Assembly: GCA_020444245.1 (NCBI GenBank)
Contig: JAHLLI010000002.1
Span: 124,001 to 188,000, forward strand
DNA length: 64,000 bases
Source: Actinomycetales bacterium
GTDB lineage: Bacteria; Actinomycetota; Actinomycetes; Actinomycetales; Cellulomonadaceae
Direction of reading: 5' to 3'
The notes under the pieces are model-generated. The model was not told the DNA's origin. It did not search any database and saw only the letters and a list, made by a program, of their open reading frames with translations. The translations under genes were made by a program, and so were the position numbers. This document shows, one piece after another, positions 1 to 64,000 of this stretch (its first letter is position 1; every line of letters begins with the position of its first letter).

Positions 1-2
1 TC

Positions 3-263
3 GACCTGGTGCGGCGTCTGGGTCAGGTGCCGTGGTCGGACCTGGAGGGCACCCTCAACCTGGGTGTCGGGATGGTCGCCGTGCTGCCTCAGGACGCGGT
101 CGACGACGCGGTGCGGCTGCTCGCCGATGCGGGGATGGCGCCGTGGGTGCTCGGCGAGGTCGCCGAGGATGCGGACGCGGACGGGGACGCCGCAGGCCTG
201 GTCCGCGGCACGAAGGGGGTCGCCGGAGGGGCGGTCCGGCTCACCGGGAGCTACCGGGCCTGA
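3..263 (+). CDS. purM: Phosphoribosylformylglycinamidine cyclo-ligase, C-terminal part (truncated by window start)
   Basis: Frame-3 translation ...LNLGVGMVAVLPQDAVDDAVRLLADAGMAPWVLGEV... matches the PurM C-terminus (NxGxGMVxVxP). Open at the 5' window edge. Confidence 0.85.
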   Translation, partial: DLVRRLGQVPWSDLEGTLNLGVGMVAVLPQDAVDDAVRLLADAGMAPWVLGEVAEDADADGDAAGLVRGTKGVAGGAVRLTGSYRA

Positions 264-266
264 GGC

Positions 267-452
267 TCACTCGTCCTGGTCGTCGTCCTCGTCGTCGACC
301 CAGTCGCCGTAGCCGTCGGCACCGCTCTCGGCGTCATGGCGCTGCTGGGAGGTCAGCTCCTGCTCGAGAGCCTTGTAGTTGGGCTCATAGATCGAGTACT
401 TGAGCTCGCGAGCGACCTTGGTCTGCTTCGCCTTCTGACGGCCGCGCCCCAT
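267..452 (-). CDS. DUF3073 family small protein
   Basis: 61 aa MGRGRQKAKQTKVARELKYSIYEPNYKALEQEL... is the typical actinobacterial DUF3073 sequence, with an acidic tail. Confidence 0.85.
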   Translation of the reverse strand: MGRGRQKAKQTKVARELKYSIYEPNYKALEQELTSQQRHDAESGADGYGDWVDDEDDDQDE

Positions 453-724
453 GGCGATCGACCCCCTCATCACATGGCAGCGGGGCGGCACCTCGCAGGT
501 GCGGCCCCGGAGTGCTGGTTCCTGGGCTAACGCTACAGGGTCTCGCACCATTCCTGCGACCGACCCGGCTGACGGGCCTGTCTCGGGTCCGCCAGGGACG
601 TACGGCCCGCAACACCGCCTGCGGAAACGCGTCGGCGACCGGGAGCGGGTACCGTGGTCACGAAGCGGTAACGAAGCCGCGCTTCCCTCCGGATGACGCC
701 GCCACCACGACGAGAGGGGTGGAC

Positions 725-1054
725 ATGGACACACCGTCGCGGGAGCACGAGACCCTCCTGACCCCAGCAGAGGTCGCGGCGCTGTTCCGCGTGGACCCGA
801 AGACGGTGACCCGGTGGGCCCGCTCGGGCAAGCTCTCCGCGATCCGGACGCTCGGCGGGCACCGGCGCTTCTTGGAGTCCGAGGTCCTCGCCCTGATGGG
901 CGTGCCGGGGCCGCGGGCCGGCTCCGAGGCCGACGCGACATCGCACTCGACGGCCTCGCGTCAGGCACGGCCGCACGGCTCGGCCACCTCGCGGGGCACC
1001 GGGACGCGCACGGGGTCGCAGGGCTCCGGACCGCGCCGGGCCGCGGGCGCCTGA
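725..1054 (+). CDS. BldC-like MerR-type HTH transcriptional regulator with a C-terminal extension
   Basis: LLTPAEVAALFRVDPKTVTRWARSGKLSAIRTLGGHRRF is the BldC-type HTH. ATG at 725. The tail after about residue 65 is low-complexity. Confidence 0.85.
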   Translation: MDTPSREHETLLTPAEVAALFRVDPKTVTRWARSGKLSAIRTLGGHRRFLESEVLALMGVPGPRAGSEADATSHSTASRQARPHGSATSRGTGTRTGSQGSGPRRAAGA

Positions 1055-1067
1055 GGCGTCCTCGCTC

Positions 1068-1871
1068 GTGACCCGCGGCGCGGTGCCGCGCGTCGACCCC
1101 GCGTGGTGGGCGTTCGTCGCGGCCCGCGCGATCCCGGGGGTCGAGGACGCCGCCCTCGGGCAGGTTCGTCGTCCGGTGCCCACCGAGGACGGTTGGGTGA
1201 CCGCGACGGTGTCCCGCGCAGGCGCGGCCGCCGTCCTGGCCGCGCCCGACGGCGCGATGGCGGCGGTGTCCCGGTGGGTGGGGCTCGACGCCGACCACGC
1301 GGCCGCGGGGGCGGCGCTCGCCGACGACCCGACGATCGGGCCCCTGTGGCGTGCGCGACCCGACCTGCGGGTGCCCGGGACCGTCGACCCGGCCGAGCTC
1401 GCCCTGCGCACGGTGCTCGGGCAGCAGGTGAGCGTGGCCGCGGCCCGCACCCTGGGCGGCCGCCTCGCCGCGCTGCTCGGCGAGCCCGGGCCGGACGGGC
1501 TGCGGGTGTTCCCGCGGCCGGCGGCGATCGCGGACGCGGGCGTGGTGCAGGTCCGCGCGATCGGGCTCACCCAGGCGCGGGCGCGGACCGTGGTGGGACT
1601 GGCCGCGGCGCTCGCCGACGGGCTGGACCTGACGCCGGGGGCCGACGTGGCGGCGGCGCGGCGGGCACTGCTGGCCCTGCCGGGCATCGGACCGTGGACC
1701 GCGGACTACGTGGCGTTGCGCGGCCTGCGAGACCTCGACGCGTTCCCCGCGCACGACCTGGTGCTGCGCCGCCGGCTGGGCGGCCTGGACCCGGCCGCCG
1801 CCTTGCGGGCGGCCGAGCGCTGGCGGCCGTGGCGCGGCTACGCCGCGCAACACCTGTGGACGGCGGGCTGA
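1068..1871 (+). CDS. AlkA-like DNA-3-methyladenine glycosylase (HhH-GPD domain)
   Basis: LRTVLGQQVSVAAARTLGGRLAALLGEP...LLALPGIGPWTADYVALRGL: HhH-GPD glycosylase motif with the downstream Asp. Confidence 0.85.
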   Translation: MTRGAVPRVDPAWWAFVAARAIPGVEDAALGQVRRPVPTEDGWVTATVSRAGAAAVLAAPDGAMAAVSRWVGLDADHAAAGAALADDPTIGPLWRARPDLRVPGTVDPAELALRTVLGQQVSVAAARTLGGRLAALLGEPGPDGLRVFPRPAAIADAGVVQVRAIGLTQARARTVVGLAAALADGLDLTPGADVAAARRALLALPGIGPWTADYVALRGLRDLDAFPAHDLVLRRRLGGLDPAAALRAAERWRPWRGYAAQHLWTAG

Positions 1872-2147
1872 CTACAGCTTGCGCGCGACGCCGGCGACGA
1901 TCGCCGCCGCGGCGGCCGCGCCGGCGCCCAGCACGACCCAGCCGGTGGTGGTGGGCTCGGGATCGTCCGGACCGCGCTCCTCGCGGGTGACCCGGCGGCG
2001 GACGTCGTCCATCGCGACCTTGGCCTCGTCCAGCGCGCGCAGCACGTTCGCCTTGGGGTTGAGCCGGTCGGAGAGCTCGTCGACCGCGGCCTGGAGCTCG
2101 GCGCGGGTGCGGACGATGTCGGCCTGGATGTCCTCAGCTGCGCTCAT
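1872..2147 (-). CDS. DUF3618 family protein
   Basis: DIQADIVRTRAELQAAVDELSDRLNPK plus one C-terminal TM helix. Confidence 0.8.
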   Translation of the reverse strand: MSAAEDIQADIVRTRAELQAAVDELSDRLNPKANVLRALDEAKVAMDDVRRRVTREERGPDDPEPTTTGWVVLGAGAAAAAAIVAGVARKL

Positions 2148-2538
2148 GACCCAGTCCCTCCTTCACGGCGGCGACGTCCGCCTTGATGCTCTCGGCTGCC
2201 TGCACGGGGCCGGACGCCCCGTCGAGCATCTTCTTGCCGACGGCGCCGAGCACGCCGGCGATCAGCAGCAGCACGACGGCGACGATCAGTGCGGCGAGCC
2301 AGGCCGGCACGGCGTTGGCCAGCCCCAGCACGGCGCAGGCGATGAGCGTCGCCAGCGCGAAGAACGCGAAGAGCCCGGCGCCGACGAACATGCCGACCCC
2401 GGCCCCGGCGTGCTTGGCCTTGTCGGCCATCTCGGCCTTGGCCAGCCGGATCTCGTCCTTGACCAGCTGGGAGGTCTTCTCCGACAGGAGGGAGACCAGC
2501 TCGCCGATCGACGGCTTGGTCTCGGAACGGCCGTTCAC
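2134..2538 (-). CDS. Phage holin family / Holin-X-like membrane protein (DUF1469)
   Basis: SIGELVSLLSEKTSQLVKDEIRLAKAEMADKAKHAGAGVGMF... with two TM segments; overlaps the downstream DUF3618 gene. Confidence 0.8.
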   Translation of the reverse strand: MNGRSETKPSIGELVSLLSEKTSQLVKDEIRLAKAEMADKAKHAGAGVGMFVGAGLFAFFALATLIACAVLGLANAVPAWLAALIVAVVLLLIAGVLGAVGKKMLDGASGPVQAAESIKADVAAVKEGLGHERS

Positions 2539-2752
2539 GTCACCACGTCCTTCCGCAGCCCTACGGGTGCGTCCTGGGCAGCCGCCGACGACGACGGGCC
2601 AGCGCGCCGGTTCTGATCATTGTCCACGGACCGGGGCCCGGACGCATGCCCTTCGTCCGATGCGCCCTCGGCCTCGGCGCCGCGGCGGCGTACGGGCGCA
2701 CCCGGCCCGGAACCACGACGCCCCGCTCCGCGAGCCGCGGGCGGGGCGATGG

Positions 2753-2828
2753 TGGTGGCCACTGGCAGGGTCGAACTGCCGACCTTTCGATTTTCAGTCG
2801 AACGCTCTACCAACTGAGCTAAGTGGCC
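2753..2828 (-). tRNA. tRNA-Phe (GAA), 3' CCA encoded
   Basis: Minus strand GGCCACTTAGCTCAGTTGGTAGAGCGTTCGACTGAAAATCGAAAGGTCGGCAGTTCGACCCTGCCAGTGGCCACCA; anticodon GAA. Confidence 0.97.
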
Positions 2829-2862
2829 GAGCCACGGTCCGGCTCGTGACCGGACCGACGAG

Positions 2863-2936
2863 CGACCCCGACGGGACTTGAACCCGCGACCTCCGCCGTG
2901 ACAGGGCGGCGCGCTAACCAACTGCGCTACGGGGCC
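2863..2936 (-). tRNA. tRNA-Asp (GTC)
   Basis: Minus strand GGCCCCGTAGCGCAGTTGGTTAGCGCGCCGCCCTGTCACGGCGGAGGTCGCGGGTTCAAGTCCCGTCGGGGTCG; anticodon GTC. Confidence 0.97.
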
Positions 2937-2963
2937 TTGTGTGGACAAGGTCCAGGTAGTTCG

Positions 2964-3036
2964 TACCCCCAACGGGATTCGAACCCGTGCTACCGCCGTG
3001 AAAGGGCGGGGTCCTAGGCCGCTAGACGATGGGGGC
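2964..3036 (-). tRNA. tRNA-Glu (TTC)
   Basis: Minus strand GCCCCCATCGTCTAGCGGCCTAGGACCCCGCCCTTTCACGGCGGTAGCACGGGTTCGAATCCCGTTGGGGGTA; anticodon TTC. Confidence 0.97.
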
Positions 3037-3186
3037 CGGGTAGGGCGCCCGGGACGTCGACACGCCCAGAACCTCGGGAATCATACGGGCTAGGTGCACG
3101 ATCTCCAAAGGCGGGTCCGTCCGGGCGGCGCCGGGGCGACTCGGAAGCCGCTCGGGATGCCACTCGGGAGCCCCGCTGGAGGCAGG

Positions 3187-3552
3187 ATGGGGGCCGTGGT
3201 CGAGATGTCCCGGTCGGCGTTCGAGGACGCGGTGCGCGACGCCCTCGACCTGCTGCCCGACGACCTCGTCGCCATGATGGACAACGTCGTCGTGCTGGTC
3301 GAGGACCTCCCGCCCGACGGGGAGGAGCAGGACCTGCTCGGGTTGTACGAGGGCGTCGCCCTCACCGAGCGGGACGCCTGGTGGGCGGCGGGCTCCCTGC
3401 CCGATCGCATCACGGTCTTCCGCCTGCCGACCCTGGCGATCTGCGACAGTGTCGAGGACGTCGTCGAGGAGGTCGCGGTCACCGTCCTGCACGAGGTCGC
3501 CCACCACTTCGGGATCGACGACGAACGCCTGCACGAGCTCGGCTGGGACTGA
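3187..3552 (+). CDS. Metallopeptidase family protein (minimal zincin)
   Basis: VTVLHEVAHHFGIDDERLHELGWD: HExxH with the characteristic C-terminus of the family. Confidence 0.85.
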   Translation: MGAVVEMSRSAFEDAVRDALDLLPDDLVAMMDNVVVLVEDLPPDGEEQDLLGLYEGVALTERDAWWAAGSLPDRITVFRLPTLAICDSVEDVVEEVAVTVLHEVAHHFGIDDERLHELGWD

Positions 3553-3569
3553 ACGCGAGAGGGAGCCGG

Positions 3570-4487
3570 ATGCGGATCGGGATCGTGCTGCTGCCGGAGG
3601 ACCGGTGGTCGGCCGCGGAGCGTCGCTGGCGCGCGGCCGAGGAGTGGGGGTTCGACCACGCGTGGACCTACGACCACCTGGCCTGGCGCTCCCTCGCCGA
3701 CGGGCCGTGGCTGGCCACCGTGCCGCTGCTGACCGCGGCGGCCGTGGTCACCGAGCGCATCCGGCTGGGCACCTGGGTCGCCTCGCCGAACTTCCGCCAC
3801 CCGGTGCCGTTCGCCAAGGACGTGATGGGCCTGGACGACGTCAGCGGCGGGCGGCTGCTGCTGGGCCTGGGCGCCGGCGGGACCGGGTTCGACGCGGACG
3901 TGCTCGGCACGTCCGTCACCGCGGGCGAGCGGGCGGACCGGTTCGCGGAGTTCTGCCATCTCATGGACCGGCTGCTCAGCCAGCCGGTCACGGACCACGA
4001 GGGCGAGTGGTACCGGGCCAGGGGCGCGCGCATGCTGCCGGGCTGCGTGCAGCAGCCCCGGGTGCCGTTCGTGGTCGCCGCGAACGGCCCGCGGGCGATG
4101 CGCGTCGCGGCGAGGTACGGGCAGGGCTGGGGCACGTACGGGCCCGCGCTCGCGGGGCTGGGCGAGGGTGGGGCGGCCGCGGACCAGGAGCGCTGGTGGG
4201 CCGGGCTCGCCGGGCTCGTCGAGCGGTTCGACCGCGCGGCGCGCGAGGCCGGCAGGTCGCCGGGGGACGTGGACCGCTACCTCAGCATCGACGGTGCGCC
4301 GGTGTTCTCCCTGGCGTCGGTGGACGTGCTGGTCGAGGGCGTCGAGCGCGCGGCGGCGCTCGGGTTCACCGACGTGGTGCTGCACTGGCCGCGGCCGTCC
4401 GGCGTGTACGCGGGCAGCGAGCGCGTCCTCGAGCAGGCCGCCGGTCGGCTCGCCGATCTGCAGCGGGTCGCGCCGGTGACGCGGTAG
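3570..4487 (+). CDS. LLM-class (luciferase-like) flavin-dependent oxidoreductase
   Basis: MRIGIVLLPEDRW...WTYDHLAWR...TERIRLGTWVASPNFRHPVPFAKDVMGLDDVSGGRLLLGLGAG. Confidence 0.88.
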   Translation: MRIGIVLLPEDRWSAAERRWRAAEEWGFDHAWTYDHLAWRSLADGPWLATVPLLTAAAVVTERIRLGTWVASPNFRHPVPFAKDVMGLDDVSGGRLLLGLGAGGTGFDADVLGTSVTAGERADRFAEFCHLMDRLLSQPVTDHEGEWYRARGARMLPGCVQQPRVPFVVAANGPRAMRVAARYGQGWGTYGPALAGLGEGGAAADQERWWAGLAGLVERFDRAAREAGRSPGDVDRYLSIDGAPVFSLASVDVLVEGVERAAALGFTDVVLHWPRPSGVYAGSERVLEQAAGRLADLQRVAPVTR

Positions 4488-4496
4488 GCGCGGGTC

Positions 4497-5495
4497 TCAG
4501 CGCTCGGGGCGCAGCAACCCCTCGGCGACCTGCCTCGCGTGCCAGGCGCTGGCGACCATGTCGGTGAGGTCGCGGGTCATGGTCCATCCCAGGTCGGCCG
4601 CGGCGAGATCGCCGGACGCGACGATCCGCGCCGGGTCGCCAGGGCGGCGCGGCGCGATCTCGGGGCTGAACGCGATGCCCGTGCCGTCGGCCATCGCGGT
4701 CATGATCTCCAGCACGGAGGAGCCCGTGCCGCTGCCGAGGTTGTACACCGGGGCCAGGTCGCGGCCGGCCGCGAGAGCGCGGGCCGCTGCCACGTGGGTC
4801 GCGGCCAGGTCCGCCACGTGGACGTAGTCCCGCACGCACGACCCGTCCGGCGTGGGGTAGTCGGTGCCGAACACCTTCGGTGTCCGACCCGCGACGAGCG
4901 CGTCGAGCACCAAGGGGAACAGGTTGTGGGGGCTCGAGTCGTACAGGTGCTCCGGGCCGGACCCGACGACGTTGAAGTAGCGCAACGAGGTGTGTCGCAG
5001 TGGCACGGGGCCGCTCGCCGTCGCGCGCGCCTGGTCGCGGATCATCCACTCGCACACCAGCTTCGACTCGCCGTACGGCGACTCGGGGGCGGTCGGGGTG
5101 TCCTCGGTCACCAGGTCGACGTCAGGGGTGCCGTAGACCGCGGCGGAGGAGGAGAAGACGATGTTGGCGACGTCCGCCTCGGCCATCGCCCGAAGCAGCG
5201 CCAGGGTGCCCGAGACGTTCTCGGCGTAGGTGTGCAGGGGGCGCTGGACGCTGACCCCGGCGTACTTGAACCCGGCCAGGTGCACCACGCCCTCGCAGGC
5301 GTGCTCGCGCAGTGTCGCGGTGAGCAGCGCCTCGTCCAGCACGGTGCCCTTGGCGAACGGCACCTGTGCGGGGACGAACTCGGGGTGCCCGCTCGACAGG
5401 TCGTCGACCACGACCACGTCGATCCCCGCGTCGAGGAAGGCGTGCACCACGTGGGAACCGATGTAGCCGGCACCGCCGGTGACCATCCATGTCAT
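4497..5495 (-). CDS. galE: UDP-glucose 4-epimerase
   Basis: MTWMVTGGAGYIGSHVVHAFLDAG...HLAGFKYAGVSVQRPLHTYAENVSGT...YGESKLVCE...YNLGSGTGSSVLEI. Confidence 0.93.
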   Translation of the reverse strand: MTWMVTGGAGYIGSHVVHAFLDAGIDVVVVDDLSSGHPEFVPAQVPFAKGTVLDEALLTATLREHACEGVVHLAGFKYAGVSVQRPLHTYAENVSGTLALLRAMAEADVANIVFSSSAAVYGTPDVDLVTEDTPTAPESPYGESKLVCEWMIRDQARATASGPVPLRHTSLRYFNVVGSGPEHLYDSSPHNLFPLVLDALVAGRTPKVFGTDYPTPDGSCVRDYVHVADLAATHVAAARALAAGRDLAPVYNLGSGTGSSVLEIMTAMADGTGIAFSPEIAPRRPGDPARIVASGDLAAADLGWTMTRDLTDMVASAWHARQVAEGLLRPER

Positions 5496-5522
5496 GCCGC
5501 GATCCTACTCGACAGAATCCAG

Positions 5523-5546
5523 CATGTTCAAACATTTTCCAACATG
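5523..5546. promoter_or_regulatory. AT-rich inverted repeat, possible DeoR-type operator, between galE and the divergent gene
   Basis: CATGTTCAAACATTTTCCAACATG: CATGTT...AACATG arms, an AT-rich island within 28 bp of the galE start codon. Confidence 0.4.
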
Positions 5547-5615
5547 AGCGCGCGCGGTGGGGCCATCGGGCGGCACAGCACTGCCGGTTCTGCGGGTCGG
5601 GCCTAGCCTGGGGCG

Positions 5616-7007
5616 GTGCTACACCTTGCAGCCGACGTCCCCCAGGCCGTGACCAGCGGCGTCGCGGTCGTCCTGGGCGTGGCCATCGCCCTCATCGTCG
5701 CCCTCGTGCTCGCAGAGGTGCTCGCCGCGGTCACCAGGGCCGCCGGGCGCCGCACCTGGCTCGCCGACAACCTCGCGCGGCGGGCGCGGCGTCCGCTGCG
5801 CACCGTGCTGGTCGTGGTGCTGCTGTGGGTCGCGCTGCTCGTGGCGACGCCGGACAACCCCAGACCCGGGTGGATGACGTGGGTCCAGCACGGCCTCCAG
5901 ATCGCCCTCATCCTCGCCGGGGCGTGGCTGATCGGGGCGCTGGCGTTCGTCGGCGAGGACGCCGCGCTGGCCCGCTACCGGGTCGAGGGCAGCGACGACC
6001 GCCACGCCCGCCGGGTGCGCACCCAGATCAGCGTCGCGCGCCGGCTGACCGTCCTGATCCTGGTGGTCGCAGCGATCGCCGGGGCGCTGATGACGTTCAA
6101 GGAGGCGCGCACGGTGGGCGCCGGGCTGCTGGCCTCGGCCGGCCTGATCTCGGTGATCGCCGGGCTGGCGGCGCAGACGTCGCTGTCCAACGTGTTCGCG
6201 GGCATGCAGCTGGCCTTCACCGACGCGATCCGGCTCGACGACGTCGTGGTGGTGGACGGTGTCTGGGGCCGGATCGAGGAGATCACCATGACCTACGTCG
6301 TGGTGCACGTGTGGGACGACCGCCGTCTCATCCTGCCGTCGACGTACTTCGCCACGACCCCGTTCGAGAACTGGACCCGACGCGCGGCCGACCTGCTGGG
6401 AACCGTCGAGCTGGACGTGGACTGGACCGTGCCGGTGGGCCGGATGCGCGCCGAGCTGATGCGTCTGCTCCAGGCCAGCGAGCTGTGGGACCACCGGGTG
6501 GGCGTGCTCCAGGTGACCGACGCCGTCGACGGTCGGGTGAGGGTGCGCGCGCTCGCGTCGGCGGCCGACGCGCCCACCCTGTGGGACCTGCGTTGCGCGG
6601 TGCGCGAGGGACTGGTCGCGTGGCTGCAGCGCGAGCACCCCGAGGCGCTGCCGCGCACCCGGTGGGAGTCCTCGCCGCCCGCGTCGCCGGAAGGCCGCGA
6701 GCCGGCGGCCCCGGCGGGGGACGAGGTCGGCGCCCTGCCCCCGACCGCTGACCTGCCGGCCACCAGGCGTCGGCGGCCCACCGGCGAGGAGACCGTGCTC
6801 GTGGACGGCGGGCGGGACACCGGGCTGTTCACCGGGAGCCTGTCCGCGATCGAGCGGTCCAGGGCGTTCACCGGCCCCGGCGAGGCGGTGATCGCCGAGC
6901 GCGAGCTCCACGCCGAGGGCCTGCGCCCACCGGAGGAGCGCCGCCAGTCCGAGGAGGGGCGGCCACCCGGGGAGCGGCGTCCGCCCGAGGACGGACGCAC
7001 GCCCTAG
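5616..7007 (+). CDS. MscS-family mechanosensitive ion channel
   Basis: N-terminal TM segments followed by SLSNVFAGMQLAFTDAIRLDDVVVVDGVWGRIEEITMTYVVVHVWDDRRLILPSTYFATTPFENWTR (MscS core). C-terminal tail is charged and Pro-rich. Confidence 0.88.
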   Translation: MLHLAADVPQAVTSGVAVVLGVAIALIVALVLAEVLAAVTRAAGRRTWLADNLARRARRPLRTVLVVVLLWVALLVATPDNPRPGWMTWVQHGLQIALILAGAWLIGALAFVGEDAALARYRVEGSDDRHARRVRTQISVARRLTVLILVVAAIAGALMTFKEARTVGAGLLASAGLISVIAGLAAQTSLSNVFAGMQLAFTDAIRLDDVVVVDGVWGRIEEITMTYVVVHVWDDRRLILPSTYFATTPFENWTRRAADLLGTVELDVDWTVPVGRMRAELMRLLQASELWDHRVGVLQVTDAVDGRVRVRALASAADAPTLWDLRCAVREGLVAWLQREHPEALPRTRWESSPPASPEGREPAAPAGDEVGALPPTADLPATRRRRPTGEETVLVDGGRDTGLFTGSLSAIERSRAFTGPGEAVIAERELHAEGLRPPEERRQSEEGRPPGERRPPEDGRTP

Positions 7008-7239
7008 CCACGCCGGTCCCACCACGCCGACGCTCCGAGGGGCAAACGCGTCCCGATCGGTGACACGGACCTGGTCCGCTGGGCGGACGGTCGCGACCGT
7101 GCGGTTGTCCTCCCAGCGCTCCCGGGTGACCGTGGTGGGACAGCGAGGCACGCCGCGCGTGCCGATCAGGTGCGCCGCACGGAGCGCGCCGCACGGTGAC
7201 GCCGGACCGGGCGCGCCGTCCCCAAGCCAAGGAGAGACC

Positions 7240-7518
7240 ATGCTCACCCTCACCGACAACGCCCGACACGCGGTCCACGACCTCGCCGAGCGTGCCGGCC
7301 TGCCAGCCGCGGGCGGGATGCGGATCGCCGAGTCGAGCCAGCAGGGCACGTTCGACCTGTCGCTCGTCACCGAGCCGGTGGACGGCGACCAGCTCATCGA
7401 GGCCGACGGCGCGCGGGTCTTCGTCGAACCGACCACCGCGTCGCTCCTCGCCGACCAGCAGCTCGACGCCGCTCCGGCCGAGGGCGGCACCGGGTTCGTG
7501 CTCTCGCCGCAGGGCTGA
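7240..7518 (+). CDS. HesB/IscA-like protein lacking cysteines
   Basis: MLTLTDNARHAVHDLAERAGLPAAGGMRIAESSQQGTFDLSLV... is an actinobacterial HesB-like sequence. RBS GGAGAGACC. Confidence 0.7.
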   Translation: MLTLTDNARHAVHDLAERAGLPAAGGMRIAESSQQGTFDLSLVTEPVDGDQLIEADGARVFVEPTTASLLADQQLDAAPAEGGTGFVLSPQG

Positions 7519-7540
7519 CGCGTCCACGCCGACCGGCTGA

Positions 7541-8476
7541 TCAGGTCGGGTCGTCGCAGGCGCGCTCGACCCCGCCCAGCGCCTCGGCGAGAACGAGCTG
7601 CTGGCCGTCGGCCGCGGCCTGGGAGGCGAGTGCCGCGCACACGTGCAGCGCGGTGACGCGGGCCCGCAGCCGTCGGTCGGCACCCGCGGGGCCGTAGGCC
7701 GACCAGAACACCTCGCGTTCGGCCGGGCCGAAGGCCGCCCAGGCAGCCATCAGGTCGACCGCCGGGTCGGCGATCGCCGTGTCGCCCCAGTCGATCACCC
7801 CGGACGGCCGCGCGCCGTCCACCAGGACGTGCCGGGCGTGCAGGTCGCCGTGCACGAGCACGCGTCCCTCACCGGGACCCAGCCGGGCCGCGGCCCGGCG
7901 CAGGGGACCGGACCGCGCGAGCAGCTCGGCCGCACGGTCGCGGACGCCGTCCGGCCCCTCCGCCGCCATCGTCGCCAGGCGCAGCTCGGCCCGGGTGGCC
8001 TGGCGCGCGGGGTCGCCCCGGCCGAGCGGGTCGACGGGAAGCTCACCGAGCCCGCCGAGCCGGGCAGGGTCGTGCAGCGCACGGAGGAACCCGCCCAGCT
8101 CCGCAGCGACGGTCCCGCGGTGCTCGACCGGCAGGCCGGACTCGGCGAGGCCGACGCCCGGCAGCAGCTCCGCCCCCCAGAAGGGCAACGGCACGTCGTG
8201 GGACGGTCGGCCGACGAACCTGGGTCGGGGCACCGGGAGCGGTAGCTCGCCCGCCGAGCCGAGCACCGCGAGCTCGCGACGCGAGCCGTCGACGGCGATC
8301 TCGCGGTGGACGAAGCGGAAGAGCCATCGGTCGCCCACGGCCAGCACCGCGTTGTCCCAGCCGGAGTCGAAAGGGCGGACCGGCAGGCCTGCGAGCTCGG
8401 GGAACTGGCGGGCGATCTCCGCCGACGCGAGCTCCGGGGTGATCCGGCGCTGTGGCGTCCACTCCGGGGTGCTCAC
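7541..8476 (-). CDS. Phosphotransferase (APH family)
   Basis: VLVHGDLHARHVLVDGARPSGVIDWGDTAIADPAVDLMAAW: APH catalytic loop. Confidence 0.88.
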   Translation of the reverse strand: MSTPEWTPQRRITPELASAEIARQFPELAGLPVRPFDSGWDNAVLAVGDRWLFRFVHREIAVDGSRRELAVLGSAGELPLPVPRPRFVGRPSHDVPLPFWGAELLPGVGLAESGLPVEHRGTVAAELGGFLRALHDPARLGGLGELPVDPLGRGDPARQATRAELRLATMAAEGPDGVRDRAAELLARSGPLRRAAARLGPGEGRVLVHGDLHARHVLVDGARPSGVIDWGDTAIADPAVDLMAAWAAFGPAEREVFWSAYGPAGADRRLRARVTALHVCAALASQAAADGQQLVLAEALGGVERACDDPT

Positions 8477-8573
8477 CCGAGGAGGCTACGGCAGCCGCCC
8501 GAGCTCGGGCGTGCTCCGCGGCCCGAGTCCAACGGTGGCTCGGCCCGAGTCCGATCGTGCCCGTCGACCCCGC

Positions 8574-9791
8574 TCAGCCCCGTCGGCCCGCGCGTCCGCC
8601 GCCGTCGCCACGCGCGATCGCCATCGAGATCTCGGGGACGGGGAGCGCCGAGGGCCGCCCGATGAGGAACCCCTGGGCTGCGTGGGCACCGAGCGAGGTC
8701 CAGATGGCGAGGTCCTCTGCGTCCTCGATGCCCTCGACCAGCAGCTGGGCGCCGGTCTGCTCCGCGAACTCGATCAACGAGCCGGCGAGGGCGCGGCGCA
8801 GGGGGCTGGTCGCGACGCCCTGGACCAGCGAGATGTCGAGCTTGATGATGTGCGGGGCGAGCTGGACGATGTGCTGGAGGCTCGCGACCCCCGCGCCGGC
8901 GTCGTCCACCGCGATCCGCGCGCCCATGCTGCGCAGCGCCTCGATCCGCCGGCCGAGCGCCTCGTAGTCCTCGATCCCGGTGTGCTCGGTGATCTCGACG
9001 ACGATCGGGCGTCCGGCCCGGGAGAGGATCTCGAGCAGCCGTGGGTCCGCCAGCGTCGCGGGGGAGGCGTTCACGGCGAGCTCGACACCGTAGGGGAGGA
9101 TGCTCGCGGTCTCGATGGCGGTGCGCACCGCGGCGATCTCCAGGTCGACGCCGCGTCCGATCTCGCGCGCAGCGGCGAACCACTGGTCCGGGGACCGGTA
9201 GGGCGCGACGTCCACCCGCGTCAGGGCCTCCACCCCGAGCAGCAGGCCGGTGCTGAGCGCGTAGATCGGCTGGAAGACCGTGTGGAACCGGCCGGTCTCG
9301 AGCACCGTCTCGACGTGCGGGACCAGCGCACTGTCCACCGGTCGGAGGTTCACCGCCCCGAGGGTCTCGCGCACGTCACGGGCGAGCTGGCGCTCGGCGG
9401 CGCGTTGGCGAGCCTCGAGGGTGAAGGTGACCAGGGTGCCGACCGCGAAGAACATCACCGCGCGGGTGAGCCAGCCGGCGGGGTCCTGGAGCTCACGGGA
9501 AGCGGTGTCGAGCGGCATGAGCGGTCCGGCAAGCGCCGCGGCGCTGAGGCTGGTCAGGAGCGTCCCGCGGAGCCCGAACCGCACGGCGGCGAACACGATC
9601 GGCACGTAGAACGTGTGGGTGAAGGCCCGCTGCGAACCGCCGGTGACCCAGACCAGCGCCCAGCACGCGGCCAGGCCCGCCGCGGTCGCCACCCCGGCGA
9701 GCCACGGATGCAGCGTGACCGTCCGAGCGAGCGCACGGTCGCGCAGGGTCTTGGGCGGCGTCGGAGACGTCAGCCAGCTGGTGCGTCGCAT
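8574..9791 (-). CDS. Membrane EAL-domain c-di-GMP phosphodiesterase
   Basis: N-terminal multi-TM region (HTFYVPIVFAAVRFGLRG...GPLMP), then GVEALTR, VNAS, VVEITEHTG, AVDDAGAG, IKLD, LVEGIE. Confidence 0.87.
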   Translation of the reverse strand: MRRTSWLTSPTPPKTLRDRALARTVTLHPWLAGVATAAGLAACWALVWVTGGSQRAFTHTFYVPIVFAAVRFGLRGTLLTSLSAAALAGPLMPLDTASRELQDPAGWLTRAVMFFAVGTLVTFTLEARQRAAERQLARDVRETLGAVNLRPVDSALVPHVETVLETGRFHTVFQPIYALSTGLLLGVEALTRVDVAPYRSPDQWFAAAREIGRGVDLEIAAVRTAIETASILPYGVELAVNASPATLADPRLLEILSRAGRPIVVEITEHTGIEDYEALGRRIEALRSMGARIAVDDAGAGVASLQHIVQLAPHIIKLDISLVQGVATSPLRRALAGSLIEFAEQTGAQLLVEGIEDAEDLAIWTSLGAHAAQGFLIGRPSALPVPEISMAIARGDGGGRAGRRG

Positions 9792-10037
9792 CGCCCCTCG
9801 GTGGGTCGTGGTCCGCCGAGCGCACGGGCTCCGGGTGCGGTGCCCGCGACTCTCCCCTTCCGGCGGCCGGGTGTCCGGTCGTCGCCAACTATGGCCCTCG
9901 ACGCGGCCGACGACCAGGAACAACGCGCGGGTGGCAACGCTGTTCACACGGACGTGGTCGGGGCGCGAAGGTCCTGCGGGGTATCGGTCGACGACGTACG
10001 GTCGTAGGTGATCAGTCACCTGTTCGAGGAGGACGAC

Positions 10038-10505
10038 GTGGAGATCACAGGAACCCTGGGCGAGGGCGAGCAGCGGATCACGGGAGCGGCGCTCCAGGCG
10101 GTGCTGACCGACCTGGTCGACCTGTCCCTGGTGGCCAAGCAGGCGCACTGGAACGTGACCGGCCCGCGCTTCCGCAGCGTGCACCTCCAGCTCGACGAGG
10201 TGGTGACGGCGGCCCGCGACTTCTCGGACACCGTTGCCGAGCGGGCAGCGGCGATCGGGGTCCCCCCGGACGGCAGGGCCGTGACGGTCGCCGAGGAGTC
10301 GGTGATCGCCGAGCACCCGGTGGGCTGGGTGTCCGACGACGACGTGATCTCGTGGTTCGTCGCGCAGCTCAGCGCCGTCATCGCCCGGTTGCGCCAGCAG
10401 ATCGACGAGACCGAGAAGGCCGACCCGGTCACGCAGGACCTGCTCATCGGGATCGTCGCGGAGCTCGAGAAGCAGCGCTGGATGTTCCAGGCCGAGAACG
10501 GCTGA
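10038..10505 (+). CDS. dps: Dps/ferritin-like DNA-binding protein
   Basis: [34 protein letters not shown]: Dps ferroxidase motif. GTG at 10038 has an upstream GAGGAGG; alternative GTG at 10008. Confidence 0.9.
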
Positions 10506-10578
10506 GCGGCCAGGGCGCCGCCGACCCCCACCCGCTACAGTCGATGGGCCAGGTCCGGTCGAGACCCGAGGACGTGCG

Positions 10579-11817
10579 ATGGGCGAGCTGCCCGGTGTCC
10601 ACTCCGAGGTCGGGCAGCTGCGCACCGTGCTGGTCTGCGCGCCCGGCCGGTCGCACGAGCGCTTGACGCCCACCAACTGCAACGACCTGCTCTTCGACGA
10701 CGTCATGTGGGTGGAGAACGCCAAGCGGGACCACGCCGACTTCGTGGCCACGATGCGCGACCGCGGCGTCGAGGTGCTCGAGATGCACGACCTGCTCACC
10801 GAGACGGTCGCGGTGCCAGAGGCGAAGGCGTGGATCCTGGACCACCAGGTGGTGCCGAACCGCGTCGGCGTGGGACTGGTGGACGAGGTCCGTGGCTACC
10901 TCGACGACCTGCCGGACCGGGAGCTCGCCGAGACCCTGATCGGGGGCCTGTCCACCGACGAGTTCCCCGAGCAGCTGGGCGGCGACATGCTCCGCCTGGT
11001 CACCGACGCCACCGGGACCAACGAGTACCTGCTCCCTCCGCTGCCCAACACGCTCTACACCCGCGACACCACCTGCTGGATCCACGACGGCGTCAGCCTG
11101 AACCCGCTGTACTGGCCGGCGCGACGCGAGGAGACGATCCTCACGACGTCGATCTACCGGTACCACCCCCGGTTCGCCGGGAAGGTCACCGAGTGGTGGG
11201 GTGACCCGACCCACGACTGGGGTCTGGCCACCCTCGAGGGCGGCGACGTGATGCCGATCGGCCACCGGACGCTGCTGGTGGGGATGGGCGAGCGGACCTC
11301 GCGCCAGGGCATCGGGCAGCTCGCCAAGGCGCTGTTCGACAACGACGTCGTGGATCGGGTGATCGTCGCGGCGCTGCCCAAGATGCGCGCCACCATGCAC
11401 CTGGACACCGTGCTCACGTTCGCCGACCGGGACCTCGTGCTGCTGTACCCCGACATCGTGCACGGCATCGAGGCGTTCTCGTACTACCCCTCGGACCGGC
11501 CCGGCGGCGTGGAGCTGCGCAAGGACTCCGGGACGTTCCTCGACACGGTGGCCGGGGCGTTGGGACTCGACCGGCTCCGGGTGGTCGAGACCGGCGGCAA
11601 CGTCTACGTGCGCGAGCGCACCCAGTGGGACTCGGGAGCCAACCTCCTGGCCCTGTCGCCCGGCGTGGTGATGGCCTACGACCGCAACGTGCACACCAAC
11701 ACCCTGCTGCGGCAGGCGGGTGTCGAGGTGCTGCCCATCGTGGGAGCCGAGCTCGGCCGCGGCCGCGGCGGCGGGCACTGCATGACCTGCCCGATCGTCC
11801 GCGACCCCGTGGACTGA
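10579..11817 (+). CDS. arcA: Arginine deiminase
   Basis: [26 protein letters not shown]...[11 protein letters not shown]...[20 protein letters not shown] with the catalytic Cys region. Confidence 0.95.
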
Positions 11818-11953
11818 GGCCTGGATCCGCGGTGTGCGACCCGCGCGCGGCGTCCGGCTCGCGCGGCCCGTGCCCGCGGACGCCTTCGAGACCACCGCGC
11901 CCTGCCGATGAGGACGATGCCCACGAGGCACGACCGACCACGGGAGCCGCACC

Positions 11954-13183
11954 ATGCCACCGACCATCGCGCCGCCGGTCGCGCGATCGCGGCCGACCGC
12001 CGGCGGGTTCGCGACCGGCGCGTGGCCGACGGTGCTCGGCGTCGCCCTGATCGCGCTGCTCATCACCGCCCTGGTCTGGCGGACGGGGACCGACGGGTCA
12101 CCCACCGGGCTGGTGCACCTGTACTACCTGCCGATCGTCTACCTGGCCGCGTTCGTGGGTCGGGGTGCGGCGGCGACGCTGGCCGTGCTGGCAGGGCTCG
12201 CGGCGGGGCCGCTGATGCCGGTGGCGGGGGTGATCGACCTCGCGCGCCTCGGCGGCCAGCCGGTGGGCGAGTGGGCGGTCCGGATGACGCTGCTCGTCGT
12301 CGTCGGGGTGGTCGTGGCGTGGTTCGCCCGCCAGCAGCCGCGATCGCCGGAGCTGGTCCTGCGTGACCGAAGGTTCGCCCGGGCCCTGCGCGGTGCCGTG
12401 GCGTCCGGGCGTGTGACCGCGCACTTCCAGCCGGTCATCGACCTCGCGGACGGGCGCGTGGTGGGCGTGGAGGCGCTGTGCCGGTGGACCGACGCCGCCG
12501 GCCGCTCGATCCCGCCGAGCGAGTTCATCCCCCTCGCGGAGCGCACGGGCGTCATCGGCGTGGTGGGCGCCCGTGTGCTGGACCTCGCGGTCCGGGAGGC
12601 GGAGCGGTGGGCGACCGGACGTGACGCCGCGCCCAGCGTGGCCATCAACGTGTCCGCCGCCCAGCTGAGCGACCCGGGCTTCCCGGCCGAGCTCGCCGCG
12701 GTGGTGGCGGCCTCGTCCCTGGACCCGCGCAGCCTCTGCCTCGAGATCACCGAGACCGCGATCATCGCGGACCCGCAGGCCGCGCTCGCGACGGTCGAGG
12801 CCGCCCGCGGGATGGGTCTGAGCATCGCCCTGGACGACTTCGGCACCGGGCAGTCCTCGCTGGCGTACCTCGCTGAGTTCCCGATCGACATCGTCAAGAT
12901 CGACAAGTCGTTCGTCGACGAGGTCGACCGGGACGAGCGGACCCGGGGCCTCGTCCGGGCGATCGTGGACATGGCCGAGGCGATCGGCGCGACGACGATC
13001 GCCGAGGGGATCGAGCGGCCCGCGCAGCTCGCCGCGCTGCGCGCGTTGAGCTGCCGGTTCGGCCAGGGCTACCTCCTCGGACGGCCCTGCGTGGCGGACG
13101 AGGTCGACCTGTCGCCCCGGCGCTTCGCCCAGCAGGTCCCCGCACAGCGTGGCGCCGCGGCGCGGGCGCTCGACCCGCGCTAG
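11954..13183 (+). CDS. Membrane EAL-domain c-di-GMP phosphodiesterase
   Basis: N-terminal TM region (HLYYLPIVYLAAFVGRG...GPLMP), then GVEALCRW, INVSAAQL, LEITETA, ALDDFGTGQSSLAYL, VKIDKSFV, TIAEGIE. Confidence 0.92.
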   Translation: MPPTIAPPVARSRPTAGGFATGAWPTVLGVALIALLITALVWRTGTDGSPTGLVHLYYLPIVYLAAFVGRGAAATLAVLAGLAAGPLMPVAGVIDLARLGGQPVGEWAVRMTLLVVVGVVVAWFARQQPRSPELVLRDRRFARALRGAVASGRVTAHFQPVIDLADGRVVGVEALCRWTDAAGRSIPPSEFIPLAERTGVIGVVGARVLDLAVREAERWATGRDAAPSVAINVSAAQLSDPGFPAELAAVVAASSLDPRSLCLEITETAIIADPQAALATVEAARGMGLSIALDDFGTGQSSLAYLAEFPIDIVKIDKSFVDEVDRDERTRGLVRAIVDMAEAIGATTIAEGIERPAQLAALRALSCRFGQGYLLGRPCVADEVDLSPRRFAQQVPAQRGAAARALDPR

Positions 13184-13214
13184 CCGCCCGCCGAACCCGG
13201 CGCGAGCCGTTCGG

Positions 13215-14342
13215 CTAGCGCCCCGACCTCGTCCCCGCCGGCTGGTCGACGCAGACGCGGTCCCGGCCGTCGGCCTTGGCCCGGTACATGAGCGTGTCGA
13301 CCCGGCGCAGGACGGCAGCGGGGTCCTCGCCCGCCCGAAGCTCGGTCACGCCGAAGCTTGCGGTGACCGAGGCTCCCACCGTCACGGAGAGCTCGACCGG
13401 CAGGGCCTCGCGCAGCCGCTCGGCGAGCTGGACCGCGCGCCTGCGATCGGTGTCCGGCGTGACCACCACGAACTCCTCACCGCCCAGCCGGGCCAGCAGG
13501 TCGCCGTCGCGGACCAGTCGATCGGCGACCTCGGCGACCTGCCGCAGCACCTGGTCGCCGAGCTCGTGCCCGCGGGTGTCGTTGAGCTGCTTGAAGCGGT
13601 CGAGGTCGAAGTAGACGACCGAGACCGGGCGTTCAGCGGTCACGAGGCCCGACTGGTGGCCCAGCTCCTCCATCAGCCGGCGCCGGTTGGCGATCCCGGT
13701 GAGCTCGTCCAGGTAGGCCATGTCGCGCATCCGCGAGGCGGTCGCGTCGGCCCTGGCGGCGTCGGCCAGCGCTGCGGCGACCCGCTCCTTGGCGAGCGAG
13801 AGCACCAGGAGCAGCATGAGGACCACGGCGAGGTAGACGCTGTACCGCAGCACCGTACCGATGTAGGCCTCTCCACCCGGGACCCGCGCCAGCGCCGAGA
13901 CGAGCGTCACGGTCACCGCCACCGCGTAGGCGCCGCCGTGGGCCAGTGCGGTGCGGGTGCGCTGGAACAGGAAGCCGACGACCAGGCACACCACCACGTC
14001 CAGGAGCGGTGTCGGGGCCAGCGAGCTCCAGGCGCTCACGGCATCGGGCGCCGCCGCCGTCCGGCCGACGATCAGTGCGAGCCACCACACCTCGAGCGCC
14101 ACGAGCGTGACGATCGCGGCGCGACCCGCCCACCGCGGCCGCCGCAGCAGCACCCACGCGAAGACGACGAGCGCGACGCTCAGGGGCGGGTATCCCCACC
14201 GGATCCAGGGGTCCTGGCCTCGACCGGCCAGCCAGATCACCAGGAGCACCGGGGCGCAGAAGGCGATTCCGACGGCCACGGCCTTGCGGGCGAGGACGGC
14301 AAGGTCGTCCCGGTGTCTGCCGGGGCCGGTGAGTCGGTCCAC
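13215..14342 (-). CDS. Membrane GGDEF-domain diguanylate cyclase (GGEEF, with I-site)
   Basis: AYLDELTGIANRRRLMEEL...FDLDRFKQLNDTRGHELGDQVL...VRDGDLLARLGGEEF; RxxD lies 5 residues before GGEEF. Confidence 0.93.
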   Translation of the reverse strand: MDRLTGPGRHRDDLAVLARKAVAVGIAFCAPVLLVIWLAGRGQDPWIRWGYPPLSVALVVFAWVLLRRPRWAGRAAIVTLVALEVWWLALIVGRTAAAPDAVSAWSSLAPTPLLDVVVCLVVGFLFQRTRTALAHGGAYAVAVTVTLVSALARVPGGEAYIGTVLRYSVYLAVVLMLLLVLSLAKERVAAALADAARADATASRMRDMAYLDELTGIANRRRLMEELGHQSGLVTAERPVSVVYFDLDRFKQLNDTRGHELGDQVLRQVAEVADRLVRDGDLLARLGGEEFVVVTPDTDRRRAVQLAERLREALPVELSVTVGASVTASFGVTELRAGEDPAAVLRRVDTLMYRAKADGRDRVCVDQPAGTRSGR

Positions 14343-14616
14343 GTCACCTCGTTCCGTTGGGCAGGCTCGCCGCAGCGCCCGCGTCGCCCGCGTCGTGGGG
14401 GGGTGGGGGCGACCTGGACAGTCTGGCCGGGCCTGCGGCCGGGATGCCAGACGGGTGCGCGGATTTCACCCGGCCCGGGCGGGCGCCGCAGGGCCCGTGG
14501 TGTGGGCCGGACGTGTGGTCCGAGCCGGCCACCGCGTGTCGTGACCGGCGGACCCCTCAAGCACGGGTGTAGCGCGGTCGATCTCATGGGTAGCAGCCGA
14601 GGAGAGAGGGGGGATC

Positions 14617-15099
14617 GTGGCCCAGACCGCCCACCCCACCGTCGCCCTCGGCGCGCCCGTCGCGGGCGTCCCTTCGCCGCGCGCCCCGGAGCGCCGCCCG
14701 CCGACGAGCTCCGGCGAGGTCCGCGTGCATCGCGTGCACCGCGCCCGGCGCCACCTGGTGGCCACGACGGCGCTGACCGGTGTCCTGGCGGCCGGCGTGG
14801 TCGGTGTCGACCTGTGGCAGTCGGGCCTCTCCCCGGCGCCTTCGACGTCCGCGCAGGAGATCAGCGAGGCGCTCGGGGCCGCGGGCGCCGCCCAGGAGGC
14901 CTTCCACGACCTGCACGGCGGGTTCACGGTCGACCCCGGGGCCCTGGTGCGGTCCGGCTGGCAGCCCGATGCCGGCGTGGACGTGACCCTCGTCTCGGCC
15001 AGCACGGAGACCTTCTGCCTCGCGGCAGGTCGCTCGGGCGAGCCGCCCTCGGTGTGGCTCGACCAGAGCTGGCAGCCGCTGGACCGGGCCTGCGAGTAG
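14617..15099 (+). CDS. Hypothetical membrane-anchored protein, possibly pilin-like
   Basis: 160 aa, one TM (HLVATTALTGVLAAGVVGVDLW) then an extracellular region. No family recognised with certainty. Confidence 0.55.
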   Translation: MAQTAHPTVALGAPVAGVPSPRAPERRPPTSSGEVRVHRVHRARRHLVATTALTGVLAAGVVGVDLWQSGLSPAPSTSAQEISEALGAAGAAQEAFHDLHGGFTVDPGALVRSGWQPDAGVDVTLVSASTETFCLAAGRSGEPPSVWLDQSWQPLDRACE

Positions 15100-15219
15100 C
15101 GTCCGGCGGAACGTCCGCGTGCGGCCCGTCGTCGGGCCACTTCGCCGCAGGCGGCCTAGCGGCGCGCCTCGCCGTGTCGCAGCCTGGTCGGGTTGGCACC
15201 TGGCCCGAGGAGGCTCGAC

Positions 15220-15654
15220 ATGACCACGCTCCCGATCGCTCGCCGGCCCGAGGAGGTCGCGACCCGCACGTTCGACTGGGGCACCATCAAGTGGCTCGTG
15301 ACCCCGCACCTCGACGCGGGTGCCGACCTGACCACCGGTGAGGTGATCGTCTACCCGGGCAAGGGGCACGCCCCCCACGTGCACCCCCACGAGCAGGAGG
15401 TCATCTACGTGATCTCCGGCGAGGGCGTGCAGACCGTCGGCGAGGACGGCGAGCCGTTCCCGATCGTCGAGGGCGACGCCGTCTACATCCCGGCGAACAC
15501 CTTGCACTCGACGTACAACACGATCTGGCGGCCGCTGCGGCTGGTGGTCGTGTACACGCCGGGCGGCGCCGAGACCGGGCTCGACGAGCTGCCGGACGCG
15601 CGCATCCTGGAGCCCGGCGTCGCGCCGCTGTGGGCGCAGGCGAACGAGGGGTAG
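15220..15654 (+). CDS. Cupin-domain protein
   Basis: GHAPHVHPHEQEVIYVISGEGVQTVGEDGEPFPIVEGDAVYIPANTLHSTYN: cupin motifs 1 and 2. Confidence 0.9.
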   Translation: MTTLPIARRPEEVATRTFDWGTIKWLVTPHLDAGADLTTGEVIVYPGKGHAPHVHPHEQEVIYVISGEGVQTVGEDGEPFPIVEGDAVYIPANTLHSTYNTIWRPLRLVVVYTPGGAETGLDELPDARILEPGVAPLWAQANEG

Positions 15655-15669
15655 GCCAGGCGGATCGAG

Positions 15670-15704
15670 CGATGCCGGGGCCGGGGTCGCCGGCCCCGGC
15701 ATCG
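15670..15704 (+). terminator. Strong hairpin, putative terminator of the cupin gene
   Basis: CGATGCCGGGGCCGG-ggtcg-CCGGCCCCGGCATCG: perfect 15-bp stem, 5-nt loop, 15 nt after the stop; no U-tract. Confidence 0.65.
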
Positions 15705-15822
15705 CGGCATGCCCGCGACCTCCCGTCGGCTATTTCCCACGGTAGAGGCCGGTGATAACTTCAGCGGCACAGGGGGCAAGGCCCACACCCCGGGCCGCGG
15801 CTCTCCTCACCTGGAGCGATCA

Positions 15823-16902
15823 ATGAAGATCTCCGCCTTCGCCGCTGCTACTGCTCTCCTGGTCCTGGCCCCCGTCGGGGCCGCCGTCGCTGCCCCGCCG
15901 CCCGCCGAACCCACCGTCCTGGCGAGCGGGCTCGTCGGCCCGCTCCACCTCTCGGTCGGTCCGGGCAAGGCGGTGACCGTGTCCGAGGAGTTCGCCGGCG
16001 TGCTGTCCGTGGTCGGGCGCGACACCACCCAGCTCTACGCCAACCCCGGCTGGGACGTCGCCGGCACCGACCACCAGGGCTCGACCACCTACCTGCTCGA
16101 GAGCCAGGGCGCCGGCCCCGAGGACCCCCGCCCGCTCGCCGGGTCGCTCAAGGCGATCGACAGCCGCGGGCGCGTGACCACCATCACCGACCAGCTCGGT
16201 GCGTACGAGACGACCATGAACCCCGACGGCGGGTCGCACTACGGGCTCTCGGCTGCCGACGCCGCGGCGAACCCGGCCTGCGTCGCCGAGCTCGGCGCGC
16301 TCGGCGCGCCGGCGTCCTACACCGGCGAGCTGGACTCCCACCCGTACGCGGTCGCAGTGCGCGGGACCACGGCGTACGTCGCCGACGCCGGCGCGAACGC
16401 GGTGCTGACCGTGGACCTGAAGACGGGGCACATCGCCACCCTCGCGGTGCTCCCGCCGCGTCCGCTCCAGCTGTCCGCCGAGCAGGCGGGCGCGATCGGC
16501 GTGCCGTCCTGCGCCGGGCTGACCTACGCGTTCGAGCCGGTGCCGACGGACGTGGCGATCGGTCCGGACGGCGCCGTGTACGTCTCCTCGCTGCCGGGCG
16601 GGCCGGAGAGCCCGGTGCTCGGCGCGCGGGGCGCGGTCTTCCGGGTCGACCCCGCGAGCGGCGCCGCCGCGCCGTGGGTCGAGGGGCTGCTGACGCCCAC
16701 CGGGATCGCCTTCGACGGCTCGGGCAACCTGTACGTCGCGTCGCTCTTCGGCGACGGGGTGCTCGAGGTCCCGGCCGGGTCCCACACCGCGACCCTGTTC
16801 ATGCCGGCCGCGGCCGCGGCCGACGTCGACGTGAGCGGATCGACGCTCTACGCCACCACGGACGTGTTCGGCAACGGCACCCTCGTGGCGGTCGGGCTGT
16901 AG
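15823..16902 (+). CDS. ScyD/ScyE-like secreted beta-propeller protein
   Basis: Signal peptide MKISAFAAATALLVLAPVGAAVAA; VLASGLVGPLHLSVGPGKAVTVSEEFAGVLSVV... propeller repeats. Confidence 0.8.
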   Translation: MKISAFAAATALLVLAPVGAAVAAPPPAEPTVLASGLVGPLHLSVGPGKAVTVSEEFAGVLSVVGRDTTQLYANPGWDVAGTDHQGSTTYLLESQGAGPEDPRPLAGSLKAIDSRGRVTTITDQLGAYETTMNPDGGSHYGLSAADAAANPACVAELGALGAPASYTGELDSHPYAVAVRGTTAYVADAGANAVLTVDLKTGHIATLAVLPPRPLQLSAEQAGAIGVPSCAGLTYAFEPVPTDVAIGPDGAVYVSSLPGGPESPVLGARGAVFRVDPASGAAAPWVEGLLTPTGIAFDGSGNLYVASLFGDGVLEVPAGSHTATLFMPAAAAADVDVSGSTLYATTDVFGNGTLVAVGL

Positions 16903-16932
16903 CCGACCGCGCAGGCTGCATCCAGACGGCGC

Positions 16933-16967
16933 GGGCGCCTGGACCCACCCCTGGGGTCCGGGCGCCC
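16933..16967. terminator. Bidirectional hairpin between convergent genes
   Basis: GGGCGCCTGGACCC-acccctg-GGGTCCGGGCGCCC: 14-bp stem with one G-T pair, between stop codons at 16902 (+) and 16979 (-). Confidence 0.65.
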
Positions 16968-16978
16968 GTCGCCCTCTC

Positions 16979-18226
16979 TCAGGCCGCAGGCGCCTTGACC
17001 GGGCTCCCGGCCTTCCAGACGTGGGTGACCCGATCCGGGTTCGCAAGGATCGTGACGTCCAGGGTCGGGTCGCCGTCGACCGCGATGACGTCGGCGTCGT
17101 ACCCGGCGACCAGCCGCCCCGACCGGGGCGCCTGCGGTCCGAGGGTGGCGGGGGCGCTCGCGGTGGCCGCCTCGATCGCCTCCAGCGGGGTGTAGCCGAC
17201 GTCGACCAGGTGGCCCAGCTCCTCGCCGTCCAGCCCGAGCGGGACGAGCGTGCCGGGGCCGACGGTGGCGAAGTCCGTCCCGGCCGCGATCGTCACGCCC
17301 GCCTCGCGCGCGACGTGCATCGACTCGGCGTGCCGGTCGACGATCGCCCGGATCTTGGTCGCGGCGAACGGCGGCACCTTGTCGACCATCAGGGTCATCC
17401 GCGCCACGATCGCCCGCGTCGAGACCAGGATCGCGCCGGCCTCCCGCATCGCGGTCGCGGCCTCCTCGTCGAGGTAGGTGCCGTGCTCGATGGTGCGGCA
17501 GCCGGCCTCCAGGGCGGCCATGATGCCCGGCTTGCCGTGGCAGTGCGCCGCGACGACGCGCTCGGCGCGGCCGGCCTCCTCGACGATCGCGCGCAGCTCC
17601 TCGCCCGAGAACTGCTGGTGGATCGGGTGGTCCACCTCGCTGAGCACGCCGCCTGAGGCGCAGATCTTGATGACCCGGGCGTTCTTGCGCAGCTGGAGGC
17701 GGACTGCCTTCAGGCAGTCCGGCACCCCGTCGCACAGCTGGGTGGCGCCCTCGTGGGCGCTGTAGTCCATCACCGTCGCGAGCGAGTGCCCGTGGAAGTC
17801 GGCGTGGCCGCCGGTCGGGCTCAGGATGGAGCCGGCCGCGTAGATCGTCGGCCCGGTCAGGGTGCCCTCGTCGATCGCGCGGGCCAGGAAGACGCCGTGC
17901 CCGCCCAGCTCCCGCACGCTGGTGAACCCGGCCTGGATCACGTCGGCGGCCGAGCGCACGGCCCGCGCCACGGACACCGAGTGCGGCTCGGTCAGGAGCT
18001 TGCCGAGGTCGAGGTCGCGCACCCCCATGAAGTGCGCGTGGGTGTCCCACAGGCCCGGCATCACGGTGGGCACCCTGGTGACCGGCCCGTCGTGCGGCGG
18101 TGCGTCGGCGGCAGGTCCGGCATAGGCGATGCGCGCGCCGTCCAGCACCACGACGCCGTCGGTGACGGGTGCGCCTCGACCGGGCACCAGCAGGTCGGCC
18201 TCGATCCTGACGGCTGAGGGGGTCAT
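16979..18226 (-). CDS. Amidohydrolase family protein (imidazolonepropionase/prolidase-like)
   Basis: PTVMPGLWDTHAHFMGV...VVAAHCHGKPGIMAALEAGCRTIEHGTYLDEEA...AAGTDF. Confidence 0.88.
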   Translation of the reverse strand: MTPSAVRIEADLLVPGRGAPVTDGVVVLDGARIAYAGPAADAPPHDGPVTRVPTVMPGLWDTHAHFMGVRDLDLGKLLTEPHSVSVARAVRSAADVIQAGFTSVRELGGHGVFLARAIDEGTLTGPTIYAAGSILSPTGGHADFHGHSLATVMDYSAHEGATQLCDGVPDCLKAVRLQLRKNARVIKICASGGVLSEVDHPIHQQFSGEELRAIVEEAGRAERVVAAHCHGKPGIMAALEAGCRTIEHGTYLDEEAATAMREAGAILVSTRAIVARMTLMVDKVPPFAATKIRAIVDRHAESMHVAREAGVTIAAGTDFATVGPGTLVPLGLDGEELGHLVDVGYTPLEAIEAATASAPATLGPQAPRSGRLVAGYDADVIAVDGDPTLDVTILANPDRVTHVWKAGSPVKAPAA

Positions 18227-18290
18227 CACGGCGTCCTTCGCGTCGGTGCTGGGGCGCCTCGCAGTCAAGCACAGCCGGCCGGCCGCGGGC

Positions 18291-19529
18291 TCACGCCCTG
18301 GCGAGCGTCCCGGTGGCCCAGGCGATCGCCTGGACGTGCGCCTCGGCCATCCGGCGGGACAGCTCGTCGCCACAGCCGTGCGAGCCTTCGAGGTAGTCCT
18401 CGACGAGGCCGAGCAGGGCCCCCAGCGGGCCCGAGCGGGCCACCAGCGCCTCGCGCAGCTCCCCGGAGAGCCCGAGCCTCTCCAGCACGACGTCGAACGG
18501 GATCCCCAGCACCACGTCGAGCCGGCTCACGAGGCCGGCGGTGAACGCCACGTCCGGCCTCAGGTCGTCGACCGCCGCGAGGAGCTCGCAGGTCCTGGCG
18601 CGGATCACGGCGTCGGTGAGCCGGGCCGCGTCGGATCCGCCGGCGTTCGCGGCGACCATGAGCATCACCCACGACTTCAGCCGCTGGGTGCCGAGCATGA
18701 CCAGGGCCTCGCGCACCGAGGAGAACCGGCGCCGGGCCCCCGAGGCCGCCGCGTTCGCGGCCTGGAGCACCCGGATCGTGAGCGCTGCGTCACGGTAGAC
18801 GACCTGCTCGAGCTCCTCGATGGACAGGTCGGGGTCGACGAGCAGGGCGAGCACCTCGAGCGCGGCGACCGTGCTCGGATCCAGCGCCGTCGTGCTCACC
18901 GTCTCGGGCCGCAGGAGGTGGTAGCCCTGGAACAGCTCGAAGCCCAGGTCGGTGCACCGGCGCAGGTCCTCGGCGGTCTCGACGCGTTCGGCGACGAGCA
19001 GCACGTCGTGGTGCCGCAGCCGCGCGACGGTGTCGGCCAGCCCGTCCCCGCACAGCTGGGAGATGTTGATCTTGACGTAGGTGGCGTCGTCGAGCAGGCG
19101 GATCCGGTCGGACTGGTCCCACAGGAAGTCGTCCAGCGCGACCGTGAACCCAGCCTCGCGCAGCCGCCGGACACCCGCGGCGACCTCGTCGTCGACCGGG
19201 AAGGTCTCCAGCACCTCCAGGACCGTGCCCTCGGGTGCGAACGGGACGGCTTCGTCGTCGACGAAGAACGGCCGGGTGAGGTTCACGAACCCGAGCCCCC
19301 CGCCCACCAGCTGACGGAGTCCGAAGGCGGTGAACGTCGCCAGGATGACGGCGGTGGTGGCCGCGTCGCCCGGGTCGACGCCGGTCTCGGCGCCCGACGT
19401 CGTGGCCTCGGCGTGGCCGCGGAAGAGCAGCTCGTAGCCCACGGTCGAGCGTGCGGCGTCGACGATCGGCTGGCGGCCCACGTGCACCCGGCGGAGCCCG
19501 GGCAGGCCTGCGATGACGTCGGATCCCAC
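18291..19529 (-). CDS. EAL-HDOD domain signalling protein
   Basis: RVHVGRQPIVDAARSTVGYELLFRG (degenerate EAL) and a C-terminal HDOD region (ILQAANAAASGARRRFSSVREALVMLGTQRLKSWVML). Confidence 0.88.
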   Translation of the reverse strand: MGSDVIAGLPGLRRVHVGRQPIVDAARSTVGYELLFRGHAEATTSGAETGVDPGDAATTAVILATFTAFGLRQLVGGGLGFVNLTRPFFVDDEAVPFAPEGTVLEVLETFPVDDEVAAGVRRLREAGFTVALDDFLWDQSDRIRLLDDATYVKINISQLCGDGLADTVARLRHHDVLLVAERVETAEDLRRCTDLGFELFQGYHLLRPETVSTTALDPSTVAALEVLALLVDPDLSIEELEQVVYRDAALTIRVLQAANAAASGARRRFSSVREALVMLGTQRLKSWVMLMVAANAGGSDAARLTDAVIRARTCELLAAVDDLRPDVAFTAGLVSRLDVVLGIPFDVVLERLGLSGELREALVARSGPLGALLGLVEDYLEGSHGCGDELSRRMAEAHVQAIAWATGTLARA

Positions 19530-19598
19530 GTCCTACCTTCGGCAGACCGGCCCGACTCTGGAGAGGTCCCCGGCGGGCGCCCGGTGTGGCGCGGCGGG

Positions 19599-20162
19599 TC
19601 AGGCGCCCCCGGCGGCGTGCGCGGCGAGGAAATCCTCGACCTCGTCGAGCTGCTCGGGCGTGAGACCGGGGCTGGTGCTCGGCCGCAGCAGGCAGGCGGG
19701 CAGGTCCCGGTGGCGGGCGCGGAGCTCGTCGGCGACCTCGGCGGTGAGGTCGTCGTCGGTGAAGACGTAGGGCCGGGGCTCGTCGTCGAGCCAACGCGAG
19801 ACCGCCTCGACCTTCCACCACGGTGCCGACGACCAACCCGGCAGCGGCGAGCAGCGCAGGTCGTCGGGATAGGGCGCGACCGGCCACGGCGGCAGGTCCA
19901 GCGCGGGCGCGAGGTGCTCGGCGGCGTCCGCGCCCCACGTCGTGCACCAGACGACGGACGCGTGCCCGTTCCGGTGCAGCTCGCCCAGGTGCGCGACCAG
20001 CTGGTCGGCCACGGCGACGGTGAACGCGCCCACGCTCGTGCCGACCCGCGCCGAGCGGTACGTCCAGGCGCCGCCGTCACGCGACCGGACGGTCTCGACG
20101 GGCGGGGGGAAGGCGTTGAGCACCCCGTCCACGTCGAGGAACCACCACGGCGCACCGGCCAC
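19599..20162 (-). CDS. HAD-like hydrolase domain protein
   Basis: WWFLDVDGVLNAFPPP...VVWCTTWGADAAEHLAPALDLP...YVFTDDDL. Confidence 0.75.
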   Translation of the reverse strand: MAGAPWWFLDVDGVLNAFPPPVETVRSRDGGAWTYRSARVGTSVGAFTVAVADQLVAHLGELHRNGHASVVWCTTWGADAAEHLAPALDLPPWPVAPYPDDLRCSPLPGWSSAPWWKVEAVSRWLDDEPRPYVFTDDDLTAEVADELRARHRDLPACLLRPSTSPGLTPEQLDEVEDFLAAHAAGGA

Positions 20163-20196
20163 TCGTCGACGGTAGCGGGTGTCGCGCTCGCGGCTC

Positions 20197-20865
20197 TCAG
20201 CGCGCCCCGGGCACCACCACGCCGCTCTCGTAGGCGAGCACCACCAGCTGCGCGCGGTCCCGGCAGCCCAGCTTCATGAGCAGCGAGCTCACGTGCGTCT
20301 TCACGGTGGCGTAGGAGACCACGAGCTCCGCGGCGATCTCCTGGTTGGACCGCCCGGCGGCCACCGCGCGCCACACCTGGAGCTCGCGCTCCGTCAGCGT
20401 GTCGAGCCCGGCGGCGTCCCGTCGCGGCTCGCGAGGCGAGCGTCGGACGAACTCCTCGACCAGCCGGCGGGTGACCGACGGCGCGAGCAGGGCCTCGCCG
20501 GCGGCCACCACCCGGATCGCGGCGAGCAGGTCCTCGGGCGCGGTGTCCTTGGGCAGGAACCCGCTGGCGCCGGCGCGCAGGGCGGCGAACACGTGCTCGT
20601 CGAGGTCGAACGTGGTGAGCACCAGGACCCGGGTGCCGGCCGTCGCGGGGTCGGCGATCAGGGCGCGGGTGGCCGCGAGCCCGTCGGACCGCGGCATCCG
20701 GATGTCCATCAGCACGACGTCGGGGTGCTCCCGGCGCACCAGTGCCACCGCGTCGAGCCCGTCGGACGCCTCGCCGACGACCTCGAGGTCCGGCTCCGCC
20801 CTGAGCAGCACGCTGAGCCCGCGGCGCACCAGCGCCTCGTCGTCCACCACGGCGACCCGGATCAT
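20197..20865 (-). CDS. NarL/LuxR-type response regulator
   Basis: IRVAVVDDEALVRRGLSVLL...VLMDIRMPRSDG...LTERELQVWRAVAAGRSNQEIAAELVVSYATVKTHVSSLLMKLG. Confidence 0.95.
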   Translation of the reverse strand: MIRVAVVDDEALVRRGLSVLLRAEPDLEVVGEASDGLDAVALVRREHPDVVLMDIRMPRSDGLAATRALIADPATAGTRVLVLTTFDLDEHVFAALRAGASGFLPKDTAPEDLLAAIRVVAAGEALLAPSVTRRLVEEFVRRSPREPRRDAAGLDTLTERELQVWRAVAAGRSNQEIAAELVVSYATVKTHVSSLLMKLGCRDRAQLVVLAYESGVVVPGAR

Positions 20866-22028
20866 GTGCCGCTGCCCAGGGGAAGTCGTGCCGCGACCCG
20901 GTACCCGCCCTCGGCCCGCGGACCGGTGGCGAGCGTGCCGCCCCACACCGCGACGCGCTCGGCCATGCCGAGCTGGCCGTGCCCGACCGCGGGCGGGCCG
21001 GCGTCGCCCCGGGCGCCTCGACCGTCGTCGGTCACCTCGACGAGCAGGGCGCCGTCCTCGCGCCGGAGTGTGACGGTCGCCCGCGCCGGGCCGGCGTGCT
21101 TGAGGACGTTGGTCAGCGACTCCTGGACCACCCGGTAGGCGGTGAGCCCGAGCGCGACCGGGACGGACTCGGCGTCGGTGACCCGCAGCTCGACGGGCAC
21201 CCCGGCCGCCGTGACGTCGGCCGCCAGGTCGCCCAGCGCGTCCAGGCCGGGCGGCGGGGCGTAGCCGCGGGCGTCGTCGGCGCGCAGCCCGGCGAGGATC
21301 CGCCGGATCTCGGCGAGGGCGCCGCGGCTGCGCTCGGAGACCGCGACCAGGCACTGCTTGGCCTCGGCCGGGTCGGCGTCGATCACGCGCGCGCCGACCT
21401 GGGCCTGCACCGCGATCACCCCGAGGGTGTGGCCGATGACGTCGTGCAGCTCCTGGGCGATGTGCAGCCGCTCGTCGGCGACGGCGCGACGGGCTTCCTC
21501 CGCCCTGGCCCGCTCGGCCAGCTCGGCCCGGTCCGCCAGCAGGGCAGCGGTCCGGCGCCGGTCGTTGATCGAACGTCCGAGCCCGAACGCGCCGGCGAAC
21601 AGGGCGACGTTGGTCGCGAGCTCGCCGAAGCCGAGGCCGTCGCGTGGGGCGATCGCCACGGCGCCGAGGACCACCACGGCGTACCCCGCCGCGACCGCCG
21701 TCGCCCGGGCGCTGGACCAGGCGGCCACCGAGTACGCCGCCAGGAACAGACCCGAGCCGATCACGGCGGAGGTGTAGCCGAGCACCAGCAGCGCCACCAC
21801 CGGGACGGAGGCCGCGACCAGCACCGCGAGTGGCGCCCGGCGCCGGGCCACGTAGGGTGCGGCGCTCAGGGCGACCAGGGCCACGTAGCCGGCGTCCGGC
21901 TCCCGGGCCGGGCTGCCCACGACGGCGGACAGCACCGCACCGGTGAACAGCAGGGCGGCGAGCACCGAGTCGAGCAGCCAGGGTCGCTCGGCGTCGAGTG
22001 CGCGCAGCCGTGCCCACCGAGCTCCCAT
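20862..22028 (-). CDS. Sensor histidine kinase (HisKA_3/DesK type)
   Basis: ERLHIAQELHDVIGHTLGVIAVQAQVGARV...VQESLTNVLKHAGPARATVTL...GHGQLGMAERV; 4-nt overlap with the response regulator. Confidence 0.95.
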   Translation of the reverse strand: MGARWARLRALDAERPWLLDSVLAALLFTGAVLSAVVGSPAREPDAGYVALVALSAAPYVARRRAPLAVLVAASVPVVALLVLGYTSAVIGSGLFLAAYSVAAWSSARATAVAAGYAVVVLGAVAIAPRDGLGFGELATNVALFAGAFGLGRSINDRRRTAALLADRAELAERARAEEARRAVADERLHIAQELHDVIGHTLGVIAVQAQVGARVIDADPAEAKQCLVAVSERSRGALAEIRRILAGLRADDARGYAPPPGLDALGDLAADVTAAGVPVELRVTDAESVPVALGLTAYRVVQESLTNVLKHAGPARATVTLRREDGALLVEVTDDGRGARGDAGPPAVGHGQLGMAERVAVWGGTLATGPRAEGGYRVAARLPLGSGT

Positions 22029-22221
22029 GCGTCGAGGCTAGTCAGCCGATGCCGCACGGCTCATCGGTCCTCGGACCCATCGTCGTCTCCCTCCGCAGAC
22101 GGAGACGCGGCCGGTTCCCCCTGCCCACGGGGGTCGGCAGGTTCGGCCGTGCGCCCGACGACGCGGGACGCGGCGGACGCGAGTCTGGACACGTTCCGTC
22201 CAGCTCGACGAGAGGACCCCC

Positions 22222-22788
22222 ATGTCCACCCCCGGACCGACCCGTCCCACGGCGGGCGCCCGCCGATCCGCCGGCCCGCGGCGGGCCTATCTGCTCGCGG
22301 GCCTCGTCGCGTTTAGCGGGCTGCTCGGCGCCGGCGCCTGGGCGAGCCTCGCGCTCCTGGCCGAGATCGACCGGCCCGCCGGCTTCGAGCGCATCACCAC
22401 GCCGGGGGAGGGACAGGTCCGGCTCGACGAGGACGTGACCAGGGTCGTCTTCGCCGAGCAGGCGGGCCGGCCCGACCCGTCCCAGATCACCGTCACCGGG
22501 CCCGACGGCGAGCCGGTCCCGGTGCGGCCCTACCGCGGCGACCTGCGGTACGACGTGCCCGGGTCCGACGGCGACGTGGCCACCGCGGTGGCCGCGTTCG
22601 TCGCGCCCTCCGCGGGGACCTACCACGTGGGCAGCACGACGTTCGACGGGGTTCTCGCGGTGGGTCCGGACCTCGCGGCCGGGACCGTCCGAGCCGTCAC
22701 CTGGCCGAGCGTCGCCGCCCTGGTGGCCCTTGCCGTCGGGGTCGCCATCGCCGTCCGCGCCACCGCCCGCCACACCCCAGGAGCCTGA
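22222..22788 (+). CDS. Hypothetical membrane protein
   Basis: 188 aa with N- and C-terminal TM segments; one nt upstream of the hydrolase gene, so likely co-transcribed. Confidence 0.65.
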   Translation: MSTPGPTRPTAGARRSAGPRRAYLLAGLVAFSGLLGAGAWASLALLAEIDRPAGFERITTPGEGQVRLDEDVTRVVFAEQAGRPDPSQITVTGPDGEPVPVRPYRGDLRYDVPGSDGDVATAVAAFVAPSAGTYHVGSTTFDGVLAVGPDLAAGTVRAVTWPSVAALVALAVGVAIAVRATARHTPGA

Positions 22789-22789
22789 G

Positions 22790-24328
22790 ATGACCCGCAC
22801 CGGATCCCTGATGGACCACCCCGTGGCCGACCCCGGGACGACCGTTGCCCGGCGCCCGTGGGCCCGGCGAGCGACCCGCCTCGGGCTCGTCGCCGTGCTC
22901 GCCGCGCTCGCAGCCCTGGCGTTGGCCGTCGTGATGCCGCGCGGCCCGATGACCACCGGGCAGTCCGTGACGGCCCTGCTGGTCGCGGTCACTGCCGGCG
23001 CCGGCGCGGGGGCCTGGACGGCGAGCCGCTGGGCAGCACCCGTCGCGCTGCTCGGCTGGGTCGGGGCGTTCGAGCTGGTGCGGCTCGGCGTCGACGGGCC
23101 GACCGTCGATGCGGTGCGGTTCGACTCGGTGTTCGCGATCGGCGCGATGATCGCCGGGCGCGGGTTCGACACCGTGGTCATGGGCGTGCCGCTGGTCGTC
23201 GCTGCGCTGGGCGGGGCCGCCTGGGCCCGGCGGCGCGGGGGCCGGGTGGCACCGTCGCGTGTGCGCCGCGTGCTGGGCCGGGCAGGCCTGGTCGCCGGCG
23301 TTCTCGTGGTCGCGGTGACCGCCGCCGCGCTGGTCCGTCCGGCGAGCACCGAGGCGATCCTCGGACCCGACGGGCGCCCGCTCGCGGGGAGCGTCGCCGA
23401 GCTGGTCACCGTTCCGATCGGCGGGCACGACCAGTCGCTGATGATCCGCGGGGTGGACGCCGACGCACCCGTGCTGCTCTTCCTCGAGGGCGGGCCTGGC
23501 GGCACGGCCGTCGGGTCGATGCGCTACTCGGGCGAGGCGCTGGAGCAGGACTTCGTGGTGGCGACCTGGGACCAGCGCGGCACCGGCCGCTCGGCCGACC
23601 AGCTCGAGCCCGTCGCCACGCTGACCCTGGACCGGATGGTCGCCGACGGCATCGAGGTCGCCGAGTACCTGTGCGACCGGTTCGACGAGGACGGCGTGTA
23701 CCTGGTCGGCAGCTCGTGGGGCACGACCCTCGGGGTGCTCGTCGCCCAGCAGCGCCCGGATCTGGTCACCGCCTACGTCGGCGCCGGGCAGATGGTCAGC
23801 CAGGCGGAGACCGACCGGCTGATGTACGCCGAGTCGCTCGCGTACGCGACCCGCTCGGGCGACCTCGACTTCGCCGCCGACCTGCTCGCGGTGGGGCCCC
23901 CGCCGTACGACGACGCCCTCGCCTACCCGATCGCGCTGTCCTCGAACCCGGAGTGGAGCGACTTCCGGCCGGGCCCGGACCACGACTGGCGCGCGTCGTA
24001 CCCGGTCAGCCTCTTCGTCGCCGAGTACACGCTCACCGAGCAGCTGCGGTCGGTCGCGGGCCTGTACGAGACGTTCAGCGTGCTGTACCCGCAGCTGCTG
24101 GGCCTGGACTTCCGCCGTGACGTGACCCGGCTCGAGGTGCCCGTGCTGCTGGTGCAGGGTGTGCACGAGGCCCAGGGCCGCGACGTGCTCGCCCGCGAGT
24201 GGTTCGCACAGCTCGACGCGCCGTCCAAGCAGCTGATCACGTTCGACCACTCCGGTCACACCCCGCACCTGGACGAGCCGGGGCGCTTCGCCGCGGCGAT
24301 GGTCGAGCTCCGGGACGCGGTCGCCTGA
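22790..24328 (+). CDS. Membrane-anchored alpha/beta hydrolase
   Basis: LLFLEGGPGGTAVGSMR...WDQRGTGRS...YLVGSSWGTTLGVLVAQQRPDLV...FDHSGHTPHLDEP; four N-terminal TM segments. Confidence 0.85.
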   Translation: MTRTGSLMDHPVADPGTTVARRPWARRATRLGLVAVLAALAALALAVVMPRGPMTTGQSVTALLVAVTAGAGAGAWTASRWAAPVALLGWVGAFELVRLGVDGPTVDAVRFDSVFAIGAMIAGRGFDTVVMGVPLVVAALGGAAWARRRGGRVAPSRVRRVLGRAGLVAGVLVVAVTAAALVRPASTEAILGPDGRPLAGSVAELVTVPIGGHDQSLMIRGVDADAPVLLFLEGGPGGTAVGSMRYSGEALEQDFVVATWDQRGTGRSADQLEPVATLTLDRMVADGIEVAEYLCDRFDEDGVYLVGSSWGTTLGVLVAQQRPDLVTAYVGAGQMVSQAETDRLMYAESLAYATRSGDLDFAADLLAVGPPPYDDALAYPIALSSNPEWSDFRPGPDHDWRASYPVSLFVAEYTLTEQLRSVAGLYETFSVLYPQLLGLDFRRDVTRLEVPVLLVQGVHEAQGRDVLAREWFAQLDAPSKQLITFDHSGHTPHLDEPGRFAAAMVELRDAVA

Positions 24329-24430
24329 AGCTGCCCCGCGACGTGCGTGGCGGTGGTAGACACGAAGGAAGTCGGCCCGTGGGCCCGAGGCTCCGGGCCG
24401 GTGCCCTACCGAGCAGCGAGGAGTCCTGAG

Positions 24431-24823
24431 ATGCAGTTCGAGCGGGCCGTGGACGTCCACCTCCCCTTCGCCGACGCGATGGCGCGCACCAGGGAGGCGC
24501 TGGCCGCCCAGGGCTTCGGCATCCTCACCGAGATCGACATGGAGGCGACCCTGCGCGCCAAGCGGGGGGCGGAGATCGGGCCCTACGTGATCCTGGGCGC
24601 GTGCAACCCCGCACTCGCCGAGGGCGCGCTCGCCGCGGACCCGCGGATCGGCGTGCTGCTGCCGTGCAGCGTCGTGGTCCGGGCGACCGGACCGGACACC
24701 ACCCGGGTGCACGTCTTCGACCCGGACCTGATCGCCGAGCTCACCGGTGTCGAGGGCCTGACCGCGTACGCCGACGACGCCGGCGCTCGCGTCCAGGCCG
24801 CGCTGGACGACCTGGGGTCGTAG
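24431..24823 (+). CDS. DUF302 family protein
   Basis: FADAMARTREALAAQGFGILTEIDMEATLRAKRGAEIGPYVILGACNPALAEGALAADPRIGVLLPCSVVVR. Confidence 0.9.
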   Translation: MQFERAVDVHLPFADAMARTREALAAQGFGILTEIDMEATLRAKRGAEIGPYVILGACNPALAEGALAADPRIGVLLPCSVVVRATGPDTTRVHVFDPDLIAELTGVEGLTAYADDAGARVQAALDDLGS

Positions 24824-24887
24824 GCGTTCGGGGGATCATCGCGACCAGTTCCTCACATGACCCCGGTCGGGTGTCGATGGTGAGCCC

Positions 24888-27152
24888 GTGGATCGTGATC
24901 ATGGGGGCAGTCTCGGTCTCCCGCCGTCGCTGACGGTCGCGGCCACTCTGTTCGTGGCCGCCGCGTGGGCGGCGACCTGGGGCGGCGTGTGGCTGGTCGG
25001 GGCCGAGGCGGTGGCCCTGGTCCTGGTGACCTGGGCGCACCTGCAGATCGCCTACGTGGCGCGGCGCAGCGGCCGACGGCGCCCCGGTGAGCCCTGGGTG
25101 TGGCTGTCGAGCGCCAACGGCTTCGTCGTGGTCGCGGCCGCCATCGGCTTCCTCACGGATCTCGCTCTCCTGGCCGGGTGGCGGTCCGTCGCCACCGCGC
25201 TCGACCGGCCCTGGGTCGGTGCGGCCATGTGGGTCGCGGCGTCGCTGCTGCTGTGCCGGGGCCTGGCGCGGTGGGGCCGGCACGACGGCGCCGGGTCGGC
25301 CCGGGCCGACTGGCTCAACACGGTCGGGGTGGTGCTCGTCGTGGTCGCCGTCCTGGGCTCCGGGGCGATGCCGTGGGGTGGGCCCGCCGATCTCGCGCAG
25401 GCGGCCGCGGGGATCACCCTCGCGGCGGCCGCGCTCGTGCTCGCCGTGTCGGCCTGGCCGTCGCGGGGGCGCCCGACGTGGTGGCTCGTCGTCCTGTTCG
25501 GCGTCGCGGGTCTCGCCGAGGCGGTCGGCACCGGGCTCGCCTCGGTCCCGGGTGCCCGCGCGATGCCGGCGCTCGCCTGGGCCCTGGCGGCGCACGTCAT
25601 GGCGGCGGACGCCCGGGCGCCGGAGAGCCTGCGGCGCCGACCGACGGGCCTGAGCGCGTACACCCGCGCCGCGGCGAGCATCGCCGTGGTCGGCGTGCTG
25701 CTGCTCGTGCTCGACCGGGTGCGTGCCGCCTGGGCCGATGCGCCCGTCTGGTGGCCCGCGCCCGGCGCGACCTGGCTGTCGCCGGTCGCCGGGCTGGGCG
25801 TGCTCGTCCTCAGCGCCGGCCTCGTCCGAACGGTGGGGGACGTCGCGGCCGCCGCCCGGTTGCGTCGCGAGCTGGTCGTCGACGACCTCACCGGGCTCGC
25901 GAGCCGCCGGGCGCTGACGGCGCAGCTGGGCACGGATGGCGCCGGACGGTGCCTGGTCCTGGTGAACGTCGACGCTCCGACGGCGAGCCTCAACGCGCGC
26001 TTCGGGCACGGCGTCGGCGACGAGGCGCTGCGCGAGGTGGGCAGGACCCTGGTGGCCGCTGCGCCGCCCGGTGCGACGGTCTCGCGGCTGGACGGCGCGG
26101 AGTTCGCCGTGCTGATCCCCGGCGCCGATCGGCCTGCCGTCGACGTGGCCGACGCGCTCACGCGGGCCCTCGCTCAGGGCGTGTGGGCGGGCGGCGGGCT
26201 GGTGCGGGTGCGGGCCCGGTCGGGCGTGGCGGCTGCGGACGCGCAGGTCACGGGCGCGGAGCTGCTGCGGCGCGCCGCGGCCGCGATGCACGGGCGGGCC
26301 GACCGCGTCTCGGTGTACAGCGACGCGCTCGAGCGCCGCCACGTCGAGGACGCGAGCCTGCTGGACCACCTGCGTGCGGCGCTGGGGGGTGCGGCGCTAC
26401 CCGACCCGCTGGTCGTGCACTACCAGCCCCAGGTCTCGCTGGTCACGGGCCAGGTCACCGGCGCCGAGGCGCTGGTGCGGTGGCAGCACCCGAGCCACGG
26501 TCTGCTGCCACCTGCCGGGTTCCTCGGGCTCATCGAGCGGGACGGGCTGATGCCGGACCTCACGGTGCACGTGCTGCGGTCCGCGGCCGGGGCCTTCGCC
26601 CGCCGGGCGTGCGAGGGCCGACGACTGCGGGTCTCGGTGAACCTGTCGACGAGCGTCCTGACCGACCCCGGCCTGCTCCCGGCCCTCGACCAGGTCCTGG
26701 CCGAGACCTCGCTCGACCCCACCCGCCTGGTGCTGGAGATCACCGAGACGACCCTGATGGCGGATGCCGAGCGCGGCCTCGTCGCGGCCCGCGGGATCGC
26801 GGACCGGGGCGTCGGGCTGAGCATCGACGACTACGGCACCGGGTACTCCTCGCTCGCCTATCTCAACGACCTGCCGGCCCAGGAGCTCAAGATCGACCAG
26901 GCCTTCACCCGCCGGCTGGCCGCCGACCCGCGGACCGTCAAGATCATCGCCGCGACCGTCGAGCTCGCCCACAGCCTCGACCTGCGGGTGGTCGCCGAGG
27001 GGGTCGAGGACGCCCGCACGCTCGAGATCCTCGCCTCGCTGGGCTGCGACGAGACCCAGGGGTACCTGCACAGCTCGCCGCTGACGCTTGGCGAGCTGGA
27101 GCGGTGGTTGGTCGCGCGCCGCGAGCACGCCGCGGCGGGCGGCGTGTACTGA
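24888..27152 (+). CDS. Membrane GGDEF-EAL protein with degenerate GGDEF (DGAEF)
   Basis: DDLTGLASRRALTAQL...RLDGAEFAVLIPG, then YQPQVSLVTGQVTGAEALVRWQHP...VLEITETTLM...SIDDYGTGYSSLAYL...LKIDQAF...VAEGVED. Confidence 0.93.
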   Translation: MDRDHGGSLGLPPSLTVAATLFVAAAWAATWGGVWLVGAEAVALVLVTWAHLQIAYVARRSGRRRPGEPWVWLSSANGFVVVAAAIGFLTDLALLAGWRSVATALDRPWVGAAMWVAASLLLCRGLARWGRHDGAGSARADWLNTVGVVLVVVAVLGSGAMPWGGPADLAQAAAGITLAAAALVLAVSAWPSRGRPTWWLVVLFGVAGLAEAVGTGLASVPGARAMPALAWALAAHVMAADARAPESLRRRPTGLSAYTRAAASIAVVGVLLLVLDRVRAAWADAPVWWPAPGATWLSPVAGLGVLVLSAGLVRTVGDVAAAARLRRELVVDDLTGLASRRALTAQLGTDGAGRCLVLVNVDAPTASLNARFGHGVGDEALREVGRTLVAAAPPGATVSRLDGAEFAVLIPGADRPAVDVADALTRALAQGVWAGGGLVRVRARSGVAAADAQVTGAELLRRAAAAMHGRADRVSVYSDALERRHVEDASLLDHLRAALGGAALPDPLVVHYQPQVSLVTGQVTGAEALVRWQHPSHGLLPPAGFLGLIERDGLMPDLTVHVLRSAAGAFARRACEGRRLRVSVNLSTSVLTDPGLLPALDQVLAETSLDPTRLVLEITETTLMADAERGLVAARGIADRGVGLSIDDYGTGYSSLAYLNDLPAQELKIDQAFTRRLAADPRTVKIIAATVELAHSLDLRVVAEGVEDARTLEILASLGCDETQGYLHSSPLTLGELERWLVARREHAAAGGVY

Positions 27153-27234
27153 TCGCGGTCCGAGAGCGCGGTACATCCACACACCGATCCGGTTGCCCGT
27201 CCGGGTCATGGCGCCCGCCATGGGACCGGGGTGC

Positions 27235-27624
27235 TCAGGCCGAGCCGACGGAGGTCTCGACGTTGAGGATGTTCCCGTCCGGGTCGGTGAACCAGGCGGT
27301 GCGCCCGTCGCCCATGGTCGCGACGCCGTCGTCCCACTCGAGCCCCTCGGCCTCGAACTGGTCGAACGTCACGCCCCGGGCGCGCAGGTCCGCGATCTCG
27401 GCGTCGAAGCGGTCGGCGGGGATGTCGAACGAGATCGCGGTCGAGCGGCTGGTCCCGGCGAAGGCGGAGACGTAGACGAGGAACCGGGTGCCGCCGGCGG
27501 CGTAGATGGCGCCGCCGGGCGAGTCACCTGCGGGCGTGAACCCGAGCGTCCCCTCGTAGTAGGCCCGTGCGGCGTCCAGATCCTTCACGGCCAGAGTCGC
27601 CATGGCGTCGTGATCCGCGAGCAT
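27235..27624 (-). CDS. VOC/glyoxalase family protein
   Basis: MATLAVKDLDAARAYYEGTLGFTPAG...GRTAWFTDPDGNILNVET. Confidence 0.88.
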   Translation of the reverse strand: MLADHDAMATLAVKDLDAARAYYEGTLGFTPAGDSPGGAIYAAGGTRFLVYVSAFAGTSRSTAISFDIPADRFDAEIADLRARGVTFDQFEAEGLEWDDGVATMGDGRTAWFTDPDGNILNVETSVGSA

Positions 27625-27721
27625 CGCTGCCTCCTCGGCGGGCCGGGCGGGGATCGTCCGGCCGGCTTTGTCACGGTACTCTCCGTGTGATCTGCACCAC
27701 AAGGTTGCAGGGAGGATCGGG

Positions 27722-29143
27722 ATGAGCGAGCTCGCCTACCGGTCCGGGGCCGGCCGGTGGGTGATCGCGATCACCGTCCTGGGCTCCGCGCTGGGGTTCC
27801 TCGACGCGACGGTGGTCAACGTCGCGCTGCCGGCGATCGGGGCGGACCTGGGCGCAGGGAGCGCCGGGCTGCAAGGGGTGCTCACCGGCTACCTGCTGAC
27901 CCTGTCCTCGTTCATCCTCATCGGCGGCGCCTACGCCGATCGCTTCGGGCGGCGCCGGGTCTTCATGATCGGCACCGGATGGTTCACGCTCGCCTCGATC
28001 GCGTGCGCGCTGGCGCCGACCGTCCCGATCCTGATCGCGGCGCGGCTCCTCCAAGGGGTCGGAGCCGCCCTGGTCACGCCGGGCAGCCTTGCGATCATCG
28101 AGGCGACGTTCCGTCCCAGCGACCGCTCGCGCGCCATCGGCGCCTGGGCGGGCCTGTCCGCGGTCGGTGCCGCCGCCGGGCCGCTGCTCGGTGGCCTGCT
28201 GGTCGACGCCGGCTCGTGGCGCGCCGTCTTCGCCCTGAACGTGCCGATCGGCGTGGCTGTCCTGCTCGTCGCGGCGCGGCACGTGCCGGAGTCGCGGGAT
28301 CCCGACGCCGCGCCAGGGTTGGACCTCCCTGGTGCGCTCCTGGCTGTTGTGGGCCTCGGAGGGCTGACCTACGTCCTCATCGACCCAGGGCACGGCGCCG
28401 CGTGGCGCGGGGCGGCGGTCGGGGTCGGGGCCCTCGGCGCGCTCGCCGCCTTCGTGGTGCGTGAGCTGCGGACCCCTGGCCCGATGGTGCCGATGTCGTT
28501 GTTCGCCGTTCGGCGGTTCACCGCGGCGAACCTGGTGACGTTCGCCGTCTACGGCACGCTCGGCGGGGTGATGTTCCTGCTCGTCGTCTACGTGCAGGTC
28601 GTGCTCGGCGAGAGTGCGCTCGTCGCGGGCGCCGCCACCTTGCCGATCACCCTGGCCGTGCTGGTGCTCTCCCCGGTGATGGGCGCGTCGGTCGAACGCT
28701 GGGGGCCGCGCCCGCCGCTCGTCGCCGGCCCGTCGCTGATCGCGGCCGGCGCCCTGCTCCTGTCCCGCCTGGGCCCTGGTAGCTCCGTGCCGGCTGCCGT
28801 GCTCCCGGGGGTCCTGGTGCTGGGGATCGGCCTCGGGGTGGCCGTCGCCCCGGTGACGTCGACCGCGCTGTCGTCGGTCCCCGAGCGGCACTCGGGCGTG
28901 GCGTCGGGCATCAACAACGCGACCGCGCGGCTCGCGACGCTCCTGGTGGTCGCGGGCCTGCCGGGCGCCGCCGGGCTGTCGGGCCACGGTCTGGAGGACC
29001 CCACGTCGCTCGCCCGCGGGTTCGGGGCGGCGATGGTGATGGCCGCGGCGCTCGCGGCGTCGGGCGCGGCGGTGGCGGCCGCCACGATCGGGCGGGGGCC
29101 GCTGCGGCCTGGGGCACTCGTCGCTGGCGTGCGCCCGCGGTGA
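27722..29143 (+). CDS. MFS transporter, DHA2/EmrB-QacA type
   Basis: GSALGFLDATVVNVALPAIGADL...GGAYADRFGRRRVF...RLLQGVGAALVTPGSLAII; multi-TM. Confidence 0.9.
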   Translation: MSELAYRSGAGRWVIAITVLGSALGFLDATVVNVALPAIGADLGAGSAGLQGVLTGYLLTLSSFILIGGAYADRFGRRRVFMIGTGWFTLASIACALAPTVPILIAARLLQGVGAALVTPGSLAIIEATFRPSDRSRAIGAWAGLSAVGAAAGPLLGGLLVDAGSWRAVFALNVPIGVAVLLVAARHVPESRDPDAAPGLDLPGALLAVVGLGGLTYVLIDPGHGAAWRGAAVGVGALGALAAFVVRELRTPGPMVPMSLFAVRRFTAANLVTFAVYGTLGGVMFLLVVYVQVVLGESALVAGAATLPITLAVLVLSPVMGASVERWGPRPPLVAGPSLIAAGALLLSRLGPGSSVPAAVLPGVLVLGIGLGVAVAPVTSTALSSVPERHSGVASGINNATARLATLLVVAGLPGAAGLSGHGLEDPTSLARGFGAAMVMAAALAASGAAVAAATIGRGPLRPGALVAGVRPR

Positions 29144-29234
29144 TCGCCACCGCCACGCCATGAGCATCGACGCCTCGTGTCCACCCAGCGCCTCGCGCCG
29201 TGGGCCCAGGGGCTCCGCGCCGTCGTCGCGCCGG

Positions 29235-29909
29235 CTACTCCCGGCCCTCCTCCAGCGGGATGAGCATCGTCCGGAACGGGCCCGGTGCGGCGTGGATCTC
29301 CCAGATGCGCTGAGCCACGTCGTCGATGCCGTTCTCGAGCCGGAGCTTGGGGATGCCGCCGGGGATCACGAGCTGGACCACCCGGACCCCCTCGTCGGCC
29401 AGCGCGTCGTGGAGCATCTCGCCGTACGCGCTCTCCGCGGGGAACGCGACCGACGTGCCCGCGAAGTCGGGCCGCGACTTCACCGACGTGCCGCCGTTGA
29501 TGAGGATGATCGAGCCGTCGCCGGCCGCGCGCATCGCGGGCAGCACCGCCCGGGCCGCGTGGATGAGCCCCAGTGCCGAGAAGCTCAGCGCCTCCAGCGC
29601 CAGCTCGGGCGTCAGGTCGAGCACCGGCTTGAGGTACTCCCGCGACGGCAGGGGGCTGTACTGCAGCACGGTGATCGGGCCCAGGTCCGCGGCGGCGCGC
29701 GCGAGCGCGGACTCGAGGGACGCGGGGTCGCGGACGTCGGCCGAGTAGCCGCGCGCGGTCAGGCCGCCGGCCCCGAGCTCGGCGGCCAGCCCGTCCAGCT
29801 TCGCCTGGTCCCGGGAGATCAGGGCGATCGAGAAGCCCTCGGCGCCGAACCTGCGCGCGACCGCGGCTCCGAGGCCCGGTCCGGCTCCGACGATCGCGAT
29901 GGTGGGCAT
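29235..29909 (-). CDS. SDR-family short-chain dehydrogenase
   Basis: MPTIAIVGAGPGLGAAVARRFGAEGFSIALISRDQAKLDGLAAEL: Rossmann motif. Confidence 0.85.
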   Translation of the reverse strand: MPTIAIVGAGPGLGAAVARRFGAEGFSIALISRDQAKLDGLAAELGAGGLTARGYSADVRDPASLESALARAAADLGPITVLQYSPLPSREYLKPVLDLTPELALEALSFSALGLIHAARAVLPAMRAAGDGSIILINGGTSVKSRPDFAGTSVAFPAESAYGEMLHDALADEGVRVVQLVIPGGIPKLRLENGIDDVAQRIWEIHAAPGPFRTMLIPLEEGRE

Positions 29910-29977
29910 GGGGTCCTCCCGGTCGAGTGGGTGTGTGGTTCGACCGTAGCGCGCGGCCCTCGGCGCTCGCCCTCCGA

Positions 29978-30748
29978 TCAGAGCTCTCTGCGACGGAACG
30001 CCGTCGCCGCGAGCGCGACGAGCCCGACCGACAGCGCGAGCGAGGTCACCACGGGCCACGCCACCGCGGGGTCCTGCCCGGCGGCGGCCGCGACGGCCTT
30101 CGAGGCCAGCCCGGCCGGCGTGTAGTCCGCGAGCGGCTGCCAGATCGCCGCGATCGAGGCCAGCACGTACACGCCCAGCCCGGCCCCTGCCGCCCCGGCG
30201 GCGGAGCTGATGAGCACCGACAGCAGCGTCATGACGGCGACGAACTGGATGGCGAGCACGAGCCACACCAGGGCGGCGGACCACAGCGCGGCGCCGGGCG
30301 CCGTGTCGAACATGGCGGCCGTCAGCCCCCAGGTCAGCAGTGTCCCCACCAGCAGCAGCGTCGCGACGAACGCGGCGTTGACCACGGCCTTGACCACCAC
30401 GAACGCGCTGCGCGAGACGGGCTTGGTGAGCACCAGGACGGCCGTGCCGCTGCGCCGCTCGGCCGAGACGAGGCCGCCGTAGATGATGATCAGCGCGAAC
30501 AGTGCGATCTGGGTGAGGTTCTGCGCCCACTGCCCGTAGGCGTCGAGGTAGGTCGGCGTCGGGATCTCCAGGCCGCTGAGCTGGTCGCCCGCGACGGCCT
30601 GCACGATCTGCGGTGTGTACCGCGCGAGCGGCGGACCGGTCACCGCGAAGAACACGAGGATCCCGGGCAGCACCCACCGGCGCCAGGTGCGCCAGATCTC
30701 CTGGGCCTCCTTGCGGGCGAACACGGTGAACCCGCTGGACCGGCTCAT
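29978..30748 (-). CDS. ABC transporter permease (ABC-2 type)
   Basis: FARKEAQEIWRTWRRWVLPGIL...SRSAFVVVKAVVNAAFV; six TM; 4-nt overlap with the ATPase. Confidence 0.85.
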   Translation of the reverse strand: MSRSSGFTVFARKEAQEIWRTWRRWVLPGILVFFAVTGPPLARYTPQIVQAVAGDQLSGLEIPTPTYLDAYGQWAQNLTQIALFALIIIYGGLVSAERRSGTAVLVLTKPVSRSAFVVVKAVVNAAFVATLLLVGTLLTWGLTAAMFDTAPGAALWSAALVWLVLAIQFVAVMTLLSVLISSAAGAAGAGLGVYVLASIAAIWQPLADYTPAGLASKAVAAAAGQDPAVAWPVVTSLALSVGLVALAATAFRRREL

Positions 30749-31680
30749 CGGCGCTCACCTCCGACGAGCTCGACGAAGACCTCTTCGAGCCCCATCTCGC
30801 CTGCCTCCAGACGTGCCAGGCCGATCCCCTGCCCGGCGACGATCGCCGGGATGTCGTGCTGGGCCGCAACGGCGTCGGTCACCGTGACCTCGATCGAGCC
30901 GTTGGGCCCGCGGACGACCGACGCGGCCCACGGCCGTGCGGCGAGGAGCGCGGCGAGCTCGTCGGCGCCGTCGGTGACCTCGACGACGACCTTGCGCTCG
31001 CCGTAGGCCGCCGTGAGCTCGGCGATGGGGGCCTGCGCGACGACGCGGCCGTGGTCGAGGATCGCGACGGCGTCGCAGACCCGTTCGACGTCGCCGAGGA
31101 TGTGGGTGGAGAAGAACACCGTCGTGCGTCCCCGCAGCGACGCGATCATCTCGAGCAGGTCCTTGCGACCCATCGGGTCCAGCGCGCTGGTCGGCTCGTC
31201 CAGCAGCAGCAGCCGCGGCGCGTTCACCAGAGCCTGCGCGACACCCAAGCGCTGCTTCATGCCGCGCGAGAACCCCCCGACCCGGGAGGTCACCCCGGTC
31301 AGGCCCGCGAGGTCGAGCAGCATCGCGACCCGCTGGTCCAGCAGCGTGCCGCGCAGCCCGAACAACGAGCCGGCGAAGCGCAGGAAGTCCTCGGCGGTCA
31401 TCCAGTCGTAGAAGCCGGGCACGTCGGGCAGGAAGCCGACCTCGGCGCGCACCAGGTTGCCGGCCTGCGTGACGTCGCGGCCCAGCACCTCCGCCGTGCC
31501 GCTCGTGGGCTGCGCCAGGCCCGTGATCAGGCGCAGCATCGTCGTCTTGCCTGCGCCGTTGGGACCGAGGAAGCCGAAGATCGACCCCTCGGGCACGGTG
31601 AGGTCCACGCCGTCCAGTGCCCGCGTGTCGCCGTAGACCTTGGTCAGCGCGGTGGTGCGGATCGCGGCGGGGGCGCTCAT
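30745..31680 (-). CDS. ABC transporter ATP-binding protein
   Basis: FGFLGPNGAGKTTMLRLITGL (Walker A), FSRGMKQRLGVAQALVNAPRLLLLDEPTSALDPMGR (signature and Walker B). Confidence 0.95.
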   Translation of the reverse strand: MSAPAAIRTTALTKVYGDTRALDGVDLTVPEGSIFGFLGPNGAGKTTMLRLITGLAQPTSGTAEVLGRDVTQAGNLVRAEVGFLPDVPGFYDWMTAEDFLRFAGSLFGLRGTLLDQRVAMLLDLAGLTGVTSRVGGFSRGMKQRLGVAQALVNAPRLLLLDEPTSALDPMGRKDLLEMIASLRGRTTVFFSTHILGDVERVCDAVAILDHGRVVAQAPIAELTAAYGERKVVVEVTDGADELAALLAARPWAASVVRGPNGSIEVTVTDAVAAQHDIPAIVAGQGIGLARLEAGEMGLEEVFVELVGGERR

Positions 31681-32021
31681 CGAGGTCCTGCGCTGCGGCC
31701 GTCGGGGTTCTGGCCGTCGTCGCGACGCCCGTAGAGCGAGTCGGCGATGTCCGCGGCGCGGGCCGCCGACGGCGCCGGCGGCTGCGCGGCGTCCTGGACC
31801 GGTGCGGGTTTGCGGCCGACCACGAAGTACAGGATCGCGCCGAGCAGGTTGACCAGCAGGATCACCGCCACCCACACCCACTTGTTGCCGGTCGCGACAC
31901 GGTCGGCGGGGCGTCGGTAGAGGTCGACCAGGGCGGCCACGTCGAGCGCGAGCTGGGCGATGCCCAGGACCACCATGGCCACGACCAGCCCGACGGGGAG
32001 GTCGGACAGCTGCACGTTCAT
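31677..32021 (-). CDS. PLDc_N domain membrane protein
   Basis: DVAALVDLYRRPADRVATGNKWVWVAVILLVNLLGAILYFVVGRKP. Confidence 0.85.
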   Translation of the reverse strand: MNVQLSDLPVGLVVAMVVLGIAQLALDVAALVDLYRRPADRVATGNKWVWVAVILLVNLLGAILYFVVGRKPAPVQDAAQPPAPSAARAADIADSLYGRRDDGQNPDGRSAGPR

Positions 32022-32971
32022 CGTGCGGTTCCTTTCGAGGGGGAGGAGGAGAGGTCTCGTCGTTGCTCGGCCGCCCGGCCACGCCGGGACACGGTCACGA
32101 GCAGACCGAAGGGCAGCACCACGAAGGCGGCGACCCCGGCCCAGGTCGGCCAGACGCCCGATCCGCCGCGGACGGTGAACAGGGTCTGGGCGTAGATCGA
32201 CACGGCCAACGCCGTGAGGCCGAGGCTCACGGCGGACGCGGCGACGCGCGCGAACGGATGCCGTCCGCGCAGGTGGACCGCCGCGGCGAGCAGCACCGGG
32301 ACGACGCCGATCACACCCACGGCGATCACGGCCGCGGCCGGGCTGCCGAAGCCGTCGGGGCGGCCGTTCAGGCCCCAGTGCGTGGGCACCGTGGCGGGCA
32401 ACGTCGTCCAGGTGGCGGCGACCAGCGCGCCGAGCGCCACCGCGGCCGCGACCGGAGCCGCGAGCGTCGCGGCGACGACGCGCGATCCGGCCGACGTGAA
32501 GGGGTCGTCCTCGTCGTCGGGCCGGACCAGCCGGGTCCTGACCGCGAGCGCACCGAAGTTGACGGTCCAGCCGAGCCCGAGCACCTTGGGGACCAGGATC
32601 TTCGGGTTGGTCGGGTCCCACACGCGGCGCGCGAGCCGGTCGGAGGTCGGCGGCCGGACGTCGTACGGCATCCCCAGGACCCTTCCGACGAGGCCGTCGG
32701 GGCCCTGCGGGCCGGCGGTCGCGTCGTCGGCGAAGGCCTGGGCGAGCGCTTCCGGTGTGCCGAGCTCGGCGAGGGCGTCGGTCGCGTCCGCTGCGGTGTG
32801 CGCCGTGGCGTGGAGCCGCTCGTCCACGTGGGCGCGCAGCTCCGCGAGGTCGTCGGGAGCGATCGAGGTGCCGTGGCCGGCCGCCGCGGTGCGCAGTCGG
32901 TCGAAGTACTCGTCGATGACGGCGGCGGCGTCGGGGGTGTCGCCGGGCGGGATCGGGGCGCGGTCAGTCAT
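32018..32971 (-). CDS. DUF1648/DUF1700-type membrane protein
   Basis: HAAS-like N-terminus (VIDEYFDRLRTAA...LAELRAHVDERLHA...LAELGTPEALAQAFA) and LPATVPTHWGLNGRPDGFGSP. Confidence 0.8.
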   Translation of the reverse strand: MTDRAPIPPGDTPDAAAVIDEYFDRLRTAAAGHGTSIAPDDLAELRAHVDERLHATAHTAADATDALAELGTPEALAQAFADDATAGPQGPDGLVGRVLGMPYDVRPPTSDRLARRVWDPTNPKILVPKVLGLGWTVNFGALAVRTRLVRPDDEDDPFTSAGSRVVAATLAAPVAAAVALGALVAATWTTLPATVPTHWGLNGRPDGFGSPAAAVIAVGVIGVVPVLLAAAVHLRGRHPFARVAASAVSLGLTALAVSIYAQTLFTVRGGSGVWPTWAGVAAFVVLPFGLLVTVSRRGRAAEQRRDLSSSPSKGTAR

Positions 32972-33314
32972 GGGGTGCGTCCGTTCCGAGCAGCGTGTCC
33001 ATGTCGTCCTTCATGCCGTTCCAGACCCGGGCCATGTCGACGAAGGTCTGCTCGCCGTCGGGGGAGAGGCGGTAGTACTTGCGCGGGGGCCCGACGGGAG
33101 ACTCCCGCCAGGCCGACGTGATGAGCCCGGACTTCCTGAGCCGGGAGAGCAGCGGGTAGGCGGTGCCGGGGCTGATCGCCAGCCCCGGGTGCTCCGCGAG
33201 CCGGTCGACGATCTCGCCGCCATAGGCCTCGCCCCGGTGCAGGAGCGCGAGGATCGCGAGCTCGACGACACCCTTGCGGAGCTGGGACGACGCCGCCTCG
33301 GTCGCGTTCGTCAT
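32964..33314 (-). CDS. PadR-family transcriptional regulator
   Basis: LRKGVVELAILALLHRGEAYGGEIVDRLAEHPGLAISPGTAYPLLSRLRKSGLI. Confidence 0.93.
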   Translation of the reverse strand: MTNATEAASSQLRKGVVELAILALLHRGEAYGGEIVDRLAEHPGLAISPGTAYPLLSRLRKSGLITSAWRESPVGPPRKYYRLSPDGEQTFVDMARVWNGMKDDMDTLLGTDAPHD

Positions 33315-33510
33315 GGGGCTCCGTCTCCGCTCGCACGCCGACCGCTAGACGGCGCAGCCGGGTTCCTGGTGATGCACGGTAGACGGTAGTGCAAGGTACC
33401 GAGGGTTCGCAAGCCGGGCGTCGGCGGGCTCGGCGTCGTGCCGGTGCGCAGGGTCCTGCCCCCTCGCGGCGGTCCGGACGGCGAGGGGGCGAGGACTCGT
33501 GCGACCGTCG

Positions 33511-34362
33511 CTACGTCGTCGGCAGGGCGTACTCGAAGACGATCGCGGGCATCCCGAAGCCGCCCACGGGGCCGACGTTGTCGGTGTACCACGCGGGGTT
33601 CGGGGTGCCGGTGGCCGGGTCGCCGTCGAACACCCGCATGGTGATCGGGTTCCCGTCCCCCGTGATCCAGTAGCTGTAGTGGTGGGTCGCCGAGTACGGG
33701 CCCCAGTCGACGAACCGGTCGTTGATCTGCGTCTCGAGGTTCAGCGGGTTGAAGGCGGGGCCGTCGGCCCAGGTCGCCCAGCCGTCGTCGGAGATGTAGC
33801 CGGCGTCGGCCTGCCGCACCGGCCCGTTGTCCCAGGCGCCCTGCACCTGGATCCAGTAGATGTGACCGGGCTGGGTCACGAACGGCACGGTGTTGCCGGA
33901 AGCGAGGCTGAGCAGGTCCGTCCCGGCGGGGTCGTCCACCGCGTACCAGGCGTTGCTGACCGGGAAGTCCTGGCCGTGGCACACCGTGCGGAGGAACTCC
34001 CCGAGCGGGATGCCGAGCTGGGCGGCGTAGGTGGGCCCGGTCTCGGCGAAGTCCGCGAGGGCGCCGGGCAGGCAGTGCTCGCGCACGATCGTGTGCTGCA
34101 CCCAGGCGATGCACTGGCCCTGGTTGCGGAAGTCGATCCCGGTGAAGTCGGCCCAGCCGCCGTGCCGGCAGTCGGCCCTGGTGGTCGGGAAGCTCGAGGT
34201 GGCGGCGGCGCTCACGGGCGCCGCGCTCGCAGGCCCGGCGAGGCCGAGCCCGAGGGCGAGGCTCCCGAGCATCAGCCCGATCGCCGTGAGTGCTGTGGTC
34301 GTCCTGGCCCCGAGGCTCCGTCGCCGTCCGGCCGGGGCTTCGTGGTCGCGCATGAGTCTCAT
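33511..34362 (-). CDS. Secreted protein of unknown function
   Basis: Signal-like N-terminus; DCRHGGWADFTGIDFRNQGQCIAWVQH. No enzymatic family recognised. Confidence 0.7.
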   Translation of the reverse strand: MRLMRDHEAPAGRRRSLGARTTTALTAIGLMLGSLALGLGLAGPASAAPVSAAATSSFPTTRADCRHGGWADFTGIDFRNQGQCIAWVQHTIVREHCLPGALADFAETGPTYAAQLGIPLGEFLRTVCHGQDFPVSNAWYAVDDPAGTDLLSLASGNTVPFVTQPGHIYWIQVQGAWDNGPVRQADAGYISDDGWATWADGPAFNPLNLETQINDRFVDWGPYSATHHYSYWITGDGNPITMRVFDGDPATGTPNPAWYTDNVGPVGGFGMPAIVFEYALPTT

Positions 34363-34452
34363 GACGCACCCCTTTCGACCCTTGCCAACGTACTCCGGGG
34401 TTCGGGGTCGGCCACGGGCGCCGAGGCTGCGACGGCTACGGCCGCGGCGCCC

Positions 34453-35211
34453 CTAACGCGCCGTGAAGGCCCCGTCGACCACCATGGCGTGCCCGTTGAC
34501 GAACGAGGCGCGGTCCGAGCAGAGCCAGACGGCGGCCTCGGCGATCTCCTCCGGGCGGCCCAGGCGTCCCATCGGCGCACTCGCGAGCAGCTCGGCGACC
34601 GCGGCGGGGTTGGTCTCGAGGAGCCGGTCGATCATCGAGGTCTGGATCGGGCCCGGGCACACCGAGTTCACGCGGATGCCCATCGAGGCGTACTCGAGGG
34701 CCGTGACCTTGGTGATCCCGTTGACCCCGAACTTCGACGCGCTGTACGACGGCAGCCCTTCCACACCGACGACCCCGGCGAACGACGCGGTGTTGACGAT
34801 GGCCCCACCGCCGCGGAAGAGCATGCGCGGGATCTCGTGCTTCATGCACAGCCACGTGCCCTTGAGATTGACGTCGATGAGGCGGTCCCACTCGTCTTCC
34901 TCGTACTCGGCCGTGAGTGCCATCGGGCCCTCGACGCCGGCGTTGTTGTGCGCGCAGTCGAGCCGGCCGAACGCGCTCACCGTCTTGTCCATCGCCGCCT
35001 CGACGTCGGCGGCGTCGGAGACGTCGCACTCGACGAAGACGGCGCTCCCACCGGTCTCCTCGATCATCGCGACGGTCTTCCCACCGCCCTCGGTGTCGTC
35101 GTCGACGACCACCACCCGTGCACCCTCGCGCGCGAACGCCAACGCAGAGGCCCGACCGATCCCTGCGGCAGCACCCGTGACGAGCGCCACCTTGCCTGCC
35201 ACCAGCCCCAT
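34453..35211 (-). CDS. SDR-family oxidoreductase
   Basis: GKVALVTGAAAGIGRASALAFAREGARVVVVDDD...HNNAGVEGP...YSASKFGVNGITK...RVNSVCPGPI. Confidence 0.93.
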   Translation of the reverse strand: MGLVAGKVALVTGAAAGIGRASALAFAREGARVVVVDDDTEGGGKTVAMIEETGGSAVFVECDVSDAADVEAAMDKTVSAFGRLDCAHNNAGVEGPMALTAEYEEDEWDRLIDVNLKGTWLCMKHEIPRMLFRGGGAIVNTASFAGVVGVEGLPSYSASKFGVNGITKVTALEYASMGIRVNSVCPGPIQTSMIDRLLETNPAAVAELLASAPMGRLGRPEEIAEAAVWLCSDRASFVNGHAMVVDGAFTAR

Positions 35212-35413
35212 GCCCGTCTCCTTCCGGGACTGCGGCCGCGCGATGAGTCGTTCCGGACGTGGGACGAGGCCACGCGGTCGACCGCACTCACGCTACGCCG
35301 AACGCGGCGGATGCGAATGTCGGGCCGAAGGGACCTTGTCCGAGCCCGGCCAGCGCGTTTCGGTGGACGGAACGGGCCGCCGACCCCACATCCTTCCCGT
35401 ATCGGAGACTCCG

Positions 35414-36094
35414 GTGGACACCACGCCCGACACCAACCCTGCCGACCCCCACGCCGACTACCCGGCTCGTCTGACCGTCGACTATCCCGAGACCCTCGAC
35501 CGGGTCAGCTCGTTCTTCCGACTGCTGTGGCTCATCCCGATCGCCGTCGTGTACGGCGCCCTGTCGGCGACAGCGACCTCGACCGCGACGGTGCTGAGCG
35601 ACACGGGTGAGGTGATCTCGCGGGTGTCACGCACCGGCGGTGGCATCGCCGGCGGGCTGTTCGTGGCCACCCTGCTGATGATCCTGTTCCGGCAGCGCTA
35701 CCCGCGCTGGTGGTTCGACTTCGCCCTGGGGTTCCAGCGCTTCGGCGCCCGGATCGGTGCCTACGCGGCGCTGCTCACCGACCGCTACCCGTCCACCGAG
35801 GACGAGCAGTCGGTCCACCTCGAGCTCGACTACCCGGACGTCCGACGGGACCTGCACCCCGCGCTGCCGCTGGTGAAGTGGTTCCTGGTGATCCCGCACG
35901 CCATCGTGCTCGTCTTCCTGGCCGTCGGGGCGGTGTTCGCGGTGATCGTCGCGTGGTTCGCGATCCTGTTCACCGGCCGCTACCCGCGCGGGCTGTTCGA
36001 CTACGTCGTCGGCGTCGGCCGCTGGGGTCTGCGCGTGACCGCGTACGCAACGCTGCTCATCACCGACCGGTACCCGCCGTTCAGCCTGTCCTGA
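35414..36094 (+). CDS. DUF4389 membrane protein
   Basis: YPARLTVDYPETLDRVSSFFRLLWLIP...QRYPRWWFDFALGFQRFGARIGAYAALLTDRYP duplicated motif. Confidence 0.85.
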   Translation: MDTTPDTNPADPHADYPARLTVDYPETLDRVSSFFRLLWLIPIAVVYGALSATATSTATVLSDTGEVISRVSRTGGGIAGGLFVATLLMILFRQRYPRWWFDFALGFQRFGARIGAYAALLTDRYPSTEDEQSVHLELDYPDVRRDLHPALPLVKWFLVIPHAIVLVFLAVGAVFAVIVAWFAILFTGRYPRGLFDYVVGVGRWGLRVTAYATLLITDRYPPFSLS

Positions 36095-36152
36095 CTCGGG
36101 CGCCCGGGCGGGGCGGCCTCCGAGCCCGTCCGCGGCGGACGCTCACGAAGGA

Positions 36153-37343
36153 GTGATGACGACGACCGCGACGGTGGGGCGGCGCCACGCGCGCTCGCGG
36201 AGCCGCATGGCGGCGGTGGCAGCGGCGCTCGCAACGGTGGCGGCCCTCGCGGCGTGCGGCGGTGAGCCGGACCCGACGCCGGAGGAGCTCGCCGCGGTCG
36301 AGTACGCACCCGGCGACGACGTGGAGGGCTGGCAGGTCTCCACCCCCGAGGCCCAGGGCCTGGACCCCGACCTGGTCGCGGAGGTCTATTGGCGCGCCGC
36401 GCACCTGGAGTCGATCTACAGCCTCCTGGTGATCAAGAACGGCTATCTCGTCGCGGAGAAGTACTTCCACGTCGGCGGCCCGTACCAGAAGACGAACGTC
36501 CAGTCGGTGACCAAGAGCTACACGGGGACGCTGGTCGGCATCGCGCTGGAGGACGGCTGCCTGTCGAGCCTCGACGAGCCGATGATGACCTACTTCCCCG
36601 AGCTCGAGGCGCGCCTGGACGACCCCCGCAAGGACCAGATCACCGTGCGTGACCTGCTCCAGATGCGTGCGGGCTACCCGTGGCTCGAGTCGTCCGCGGA
36701 GGGCAAGGAGCTGCTGTACCACGGGTTCGAGCCGGCCAACCTCGTCGACGTCCCGCTCAAGCGTGACCCGGGGTCGGGCTGGGACTACTCGAACCTGTCC
36801 TCCCACCTGCTCGCGATCATCCTCGCTCGGGCCTGCGCGACCGACGAGGCGTCGCACGACCTGATGGACTTCGCCACCGAGCACCTCTTCGACCCGTTGG
36901 GCACCACCCCCGGTCGTTGGCAGGTCGACTGGGACGGCTACCGGCTCGGCTACACCGAGCTGTTCGTCTCGGCGCGGGACATGGCGCGCCTGGGGCAGAC
37001 GTACCTGGACGGTGGGGTCTACGACGGTCAGCAGGTAGTACCCGCTGCCTGGGTGGACGAGTCCTGGCAGAAGTACACGGAGAGCGCCTGGTACTACAAG
37101 GTCGGGCCCAACTGGCACTCGAACTACGGGTACCAGTGGTGGCTCATCGACGCCGGGCCCTACACCTACGACCTGGCCTGGGGTCACGGCGGGCAGCAGA
37201 TCGCCGTCCTACCCGAGCAGGACCTGGTCGTCGTGGTCACCGCCGACCCGCTCTACGGCCAGTTCGGCGACGGGCCGTGGGCGCTGGAGAAGTCCAACCT
37301 CAACCTGGTCGCCAACTTCATCGCCGGCATCCCGGAGACCTGA
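36153..37343 (+). CDS. Serine beta-lactamase-like hydrolase, putative lipoprotein
   Basis: N-terminal VAALAACGG lipobox-like; SVTKS (SxxK), YSN, HGG motifs. Confidence 0.87.
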   Translation: MMTTTATVGRRHARSRSRMAAVAAALATVAALAACGGEPDPTPEELAAVEYAPGDDVEGWQVSTPEAQGLDPDLVAEVYWRAAHLESIYSLLVIKNGYLVAEKYFHVGGPYQKTNVQSVTKSYTGTLVGIALEDGCLSSLDEPMMTYFPELEARLDDPRKDQITVRDLLQMRAGYPWLESSAEGKELLYHGFEPANLVDVPLKRDPGSGWDYSNLSSHLLAIILARACATDEASHDLMDFATEHLFDPLGTTPGRWQVDWDGYRLGYTELFVSARDMARLGQTYLDGGVYDGQQVVPAAWVDESWQKYTESAWYYKVGPNWHSNYGYQWWLIDAGPYTYDLAWGHGGQQIAVLPEQDLVVVVTADPLYGQFGDGPWALEKSNLNLVANFIAGIPET

Positions 37344-37386
37344 CGAGCCGGCGCGGACACCGTCGTCCACGACCCACGGAGGAGCC

Positions 37387-38129
37387 ATGAGCAGCCGAGC
37401 CGCGACGAGCCGAGAGACGCGAGCCACCTCCCGCCAGGATCGGCCTGGCATCCGTGCGGAGCGCCCGACCGCCGTGGCGGTCGGCGTGCTGTACATCGTC
37501 GCCACGGTCGCCGGCGTCGCCGCGGGGTGTTCGGAGCGCCCACCGAGCCCGTGGCCATGGCGGCCGACCGCGGGTCGGTTCTCGCCAGCGCGCTCGCCGT
37601 GACCGTGATGGCGCTCGCGGTGATCGGCGTCGCGGTGATGCTCTACCCGGTCGTGTTGCGTGACGCCTCGACGACCCTGCGCCGAGGCATGGCCACCGGG
37701 TACCTGGCGTCCCGGGTCGCCGAGGGCACGCTGTTCCTCGTGGGCGTCGTCGTGGTGCTCGCGATGCTCGCGCTCGGCGAGGACGCCGCGTCGGCTCCCG
37801 GCAGCGGGGCCGTCGGGACCGCGCTCCAGGCGGTCGACGAGTACTCGGTGATCCTCGGGCAGACGGCGTTCGGCGTCGGCGCGCTGCTGGTCTACTGGCT
37901 GCTGTACGTCTCCGGCCGGATCCCCGCGTGGTTGGCCCTGTGGGGGCTGATCGCTGCGCCGCTGTTCCTGGTGTCCGGCGCGACACTGCCGTTCACGCAC
38001 GACTCCAGCTCCACCGTCTCCTCCGTGCTCTACGCGCCGCTGGCGGTGCAGGAGATGGTGATGGCGGTGTGGTTGATCGTACGGGGGTTCCGGCCCGATG
38101 CAGAGGCGGTGTCGCCGCGGGCGACGTGA
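37387..38129 (+). pseudogene. DUF4386 family membrane protein, frameshifted at about 37525
   Basis: Frame 1 RPTAVAVGVLYIVATVAGVAAG continues in frame 3 as VFGAPTEPVAMAADRGSVLASALAVTVMALAV...; the shift coincides with a G-run. Confidence 0.65.
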
Positions 38130-38186
38130 CGGGCGCGGCGCGGTCGCGCCGTCGTGGGAAGGAAGGTGCTGACCCGTGGGCAGGGG

Positions 38187-38837
38187 TCAGCCGAGTCCGT
38201 CGTCCGGATCGGTCCAGCCCTGGACGAGGGTGTCCCCGGCGGCTCGGGTCTCCTCGACGAGCCGGGCGAGCATGGCGGCGGCGGTGGTCGAGCCGAGCAG
38301 GGCCTGCTGGTCCAGCGGCCCGATCGGCGCGATGCCGGCCAGCTGCCACAGCCGGATGTCCGGGTCCTCGGCGAGCTCGATGTCCGGGGGCCAGCGCGGC
38401 TCGGCGAACTCGATGACCTGGGTGAGGGTCTCGCGAACCACGTGCTCGGCGTCCGCCAGGGCGGCCGGGTCGACGGTCTCCGCGGTCAGGGGCGCGAGCT
38501 CTCGCAGCTGCGCCCGCGGGTACGGGTCGTCGGCGAGCCACTCGACCACCTCGACCCGTGCGCCGCCGCGCGCGACGAGCTGGATCGAGTCCTCCCCGAT
38601 CTGCACGCTCTCGATGGTCGCCACCGTGCCCAGGGGGAAGCGCACGTCGCCACCGCCTACCTCCGACCCGCGCTCGATCAGCACGACGCCGAACTCGCTG
38701 GGGCTCTGGCCCAGCACGGTGGACAGCATCTCGACGTACCGCGGCTCGAACACCCGCAGCGGCAGCGGCATCCCCGGGAACAGCACCGAGCCAAGCGGGA
38801 ACATCGGCAGCTCGCGGGTGGGCGTCGGGGACGGCAT
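38187..38837 (-). CDS. LON peptidase substrate-binding domain protein
   Basis: ELPMFPLGSVLFPGMPLPLRVFEPRYVEML...FGVVLIERGSEVGGGD. Confidence 0.9.
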   Translation of the reverse strand: MPSPTPTRELPMFPLGSVLFPGMPLPLRVFEPRYVEMLSTVLGQSPSEFGVVLIERGSEVGGGDVRFPLGTVATIESVQIGEDSIQLVARGGARVEVVEWLADDPYPRAQLRELAPLTAETVDPAALADAEHVVRETLTQVIEFAEPRWPPDIELAEDPDIRLWQLAGIAPIGPLDQQALLGSTTAAAMLARLVEETRAAGDTLVQGWTDPDDGLG

Positions 38838-38972
38838 GACGTCATGGTGCCTCAGGGGCGGGTGGGGTGCGCGGGCTGCCGGGCGGGCACGGCACCGTGG
38901 CGGCGGCCCGACCTTGACACCGGATCGCGCCCGAGAGCAGCGTAGGCAGCCTGCTACGGAAGCGGGGCGGCC

Positions 38973-39224
38973 ATGCCGATCACGATCACCGCAGGTCCCG
39001 ACGACTACCCGCCGATCTACAGCGTGCGGGCGACGGGTGACGTCACGGCCGATGAGCTGGGCGACTTCGTCCGCGAGCACACCCCGGACAGCCGGCTGCG
39101 CCTGGTCCTCGACGCGACGGCCGTGACGGAGGCCGAAGCCATCGAGGCGGTCGGCCCGCTGGTGGTCTCGTTGGAGACCGAGGCGCACGGTGGGTACGCG
39201 GGGCCGGCGACGGCGACGACCTAG
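38973..39224 (+). CDS. Small hypothetical protein, possibly SpoIIAA/STAS-like
   Basis: 83 aa; PPIYSVRATGDVTADELGDFVREHTPDSRLRLVLDATAVTEAEA; 3 nt upstream of the next ORF. Confidence 0.55.
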   Translation: MPITITAGPDDYPPIYSVRATGDVTADELGDFVREHTPDSRLRLVLDATAVTEAEAIEAVGPLVVSLETEAHGGYAGPATATT

Positions 39225-39227
39225 CGG

Positions 39228-40301
39228 ATGCGGACCCTCGGGCGGGTGCGGCGCACCCTCGTGGCGGCCTGGCGTGCGGGTCTGTCCGCGTGGCGCGGCA
39301 CGCCGGAGAAGGACGCTCCGGACGACGGGCCGGCACAGGACGCCGGCAAGGAGTCGGCGCAGTCGGCCGACAACCCCTTCGCCCACCGCGAGCGTCAGAT
39401 CACCGGTGCCCTGACGTGGCTCGTCGGCGCCCTCGGTGCGGTCGCGTCGGTGATGCTCGCCGGATCCCAGCTGAGCGCTCTCGGTGGACTGAGCCCCGAG
39501 GACGACCCCCGACGCCTCGCCATCGCAGGGGCCTCGGCCACGGCCGCGATCGTGCTCACGCTCGCGGCCGTGGCCATGCTCACCTGGATCAAGATGCCCC
39601 CCGCGCTCGGCAACCTGGACCGGCTCCGGGACATCGGTCGCGAGCCGCACGGCGAGGCGGTGCTGCGAGCCGCGCGCACCGACACCAGCTACAACCGCGG
39701 CACGGGCGGTGTGGTCCAGCTCCTGGACGAGCTCGGGCGCGTCCGGAGCCTCTACTACGGCGCGAAGGCCGAGCTCCTCGCGGCCGAGCTGGACGCGGCT
39801 GCCGGAGGTCGGCCGAAGGACCCCGCGGTCGTGGCGCTGCGGCGCAAGGTCGAGCTGCTGGGCGCGCGCAACGCCGACCTGCGGGTCGGGGCTGTTCTGC
39901 TGGCCCAGCTCGACGCCCAGCTGAGGCTGCGGCGGAGGACGGTGCGCGGCGGCTGGGTGGTGGTGATCCTCGCGCTGCTCGCCGCGCTGGGCCTCGTCGT
40001 CTTCAGCTGGGCGGCGAACCCTCCCGAGCCGCAGGCCGAGACCGACGCCATCACCACCCGGCCGGTCGCCGCACGGCTCCTGCTGGCGTCCGACGACGCG
40101 GTGTGGGCCGACCGGCTCGGCGACGCGTGCGCGGAGCAGGCGCGAGCGGATGGCATCCCCGTGGTCGCCCTCGCCTCGACCGAGGACTCGGTGACCGTCG
40201 TGACGGTGCCGAGCGCGGCGTGCCCGGACCCGGTGCGGGTCGTGGCGCCCGTCGACGAGGCGACGGTCGTGCCTGACGCGGGGGCCCTGGGTGGGGGATG
40301 A
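39228..40301 (+). CDS. Hypothetical membrane protein with coiled-coil-like central region
   Basis: 357 aa; TM near aa 60-80 and 95-120, a charged helical middle, TM near aa 240, extracellular C-terminal domain. Confidence 0.65.
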   Translation: MRTLGRVRRTLVAAWRAGLSAWRGTPEKDAPDDGPAQDAGKESAQSADNPFAHRERQITGALTWLVGALGAVASVMLAGSQLSALGGLSPEDDPRRLAIAGASATAAIVLTLAAVAMLTWIKMPPALGNLDRLRDIGREPHGEAVLRAARTDTSYNRGTGGVVQLLDELGRVRSLYYGAKAELLAAELDAAAGGRPKDPAVVALRRKVELLGARNADLRVGAVLLAQLDAQLRLRRRTVRGGWVVVILALLAALGLVVFSWAANPPEPQAETDAITTRPVAARLLLASDDAVWADRLGDACAEQARADGIPVVALASTEDSVTVVTVPSAACPDPVRVVAPVDEATVVPDAGALGGG

Positions 40302-40448
40302 CATGACGCGGCCGACGGCTGGTTCGCGCGGGGCTCTGGGAGGCTGGTCGTCGTGAGCCGGCGACGAGGCGTGCGCCCTCCCGGGCGAACGTCGGAAGCG
40401 GGCGTCCGGGCGTTCCGGCGACCCGAGCGGACCGACCGGATCGCGTAG

Positions 40449-41600
40449 CTAGCTCTTCTCCTCCGGCCCGAGCACGTGGGCGACCAGCGCCAGCACCGCG
40501 GCGCCGCGGCACCACTCGGAGTCGTCGCCTGACGTGGTGACGAGCTCGATGGGCGTCGCGCGCGGGTTGCGATGCTCGGCGATGCCCGCCTGGATGGCGG
40601 GGCCTGCGACGCTCGCCAGGCGGACGCCCTCGCCGCCGAGGATCACTGCCTGGGGCATGGTCAGGTTCGCGACCGCCGCGACCAGCTGTCCCAGACCGCG
40701 GCCCGCCCCGTCGACCACCGACCTTGCGGACGGTTCGCCGTGCTCGGCGAGGGTCAAGGCCTCGTCGTAGCCGATCTCCCGCCCGAGGGCGCCGCTGAGC
40801 GCTGCGCTCACCCCGGCGCTGGCGAGCACGGTCTGGGCGCAGCCGCGGTGGCCCTCGGCGCACAGCGGCCCGAAGGGGTCGAGGAGCCAGTGACCCACGA
40901 GCCCGAGCCCCGAGTCCTCGCTCTCGACGACCTCCCCGCCGGCGACCAGGCCGTACCCGACCCCGGCGCCCACGGTGATCACCGCGAAGCGGTCCAGGTT
41001 GCGTCCACCGCCGAACCAGCGCTCGTACTCGGTGAACGCGGTCACGTCGTTGGCGACCAGGACGGGCAGTCCCGTCTCGGCCTCGAGGGCCGCGGCGAGA
41101 TCGACGTCCGGCCAGCCGAGGAAGGGAGCGCTGATCACGGTTCCGCCCGACCCGACCAGTCCGCCGATCCCGACACCGACGGCCGTGATCGCGGGCGCGC
41201 TGGCCGCGAGGGTGGTGATGAGGCGCGCGACGGTGGCGATGACCGCGGGCGGTTCGCGGCCGTCGAGGTCGGCGCGTTCGGAGCGAACGACGTTGGCGCG
41301 CAGGTCGGTGATGACGCCCAGGGCGTGGTCACCGGTGAGCTTGATGCCGATGAAGTGCCGCGAGGTGGGCACGACGTCCAGCAGTCGCGACGGCCGGCCG
41401 ACCTGGCCGCTGACCAGCTCGCCGACCTCGACCAGCAGGCCGGTCTCCAGCAGCGGCTGGGTCAGGCGGGTGAGGGTGCCCGCGGACAGGTGGAGGCGCC
41501 GCGCGATGTCCGCGCGTGAGATGGGGCCGTTGATGAGCACCTGGACGGCGACGTCGAGGGCGGTCCCCTCGGACACCCAGCGCGGTGTCGACAGCCTCAT
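40449..41600 (-). CDS. ROK-family transcriptional regulator
   Basis: N-terminal HTH (ISRADIARRLHLSAGTLTRLTQPLLETGLL) and ROK fold (GVGIGGLVGSGG..., CAEGHRGCAQTVLA). Confidence 0.93.
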   Translation of the reverse strand: MRLSTPRWVSEGTALDVAVQVLINGPISRADIARRLHLSAGTLTRLTQPLLETGLLVEVGELVSGQVGRPSRLLDVVPTSRHFIGIKLTGDHALGVITDLRANVVRSERADLDGREPPAVIATVARLITTLAASAPAITAVGVGIGGLVGSGGTVISAPFLGWPDVDLAAALEAETGLPVLVANDVTAFTEYERWFGGGRNLDRFAVITVGAGVGYGLVAGGEVVESEDSGLGLVGHWLLDPFGPLCAEGHRGCAQTVLASAGVSAALSGALGREIGYDEALTLAEHGEPSARSVVDGAGRGLGQLVAAVANLTMPQAVILGGEGVRLASVAGPAIQAGIAEHRNPRATPIELVTTSGDDSEWCRGAAVLALVAHVLGPEEKS

Positions 41601-41622
41601 CGACGTGGCCTCCCGGCACGAT

Positions 41623-41703
41623 TTGTTTCGTGACGGAATCATAGCGGCCTCCAGGGAGGGTTCGCACCCATCCCTTGACGGCCTAATACTTTCGCGATAC
41701 AAC
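41623..41703 (+). promoter_or_regulatory. Putative sigma70-like promoter with inverted ROK half-sites
   Basis: TTGACG (41675-41680), 17-nt spacer, TACAAC (41698-41703). TTGTTTCGTGA (41623-41633) and TCGCGATACAA (41692-41702) are inverted copies, 9/11 identical. Confidence 0.5.
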
Positions 41704-41758
41704 TAATCCACCCCACCGCGGCGACACGCTCGTCGGACAACGGAGTTCAGGAGGAGCT

Positions 41759-43054
41759 ATGAAGCACTGGAAGGCGGGAACGGCGGCCCTGGCCGTGACG
41801 ATCCCGCTCGCGCTCGCCGGTTGCAGTGGCGCCGGCGGGACGGACGAGAGTCCCGCCGCGTCGTCATCGGACGCGAGCGCCGGTTTGTCGGGCACCGTCA
41901 CGTACTGGCACGCGTACAGCGAGGACTCGCAGGAGGTCGCCACGCTCGAGGACGTGATCATCCCCGCGTTCGAGAAGGCGAACCCCGGTGTCACTGTCGA
42001 TGCGGTCACGGTGCCCTACGACGAGCTGCACCAGAAGCTCATCACCGCTGCGGCCGGCGAGCAGCTCCCGGACCTCGTCCGGGCCGACATCGGCTGGGTG
42101 CCCGAGCTCGCCAACCTCGGCGTCCTCGAGCCGCTCAGCACGTCCATGAGCGACTTCCAGGACTACGCAGAGCAGGTCTACCCCGGCGCGCTCGCGACCA
42201 ACCTGTGGAAGGGCACCTACTACGGCCTCCCGCTCGACACCAACACCCGCGTGATGATGTACAACGCGGACGCCCTCGCCAAGGCCGGCGTCGAGGTGCC
42301 GACCACGATCGACGAGCTCGTCGCGGACGCGCCTACCCTCAAGGCCGCGGGTTCCTACGCCTTCGCCGACAACGGCGCGAGCGGGTGGAACGTCCTGCCG
42401 TGGATCTGGAGCTACGGTGGGTCGATCACCGACGACGACGTCACGGTCGCGTCCGGCCACATCAACTCCGACGCGTCCGTCGCTGCGGTGCAGATGCTGG
42501 TCGACATGTACCAGGCGGGCTACATCCCGAGCATCATCGTGGGCGACTCCGGCGGCCTCGCCACCAGCGACGGACTCGTCTCGGGTGACTACGCGACCAT
42601 CCTCGACGGGCCGTGGATGTTCCCGATCTACCAGAGCCAGTACCCGGACTTCGAGCTGAACACCGCTCAGATGCCGGCCGGCGACGGCGGATCGATCTCG
42701 GTGGTCGGCGGCGAGGACATCGTCATGACGAGCACGTCGCAGAACAAGGAGGCGGCGATGGCCTTCCTGCGGTACCTGCTCAGCGAGGACGCCCAGCTCG
42801 CGATGGCCAAGACCGGCCAGATGCCCGTGCTGAGCTCGCTCACGGACCAGCTCACGGCGATCAACGACTACTTCGGTCCCTTCGTCGAGCAGCTCGCCAC
42901 GGCCAAGCCTCGGCCCGTCACGCCGGCGTGGAACGAGATCAACACGATCCTCCAGGACCAGATCCAGTCAGCGATGCGCGGCGACGTGAGCGTCAAGGAC
43001 GCGCTCGACAGCGTCGCGACCCAGGCCGACGCCCTGCTGGCGCAGTACAGCTGA
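41759..43054 (+). CDS. Extracellular sugar-binding lipoprotein (ABC importer)
   Basis: Lipobox LALAGCSG; GTVTYWHAYSED...; GDYATILDGPWMFP; family-1 solute-binding protein pattern. Confidence 0.92.
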   Translation: MKHWKAGTAALAVTIPLALAGCSGAGGTDESPAASSSDASAGLSGTVTYWHAYSEDSQEVATLEDVIIPAFEKANPGVTVDAVTVPYDELHQKLITAAAGEQLPDLVRADIGWVPELANLGVLEPLSTSMSDFQDYAEQVYPGALATNLWKGTYYGLPLDTNTRVMMYNADALAKAGVEVPTTIDELVADAPTLKAAGSYAFADNGASGWNVLPWIWSYGGSITDDDVTVASGHINSDASVAAVQMLVDMYQAGYIPSIIVGDSGGLATSDGLVSGDYATILDGPWMFPIYQSQYPDFELNTAQMPAGDGGSISVVGGEDIVMTSTSQNKEAAMAFLRYLLSEDAQLAMAKTGQMPVLSSLTDQLTAINDYFGPFVEQLATAKPRPVTPAWNEINTILQDQIQSAMRGDVSVKDALDSVATQADALLAQYS

Positions 43055-43065
43055 GCGGAGCCCTG

Positions 43066-44022
43066 GTGACCGTCACCTCGCAGACCCCCTCGGCGGCCGT
43101 GCGCGCGGCCGCCGAGGGGTGGCGCCGAGCGTCGAGCTCCCGAGCGCGGCGCACCGCGCTCGCCGGATGGCTCTTCGTCCTTCCCGGCTTCGCGGTGTAC
43201 GGGCTGGTCATGCTCTACCCCGCCGTGCAGACGGTGCTCCTCAGCCTCCAGGACTGGACCATCGTGCCCGGCCAGGAGTCGCCGTGGGTCGGCCTGGCCA
43301 ACTACGCCGAGGCGCTGCAGGACCCGGTGTTCCTGCGCTCGCTCGTGAACGCGGCCGCGTACACCGCGTTCACCGTGCCGCTCCAGGTCGTGATCGGGCT
43401 GTTCCTCGCCGTCCTGCTCGACGGGTACCTGCCAGGGCGAGTCCTGTTCCGCGTGCTGTTCTACCTGCCGGTGGTGAGCAGCTGGGTGGTCGTCTCGCTG
43501 CTCTTCCGGTACATCTTCGCCTCCGACGACTCCCTCGCGAACTCGGTGGTCGTCAACCTCCTGCACCTGTCCGGCTCCAACGTGGCGTGGTTCCAGCAAC
43601 GGTGGACGGCGATGCTCGCGATCGCGCTGCTCGGCACCTGGAAGGGCATCGGGTGGTCGATGCTCATCTTCCTCGCCGCCCTCACCGCCGTCCCGGTCGA
43701 GCTCAAGGAGGCCGCCGCCCTGGACGGTGCCGGAGCCGTACGACGCTTCCGCTACGTCTCGCTCCCCGCGATCCGGTCCGCGCTGTCGGTGGTCTTCATC
43801 CTGCTGTTCATAGGTGGGTTCAACGTGTTCATCTCGGTCCAGCTGATGACCGGAGGTGGCCCGTCCAACGCGACCCAGGTGCCCCTGACGTACATGTACC
43901 AGCAGGCCTTCGACTTCCTGGACTTCAGCTACGGCTCCGCCGTCTCGTTCATCCTCACCGGGACCGTCCTCGCGCTGTCCGCGCTCCAGTACTGGTGGAC
44001 CCGGCGCAGGGAGGCGCTCTGA
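43066..44022 (+). CDS. Sugar ABC transporter permease (MalF-like)
   Basis: LFVLPGFAVYGLVMLYPAVQTVLLSLQDW...; EAAALDGAGAVRRFRYVSLPAIRS (EAA loop). Confidence 0.93.
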   Translation: MTVTSQTPSAAVRAAAEGWRRASSSRARRTALAGWLFVLPGFAVYGLVMLYPAVQTVLLSLQDWTIVPGQESPWVGLANYAEALQDPVFLRSLVNAAAYTAFTVPLQVVIGLFLAVLLDGYLPGRVLFRVLFYLPVVSSWVVVSLLFRYIFASDDSLANSVVVNLLHLSGSNVAWFQQRWTAMLAIALLGTWKGIGWSMLIFLAALTAVPVELKEAAALDGAGAVRRFRYVSLPAIRSALSVVFILLFIGGFNVFISVQLMTGGGPSNATQVPLTYMYQQAFDFLDFSYGSAVSFILTGTVLALSALQYWWTRRREAL

Positions 44023-44023
44023 G

Positions 44024-44863
44024 ATGCGGCGCACCCCACGCGACCGGCTGCTGCTGGCTCTGAGGTACCTGTTCCTCGGCGCCTGCGCCGTGGTGATGGT
44101 CTACCCGTTCGCCTACATGGTCTCCACGTCGCTGAAGTCACGGACCTACGTGCTGTCCGACCCGACACGGCTGTGGCCCGACGAACCGACCCTGGACAAC
44201 TACCGCCAGGTCCTCACCGCGGAGCACTTCCCCCGGTACGCGCTCAACTCGGCTCTCGTCGCCGTCGCCAGCACGATGCTCATCGTGCTGCTGTCCTCGA
44301 TGATGGCCTACGCGTTCTCCCGCCTGCGGTTCCCGGGGCGCAGAGTCCTCTTCGCGCTCATCGTGGTGGGCCTGACGATCCCGACGATGATGCTGATCAT
44401 CCCGCAGTTCCTGCTGGCCAGGGACCTGCACCTGCTCAACTCCCTGCCCGGGCTGGTGCCCTTCTACGTCGGGACCGCGCTCGCCTTCAACACGTTCCTG
44501 CTGTCCGGGTTCTTCGAGCAGATCCCGCGTGAGCTCGACGAGGCGATGATGATCGACGGGGCCGGCGCCTGGCGCCGGTACTGGAACCTGGCGATGCCCC
44601 TGGCCAAGCCCGCCCTCGGCACCGTGGTCATCTTCTCCTTCTTGGGCACCTGGGACGAGTACGCCTGGGCCGTCACGGTGCTCAACGACACGGACAAGCG
44701 CACGCTGCCCATCGCCATCGCGCTCTTCCAGGGCCAGCACTCGACCAGCTGGGGGCTGGTCTTCGCCGCGTCGATCATCGCGCTCGTGCCCGTGATCGCC
44801 ATCTACCTCACCTTCCAGCGCTACTTCGTCGCCGGACTGACCACAGGAGCTGTCAAGAGTTGA
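44024..44863 (+). CDS. Sugar ABC transporter permease (MalG-like)
   Basis: YPFAYMVSTSLKS...; ELDEAMMIDGAGAWRRYWNLAMPLAKPALGT (EAA loop). Confidence 0.93.
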   Translation: MRRTPRDRLLLALRYLFLGACAVVMVYPFAYMVSTSLKSRTYVLSDPTRLWPDEPTLDNYRQVLTAEHFPRYALNSALVAVASTMLIVLLSSMMAYAFSRLRFPGRRVLFALIVVGLTIPTMMLIIPQFLLARDLHLLNSLPGLVPFYVGTALAFNTFLLSGFFEQIPRELDEAMMIDGAGAWRRYWNLAMPLAKPALGTVVIFSFLGTWDEYAWAVTVLNDTDKRTLPIAIALFQGQHSTSWGLVFAASIIALVPVIAIYLTFQRYFVAGLTTGAVKS

Positions 44864-45957
44864 CCGACAACGACACGATCGACCTCGCCGTCGGCACCCT
44901 CGCCTCGGACTCGGTCCGGGTGGTCCTCGAGGGCCAGGCCGCTTCCGGCGCCTACGTCGCCAGCCCGACGTTCTCCCAGTACGGCTTCTCCTGGTTGCGG
45001 GACGGGTCGTTCATCGCCCTCGCCATGGACGCCGTCGGCGAACGCGGGTCGGCTGCCAGGTTCCACCGCTGGGTGTGCGAGGCGGTCTGGGGTGTGCGGG
45101 ACCGGGTCGACGAGATCGTCGCGCGGATCGCCACGGGCCGGGGCGTCGAGCCCGACCGCATGCTTCCCACCCGGTACGCGCTCGACGGGACGGTCGAGGC
45201 CGCGGGTGACGAGGCATGGCCCAACTTCCAGCTCGACGGCTACGGCACCTGGCTCTTCGCGCTGGAGAAGCACACCGCGGGCCGGCTGGACAACCACGAG
45301 GCCGAGGTCGCCGACCTCGCCGCGCGCTACCTCGAGGCCACATGGTCGCTCCCGTGCTTCGACTACTGGGAGGAGTTCGGCGACCGCCGCCACACCTCGA
45401 CTCTCGCGGCTGTCGCGGCGGGCCTCGGCGCGGCGGGCCGGATGCTCCGCAGCGACCGGTACACCGCCGCCGCGGCGCGGGTGCTGCGGGAGATCGAGAG
45501 CACGTGCGTGGCCGACGGCGCCTTCGTCAAGGGGCCGGCCGACCGGCGGGTGGACGCGAGCCTGCTGTCGCTGGCCACGCCGTTCGACCTCGTGCCCGTC
45601 GACGACGCCCGGATGGTCGCCACCGTCGATCGCGTCCGTGCCGAGCTCGTGACCCCCACCGGAGGCGTGCGCCGCTACGTCGGCGACTCCTACTACGGCG
45701 GCAGCCCGTGGTTGCTGCTCACGGCGTGGTTCGGGTGGCACGCGCGACGTTGCGGCCGGCCGGACGAGGCGCTCGCGGCGCGGCGATGGGTCGAGGCCAG
45801 GGCGGGCGAGCTCGGCCGGCTGGCCGAGCAGGACGTGTCCGAGCCCCAGGACCCGGCGACCGTGGCCGAGTGGGAGCGCAGGTGGGGTCCGGTCGCCGAC
45901 CCGCTGCTGTGGTCGCACGCGATGTACCTGCTGCTGGTCGCGGAGGACCGGGCGTGA
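44860..45957 (+). CDS. GH15-like glycoside hydrolase, no signal peptide (TTG start)
   Basis: AYVASPTFSQYGFSWLRDGSFIALAMDAVGE...NFQLDGYGTWLFAL: (alpha/alpha)6 GH15-type motifs; TTGA overlap with the permease stop. Confidence 0.8.
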   Translation: MTDNDTIDLAVGTLASDSVRVVLEGQAASGAYVASPTFSQYGFSWLRDGSFIALAMDAVGERGSAARFHRWVCEAVWGVRDRVDEIVARIATGRGVEPDRMLPTRYALDGTVEAAGDEAWPNFQLDGYGTWLFALEKHTAGRLDNHEAEVADLAARYLEATWSLPCFDYWEEFGDRRHTSTLAAVAAGLGAAGRMLRSDRYTAAAARVLREIESTCVADGAFVKGPADRRVDASLLSLATPFDLVPVDDARMVATVDRVRAELVTPTGGVRRYVGDSYYGGSPWLLLTAWFGWHARRCGRPDEALAARRWVEARAGELGRLAEQDVSEPQDPATVAEWERRWGPVADPLLWSHAMYLLLVAEDRA

Positions 45958-47561
45958 GCATCGTCGTCCCGACACGCGCGGTCCACGCTCCCGGCGAGCC
46001 GGTCGAGGTCGACCTCGAGCCCGCGGCATCGACGGCGTGCGAGGTCATCGTCACGCGCCTGGCCGAGGAGGTCGCGCGGGTCCAGGTGCGTCCGGGCCAG
46101 TCGCGGGTCGAGCTCGGGACGTTCCCCGTCGGCGGGTACGGCGTCGCGGTGGGGCAGGCGACCACGGCGTTCGACGTGCTCGAGGACCGTTGGGCCCGGC
46201 CGCGGTACGGGTTCGTGGCCAGGCTCGACGGATCGATGCCCGTGCGTGACGTGCAGCGCATGTTCCGGCGCTTCCATCTCAACGCGGCCCAGCTCTACGA
46301 CTGGGCCTACCGCCACTCGATGTTGCTCCCCCCGCAGGAGGTCTACCTCGACCCGCTCGGTCAGCAGCGCGACCTGGGGGCGATCTCGGCGCTGGCGCGG
46401 GAGCTGAGCGTCGTCGGGGTCGAACCACTCGGGTACGTCGCGGTCTACGCGATCGGGGCCGACGAGGTACCGGCCTGGTCCGACGCGCTCCTGCTGCGCC
46501 CGGACGGCAACCCCTACCGGCTGGGCGAGGACTTCCTGGTCCTGGTCGACCCCGGGCATGAGCGGTGGCGCGCCCATCTCCTGGACCAGCTCGAGCAGGT
46601 GGTCCAGGACACCGCGATCCGCGGCTTCCACCTGGACCAGTACGGCTGGCCGAAGGTCGCGCGGCGCGGCGACGGCGCCACCGTCGACCTCGCCACCTCC
46701 TTCACAGGGCTCATCGAGTCGGTCCGGTCGCGCCTGCCCGAGGCCCCGTTCATGTTCAACAACGTCAACGACTTCCCGACGCACGCGACGGCGGCGGCGC
46801 CGCAGAGCGCCACGTACATCGAGGTGTGGGACCCGCACACCACGCTGCGCGACCTCGGCGAGCTGGCGAGCCGGGCGCGGCAGCGACGTCCCGAGCACCC
46901 GCCCATCCTGTCGGCGTACCTGAGCTGCTACGCCGTCGCGCCGGAGGAGTCCGCGACCCGGGCAGCGATGCTCGTGCTGGCCACGGCCGCTTCGCACGGG
47001 GCCACCCACCTGCTGCTCGGCGAGGACGGCCACGCCCTGACCGACCCCTACTACCCGCGCAACCACACGCTCGCCCCGGAGTCCGTCGAGGCGCTGGTCG
47101 CGTGGTACGACTTCGTCGTCCGCCACGGCGACCTGCTCTACGACCCGGCGGCCGTCGACGTCACCCGCCACTACACGGGCGGCATCAACGAGGACGTCGT
47201 CGTGCACGCGGACGGGCTGCGCGTGGGCGTGGACCCCGAGGCCGGCGCGCTCTGGACCCGGGTGGTGCGCACTCCGCTGGGCTGGGTGGTTCACCTGATC
47301 AACCTGTGCGACCAACACGACACCGCGTGGGACGCGCCCAAGGCGCCCGTCGAACCCGTGGTCGGCGCCAGGATCCGGCTCTCGTTCGCCGACGACGCGA
47401 CCACGGTCCGCGCTGCGTCGCCCGAGCTGCCCGACCTGGTGCTGCTCGAGCCGCTGGGCCGCGTGCGCGGGCACCAGGACGACGCCCTGTCCGCCGGGCA
47501 GGGCGGGGTGGAGTTCGAGCTGCCGCCGCTCGGACTCTGGACGGTGGTCTGGATCTCCTGA
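45954..47561 (+). CDS. GH66-like dextranase / cyclo-isomaltooligosaccharide-type enzyme, no signal peptide
   Basis: NAAQLYDWAYRHSMLLPPQEVYLDPLGQ; IRGFHLDQYGWPK; MFNNVNDF; YIEVWDP: GH66-type motifs. Overlaps the GH15 gene (GTGA). Confidence 0.8.
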   Translation: MSIVVPTRAVHAPGEPVEVDLEPAASTACEVIVTRLAEEVARVQVRPGQSRVELGTFPVGGYGVAVGQATTAFDVLEDRWARPRYGFVARLDGSMPVRDVQRMFRRFHLNAAQLYDWAYRHSMLLPPQEVYLDPLGQQRDLGAISALARELSVVGVEPLGYVAVYAIGADEVPAWSDALLLRPDGNPYRLGEDFLVLVDPGHERWRAHLLDQLEQVVQDTAIRGFHLDQYGWPKVARRGDGATVDLATSFTGLIESVRSRLPEAPFMFNNVNDFPTHATAAAPQSATYIEVWDPHTTLRDLGELASRARQRRPEHPPILSAYLSCYAVAPEESATRAAMLVLATAASHGATHLLLGEDGHALTDPYYPRNHTLAPESVEALVAWYDFVVRHGDLLYDPAAVDVTRHYTGGINEDVVVHADGLRVGVDPEAGALWTRVVRTPLGWVVHLINLCDQHDTAWDAPKAPVEPVVGARIRLSFADDATTVRAASPELPDLVLLEPLGRVRGHQDDALSAGQGGVEFELPPLGLWTVVWIS

Positions 47562-47638
47562 TCGCGGGGAGGGTGGAGGAGCGACGCGCGTCGTGATGCG
47601 GTGAGGCGGGTATCGGTACGGACTGAGCGCCGTTGCGG

Positions 47639-47711
47639 TGGGCCCCGTGGGGATCGAACCCACAACCCGCGGATTAAAAGTCCGCTGCTCTGCCGATTGA
47701 GCTAGAGGCCC
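47639..47711 (-). tRNA. tRNA-Lys (TTT)
   Basis: Minus strand GGGCCTCTAGCTCAATCGGCAGAGCAGCGGACTTTTAATCCGCGGGTTGTGGGTTCGATCCCCACGGGGCCCA; anticodon TTT. Confidence 0.97.
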
Positions 47712-47926
47712 GGGTGGTGCGGGGACCAGTCGCGACTCCCCGGATGCAAGGAAAGGAAGAAGCCCGGGACGGTCCTCACGCCGAGGACGAGGCTACGCGG
47801 TCGGTGCCGGTCGGGGTGTGCGGCAGACCGGCCGCCGGGGTGAGTCGGGTGGGCGCCGGGCGCTTGTCGCCGTCCGGTCGGGGACACTGGGTGAACACCG
47901 ACCGTAGCTTCGACAAGGAGTCCGCC

Positions 47927-48871
47927 GTGCCCGAGGGAACCGTCCGCTGGTTCGATGCCGACCGGGGGTTCGGTTTCATCGCCCTCGGGGAGGAGGCGGA
48001 GGACCTGTTCGTGCATGCTTCCGAGATCATCGGCGGCGACGCGACGAAGCTGCTCCGGGAGGGGCAGGTGGTCGAGTTCGAGATCGGGGACGGGGACCGC
48101 GGCCCGCAGGCTCGCCGGGTCCGGGTCACCGGTGACCAGGCCGCCGATGCTCCGGTAGGCGTGCTCGGCACGGTCGCCTGGTACGAGCCTGCCAAGGGGT
48201 ACGGCTTCGTCACGCCCGACGGCGGTGGTGCCGAGATCTTCGTGCACAGCTCGGCCATCGTGGGAGGCGGCGTGGTCTCGGAGGGGCAGCGGGTGGCGTT
48301 CCTCGTCGTCGACGGAGAGAAGGGCCCGCAGGCAGCCCACCTGCTGCCCTTGGGGGCCCAGGCCGCCCAGCAGGCGGTGGCGTCCGACGGAGCGGACGGC
48401 ACGGTCTCCTGGTACGACGGGGACAAGGGCTTCGGGTTCATCGTCCCCGACTCGGGCGGCCCCGACGTGTTCGTCCACGTCCGGGCGCTGGCCGGCGGGC
48501 TCACCGAGCTGCACGAGGGGGACCGGGTGACGTACGACGTCGCCGTGAGCGAGAAGGGCCCGCAGGCTCGCGACGTGCGCGTCGCGCACAGCTCGACACC
48601 TCGGGGCGCGGCCGCGGCGTCGACGACCCGTGGCCGGTCGGCACCCCGGGAGGCATCCGGCGTCCCGGCGCGCGGCGGCGAGGGTGTGGTCGCGCGCTAC
48701 GACGCGGAGCGGGGCTTCGGCTTCGTCACGCCGGACGCCGGGGGCGCGGACCTGTTCGTGCACGTGTCGGTCCTCAGGGGCGCCGAGGCGCTGCACCAGG
48801 GTGATCGGGTCCGGTACCAGGTGCGACAGAGCGATCGAGGGCCACAGGCAGACCGCGTCGAGCGGGTGTGA
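47927..48871 (+). CDS. Protein with four tandem cold-shock domains
   Basis: Four RNP1/RNP2 pairs: RGFGFI/LFVH, KGYGFV/IFVH, KGFGFI/VFVH, RGFGFV/LFVH. AAGGAG RBS 6 nt before GTG. Confidence 0.92.
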   Translation: MPEGTVRWFDADRGFGFIALGEEAEDLFVHASEIIGGDATKLLREGQVVEFEIGDGDRGPQARRVRVTGDQAADAPVGVLGTVAWYEPAKGYGFVTPDGGGAEIFVHSSAIVGGGVVSEGQRVAFLVVDGEKGPQAAHLLPLGAQAAQQAVASDGADGTVSWYDGDKGFGFIVPDSGGPDVFVHVRALAGGLTELHEGDRVTYDVAVSEKGPQARDVRVAHSSTPRGAAAASTTRGRSAPREASGVPARGGEGVVARYDAERGFGFVTPDAGGADLFVHVSVLRGAEALHQGDRVRYQVRQSDRGPQADRVERV

Positions 48872-48988
48872 GCGGGACGGCGGTCCGCCCACTGCACGGC
48901 GTACGCCACCGCGCACGAATCGGGCTGGTTGGCGGCCGACCGCATCGCGGATGGGCTCAGGGTGCCGGCGGCGCCTCGGCGGTGACCG

Positions 48989-51127
48989 TCAGCCCGCGCC
49001 CTCGGCGGCGAGGGTGTCCGTGAGCAGCCCGACCAGTGCCTCCAGCTGCACGTCCGTCGACGACGAGCCGTCCTGCTCCCCGGCGCCGTCCAGCGCCCGG
49101 GCGGCGAGCCCGGACTTGGCGTCGATCAGCTCGGCGATCTTCGCGTCGATGGTCTGCGCGGCGATGATCCGCCAGGCGGTGACGGGCTCGGCCTGGCCGA
49201 TCCGGTGGATCCGGTCGATGGCCTGGGTCTGCTCGGCGTCGGTCCAGGACAGCTCGGCCAGGACCATGTTCGAGGCGACCTGCAGGTTCAGCCCCACCCC
49301 CGCGGCCAGCAAGGAGCACACGGCGATCGACACGTCGGGGTCGTCGGTGAACGCGGCGATGTTCTTCTCGCGCGCCTTGGGCGTCTGGTCGCCGCGGATC
49401 GAGGCGTAGCGGAACCCGCGGTCGGCGAAGATCCGCTCGGCCTCGTCCATGACGTCGACGTGCTTGGCGAAGAACACCACCTTGCCGACGTTGCGGGCCA
49501 GCTGCGCGGCGTAGTCGGCAGCCAGACCCGCCTTGGCCTGGCCGATCCGGCGGACCATCGTGAACACGTTCTCGCCGCCGGCCTTCGAGCTCGAGTCCTT
49601 GAGCTCGGCCGCCGCCACGCGGCGCGCGAGCGCGAGGTCGATCCCGTCCACGACCCCGCCGTCGGCGCGCGCCTCCAGGGCGGCTCGATAGCGGCCGACC
49701 AGCCGTCGCGCGAGCGCGGCCTCGGCGGCGCGGATCGACCGACCGGCCGCACCGTCGAGCTCGACCGGCAGGTCCGCGACCCGGCGGGCGGGGATGTCGG
49801 CGACCACGTCGGACTTGCGGCGGCGCACGATGCCCATGTCGATCACGCTGGTCCGGGCGGCGGCGTAGAACCCCGGGTCGGCCGGGGTGAGGCCGGTGTC
49901 CTCGAGAGCGGTCATCAGCCGGCCCAGCGGCTTGGTGTCGTCGATCCACCCGAGGAACTGCCAGATCGCCCGGAAGTCCTCGATGTCGTTGATCAGCGGG
50001 GTGCCGGTGAGCGCCATCAGCAGCGGCCGGGCGGTGCGGGCCCGGATCTGCTCGGAGAGGGCGAGCACGTGCTGGGACCGCTGGGAGCGCTTGTTCTTGA
50101 TGAAGTGCGCCTCGTCGACGACCATGCCGCGGAAGCCGAGGCCGCCCAGCCAGCCGACGTGCCGGTCGAGCAGCTCGTAGTTCACGATCACGACGTCCGC
50201 GAACGCGTCGACCCGCTCGCCGTCGCCGTGGACCACCGTGGGCCGGCGCTGCGGCGTCCACATCCCGACCTCGTGCGCCCAGTTCGCCTTGACCACGTTG
50301 GGCACCACGACCAGCAGCGGGTAGGCGCCGGCCACCTGCGCGGCGAGCAGCGCCTGGGCGGTCTTGCCGAGCCCGGGCTCGTCGGCCAGCAGGAACGTGC
50401 GATGGCCGTGGGCCGTGGCCTCGACGACCCGGGCCTGGTGCGGCATCAGCTCCAGACCGTGCGGGGCCGACACGGGGCGTGGCTCGGGCAGCGCCATGCA
50501 GGAGGGCGCGCCGGCGTCGGCGTACTCGAACGACCGGAACAGCGGTTCGAGAAGCTCCCAGGCCGCCAGCCGCCGGGGCCGTGCCGCGACCCGCTCGGCC
50601 GCGGCCTCGAAGTCCGGGGCGAGGAACGGGTTCGCCAGCTGGCGTGAGATGACGGACCGGGGCACCACCTGCTTCTCGGCGCCCGGCGCCGGTGCGGCCG
50701 GTCCGGGCTCCTCGGGCGGCTCCAGGCCACCCGCGCGCATCACGGTCGCCTTGAAGTCGCGCGCCGCGTCGGAGACCCGGGCGTCCTCCGCGAGCAGCTC
50801 GAGCAGCGAGGTGTCCCGGGCAGCGATCTTGGCCAGCAGCGTCGCCACGCCGTCGAGTCGTTTGAGCTCCTGCGCCCGCTGCGCCTCGGTCAGGGCGCCA
50901 TCGGCCCTCACCCTGGCCCGCTCCTCGCGCACGAGCAGCGCCACGACCTGGAACTTCGTCCGTACCGCCGGACGCGTCGGAGGTCGCCGCACGGCGCTGT
51001 CGACCTCACGGGCGACCCCCGCGAGCACCGGGATCATCCCCTCCTCGTCGGGGCGCGGGGCGCGGCGACGCTGGGAGGAGGCGCCGCGGCGGGCGCCGCC
51101 CGACGGGCGTCGGACTGGTCGTGCCAC
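48989..51127 (-). CDS. SNF2-family DEAD/DEAH helicase
   Basis: ADEPGLGKTAQALLA (Walker A), VVDEAHFIKN (DEAH), TGTPLIND, IDRIHRIGQAEPV. GTG start with a GGAGGA RBS. Confidence 0.93.
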   Translation of the reverse strand: MARPVRRPSGGARRGASSQRRRAPRPDEEGMIPVLAGVAREVDSAVRRPPTRPAVRTKFQVVALLVREERARVRADGALTEAQRAQELKRLDGVATLLAKIAARDTSLLELLAEDARVSDAARDFKATVMRAGGLEPPEEPGPAAPAPGAEKQVVPRSVISRQLANPFLAPDFEAAAERVAARPRRLAAWELLEPLFRSFEYADAGAPSCMALPEPRPVSAPHGLELMPHQARVVEATAHGHRTFLLADEPGLGKTAQALLAAQVAGAYPLLVVVPNVVKANWAHEVGMWTPQRRPTVVHGDGERVDAFADVVIVNYELLDRHVGWLGGLGFRGMVVDEAHFIKNKRSQRSQHVLALSEQIRARTARPLLMALTGTPLINDIEDFRAIWQFLGWIDDTKPLGRLMTALEDTGLTPADPGFYAAARTSVIDMGIVRRRKSDVVADIPARRVADLPVELDGAAGRSIRAAEAALARRLVGRYRAALEARADGGVVDGIDLALARRVAAAELKDSSSKAGGENVFTMVRRIGQAKAGLAADYAAQLARNVGKVVFFAKHVDVMDEAERIFADRGFRYASIRGDQTPKAREKNIAAFTDDPDVSIAVCSLLAAGVGLNLQVASNMVLAELSWTDAEQTQAIDRIHRIGQAEPVTAWRIIAAQTIDAKIAELIDAKSGLAARALDGAGEQDGSSSTDVQLEALVGLLTDTLAAEGAG

Positions 51128-51317
51128 ATCTCCTCCTTCGCGCGAGCCGCGCAGCGGCTCTGCCTGCGGCGCCCGCCCGCCCGCGCTCACGCCGATGGTG
51201 GCACGTCGCCGGGCATCTTGGTGAATCGCCGAGGGGGGCGACCGCACGACGGGGCCGGCGCCGCGGGGCTGCGAAGGTCACGGTCTCGCAACGAGGGTTG
51301 ACGCGGCCCGCACGCAC

Positions 51318-51355
51318 GAGAGAGCGTTCTCTCACTCCCGAGAGAACGCTCTCTC
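51318..51355. promoter_or_regulatory. Two LacI-type operator sites upstream of the binding-protein gene
   Basis: GAGAGAGCGTTCTCTC (51318-51333) and GAGAGAACGCTCTCTC (51340-51355); exact reverse complements, 22 bp start-to-start. Confidence 0.75.
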
Positions 51356-51474
51356 GGCTCGGTCCGAGCGTCGCCCGATGGCGCGCTCGGCCGCGTACAG
51401 ACGCCCTCGAGAGAACCCTCGAGAAGGCGAACAGGTCGGGCGGACGTGCCGCCTGGATGACGAAGGAGTCAGAC

Positions 51475-52791
51475 GTGGGCAGAAGGAACAGGTCGTGGCT
51501 GGCGGTCGGCGTCGGCACCTTGGGCCTCGCGCTGGTCGCGAGCGGCTGCAGCAGCAGCAGCTCCGACGCCGGCGCGGGTGACGGGACGAGCAGCGAAGGC
51601 GGCGGCAGCGGCGAGAAGATCACGCTCACCGTCGCGACGTTCAACGAGTTCGGGTACGAGGGGCTGATCGACGAGTACATGCAGCTCAACCCGAACATCA
51701 CCGTCGAGCAGAAGAAGGCCGCGACCTCCAACGAGGCCCGCGACAACCTGAACACGCGTCTGGCCGCCGGTTCCGGTCTGTCGGACATCGAGGCGATCGA
51801 GGTCGACTGGCTGCCCGAGCTCATGCAGTACTCGGACAAGTTCGTGGACCTGAGCTCCCCCGACGTCGAGGGCCGCTGGCTCGACTGGAAGACGGCGCAG
51901 GCCACCACGCCCGACGGCATGCTGATGGGCTACGGCACCGACATCGGCCCGGAGGCCGTGTGCTACCGGTCCGACCTGTTCGCCGCCGCCGGCCTGCCGA
52001 CCGACCGCGACGAGGTCGCGACGATGCTCGGCGACACCTGGGACTCCTACTTCGCCGCGGGCAAGGAGTTCATGGCGAAGTCCGACGTGCCGTGGTTCGA
52101 CTCGCCCGGTGCGATCTACCAGGCCATGATCAACCAGGTCCAGAACGCCTACGAGAACAACGACGGCACCCCGATCCCGCTGGCCGACAACACCGAGGCG
52201 CGCAAGGTCTACGACAGCGTGCTGCAGGCGTCGGTGACCGACGGGCTCTCCGCGCCGCTGTCGCAGTGGAGCGAGGACTGGACCAACGCCTTCCAGAACG
52301 ACGGCTTCGCGACGATGCTCTGCCCGGGCTGGATGCTCGGTGTCATCGAGGGCAACGCCGCCGGCGTCACCGGCTGGGACATCGCTGACGTCTTCCCCGG
52401 CGGCGGCGGCAACTGGGGCGGCTCCTTCCTGACCGTCCCGACCCAGTCCGCGCACCCCGACGAGGCCAAGGCGCTCGCCGCCTGGCTGACCGCGCCCGAG
52501 CAGCAGATCAAGGCGTTCAAGGACAAGGGCACGTTCCCGAGCCAGGTCGACGCGCTGTCCAGCCCCGACCTGCTGAGCGTGACCAACCCGTTCTTCAACG
52601 ACGCCCCGACCGGCCAGATCCTGGCCAACCGCGCCGCCGCCGTCACGGTGGCGCCGTTCAAGGGCCCGAACTACTTCGCGATCAACACCCTGGTCCAGGA
52701 CGCCATCACCCGCGTCGCGGTGGACCAGACCGACGACGCGAACAGCTCGTGGGACAAGGCCCTGACCGGCTTCCAGGAGCTCGGTCTGTGA
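51475..52791 (+). CDS. Sugar-binding lipoprotein (ABC importer)
   Basis: Lipobox LVASGCSS; ITLTVATFNEFGYEGLIDEYMQLNPNITVEQ...; AAGGAG RBS 7 nt upstream of GTG. Confidence 0.92.
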   Translation: MGRRNRSWLAVGVGTLGLALVASGCSSSSSDAGAGDGTSSEGGGSGEKITLTVATFNEFGYEGLIDEYMQLNPNITVEQKKAATSNEARDNLNTRLAAGSGLSDIEAIEVDWLPELMQYSDKFVDLSSPDVEGRWLDWKTAQATTPDGMLMGYGTDIGPEAVCYRSDLFAAAGLPTDRDEVATMLGDTWDSYFAAGKEFMAKSDVPWFDSPGAIYQAMINQVQNAYENNDGTPIPLADNTEARKVYDSVLQASVTDGLSAPLSQWSEDWTNAFQNDGFATMLCPGWMLGVIEGNAAGVTGWDIADVFPGGGGNWGGSFLTVPTQSAHPDEAKALAAWLTAPEQQIKAFKDKGTFPSQVDALSSPDLLSVTNPFFNDAPTGQILANRAAAVTVAPFKGPNYFAINTLVQDAITRVAVDQTDDANSSWDKALTGFQELGL

Positions 52792-52805
52792 TCTGAGGTC
52801 GACGT

Positions 52806-52837
52806 GAGGGGCCGGGGGCGAGAGCTCCCGGCCCCTC
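52806..52837 (+). other. Intercistronic hairpin between binding-protein and permease genes
   Basis: GAGGGGCCGGG-ggcgagagct-CCCGGCCCCTC: perfect 11-bp stem in the 76-nt gap. Confidence 0.6.
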
Positions 52838-52867
52838 CGGACCGCGGCACTGTCGCAAAGGAGCGTC

Positions 52868-53869
52868 ATGGCAACCAGCGCATCGACCCAGCACGTGGCC
52901 CGTGGCGCCTCGGGGGCCGGAGCCCCCGTGGGCGGGGGGCGGCGACAGCCGCGTCCGAGGGCCGGCAAGCTCGACATGAAGCTGTCGCCCTACCTGTTCA
53001 TCTCCCCGTTCTTCATCCTCTTCTTCATCGTGGGCCTGTTCCCGCTGGCCTACACCGCGTTCGTCTCCCTGCACGACTGGGGCCTGATCGCGGGACAGGG
53101 CGACTTCGTCGGTCTGCAGAACTACCTCGACGTGCTGACCCAGCCGCGGTTCCTCACCGCGCTGCGCAACACGTTCAGCATCTTCCTGCTGTCCTCGGTC
53201 CCGCAGGTGATCGCCGCGATCGCGATCGCAGCGGTGCTGGACCAGAACATCCGGGCCAAGACCTTCTGGCGGATGGGTGTGCTGCTGCCCTACGTGGTCG
53301 CGCCGGTCGCGGTCTCGCTGATCTTCTCCAAGATCTTCGCCGACCAGTCCGGGCTGATCAACGAGCTGCTCGGCAACATCGGGATCGAGCCGATCCGCTG
53401 GCACGCCGACCCGCTGTCCAGCCACGTCGCGATCGCCACGATGGTCAACTTCCGCTGGACGGGCTACAACACCCTGATCTTCCTGGCCGCGATGCAGGCC
53501 ATCCCGCGCGACGTCTACGAGGCCGCGATCATCGACGGTGCCGGCCGCGCCCGGACCTTCTTCTCCGTGACGATCCCCATGCTGCGGCCCACGGTCATCT
53601 TCGTCATCGTCACCTCGACCATCGGCGGCCTGCAGATCTTCGACGAGCCCCGGCTGTTCGACCAGCTGGGCCAGGGCGGCGCCGACCGACAATGGATGAC
53701 CTTGACGATGTACCTCTACGAGCTGGGATGGGGGCCGCAGAAGAGCTTCGGCCGGGCCTCGGCGGTCGCCTGGATCCTCTTCCTGATCATCGTGATCGTC
53801 GGCGTCATCAACTTCAGCATCACGCGGCGCATCGCAGCGGCCGGGCCGACCAAGGGTGGGAAGCGCTGA
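52868..53869 (+). CDS. Sugar ABC transporter permease (MalF-like)
   Basis: SPYLFISPFFILFFIVGLFPLAYTAFVSLHDW; VYEAAIIDGAGRARTFFSVTIPMLRP (EAA loop). Confidence 0.93.
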   Translation: MATSASTQHVARGASGAGAPVGGGRRQPRPRAGKLDMKLSPYLFISPFFILFFIVGLFPLAYTAFVSLHDWGLIAGQGDFVGLQNYLDVLTQPRFLTALRNTFSIFLLSSVPQVIAAIAIAAVLDQNIRAKTFWRMGVLLPYVVAPVAVSLIFSKIFADQSGLINELLGNIGIEPIRWHADPLSSHVAIATMVNFRWTGYNTLIFLAAMQAIPRDVYEAAIIDGAGRARTFFSVTIPMLRPTVIFVIVTSTIGGLQIFDEPRLFDQLGQGGADRQWMTLTMYLYELGWGPQKSFGRASAVAWILFLIIVIVGVINFSITRRIAAAGPTKGGKR

Positions 53870-54798
53870 TGAGCACCGTCAAGAAGCAGACCTCCCTTCC
53901 GGCGATCCAGCAGACGGCGGGCCGTGGAGCCGCCCGGTCGGCTGCCCGCCGGCGTGGCAGCGCGGGATACGGAGCCGAGCGACGTCCCCGTTGGGTCACC
54001 TACACGATCCTCGGCCTGGTCCTGGCGGTGTCGGCGTACCCGATCTACTTCGCTGTGCTGCTCGCGTCCTCGGACGCCGTGACCATCGCTCAGAACCCCA
54101 TCCCGTCGCTGATCCCCGGGCCCGACCTGTTCGCCAACCTCAACCGGGTGCTGAACTCGGACATCCAGTTCTGGACGGCGTTCGCCAACTCCCTGATCAT
54201 CGCGACGATCACGGCCCTGTCCGTGGTGGTGTTCTCGACCCTGGCCGGGTTCTCGTTCTCCAAGCTCAACTTCCGCGGCCGGGGCCCGCTGCTGGTCTTC
54301 GTCATCGCGACGATGGCGGTTCCCACCCAGCTCGGTGTGGTGCCGCTGTTCATCCTGATGTCCCGGCTCGGTTGGGTGGGCCAGCTCCAGGCGGTCATCG
54401 TCCCGGGCATGGTCACGGCCTTCGGGGTGTTCTGGATGACCCAGTACCTGGAGAGCGCCCTGCCGTTCGAGCTCGTCGAGGCTGCCCGCATCGACGGCTG
54501 CTCGCTGATCCGCGCGTTCTGGCACGTCGCGCTGCCGGCGGCGCGCCCCGCCGCGACCATGCTCGGCCTGTTCACCTTCGTGGCCTCGTGGACGAACTTC
54601 TTCTGGCCGTTCATCGTCCTGGGGTCCAGCAACCCGACGCTCCCGGTGGCCGTCCAGCTGCTGCAGGCGTCGTACTTCAAGGACTACTCGCTGATCATGG
54701 CCGGCGTCGTGGCCGCCACCATCCCGCTCGTCGTCCTGTTCGTGTTCGCCGGCCGCCAGCTGGTCTCCGGGATCATGCAGGGCGCGGTGAAGGGCTAG
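53869..54798 (+). CDS. Sugar ABC transporter permease (MalG-like)
   Basis: SAYPIYFAVLLASS...; ELVEAARIDGCSLIRAFWHVALPAARPA (EAA loop); overlaps the upstream stop. Confidence 0.93.
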   Translation: MSTVKKQTSLPAIQQTAGRGAARSAARRRGSAGYGAERRPRWVTYTILGLVLAVSAYPIYFAVLLASSDAVTIAQNPIPSLIPGPDLFANLNRVLNSDIQFWTAFANSLIIATITALSVVVFSTLAGFSFSKLNFRGRGPLLVFVIATMAVPTQLGVVPLFILMSRLGWVGQLQAVIVPGMVTAFGVFWMTQYLESALPFELVEAARIDGCSLIRAFWHVALPAARPAATMLGLFTFVASWTNFFWPFIVLGSSNPTLPVAVQLLQASYFKDYSLIMAGVVAATIPLVVLFVFAGRQLVSGIMQGAVKG

Positions 54799-54828
54799 GT
54801 GTCCTCCGGCGCGGCCTGCGACCCCGCC

Positions 54829-55884
54829 TCAGGCCGACTCGCGCACGACGAGCTCGACCGGCAGCACGAGGTGGGGGTCGGAGGCCGGCCCGGGCAGCCC
54901 CGGCAGGGGCGGCAGCTCCAGGTCGGGCCTGGCGCGTGCCATGAGGAGGCGCACCATGGCCCGGCCCTGGAGCACGGTCTGCTGGCGGACGGTGGTCAAG
55001 GGCGGGAAGGCCGACGCGGCGACCTGGATGTCGTCGAACCCGACGACGGCGACGTCCTCCGGGACCCGGCGCCCGGCCTGGTGGAGCGCCTGGAACGCGC
55101 CGAGGGCCATGAGGTCCGAGGCCGCGAACAGGCCGTCGACGTCCGGTGCGTCGGCCAGGAGCCGCCGCGCGGCCTCCATGCCGGACTGCTGGGTGAACTC
55201 GCCGTGCACCACGAGATCCGGGCGGAAGGCCTCGCCGAGCTCGGACCTGAAGCCCTCGAGCCGGTCGATGCCCGCGGACATGTCCTGGGGGCCGGTGATC
55301 GTGCCGATCCGTCGGCGGCCGATCTCGACCAGCCGGCGCGCCGCCAGGCGGCCTCCGGTCACGTTGTCGTTGTCCACGTAGGCGACGCCGAGGCTCTCGT
55401 CGAACGGGCGACCGCCGATCACGACAGGGATGCCTGCCTGGATCAGGGCGCCCGGCAGCGGGTCGTAGGTCTCGTGCTGGGAGATCAGCAGGACGCCGTC
55501 GACGGCCCCGGAGCGCACGTACCGCTCGGCCCGGTCGAGCTCGTCCGGGTCCTGCGGCATGAAGAGCACCAGCTGCATCCCGGCAGCGCTCGCCTCCAGC
55601 GTCGACCCGCGGACGATGCGGCTGAAGAACGGATCGCCGAACACCCGCGCGTCGGACTCCGAGGCGACCAGGGCCAGCGTGTCGGTGCGCTTGCTCACCA
55701 GGGCTCGCGCGCTGAGGTTCGGCTGGTACCCGAGCTCGCGAACCGCCTGGTCGACGCGGGCCGCGATGGCCGCGTCGACCGTGGGCGTGCCGTTGACCAC
55801 GCGCGACACCGTGGCCCGCGACACGCCCGCACGTGCGGCGACGTCCTCCAGGCTGGGGCGCTTGGGACGTGCCGACGCGGGCAT
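54829..55884 (-). CDS. LacI-family transcriptional regulator
   Basis: PSLEDVAARAGVSRATVSRVVNGTPTVDAAIAARVDQAVRELGYQPNLSARAL: LacI HTH and hinge. Confidence 0.96.
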   Translation of the reverse strand: MPASARPKRPSLEDVAARAGVSRATVSRVVNGTPTVDAAIAARVDQAVRELGYQPNLSARALVSKRTDTLALVASESDARVFGDPFFSRIVRGSTLEASAAGMQLVLFMPQDPDELDRAERYVRSGAVDGVLLISQHETYDPLPGALIQAGIPVVIGGRPFDESLGVAYVDNDNVTGGRLAARRLVEIGRRRIGTITGPQDMSAGIDRLEGFRSELGEAFRPDLVVHGEFTQQSGMEAARRLLADAPDVDGLFAASDLMALGAFQALHQAGRRVPEDVAVVGFDDIQVAASAFPPLTTVRQQTVLQGRAMVRLLMARARPDLELPPLPGLPGPASDPHLVLPVELVVRESA

Positions 55885-56042
55885 GACGGACCTCTCTGGG
55901 CGGCTGGGCCGTGCAGCCCGGCGCCCATGCTAGATCACTCGACCCGGCGGCCTCGGGCGCAGGGGCCCGGGCATCCGGGCGATCTGCGGCGGCGGCGCGC
56001 TGCGGTGTGCGTCGTTGCCCAGCCGGTCTGGGCCGTGCCAGG

Positions 56043-56062
56043 ATGAGAGAGCGCTCTCTCAT
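56043..56062. promoter_or_regulatory. LacI-type operator, perfect 20-bp palindrome
   Basis: ATGAGAGAGCGCTCTCTCAT, between the divergent lacI-type gene and the 1153-aa CDS. Confidence 0.8.
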
Positions 56063-56137
56063 GTCTCCCGACCCGCGCCGGGCCGCAGGCCGTGCCAGGG
56101 CGCACCGTCGCGCCGATGACGCCCGAGGAGAACGCCC

Positions 56138-59100
56138 ATGATCTCGCCGACCGCTGCTCCTTCACGGGCCGTCGAACACACCGTCGTCGACGGCACGACG
56201 CTGGGCCTCGACGACCGGCGCTACTACGCGATCCCGGCCTACGACCGCCTGCCGCCCTTCCTCATGACACTCGTCGGAGCCAGCGACCTCTGGCTGTTCG
56301 TCTCGAGCACCGGCGGGCTCACGGCCGGCCGCCGGGACGCCGACCGCGCGGTGTTCCCCTACTACACCGAGGACAAGGTCGCCGAGGGTGCGGGGCGCAC
56401 CGGTGGGCTCACCGAGCTGCGCGTGCACCGGCCGGACGGCACCTCGATCTGGTGGCGGCCGTTCGCGGAGGTGCGCCCGGGCGACGCCCCGGTCGCCCGC
56501 ACCCTCTACAAGGACCTCCTGGGCACCGCGCTCGTGTTCGAGGAGACACGCGCCGACCTCGGGCTGCGCTTCCGCGTGGCCTGGCAGACCAGCGCCCGCT
56601 ACGGCGTGGTGCGCACCTGCCAGCTCGGCTCCACCGTCGAGCACCCGACGGTCGTCCGGCTGCTGGACGGGTTCCGCAACCTCCTGCCCGCCGGAGCGAC
56701 CGCTCAGGTCCAGAACGAGCTCAGCATCCTGCTGGACGCGTACAAGCGAGCCGAGGTCGACGCGCGCACGGGCCTGGGCCTGTACTACCTGAGCTCGACC
56801 CTGACCGACCTGGCCGAGGCGAGCGAGTCGCTGCAAACGTCGGTCGCATGGCAGGTCGGGCTGACCGGGGTCCGCCACCTGGTGTCGGACCGTCAGCTCA
56901 CCGCCGTCAGGTCGGGCGAGCAGGCGCGTCCCGAGGTGCACGTGCGCGGGGAACGAGGTTCCTACCTCGTCGAGACCGAGCTGACGCTCGAGGCGCGCGA
57001 GTCCCGCAGCTGGCGCACGGTGGCCGATGTGGGGCTCTCCGCGGCGGACGTCGTGGCGCTGCGCGGGGAGCTCGAAGCGCCGGGCATCCTCGCCGCCCGG
57101 CTGGACGACGACATCGAGTCGACCCGGCGCGGCCTCGAGGTGCTGATCGGCGCGGCCGACGCCGCCCAGCTCACCGGCGACGAGCTCGCCGCGGCGCACC
57201 ACGGTGCGAACGTCCTGTTCAACTCGATGCGGGGCGGCGTCCCAGTCGACGGCTACCGGCTCCGGGCCGACGACATCCGGTCGTTCGTGCGCACGCGGAG
57301 CCCGCGCACCTCGCAGCGGTGCGCCGAGCAGCTCGCGGCGCTGCCTGCGGACCTGACCCACGAGGACCTGATGGCCGCCGCCGAGTCCGCGGGGGACGAC
57401 GACCTGTGGCGGCTGTGCCGGGAGTACCTGCCGTTGACCTTCAGCCGCCGGCACGGCGACCCGAGCCGGCCCTGGAACGCCTTCCGGATCGCGCTGCGCG
57501 ACGCCGACGGCCGGCCGAGCCTGGACTACCAGGGCAACTGGCGCGACATCTTCCAGAACTGGGAGGCGCTGGCCTGGTCCTTCCCCGAGTACGTCGAGTC
57601 GATGGTCGCGGTGTTCGTCGACGCCACGACCGCCGACGGCTACAACCCGTACCGGATCTCGCGTGACGGGGTGGACTGGGAGGTCCCGGAGCCGGAGAAC
57701 CCGTGGGCCAACATCGGCTACTGGAGCGACCACCAGCTGGTCTACCTCGCCAAGCTGCTGGAGACGTCCGAGCGGTTCCACCCCGGTCGGCTGAACCGAC
57801 TGACGAACCGCACCGCGTTCACGCACGCCGACGTGCCGTACCGGATCGCGTCCTACGCCCGGACCGTCGAGGACCCGTCCTCGACGATCACGTTCGACGA
57901 GGAGGCCGCGGCGGCGATCGCGCGCCGCGTCGCGGACGAGGGCTCGGACGGCAAGCTGGTGCACGGCCCGGACGGCGACCTCGTGCGGGTCACGCTCGGC
58001 GAGAAGCTCCTCGTGCTGATGCTCGCGAAGGTCGTGAACCTCGTCCCCGAGGGCGGCATCTGGATGAACACCCAGCGCCCCGAGTGGAACGACGCCAACA
58101 ACGCGCTGGTCGGGCGCGGGCTCTCCGTCGTCACGCTGGCGTACCTGCGCCGGTACCTCGGCGTCGTGCGCCCGTTGCTCGACCAGGACGTGGAGGTCGG
58201 TGTCGAGGTCGCCCGTCTCCTCACCCAGGTCGCCGACATCCTCGAACGGCACGCCGCGGGCACCGTCGACGGCTTCGACGACGTCGAGCGGCGGCGCGTG
58301 GTGGACGCACTCGGTGCAGCCGGGACCGCCTACCGCGGCGACGTCTACCGCGGTGTCACCGGTGAGTGCGTCACGGTCGCGCGCGAGGAGATCCGCCGGG
58401 CCATCGACGTGGTGCTGACGTACGTCGAGTCGGGTCTGCGCGCCAACCGTCGGGCGGACGGGCTCTACCACTCCTACAACGTCCTGCAGCTCGGCGAGGG
58501 GCGTCTGACGATCCGGCGGCTGCAGGAGATGCTCGAGGGGCAGGTCGCCGTGCTCTCCTCCGGGCTGCTCACGCCCGCCGAGTCGCTGGGCGTCCTGAGG
58601 GCGCTGCGGGGCAGTGCCCTGTACCGGGCGGACCAGAACAGCTACATGCTCTACCCGGACCGTGACCTGCCGGGATTCCTCGAGAAGAACGTGCTCAGTC
58701 CCGAGCAGGTGGCGCGGTGCCCCCTGATCGACGCCCTCGTGCGGGAGGGGGACCGGTCGGTCGTCGTGCGCGACGTCGCCGGTGGCCACCACTTCGCTCC
58801 CTCGATCCACAACGCCCGCGACGTCGTCGGCGCGCTGGAGCGACGGCAGCGCAGGGCGCAGGCCGAGGGTGAGGGCGCCGTGGCGACGCTCGTCGAGGCC
58901 GGCCGGGACTCGCTCCTGGAGGTCTTCGAGGAGGTGTTCCGGCACTCGGAGTTCACCGGGCGGTCGGGCTCGTTCTTCGCCTACGAGGGCCTGGGCAGCA
59001 TCTACTGGCACATGGTCTCCAAGCTCCTGCTCGCCGCGCAGGAGGCGCTGGAGCTGGCGATCGCCGAGGGCGTCGACGCCGGCGCGGTCGACGCGCTGCG

Positions 59101-59599
59101 CGACGCCTACGAGGACGTGCGCCAGGGGCTGGGCTACTGCAAGACGCCGGAGGTCTACGGGGCGTTCCCCGTCGATCCCTACTCGCACACGCCCGGCGGG
59201 AAGGGTGCGCGCCAGCCGGGCATGACGGGACAGGTCAAGGAGGAGGTCCTCACGCGCGCCGGGGAGCTCGGGCTGCGGGTGGAGGACGGCGCGATCTGCT
59301 TCCGGCCGGTCCTGCTGCGCGCGCAGGAGTGGACCTCGGCCCCGGCGGTGTTCCGTTTCGTCGACGTCGCCGGGCGTGACCGCGGCCTCGACCTCCCGGC
59401 GGGGAGTCTGGCCTTCACGTTCTGCCAGGTGCCCGTCGTCTACGAGCGCGGGGACCGGGCGGCGGTCAGGGTGCGGATGGCCGACGGCTCGCAGACCGGG
59501 TACGACGGTGCCGCGCTCCCGGTCGAGGTGAGCGCCGAGGTGTTCCGTCGTTCCGGTCGGGTGGCCGAGATCCACGTCACGGTGACGCCCTCGGAGTAG
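56138..59599 (+). CDS. 1153-aa putative (alpha/alpha)6-barrel glycoside hydrolase/phosphorylase-like protein, family unassigned
   Basis: No signal peptide; WRDIFQNWEALAWSFPEYVESMVAVFVDATTADGYNPYRI; GYWSDHQLVYL; GGIWMNTQRPEWNDANNALVG resembles the GH94-like WND catalytic loop. Confidence 0.6.
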   Translation: MISPTAAPSRAVEHTVVDGTTLGLDDRRYYAIPAYDRLPPFLMTLVGASDLWLFVSSTGGLTAGRRDADRAVFPYYTEDKVAEGAGRTGGLTELRVHRPDGTSIWWRPFAEVRPGDAPVARTLYKDLLGTALVFEETRADLGLRFRVAWQTSARYGVVRTCQLGSTVEHPTVVRLLDGFRNLLPAGATAQVQNELSILLDAYKRAEVDARTGLGLYYLSSTLTDLAEASESLQTSVAWQVGLTGVRHLVSDRQLTAVRSGEQARPEVHVRGERGSYLVETELTLEARESRSWRTVADVGLSAADVVALRGELEAPGILAARLDDDIESTRRGLEVLIGAADAAQLTGDELAAAHHGANVLFNSMRGGVPVDGYRLRADDIRSFVRTRSPRTSQRCAEQLAALPADLTHEDLMAAAESAGDDDLWRLCREYLPLTFSRRHGDPSRPWNAFRIALRDADGRPSLDYQGNWRDIFQNWEALAWSFPEYVESMVAVFVDATTADGYNPYRISRDGVDWEVPEPENPWANIGYWSDHQLVYLAKLLETSERFHPGRLNRLTNRTAFTHADVPYRIASYARTVEDPSSTITFDEEAAAAIARRVADEGSDGKLVHGPDGDLVRVTLGEKLLVLMLAKVVNLVPEGGIWMNTQRPEWNDANNALVGRGLSVVTLAYLRRYLGVVRPLLDQDVEVGVEVARLLTQVADILERHAAGTVDGFDDVERRRVVDALGAAGTAYRGDVYRGVTGECVTVAREEIRRAIDVVLTYVESGLRANRRADGLYHSYNVLQLGEGRLTIRRLQEMLEGQVAVLSSGLLTPAESLGVLRALRGSALYRADQNSYMLYPDRDLPGFLEKNVLSPEQVARCPLIDALVREGDRSVVVRDVAGGHHFAPSIHNARDVVGALERRQRRAQAEGEGAVATLVEAGRDSLLEVFEEVFRHSEFTGRSGSFFAYEGLGSIYWHMVSKLLLAAQEALELAIAEGVDAGAVDALRDAYEDVRQGLGYCKTPEVYGAFPVDPYSHTPGGKGARQPGMTGQVKEEVLTRAGELGLRVEDGAICFRPVLLRAQEWTSAPAVFRFVDVAGRDRGLDLPAGSLAFTFCQVPVVYERGDRAAVRVRMADGSQTGYDGAALPVEVSAEVFRRSGRVAEIHVTVTPSE

Positions 59600-59625
59600 G
59601 CCCCCGAGGCCGGGTGTCCACGCAC

Positions 59626-59662
59626 AAGAGAGCGCTATCTCACAATGAGAGAGCGCTCTCTT
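59626..59662. promoter_or_regulatory. Two LacI-type operator sites upstream of the GH16 gene
   Basis: AAGAGAGCGCTATCTC (59626-59641) and GAGAGAGCGCTCTCTT (59647-59662), framed by inverted CACAAGAGAGCGCT / AGCGCTCTCTTGTG. Confidence 0.75.
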
Positions 59663-59721
59663 GTGTGTTTCCCGACCGGGTGGTTGGCTGTGCGCACCAC
59701 TCAACGTCGAGAGGGAAGCTC

Positions 59722-62700
59722 ATGCGCTCCTACCGCCCCCGGAACGCAGCCCGCGTGGTGGCTGCAGCGGCGACCGCGATGGCCACCGCCGCCCTCGCGC
59801 TCGTCGGGACGGCCCCGGCCGTCGCCGCTCCGGCACCGCCGGTGCTCGTCGTCGACGACTTCGAGTACGCGTCCGGCCTGCCCAGCGGCGCCGACGCGAA
59901 CGGGATCCCGATCGGCTTCTACACGTTCGCCGGCGGCGGCGCGACCATCTCCCTGGACAACCCCGGAACGCCGCCGACCCCGCCGCTCGCGGCGAACCCG
60001 GCGCCCAACAAGGCCCTCCAGATCGACATCGACTCGCCGTCCTACGCGGGCGTCATCCACGCCTTCGAGAACGACACCGCTGACACCTGGGTCACCCAGG
60101 ACTGGAGCGAGTACGCGGGCTTCACGATGTGGCTCTACGGCCAGGGGACGAACAGCAACCTCTTCATCGACCTGCTGGAGAACCGGAAGCCGGGTTCGAC
60201 CACGGACGACGCCCAGCGCTGGACCGTCACCTTCACCGACGACTTCACCGGCTGGAAGCAGCTCGAGTTCCCCTTCGCCGACTTCACCCAGAAGTCCGTC
60301 GGCAACAACGCGCCGACCGACGGGTTCGAGCGCTACGAGATGCACGGCTGGGCCTTCGGCGCGGTGGACACCGGTGGCCCGCAGACGTACTACGTCGACG
60401 ACGTCGGTGTGTACGGCGTCGCGCCGGTGGCCCCGCTGGCGGTCACCTTCACCAGCGCGAGCTACGACGTCGCCGAGGGCACGACCGGTGACATCACCGT
60501 CAAGCTGAACCGTCCGCTGCGCGACGAGGACCCGGACGAGGTCTCCGTCGCCTACGCGACCCAGCCCGGCACCGCGGTCGCCGGGCGGGAGTACACACCC
60601 ACCTCCGGCACCCTCACCTTCGCCAAGGGCGGGCCGCGCGAGCTGTCCTTCCCGCTCCGGACGTTCGACGACACGAAGTACGAGGGTGACGAGCACGTCG
60701 TCCTCCAGCTGTCCGACCCGGCCCCGAGCGGGGGACTGAACCCGGGCTTCACGATGCGGGCGGCCGCCACGATCAAGGACGACGACCCGTACGACCCGCT
60801 CCTGCTGGACGACTTCGAGTCCGCGCCCGCGCTGTGGCACGCCGGGAGCGGCGTCACGCTCAGCAACCCGGAGATCGCCGCCGGCAGCCCGGACGCCGTC
60901 CCCGGCCAGGGCGCCTACGAGCACGTGCTCCGGGCGGACACGCCGGTCCTCGTGACCATCGACGTCAAGGGCCGGGTGTGCAACAAGGGCAACGGCGTGA
61001 TCCCGGTCGTGCTGCTCAGCACCCCGGACTTCGACGCCACCACCGTGGACCCCGCCACCGTCATGTTCGGCGACGCCCACGAGGCCCACACGGTCAAGGG
61101 CGTCGCCGCCAAGCACGTGGCCGACGTGAACCACGACGGCCGCAAGGACCTGGTGTTCCACTTCCGGTTCAAGGACACCGGGTTCGCGTGTGGCGCGACG
61201 GTCACCCCGTTCACCGGTGAGACCTACGACGGGACCGCGATCACGAACGGCGGTCCCGCGGCGAGCTTCGGGCGGGACTTCGCCCTCGGTCAGGACTGGA
61301 CGGGCAAGGACGCCTTGAGCTTCTGGTACTTCGGCCAGGGCACCGGCGAGACGGTCGACGTCGACCTGCTCGACAACCGTGCGCCCGACCCCGGCCCGGA
61401 CGGTTGGGACCTGGCCTGGTCCGACGAGTTCGACACCCCTGCCGGCACCGCGCCCGACCCCACCAAGTGGGGCTACGAGCTGGGCGACGGCACGGCGAAC
61501 GGGAACCCGGGGTGGGGCAACAGCGAGCTGCAGTACTACACCGACAGCACGGACAACGCCGCCACCGACGGCGACGGCAACCTGGTGATCACCACCCGGC
61601 CCGCCGACGGCTCCCTCCAGTGCTACTACGGCCCGTGCGAGTACACCTCGGCGCGGCTGCTCTCGGCGAGCAAGGCCGAGTTCGCCTACGGGCGCATCGA
61701 GTCCCGCATCCAGCTCCCCGCCGGCGAGGACGGCCTCTGGCCGGCGTTCTGGAGCCTGGGGACCGACATCAACCGGGTCGGATGGCCGCAGACCGGCGAG
61801 ATCGACGTCATGGAGTACGTCAGCCGGATCCCGGACAGGGTCTTCGGCACCATCCACGGCCCGGGCTACTCCGGCGGTGAGTCGTTCGGGGACATCCTCG
61901 ACGTGCCCGACTTGACGGCCGGGTACCACACCTACGCGATCGAGTGGGAGCCCGACCTGATCACCTGGTACGTCGACGACGTCCCGTACTTCACGGCGAA
62001 CCCGGCCGACGTGGCGCCGAACGCGTGGGTGTTCAACGACCCGGTGTTCCTGCTGCTCAACATGGCGATCGGCGGCAACTTCGGCGGGGCGGTCAGCGAC
62101 CAGCTCACCTTCCCGCAGTCGATGAAGGTCGACTACGTCCGCGTCTACCAGGGCCCGGACACCGCGGAGCGCTTCCAGGCCCCGTTCGTCGACGACTTCA
62201 CCGGCTGGAAGAAGATCACCGTCCCGTTCTCCGACTTCACCCGCAGCGCGACGCAGCCGGCCGGCGCGCCCGATGACGGGCTGGGTCTCGACCAGGTCTG
62301 GGGCTACGGCTTCACCCTGCCGGCCGGTGGCTCCACGACCGGTGCCGTCCTGCTCGACCAGGTGCGCCTGGTCGACACCACGGCGCCGACCGTGACCATC
62401 ACGGACGACGTGGACGGCGACGTGGCGACCGGTGACGTCACGTTCACCTTCGCCTTCAGCGAGGACGTCGGCACGAGCTTCACCAAGGACGACGTCGCCC
62501 TGACCGGTGGCACCAAGGGCGCGTTCACCCGGGTCGACGCGACGCACGCCACGCTCGTGGCCAAGCCGCCGGCCGACGCGACGGGGACCCTCGAGGTCAG
62601 CGTCGCCGCCGGGGCCTTCACGGATCTCGCCGGCAACCCGAGCACGTCCGCGGCCACCGCGCAGCAGGCCTACGACACGCCGCCGCTGCCGGGTGGCGGG

Positions 62701-63672
62701 TTCGTCATCTCGTTCGACGAGGCGACGGCGCCGGTGCTGACGGGGTTCGGTGGGGCGGAGGACTCGCAGGTGGTGGTCGACCCGACCGACGCGGCGAACA
62801 AGGTCGCCAGGGTGGTCAAGGCCGACGGTGCGCAGGTCTGGGCGGGTACCACGGTGTCGACCGAGCCGGGTCTGACGGTCCCGGCGATCCCGTTCGCGGC
62901 CGGTGCCACGGTCATGACGGCGCGGGTGTGGTCGCCGGACGCGGGCATCCCGGTCCGGCTGAAGGTCGAGAACTCGGCGGTCGGGTCGACGTCGGTGGAG
63001 ACCGAGGCCACCACGACGGTCGCCGGGGGGTGGGAGACGTTGACCTTCGACTTCGCCGACCAGGTCGCCGGCACCCCGGCGCTGGACCTGGCCGCGACCT
63101 ACGACAGGGTCTCGATCTTCTTCGACTTCGGCACGGCCGGCAGCGGGAAGACCTACTACCTCGACGACCTCACCTGGCCGGCGCCCACCTTCGCGATCTC
63201 GTTCGACGAGGCGACGGCGCCGGTGCTGACGGGGTTCGGTGGGGCGGAGGACTCGCAGGTGGTGGTCGACCCGACCGACGCGGCGAACAAGGTCGCCAGG
63301 GTGGTCAAGGCCGACGGTGCGCAGGTCTGGGCGGGTACCACGGTGTCGACCGAGCCGGGTCTGACGGTCCCGGCGATCCCGTTCGCGGCCGGTGCCACGG
63401 TCATGACGGCGCGGGTGTGGTCGCCGGACGCGGGCATCCCGGTCCGGCTGAAGGTCGAGAACTCGGCGGTCGGGTCGACGTCGGTGGAGACCGAGGCCAC
63501 CACGACGGTCGCCGGGGGGTGGGAGACGTTGACCTTCGACTTCGCCGACCAGGTCGCCGGCACCCCGGCGCTGGACCTGGCCGCGACCTACGACAGGGTC
63601 TCGATCTTCTTCGACTTCGGCACGGCCGGCAGCGGGAAGACCTACTACCTCGACGACCTCACCTGGCCGTAG
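59722..63672 (+). CDS. Secreted multidomain GH16 endo-beta-1,3-glucanase (laminarinase-like)
   Basis: Signal peptide; CBM11-like domain; Calx-beta-like domain; GH16 with GEIDVMEYV; Ig-like domain; two identical C-terminal beta-domains. ATG at 59722. Confidence 0.9.
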   Translation: MRSYRPRNAARVVAAAATAMATAALALVGTAPAVAAPAPPVLVVDDFEYASGLPSGADANGIPIGFYTFAGGGATISLDNPGTPPTPPLAANPAPNKALQIDIDSPSYAGVIHAFENDTADTWVTQDWSEYAGFTMWLYGQGTNSNLFIDLLENRKPGSTTDDAQRWTVTFTDDFTGWKQLEFPFADFTQKSVGNNAPTDGFERYEMHGWAFGAVDTGGPQTYYVDDVGVYGVAPVAPLAVTFTSASYDVAEGTTGDITVKLNRPLRDEDPDEVSVAYATQPGTAVAGREYTPTSGTLTFAKGGPRELSFPLRTFDDTKYEGDEHVVLQLSDPAPSGGLNPGFTMRAAATIKDDDPYDPLLLDDFESAPALWHAGSGVTLSNPEIAAGSPDAVPGQGAYEHVLRADTPVLVTIDVKGRVCNKGNGVIPVVLLSTPDFDATTVDPATVMFGDAHEAHTVKGVAAKHVADVNHDGRKDLVFHFRFKDTGFACGATVTPFTGETYDGTAITNGGPAASFGRDFALGQDWTGKDALSFWYFGQGTGETVDVDLLDNRAPDPGPDGWDLAWSDEFDTPAGTAPDPTKWGYELGDGTANGNPGWGNSELQYYTDSTDNAATDGDGNLVITTRPADGSLQCYYGPCEYTSARLLSASKAEFAYGRIESRIQLPAGEDGLWPAFWSLGTDINRVGWPQTGEIDVMEYVSRIPDRVFGTIHGPGYSGGESFGDILDVPDLTAGYHTYAIEWEPDLITWYVDDVPYFTANPADVAPNAWVFNDPVFLLLNMAIGGNFGGAVSDQLTFPQSMKVDYVRVYQGPDTAERFQAPFVDDFTGWKKITVPFSDFTRSATQPAGAPDDGLGLDQVWGYGFTLPAGGSTTGAVLLDQVRLVDTTAPTVTITDDVDGDVATGDVTFTFAFSEDVGTSFTKDDVALTGGTKGAFTRVDATHATLVAKPPADATGTLEVSVAAGAFTDLAGNPSTSAATAQQAYDTPPLPGGGFVISFDEATAPVLTGFGGAEDSQVVVDPTDAANKVARVVKADGAQVWAGTTVSTEPGLTVPAIPFAAGATVMTARVWSPDAGIPVRLKVENSAVGSTSVETEATTTVAGGWETLTFDFADQVAGTPALDLAATYDRVSIFFDFGTAGSGKTYYLDDLTWPAPTFAISFDEATAPVLTGFGGAEDSQVVVDPTDAANKVARVVKADGAQVWAGTTVSTEPGLTVPAIPFAAGATVMTARVWSPDAGIPVRLKVENSAVGSTSVETEATTTVAGGWETLTFDFADQVAGTPALDLAATYDRVSIFFDFGTAGSGKTYYLDDLTWP
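62707..63669 (+). repeat. Tandem duplication of a 474-bp segment encoding a C-terminal beta-domain (period 489 bp)
   Basis: 62707-63180 and 63196-63669 appear identical base for base by eye. Confidence 0.93.
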
Positions 63673-63774
63673 GAGCTGCCGGGGGCGGACGGCGCAGGGC
63701 CGGCGGCACGGTCTCTCATGCGGCGCACATGACTGCCACAGGGGCCGGCCAGGCCGTGTGACGACGGTGGCCCC

Positions 63775-64000
63775 ATGGCCACGACCCTCGCCCCGGACGC
63801 CGTCGCCCCCGCGGCAGCCCCAGCTGCCGCACGACCGCGCCGGGTCCCCTGGTCGCTCGCGGCGCTGCTGGTCGGCACCGCGGCGCTGTACCTGTGGGGT
63901 CTGAGCGCCTCGGGCTGGGCCAACGACTTCTACGCCGCCGCCGTCCAGGCGGGCGCCACCGACTGGAAGGCGTTCTTCTTCGGGTCGCTGGACGCCGGGA
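63775..64000 (+). CDS. ArnT/PMT-like glycosyltransferase (GT39-type) N-terminus, truncated at window end
   Basis: Translation from ATG 63775: ...LAALLVGTAALYLWGLSASGWANDFYAAAVQAGATDWKAFFFGSLDAG. Confidence 0.8.
   Translation, partial: MATTLAPDAVAPAAAPAAARPRRVPWSLAALLVGTAALYLWGLSASGWANDFYAAAVQAGATDWKAFFFGSLDAG

Follow-up and report, generated by a model that had tools for sequence, protein, structure and literature searches.

A GH16 catalytic domain nested inside a CBM11 beta-sandwich in a predicted secreted glucanase of Actinomycetota

In a protein encoded in the window (the whole stretch of actinobacterial DNA analysed here, 64,000 nucleotides), a GH16 catalytic domain interrupts a CBM11 beta-sandwich at one of its loops and does not simply lie beside it. 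Carbohydrate-binding modules (CBMs) are commonly pictured as separate beads that linkers connect to enzymes. The original prediction had placed GH16 inside a split second copy of a CBM11-like domain at 60797-62385, which is close to the host unit as measured (60799-62376, aa 396-921) and is borne out by the complementary parts of the CBM_11 profile that the two flanks match. It missed, however, a second inserted domain (aa 443-547), and the sandwich is thus doubly nested, interrupted by this domain (insert A) and by a complete GH16. A single open frame at 59614-63672 (+ strand) gives the 1,352-aa protein and holds all the motifs quoted in that prediction. The protein is most likely an extracellular endo-beta-1,3(-1,4)-glucanase; it is probably secreted, with its true start at Met37 followed by a signal peptide, in which case the GTG at 59614 would be an over-extension. 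In a Pfam scan of the protein, CBM_11 is matched by two separate regions, and Calx-beta, GH16 and Big_12 are recognized as well; annotation pipelines list the protein as a CBM fragment beside GH16. Its features and the adjacent upstream gene are as follows:

56138..59599, + strand: GH149 1,3-beta-glucan phosphorylase, adjacent upstream gene (NCBIfam NF058639, 1470 bits)
59722..59838, + strand: putative true start (Met37) and predicted signal peptide, sequence MRSYRPRNAARVVAAAATAMATAALALVGTAPAVAA
59839..60417, + strand: intact CBM11 copy, aa 76-268 (Pfam CBM_11 55.6 bits; AF2 pLDDT 88.9; Foldseek 1v0a)
60427..60795, + strand: Calx-beta domain, aa 272-394 (Pfam 50.3 bits)
60799..60939, + strand: split host CBM11 segment 1, aa 396-442 (Pfam profile, AF2 model, relatives)
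60940..61254, + strand: insert A, aa 443-547, with an EF-hand-like loop (delimited from relatives; without Pfam family)
61255..61389, + strand: split host CBM11 segment 2, aa 548-592 (Pfam profile, AF2 model, relatives)
61408..62154, + strand: GH16 catalytic domain, aa 599-847 (Pfam PF00722; PDB 2hyk; Foldseek 2hyk, 3atg)
62155..62376, + strand: segment 3 of the split host CBM11 with the short connector leading into it, aa 848-921 (Pfam CBM_11 53.8 bits alone)
62374..62661, + strand: bacterial Ig-like domain Big_12, aa 921-1016 (Pfam 39 bits)
62707..63669, + strand: two near-identical 163-aa C-terminal repeats, a 489-nt tandem duplication (no Pfam family)

The C-terminal repeats are near-identical in DNA as well, with a 489-nt period, and would reflect either duplication in the very recent past or a problem of the assembly.

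The N-terminal part of the host alone scores 19.4 bits against Pfam CBM_11, below the cut-off, and covers profile positions 15-102, and the C-terminal part alone scores 53.8 bits over positions 110-180. When joined, they score 80.8 bits over positions 15-180 of 182, which exceeds both the two separate scores added together and the score of the intact copy (55.6 bits). Because the joined score is above that sum and the profile parts are complementary, both flanks are one CBM11 domain, which matches the whole-domain profile once the inserts are omitted but is not contiguous in the protein. The intact copy is CBM11 both by profile and by fold, 1v0a being its first Foldseek match. The two halves do correspond to the start and end of the intact copy, as had been proposed, since their profile parts do not overlap and their strands follow the same order.

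Structure prediction is in agreement with this assignment. An AlphaFold2 (AF2) model of aa 390-925, built from 18 sequences, reached pLDDT 86.6 and pTM 0.80, and neither separate folds nor full domains were seen on each side of GH16; the intact copy, modelled alone, reached pLDDT 88.9. Foldseek with the nested-unit model gave GH16 alone among the matches listed (2hyk and 3atg included), and the host fold was therefore checked via the intact copy, whose best match is 1v0a, i.e., CtCBM11 (TM 0.67/0.75). According to the strand lists of the predicted models, the host strands keep the order of the intact copy, with insert A between strands 60-65 and 70-75 of the latter and GH16 between host strands equivalent to 107-114 and 126-133. 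In these models, the segments on either side of the guest appear to complete the parent fold. Together, the CBM_11 profile, the AF2 model and the grouping of each half with other hosts (see below) support the loop insertion that the original prediction favored over a linker.

The guest itself is a complete GH16 domain of the laminarinase type, recognized both by its profile (PF00722, 75.8 bits against a cut-off of 22) and by the motif E729-x-D731-x-x-E734; the ExDxxE motif is present in 53 of 56 GH16 domains. Its best PDB matches are the laminarinases 2hyk (E 1.7e-69) and 3atg. The adjacent gene encodes a GH149 enzyme that passes the equivalog model NF058639 (1470 bits; cut-off 1150), and GH149 is present in at least 8 other nested GH16 loci. 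Since GH149 lies upstream and recurs at other nested loci, these genes point to beta-1,3-glucan as the probable substrate of the nested enzyme. Further away in the window, a frame at 45216-47561 with a GH66 match lies near ABC transporter genes; its N-terminal part looks non-coding, so that its start is probably internal. Additionally, a 385-aa frame at 47714-48871 contains four tandem stretches of cold-shock domain, which is unusual for a bacterial cold-shock protein.

In insert A, of about 105 aa, residues D504-D512 read as an EF-hand-like loop (DxNxDGxxD) and two cysteines (C456 and C526) are invariant; the domain has no Pfam family and no PDB match. Most nested relatives do not have it, and in Cellulomonas relatives segment 1 joins directly to segment 2. 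Two Chloroflexota proteins (L154 and L159) carry at the same loop an unrelated domain of about 150 aa, helical-looking as judged by sequence.

Nesting was searched for in the family of the window's genome, in wider genome contigs and with a junction profile. The original prediction had suggested looking in other actinobacteria, and the arrangement is indeed found there and in Chloroflexota as well: 53 complete nested proteins from these two phyla share one break point, in Cellulomonadaceae-type, Agromyces, Demequina, Nanopelagicales and Chloroflexota records. Within the window's family, the search output as we read it shows the nesting in 10 of 222 genomes, the window's own included; for the class to which an Anaerolineae relative belongs, 396 genomes were sampled and about 40 of them (counted by eye) match the whole junction profile. 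For the window's order and class, the counts are at least 2 of about 395 genomes each, which are lower bounds because in the first look no more than 11 candidates were scored in any one genome. Calx-beta directly precedes the split CBM11 in the 53 nested proteins, bar one that ends at a contig end, and most of them also have intact CBM11 copies upstream. Conversely, none of 116 non-nested GH16 rows has a CBM11 in frame, one further row having a weak one. As 53 proteins are broken at the same place, the nesting is not due to chance, and the recurrence in more than 50 proteins of two phyla, with an apparently single origin, shows that the design is stable and no mere accident of sequence. An assembly or frameshift artefact is ruled out by the same complete proteins, which come from many genomes. 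One 2,715-aa Chloroflexota protein (L042, 4402-12546) combines the nested CBM11/GH16 with six more CBM11 copies, Calx-beta domains and a GH3-like C-terminal part.

A tree built from the 53 hosts together with 119 intact CBM11 copies unites the hosts in a single clade (SH-aLRT 97), as does a tree of the N part alone (SH-aLRT 96); with the C half alone, a single host clade is not rejected (AU p 0.997). Because the hosts stand as one clade against the intact copies, GH16 likely entered CBM11 once, which is the simplest reading of the trees. Two insertions, or a swap of GH16 in place, would account for the free GH16 tree, in which nested rows fall into two groups (12 Chloroflexota members versus the other 41), and would fit either functional reading discussed below; nevertheless, a GH16 tree constrained to one nested clade is not rejected (AU p 0.50) and the hosts are one clade, and we regard such a history as improbable. 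Far less credible still is that the flanks are remnants of two CBM11 domains that decayed on each side of GH16. The intact copies stand in tandem in these proteins, so decay of neighbors is conceivable, but the halves are complementary and non-overlapping on one profile, the AF2 fold is confident and both halves trace to one host clade; the complementary profile parts and this shared history rule that reading out.

After its entry, the nested gene seems to have moved between lineages. The window's GH16 groups in the GH16 tree with copies of Demequina and Chloroflexota, apart from those of its own genus; relatives of the window's GH149 sit in several of these loci; and the window's transporter genes share 70-73% identity with neighbors of the Nanopelagicales copy. 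Taken together, the odd tree placement, the shared GH149 relatives and the similar transporter genes suggest gene transfer, although errors in the binning of metagenome-assembled genomes may affect single cases.

Of the 48 nested proteins that were parsed, 46 have a return connector of 4 residues from GH16 to CBM11, and the connector from the host strand into GH16 is also short, so GH16 is held at both ends. With the GH16 jelly roll sitting in the CBM11 loop and tethered by these connectors, we propose that CBM11 acts as a rigid cradle fixing GH16 relative to the upstream Calx-beta and intact CBM11, where a flexible linker would otherwise stand. Glucan binding would probably fall mostly to the intact CBM11 copies, the host having probably sacrificed some of its ligand face to serve as a scaffold, and the freed oligosaccharides would be imported and then phosphorolysed by the neighboring GH149 enzyme. 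As to the ligand face, GH16 occupies the loop that carries D99 in CtCBM11, and the host profile alignment has no counterpart of Y129, the aromatic position before the QP motif; we take both residues of CtCBM11 to be ligand residues. None of 44 QP-type hosts has an aromatic there, versus 26 of 30 QP-type intact copies. However, 65 intact GNGAP-type copies also lack it, and this loss is thus not special to hosts. R554 and F556 are invariant on the host CBM11, which could therefore still bind sugar.

As a whole, this reading, a secreted glucanase with GH16 nested in a CBM11 cradle and working with GH149, is the one we consider probable. Its main competitor is that the nesting is neutral: a GH16 with close termini simply accommodates being placed in a loop, while the host CBM11 binds glucan in the ordinary way, as it would on a linker. 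Close termini are plausible because circularly permuted GH16 structures exist (1cpn, 1cpm and 1ajk, found among the PDB matches), deletion of an internal CBM from a GH26 changed nothing measurable (PMC13357471), and the conservation of R554 and F556 would suit an ordinary binder. On the other hand, a single arrangement across two phyla with a near-constant 4-residue connector suggests constraint, as does the finding that none of the 116 non-nested GH16 rows has a CBM11 adjoining it, and the aromatic present in most QP-type intact copies is missing from hosts; we therefore judge neutral nesting unlikely, though deserving of some weight. If the cradle reading is extended, CBM11 might be a dedicated cradle with two slots, one always filled by GH16 and the other empty or holding one of two unrelated guests, that sets as a scaffold the geometry of a surface-bound glucanase and that gene transfer has carried between Chloroflexota and Actinomycetota; this wider proposal is tentative, and on balance we doubt it. 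The natural variants, with the second slot empty or filled by either guest type, offer a ready series for testing rigid CBM-enzyme geometry on insoluble glucan, and the nested GH16/CBM11 design a template for glucanase engineering.

Nesting of enzymes and CBMs has precedents, most of them in the reverse topology, which is known in GH13, GH10 and GH26 (PMC7848910, PMC13357471). SusG (CBM58 in GH13), Xyn10C/Pm25 (CBM4 in GH10, PMC7848910) and BcWH2_GH26 (CBM112 in GH26, PMC13357471) are nested as here, but in all three the CBM is the guest, whereas here the guest is the enzyme; in the last one, CBM deletion left the kinetics unchanged (PMC13357471). The laminarinases 2hyk (Nocardiopsis) and 3atg (Cellulosimicrobium) share family and fold with the present GH16, with catalytic domains about 50% identical, but the matches span the catalytic domain alone, with no host CBM11 around it. 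Likewise, CtCBM11 of Lic26A-Cel5E (1v0a, 6r31) shares its fold with the intact copy, and a complex of CBM11 with mixed-linkage glucan has been solved (6r31); CtCBM11 is, however, uninterrupted and carries Y129 and D99, for which the host has either no equivalent or a substituted one. Literature searches, covering few subscription papers, turned up no account of a GH16 nested in CBM11. A solved case with the enzyme as the guest is BoPDA, a polysaccharide deacetylase of Bacteroides ovatus whose crystal structure revealed an enzyme inserted in a CBM, an arrangement that its authors call unique to that enzyme (PMC11713874). In both proteins a catalytic domain lies inside a CBM beta-sandwich, known from a crystal in BoPDA and predicted here, but BoPDA is a CE4 deacetylase of capsule synthesis in a CBM2b-like module with one insert, whereas the present host has two. 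Enzyme-in-CBM nesting as such is thus already known from BoPDA, a CE4 enzyme, and it is the placement of GH16 in CBM11 and the double nesting that set the present protein apart from it.
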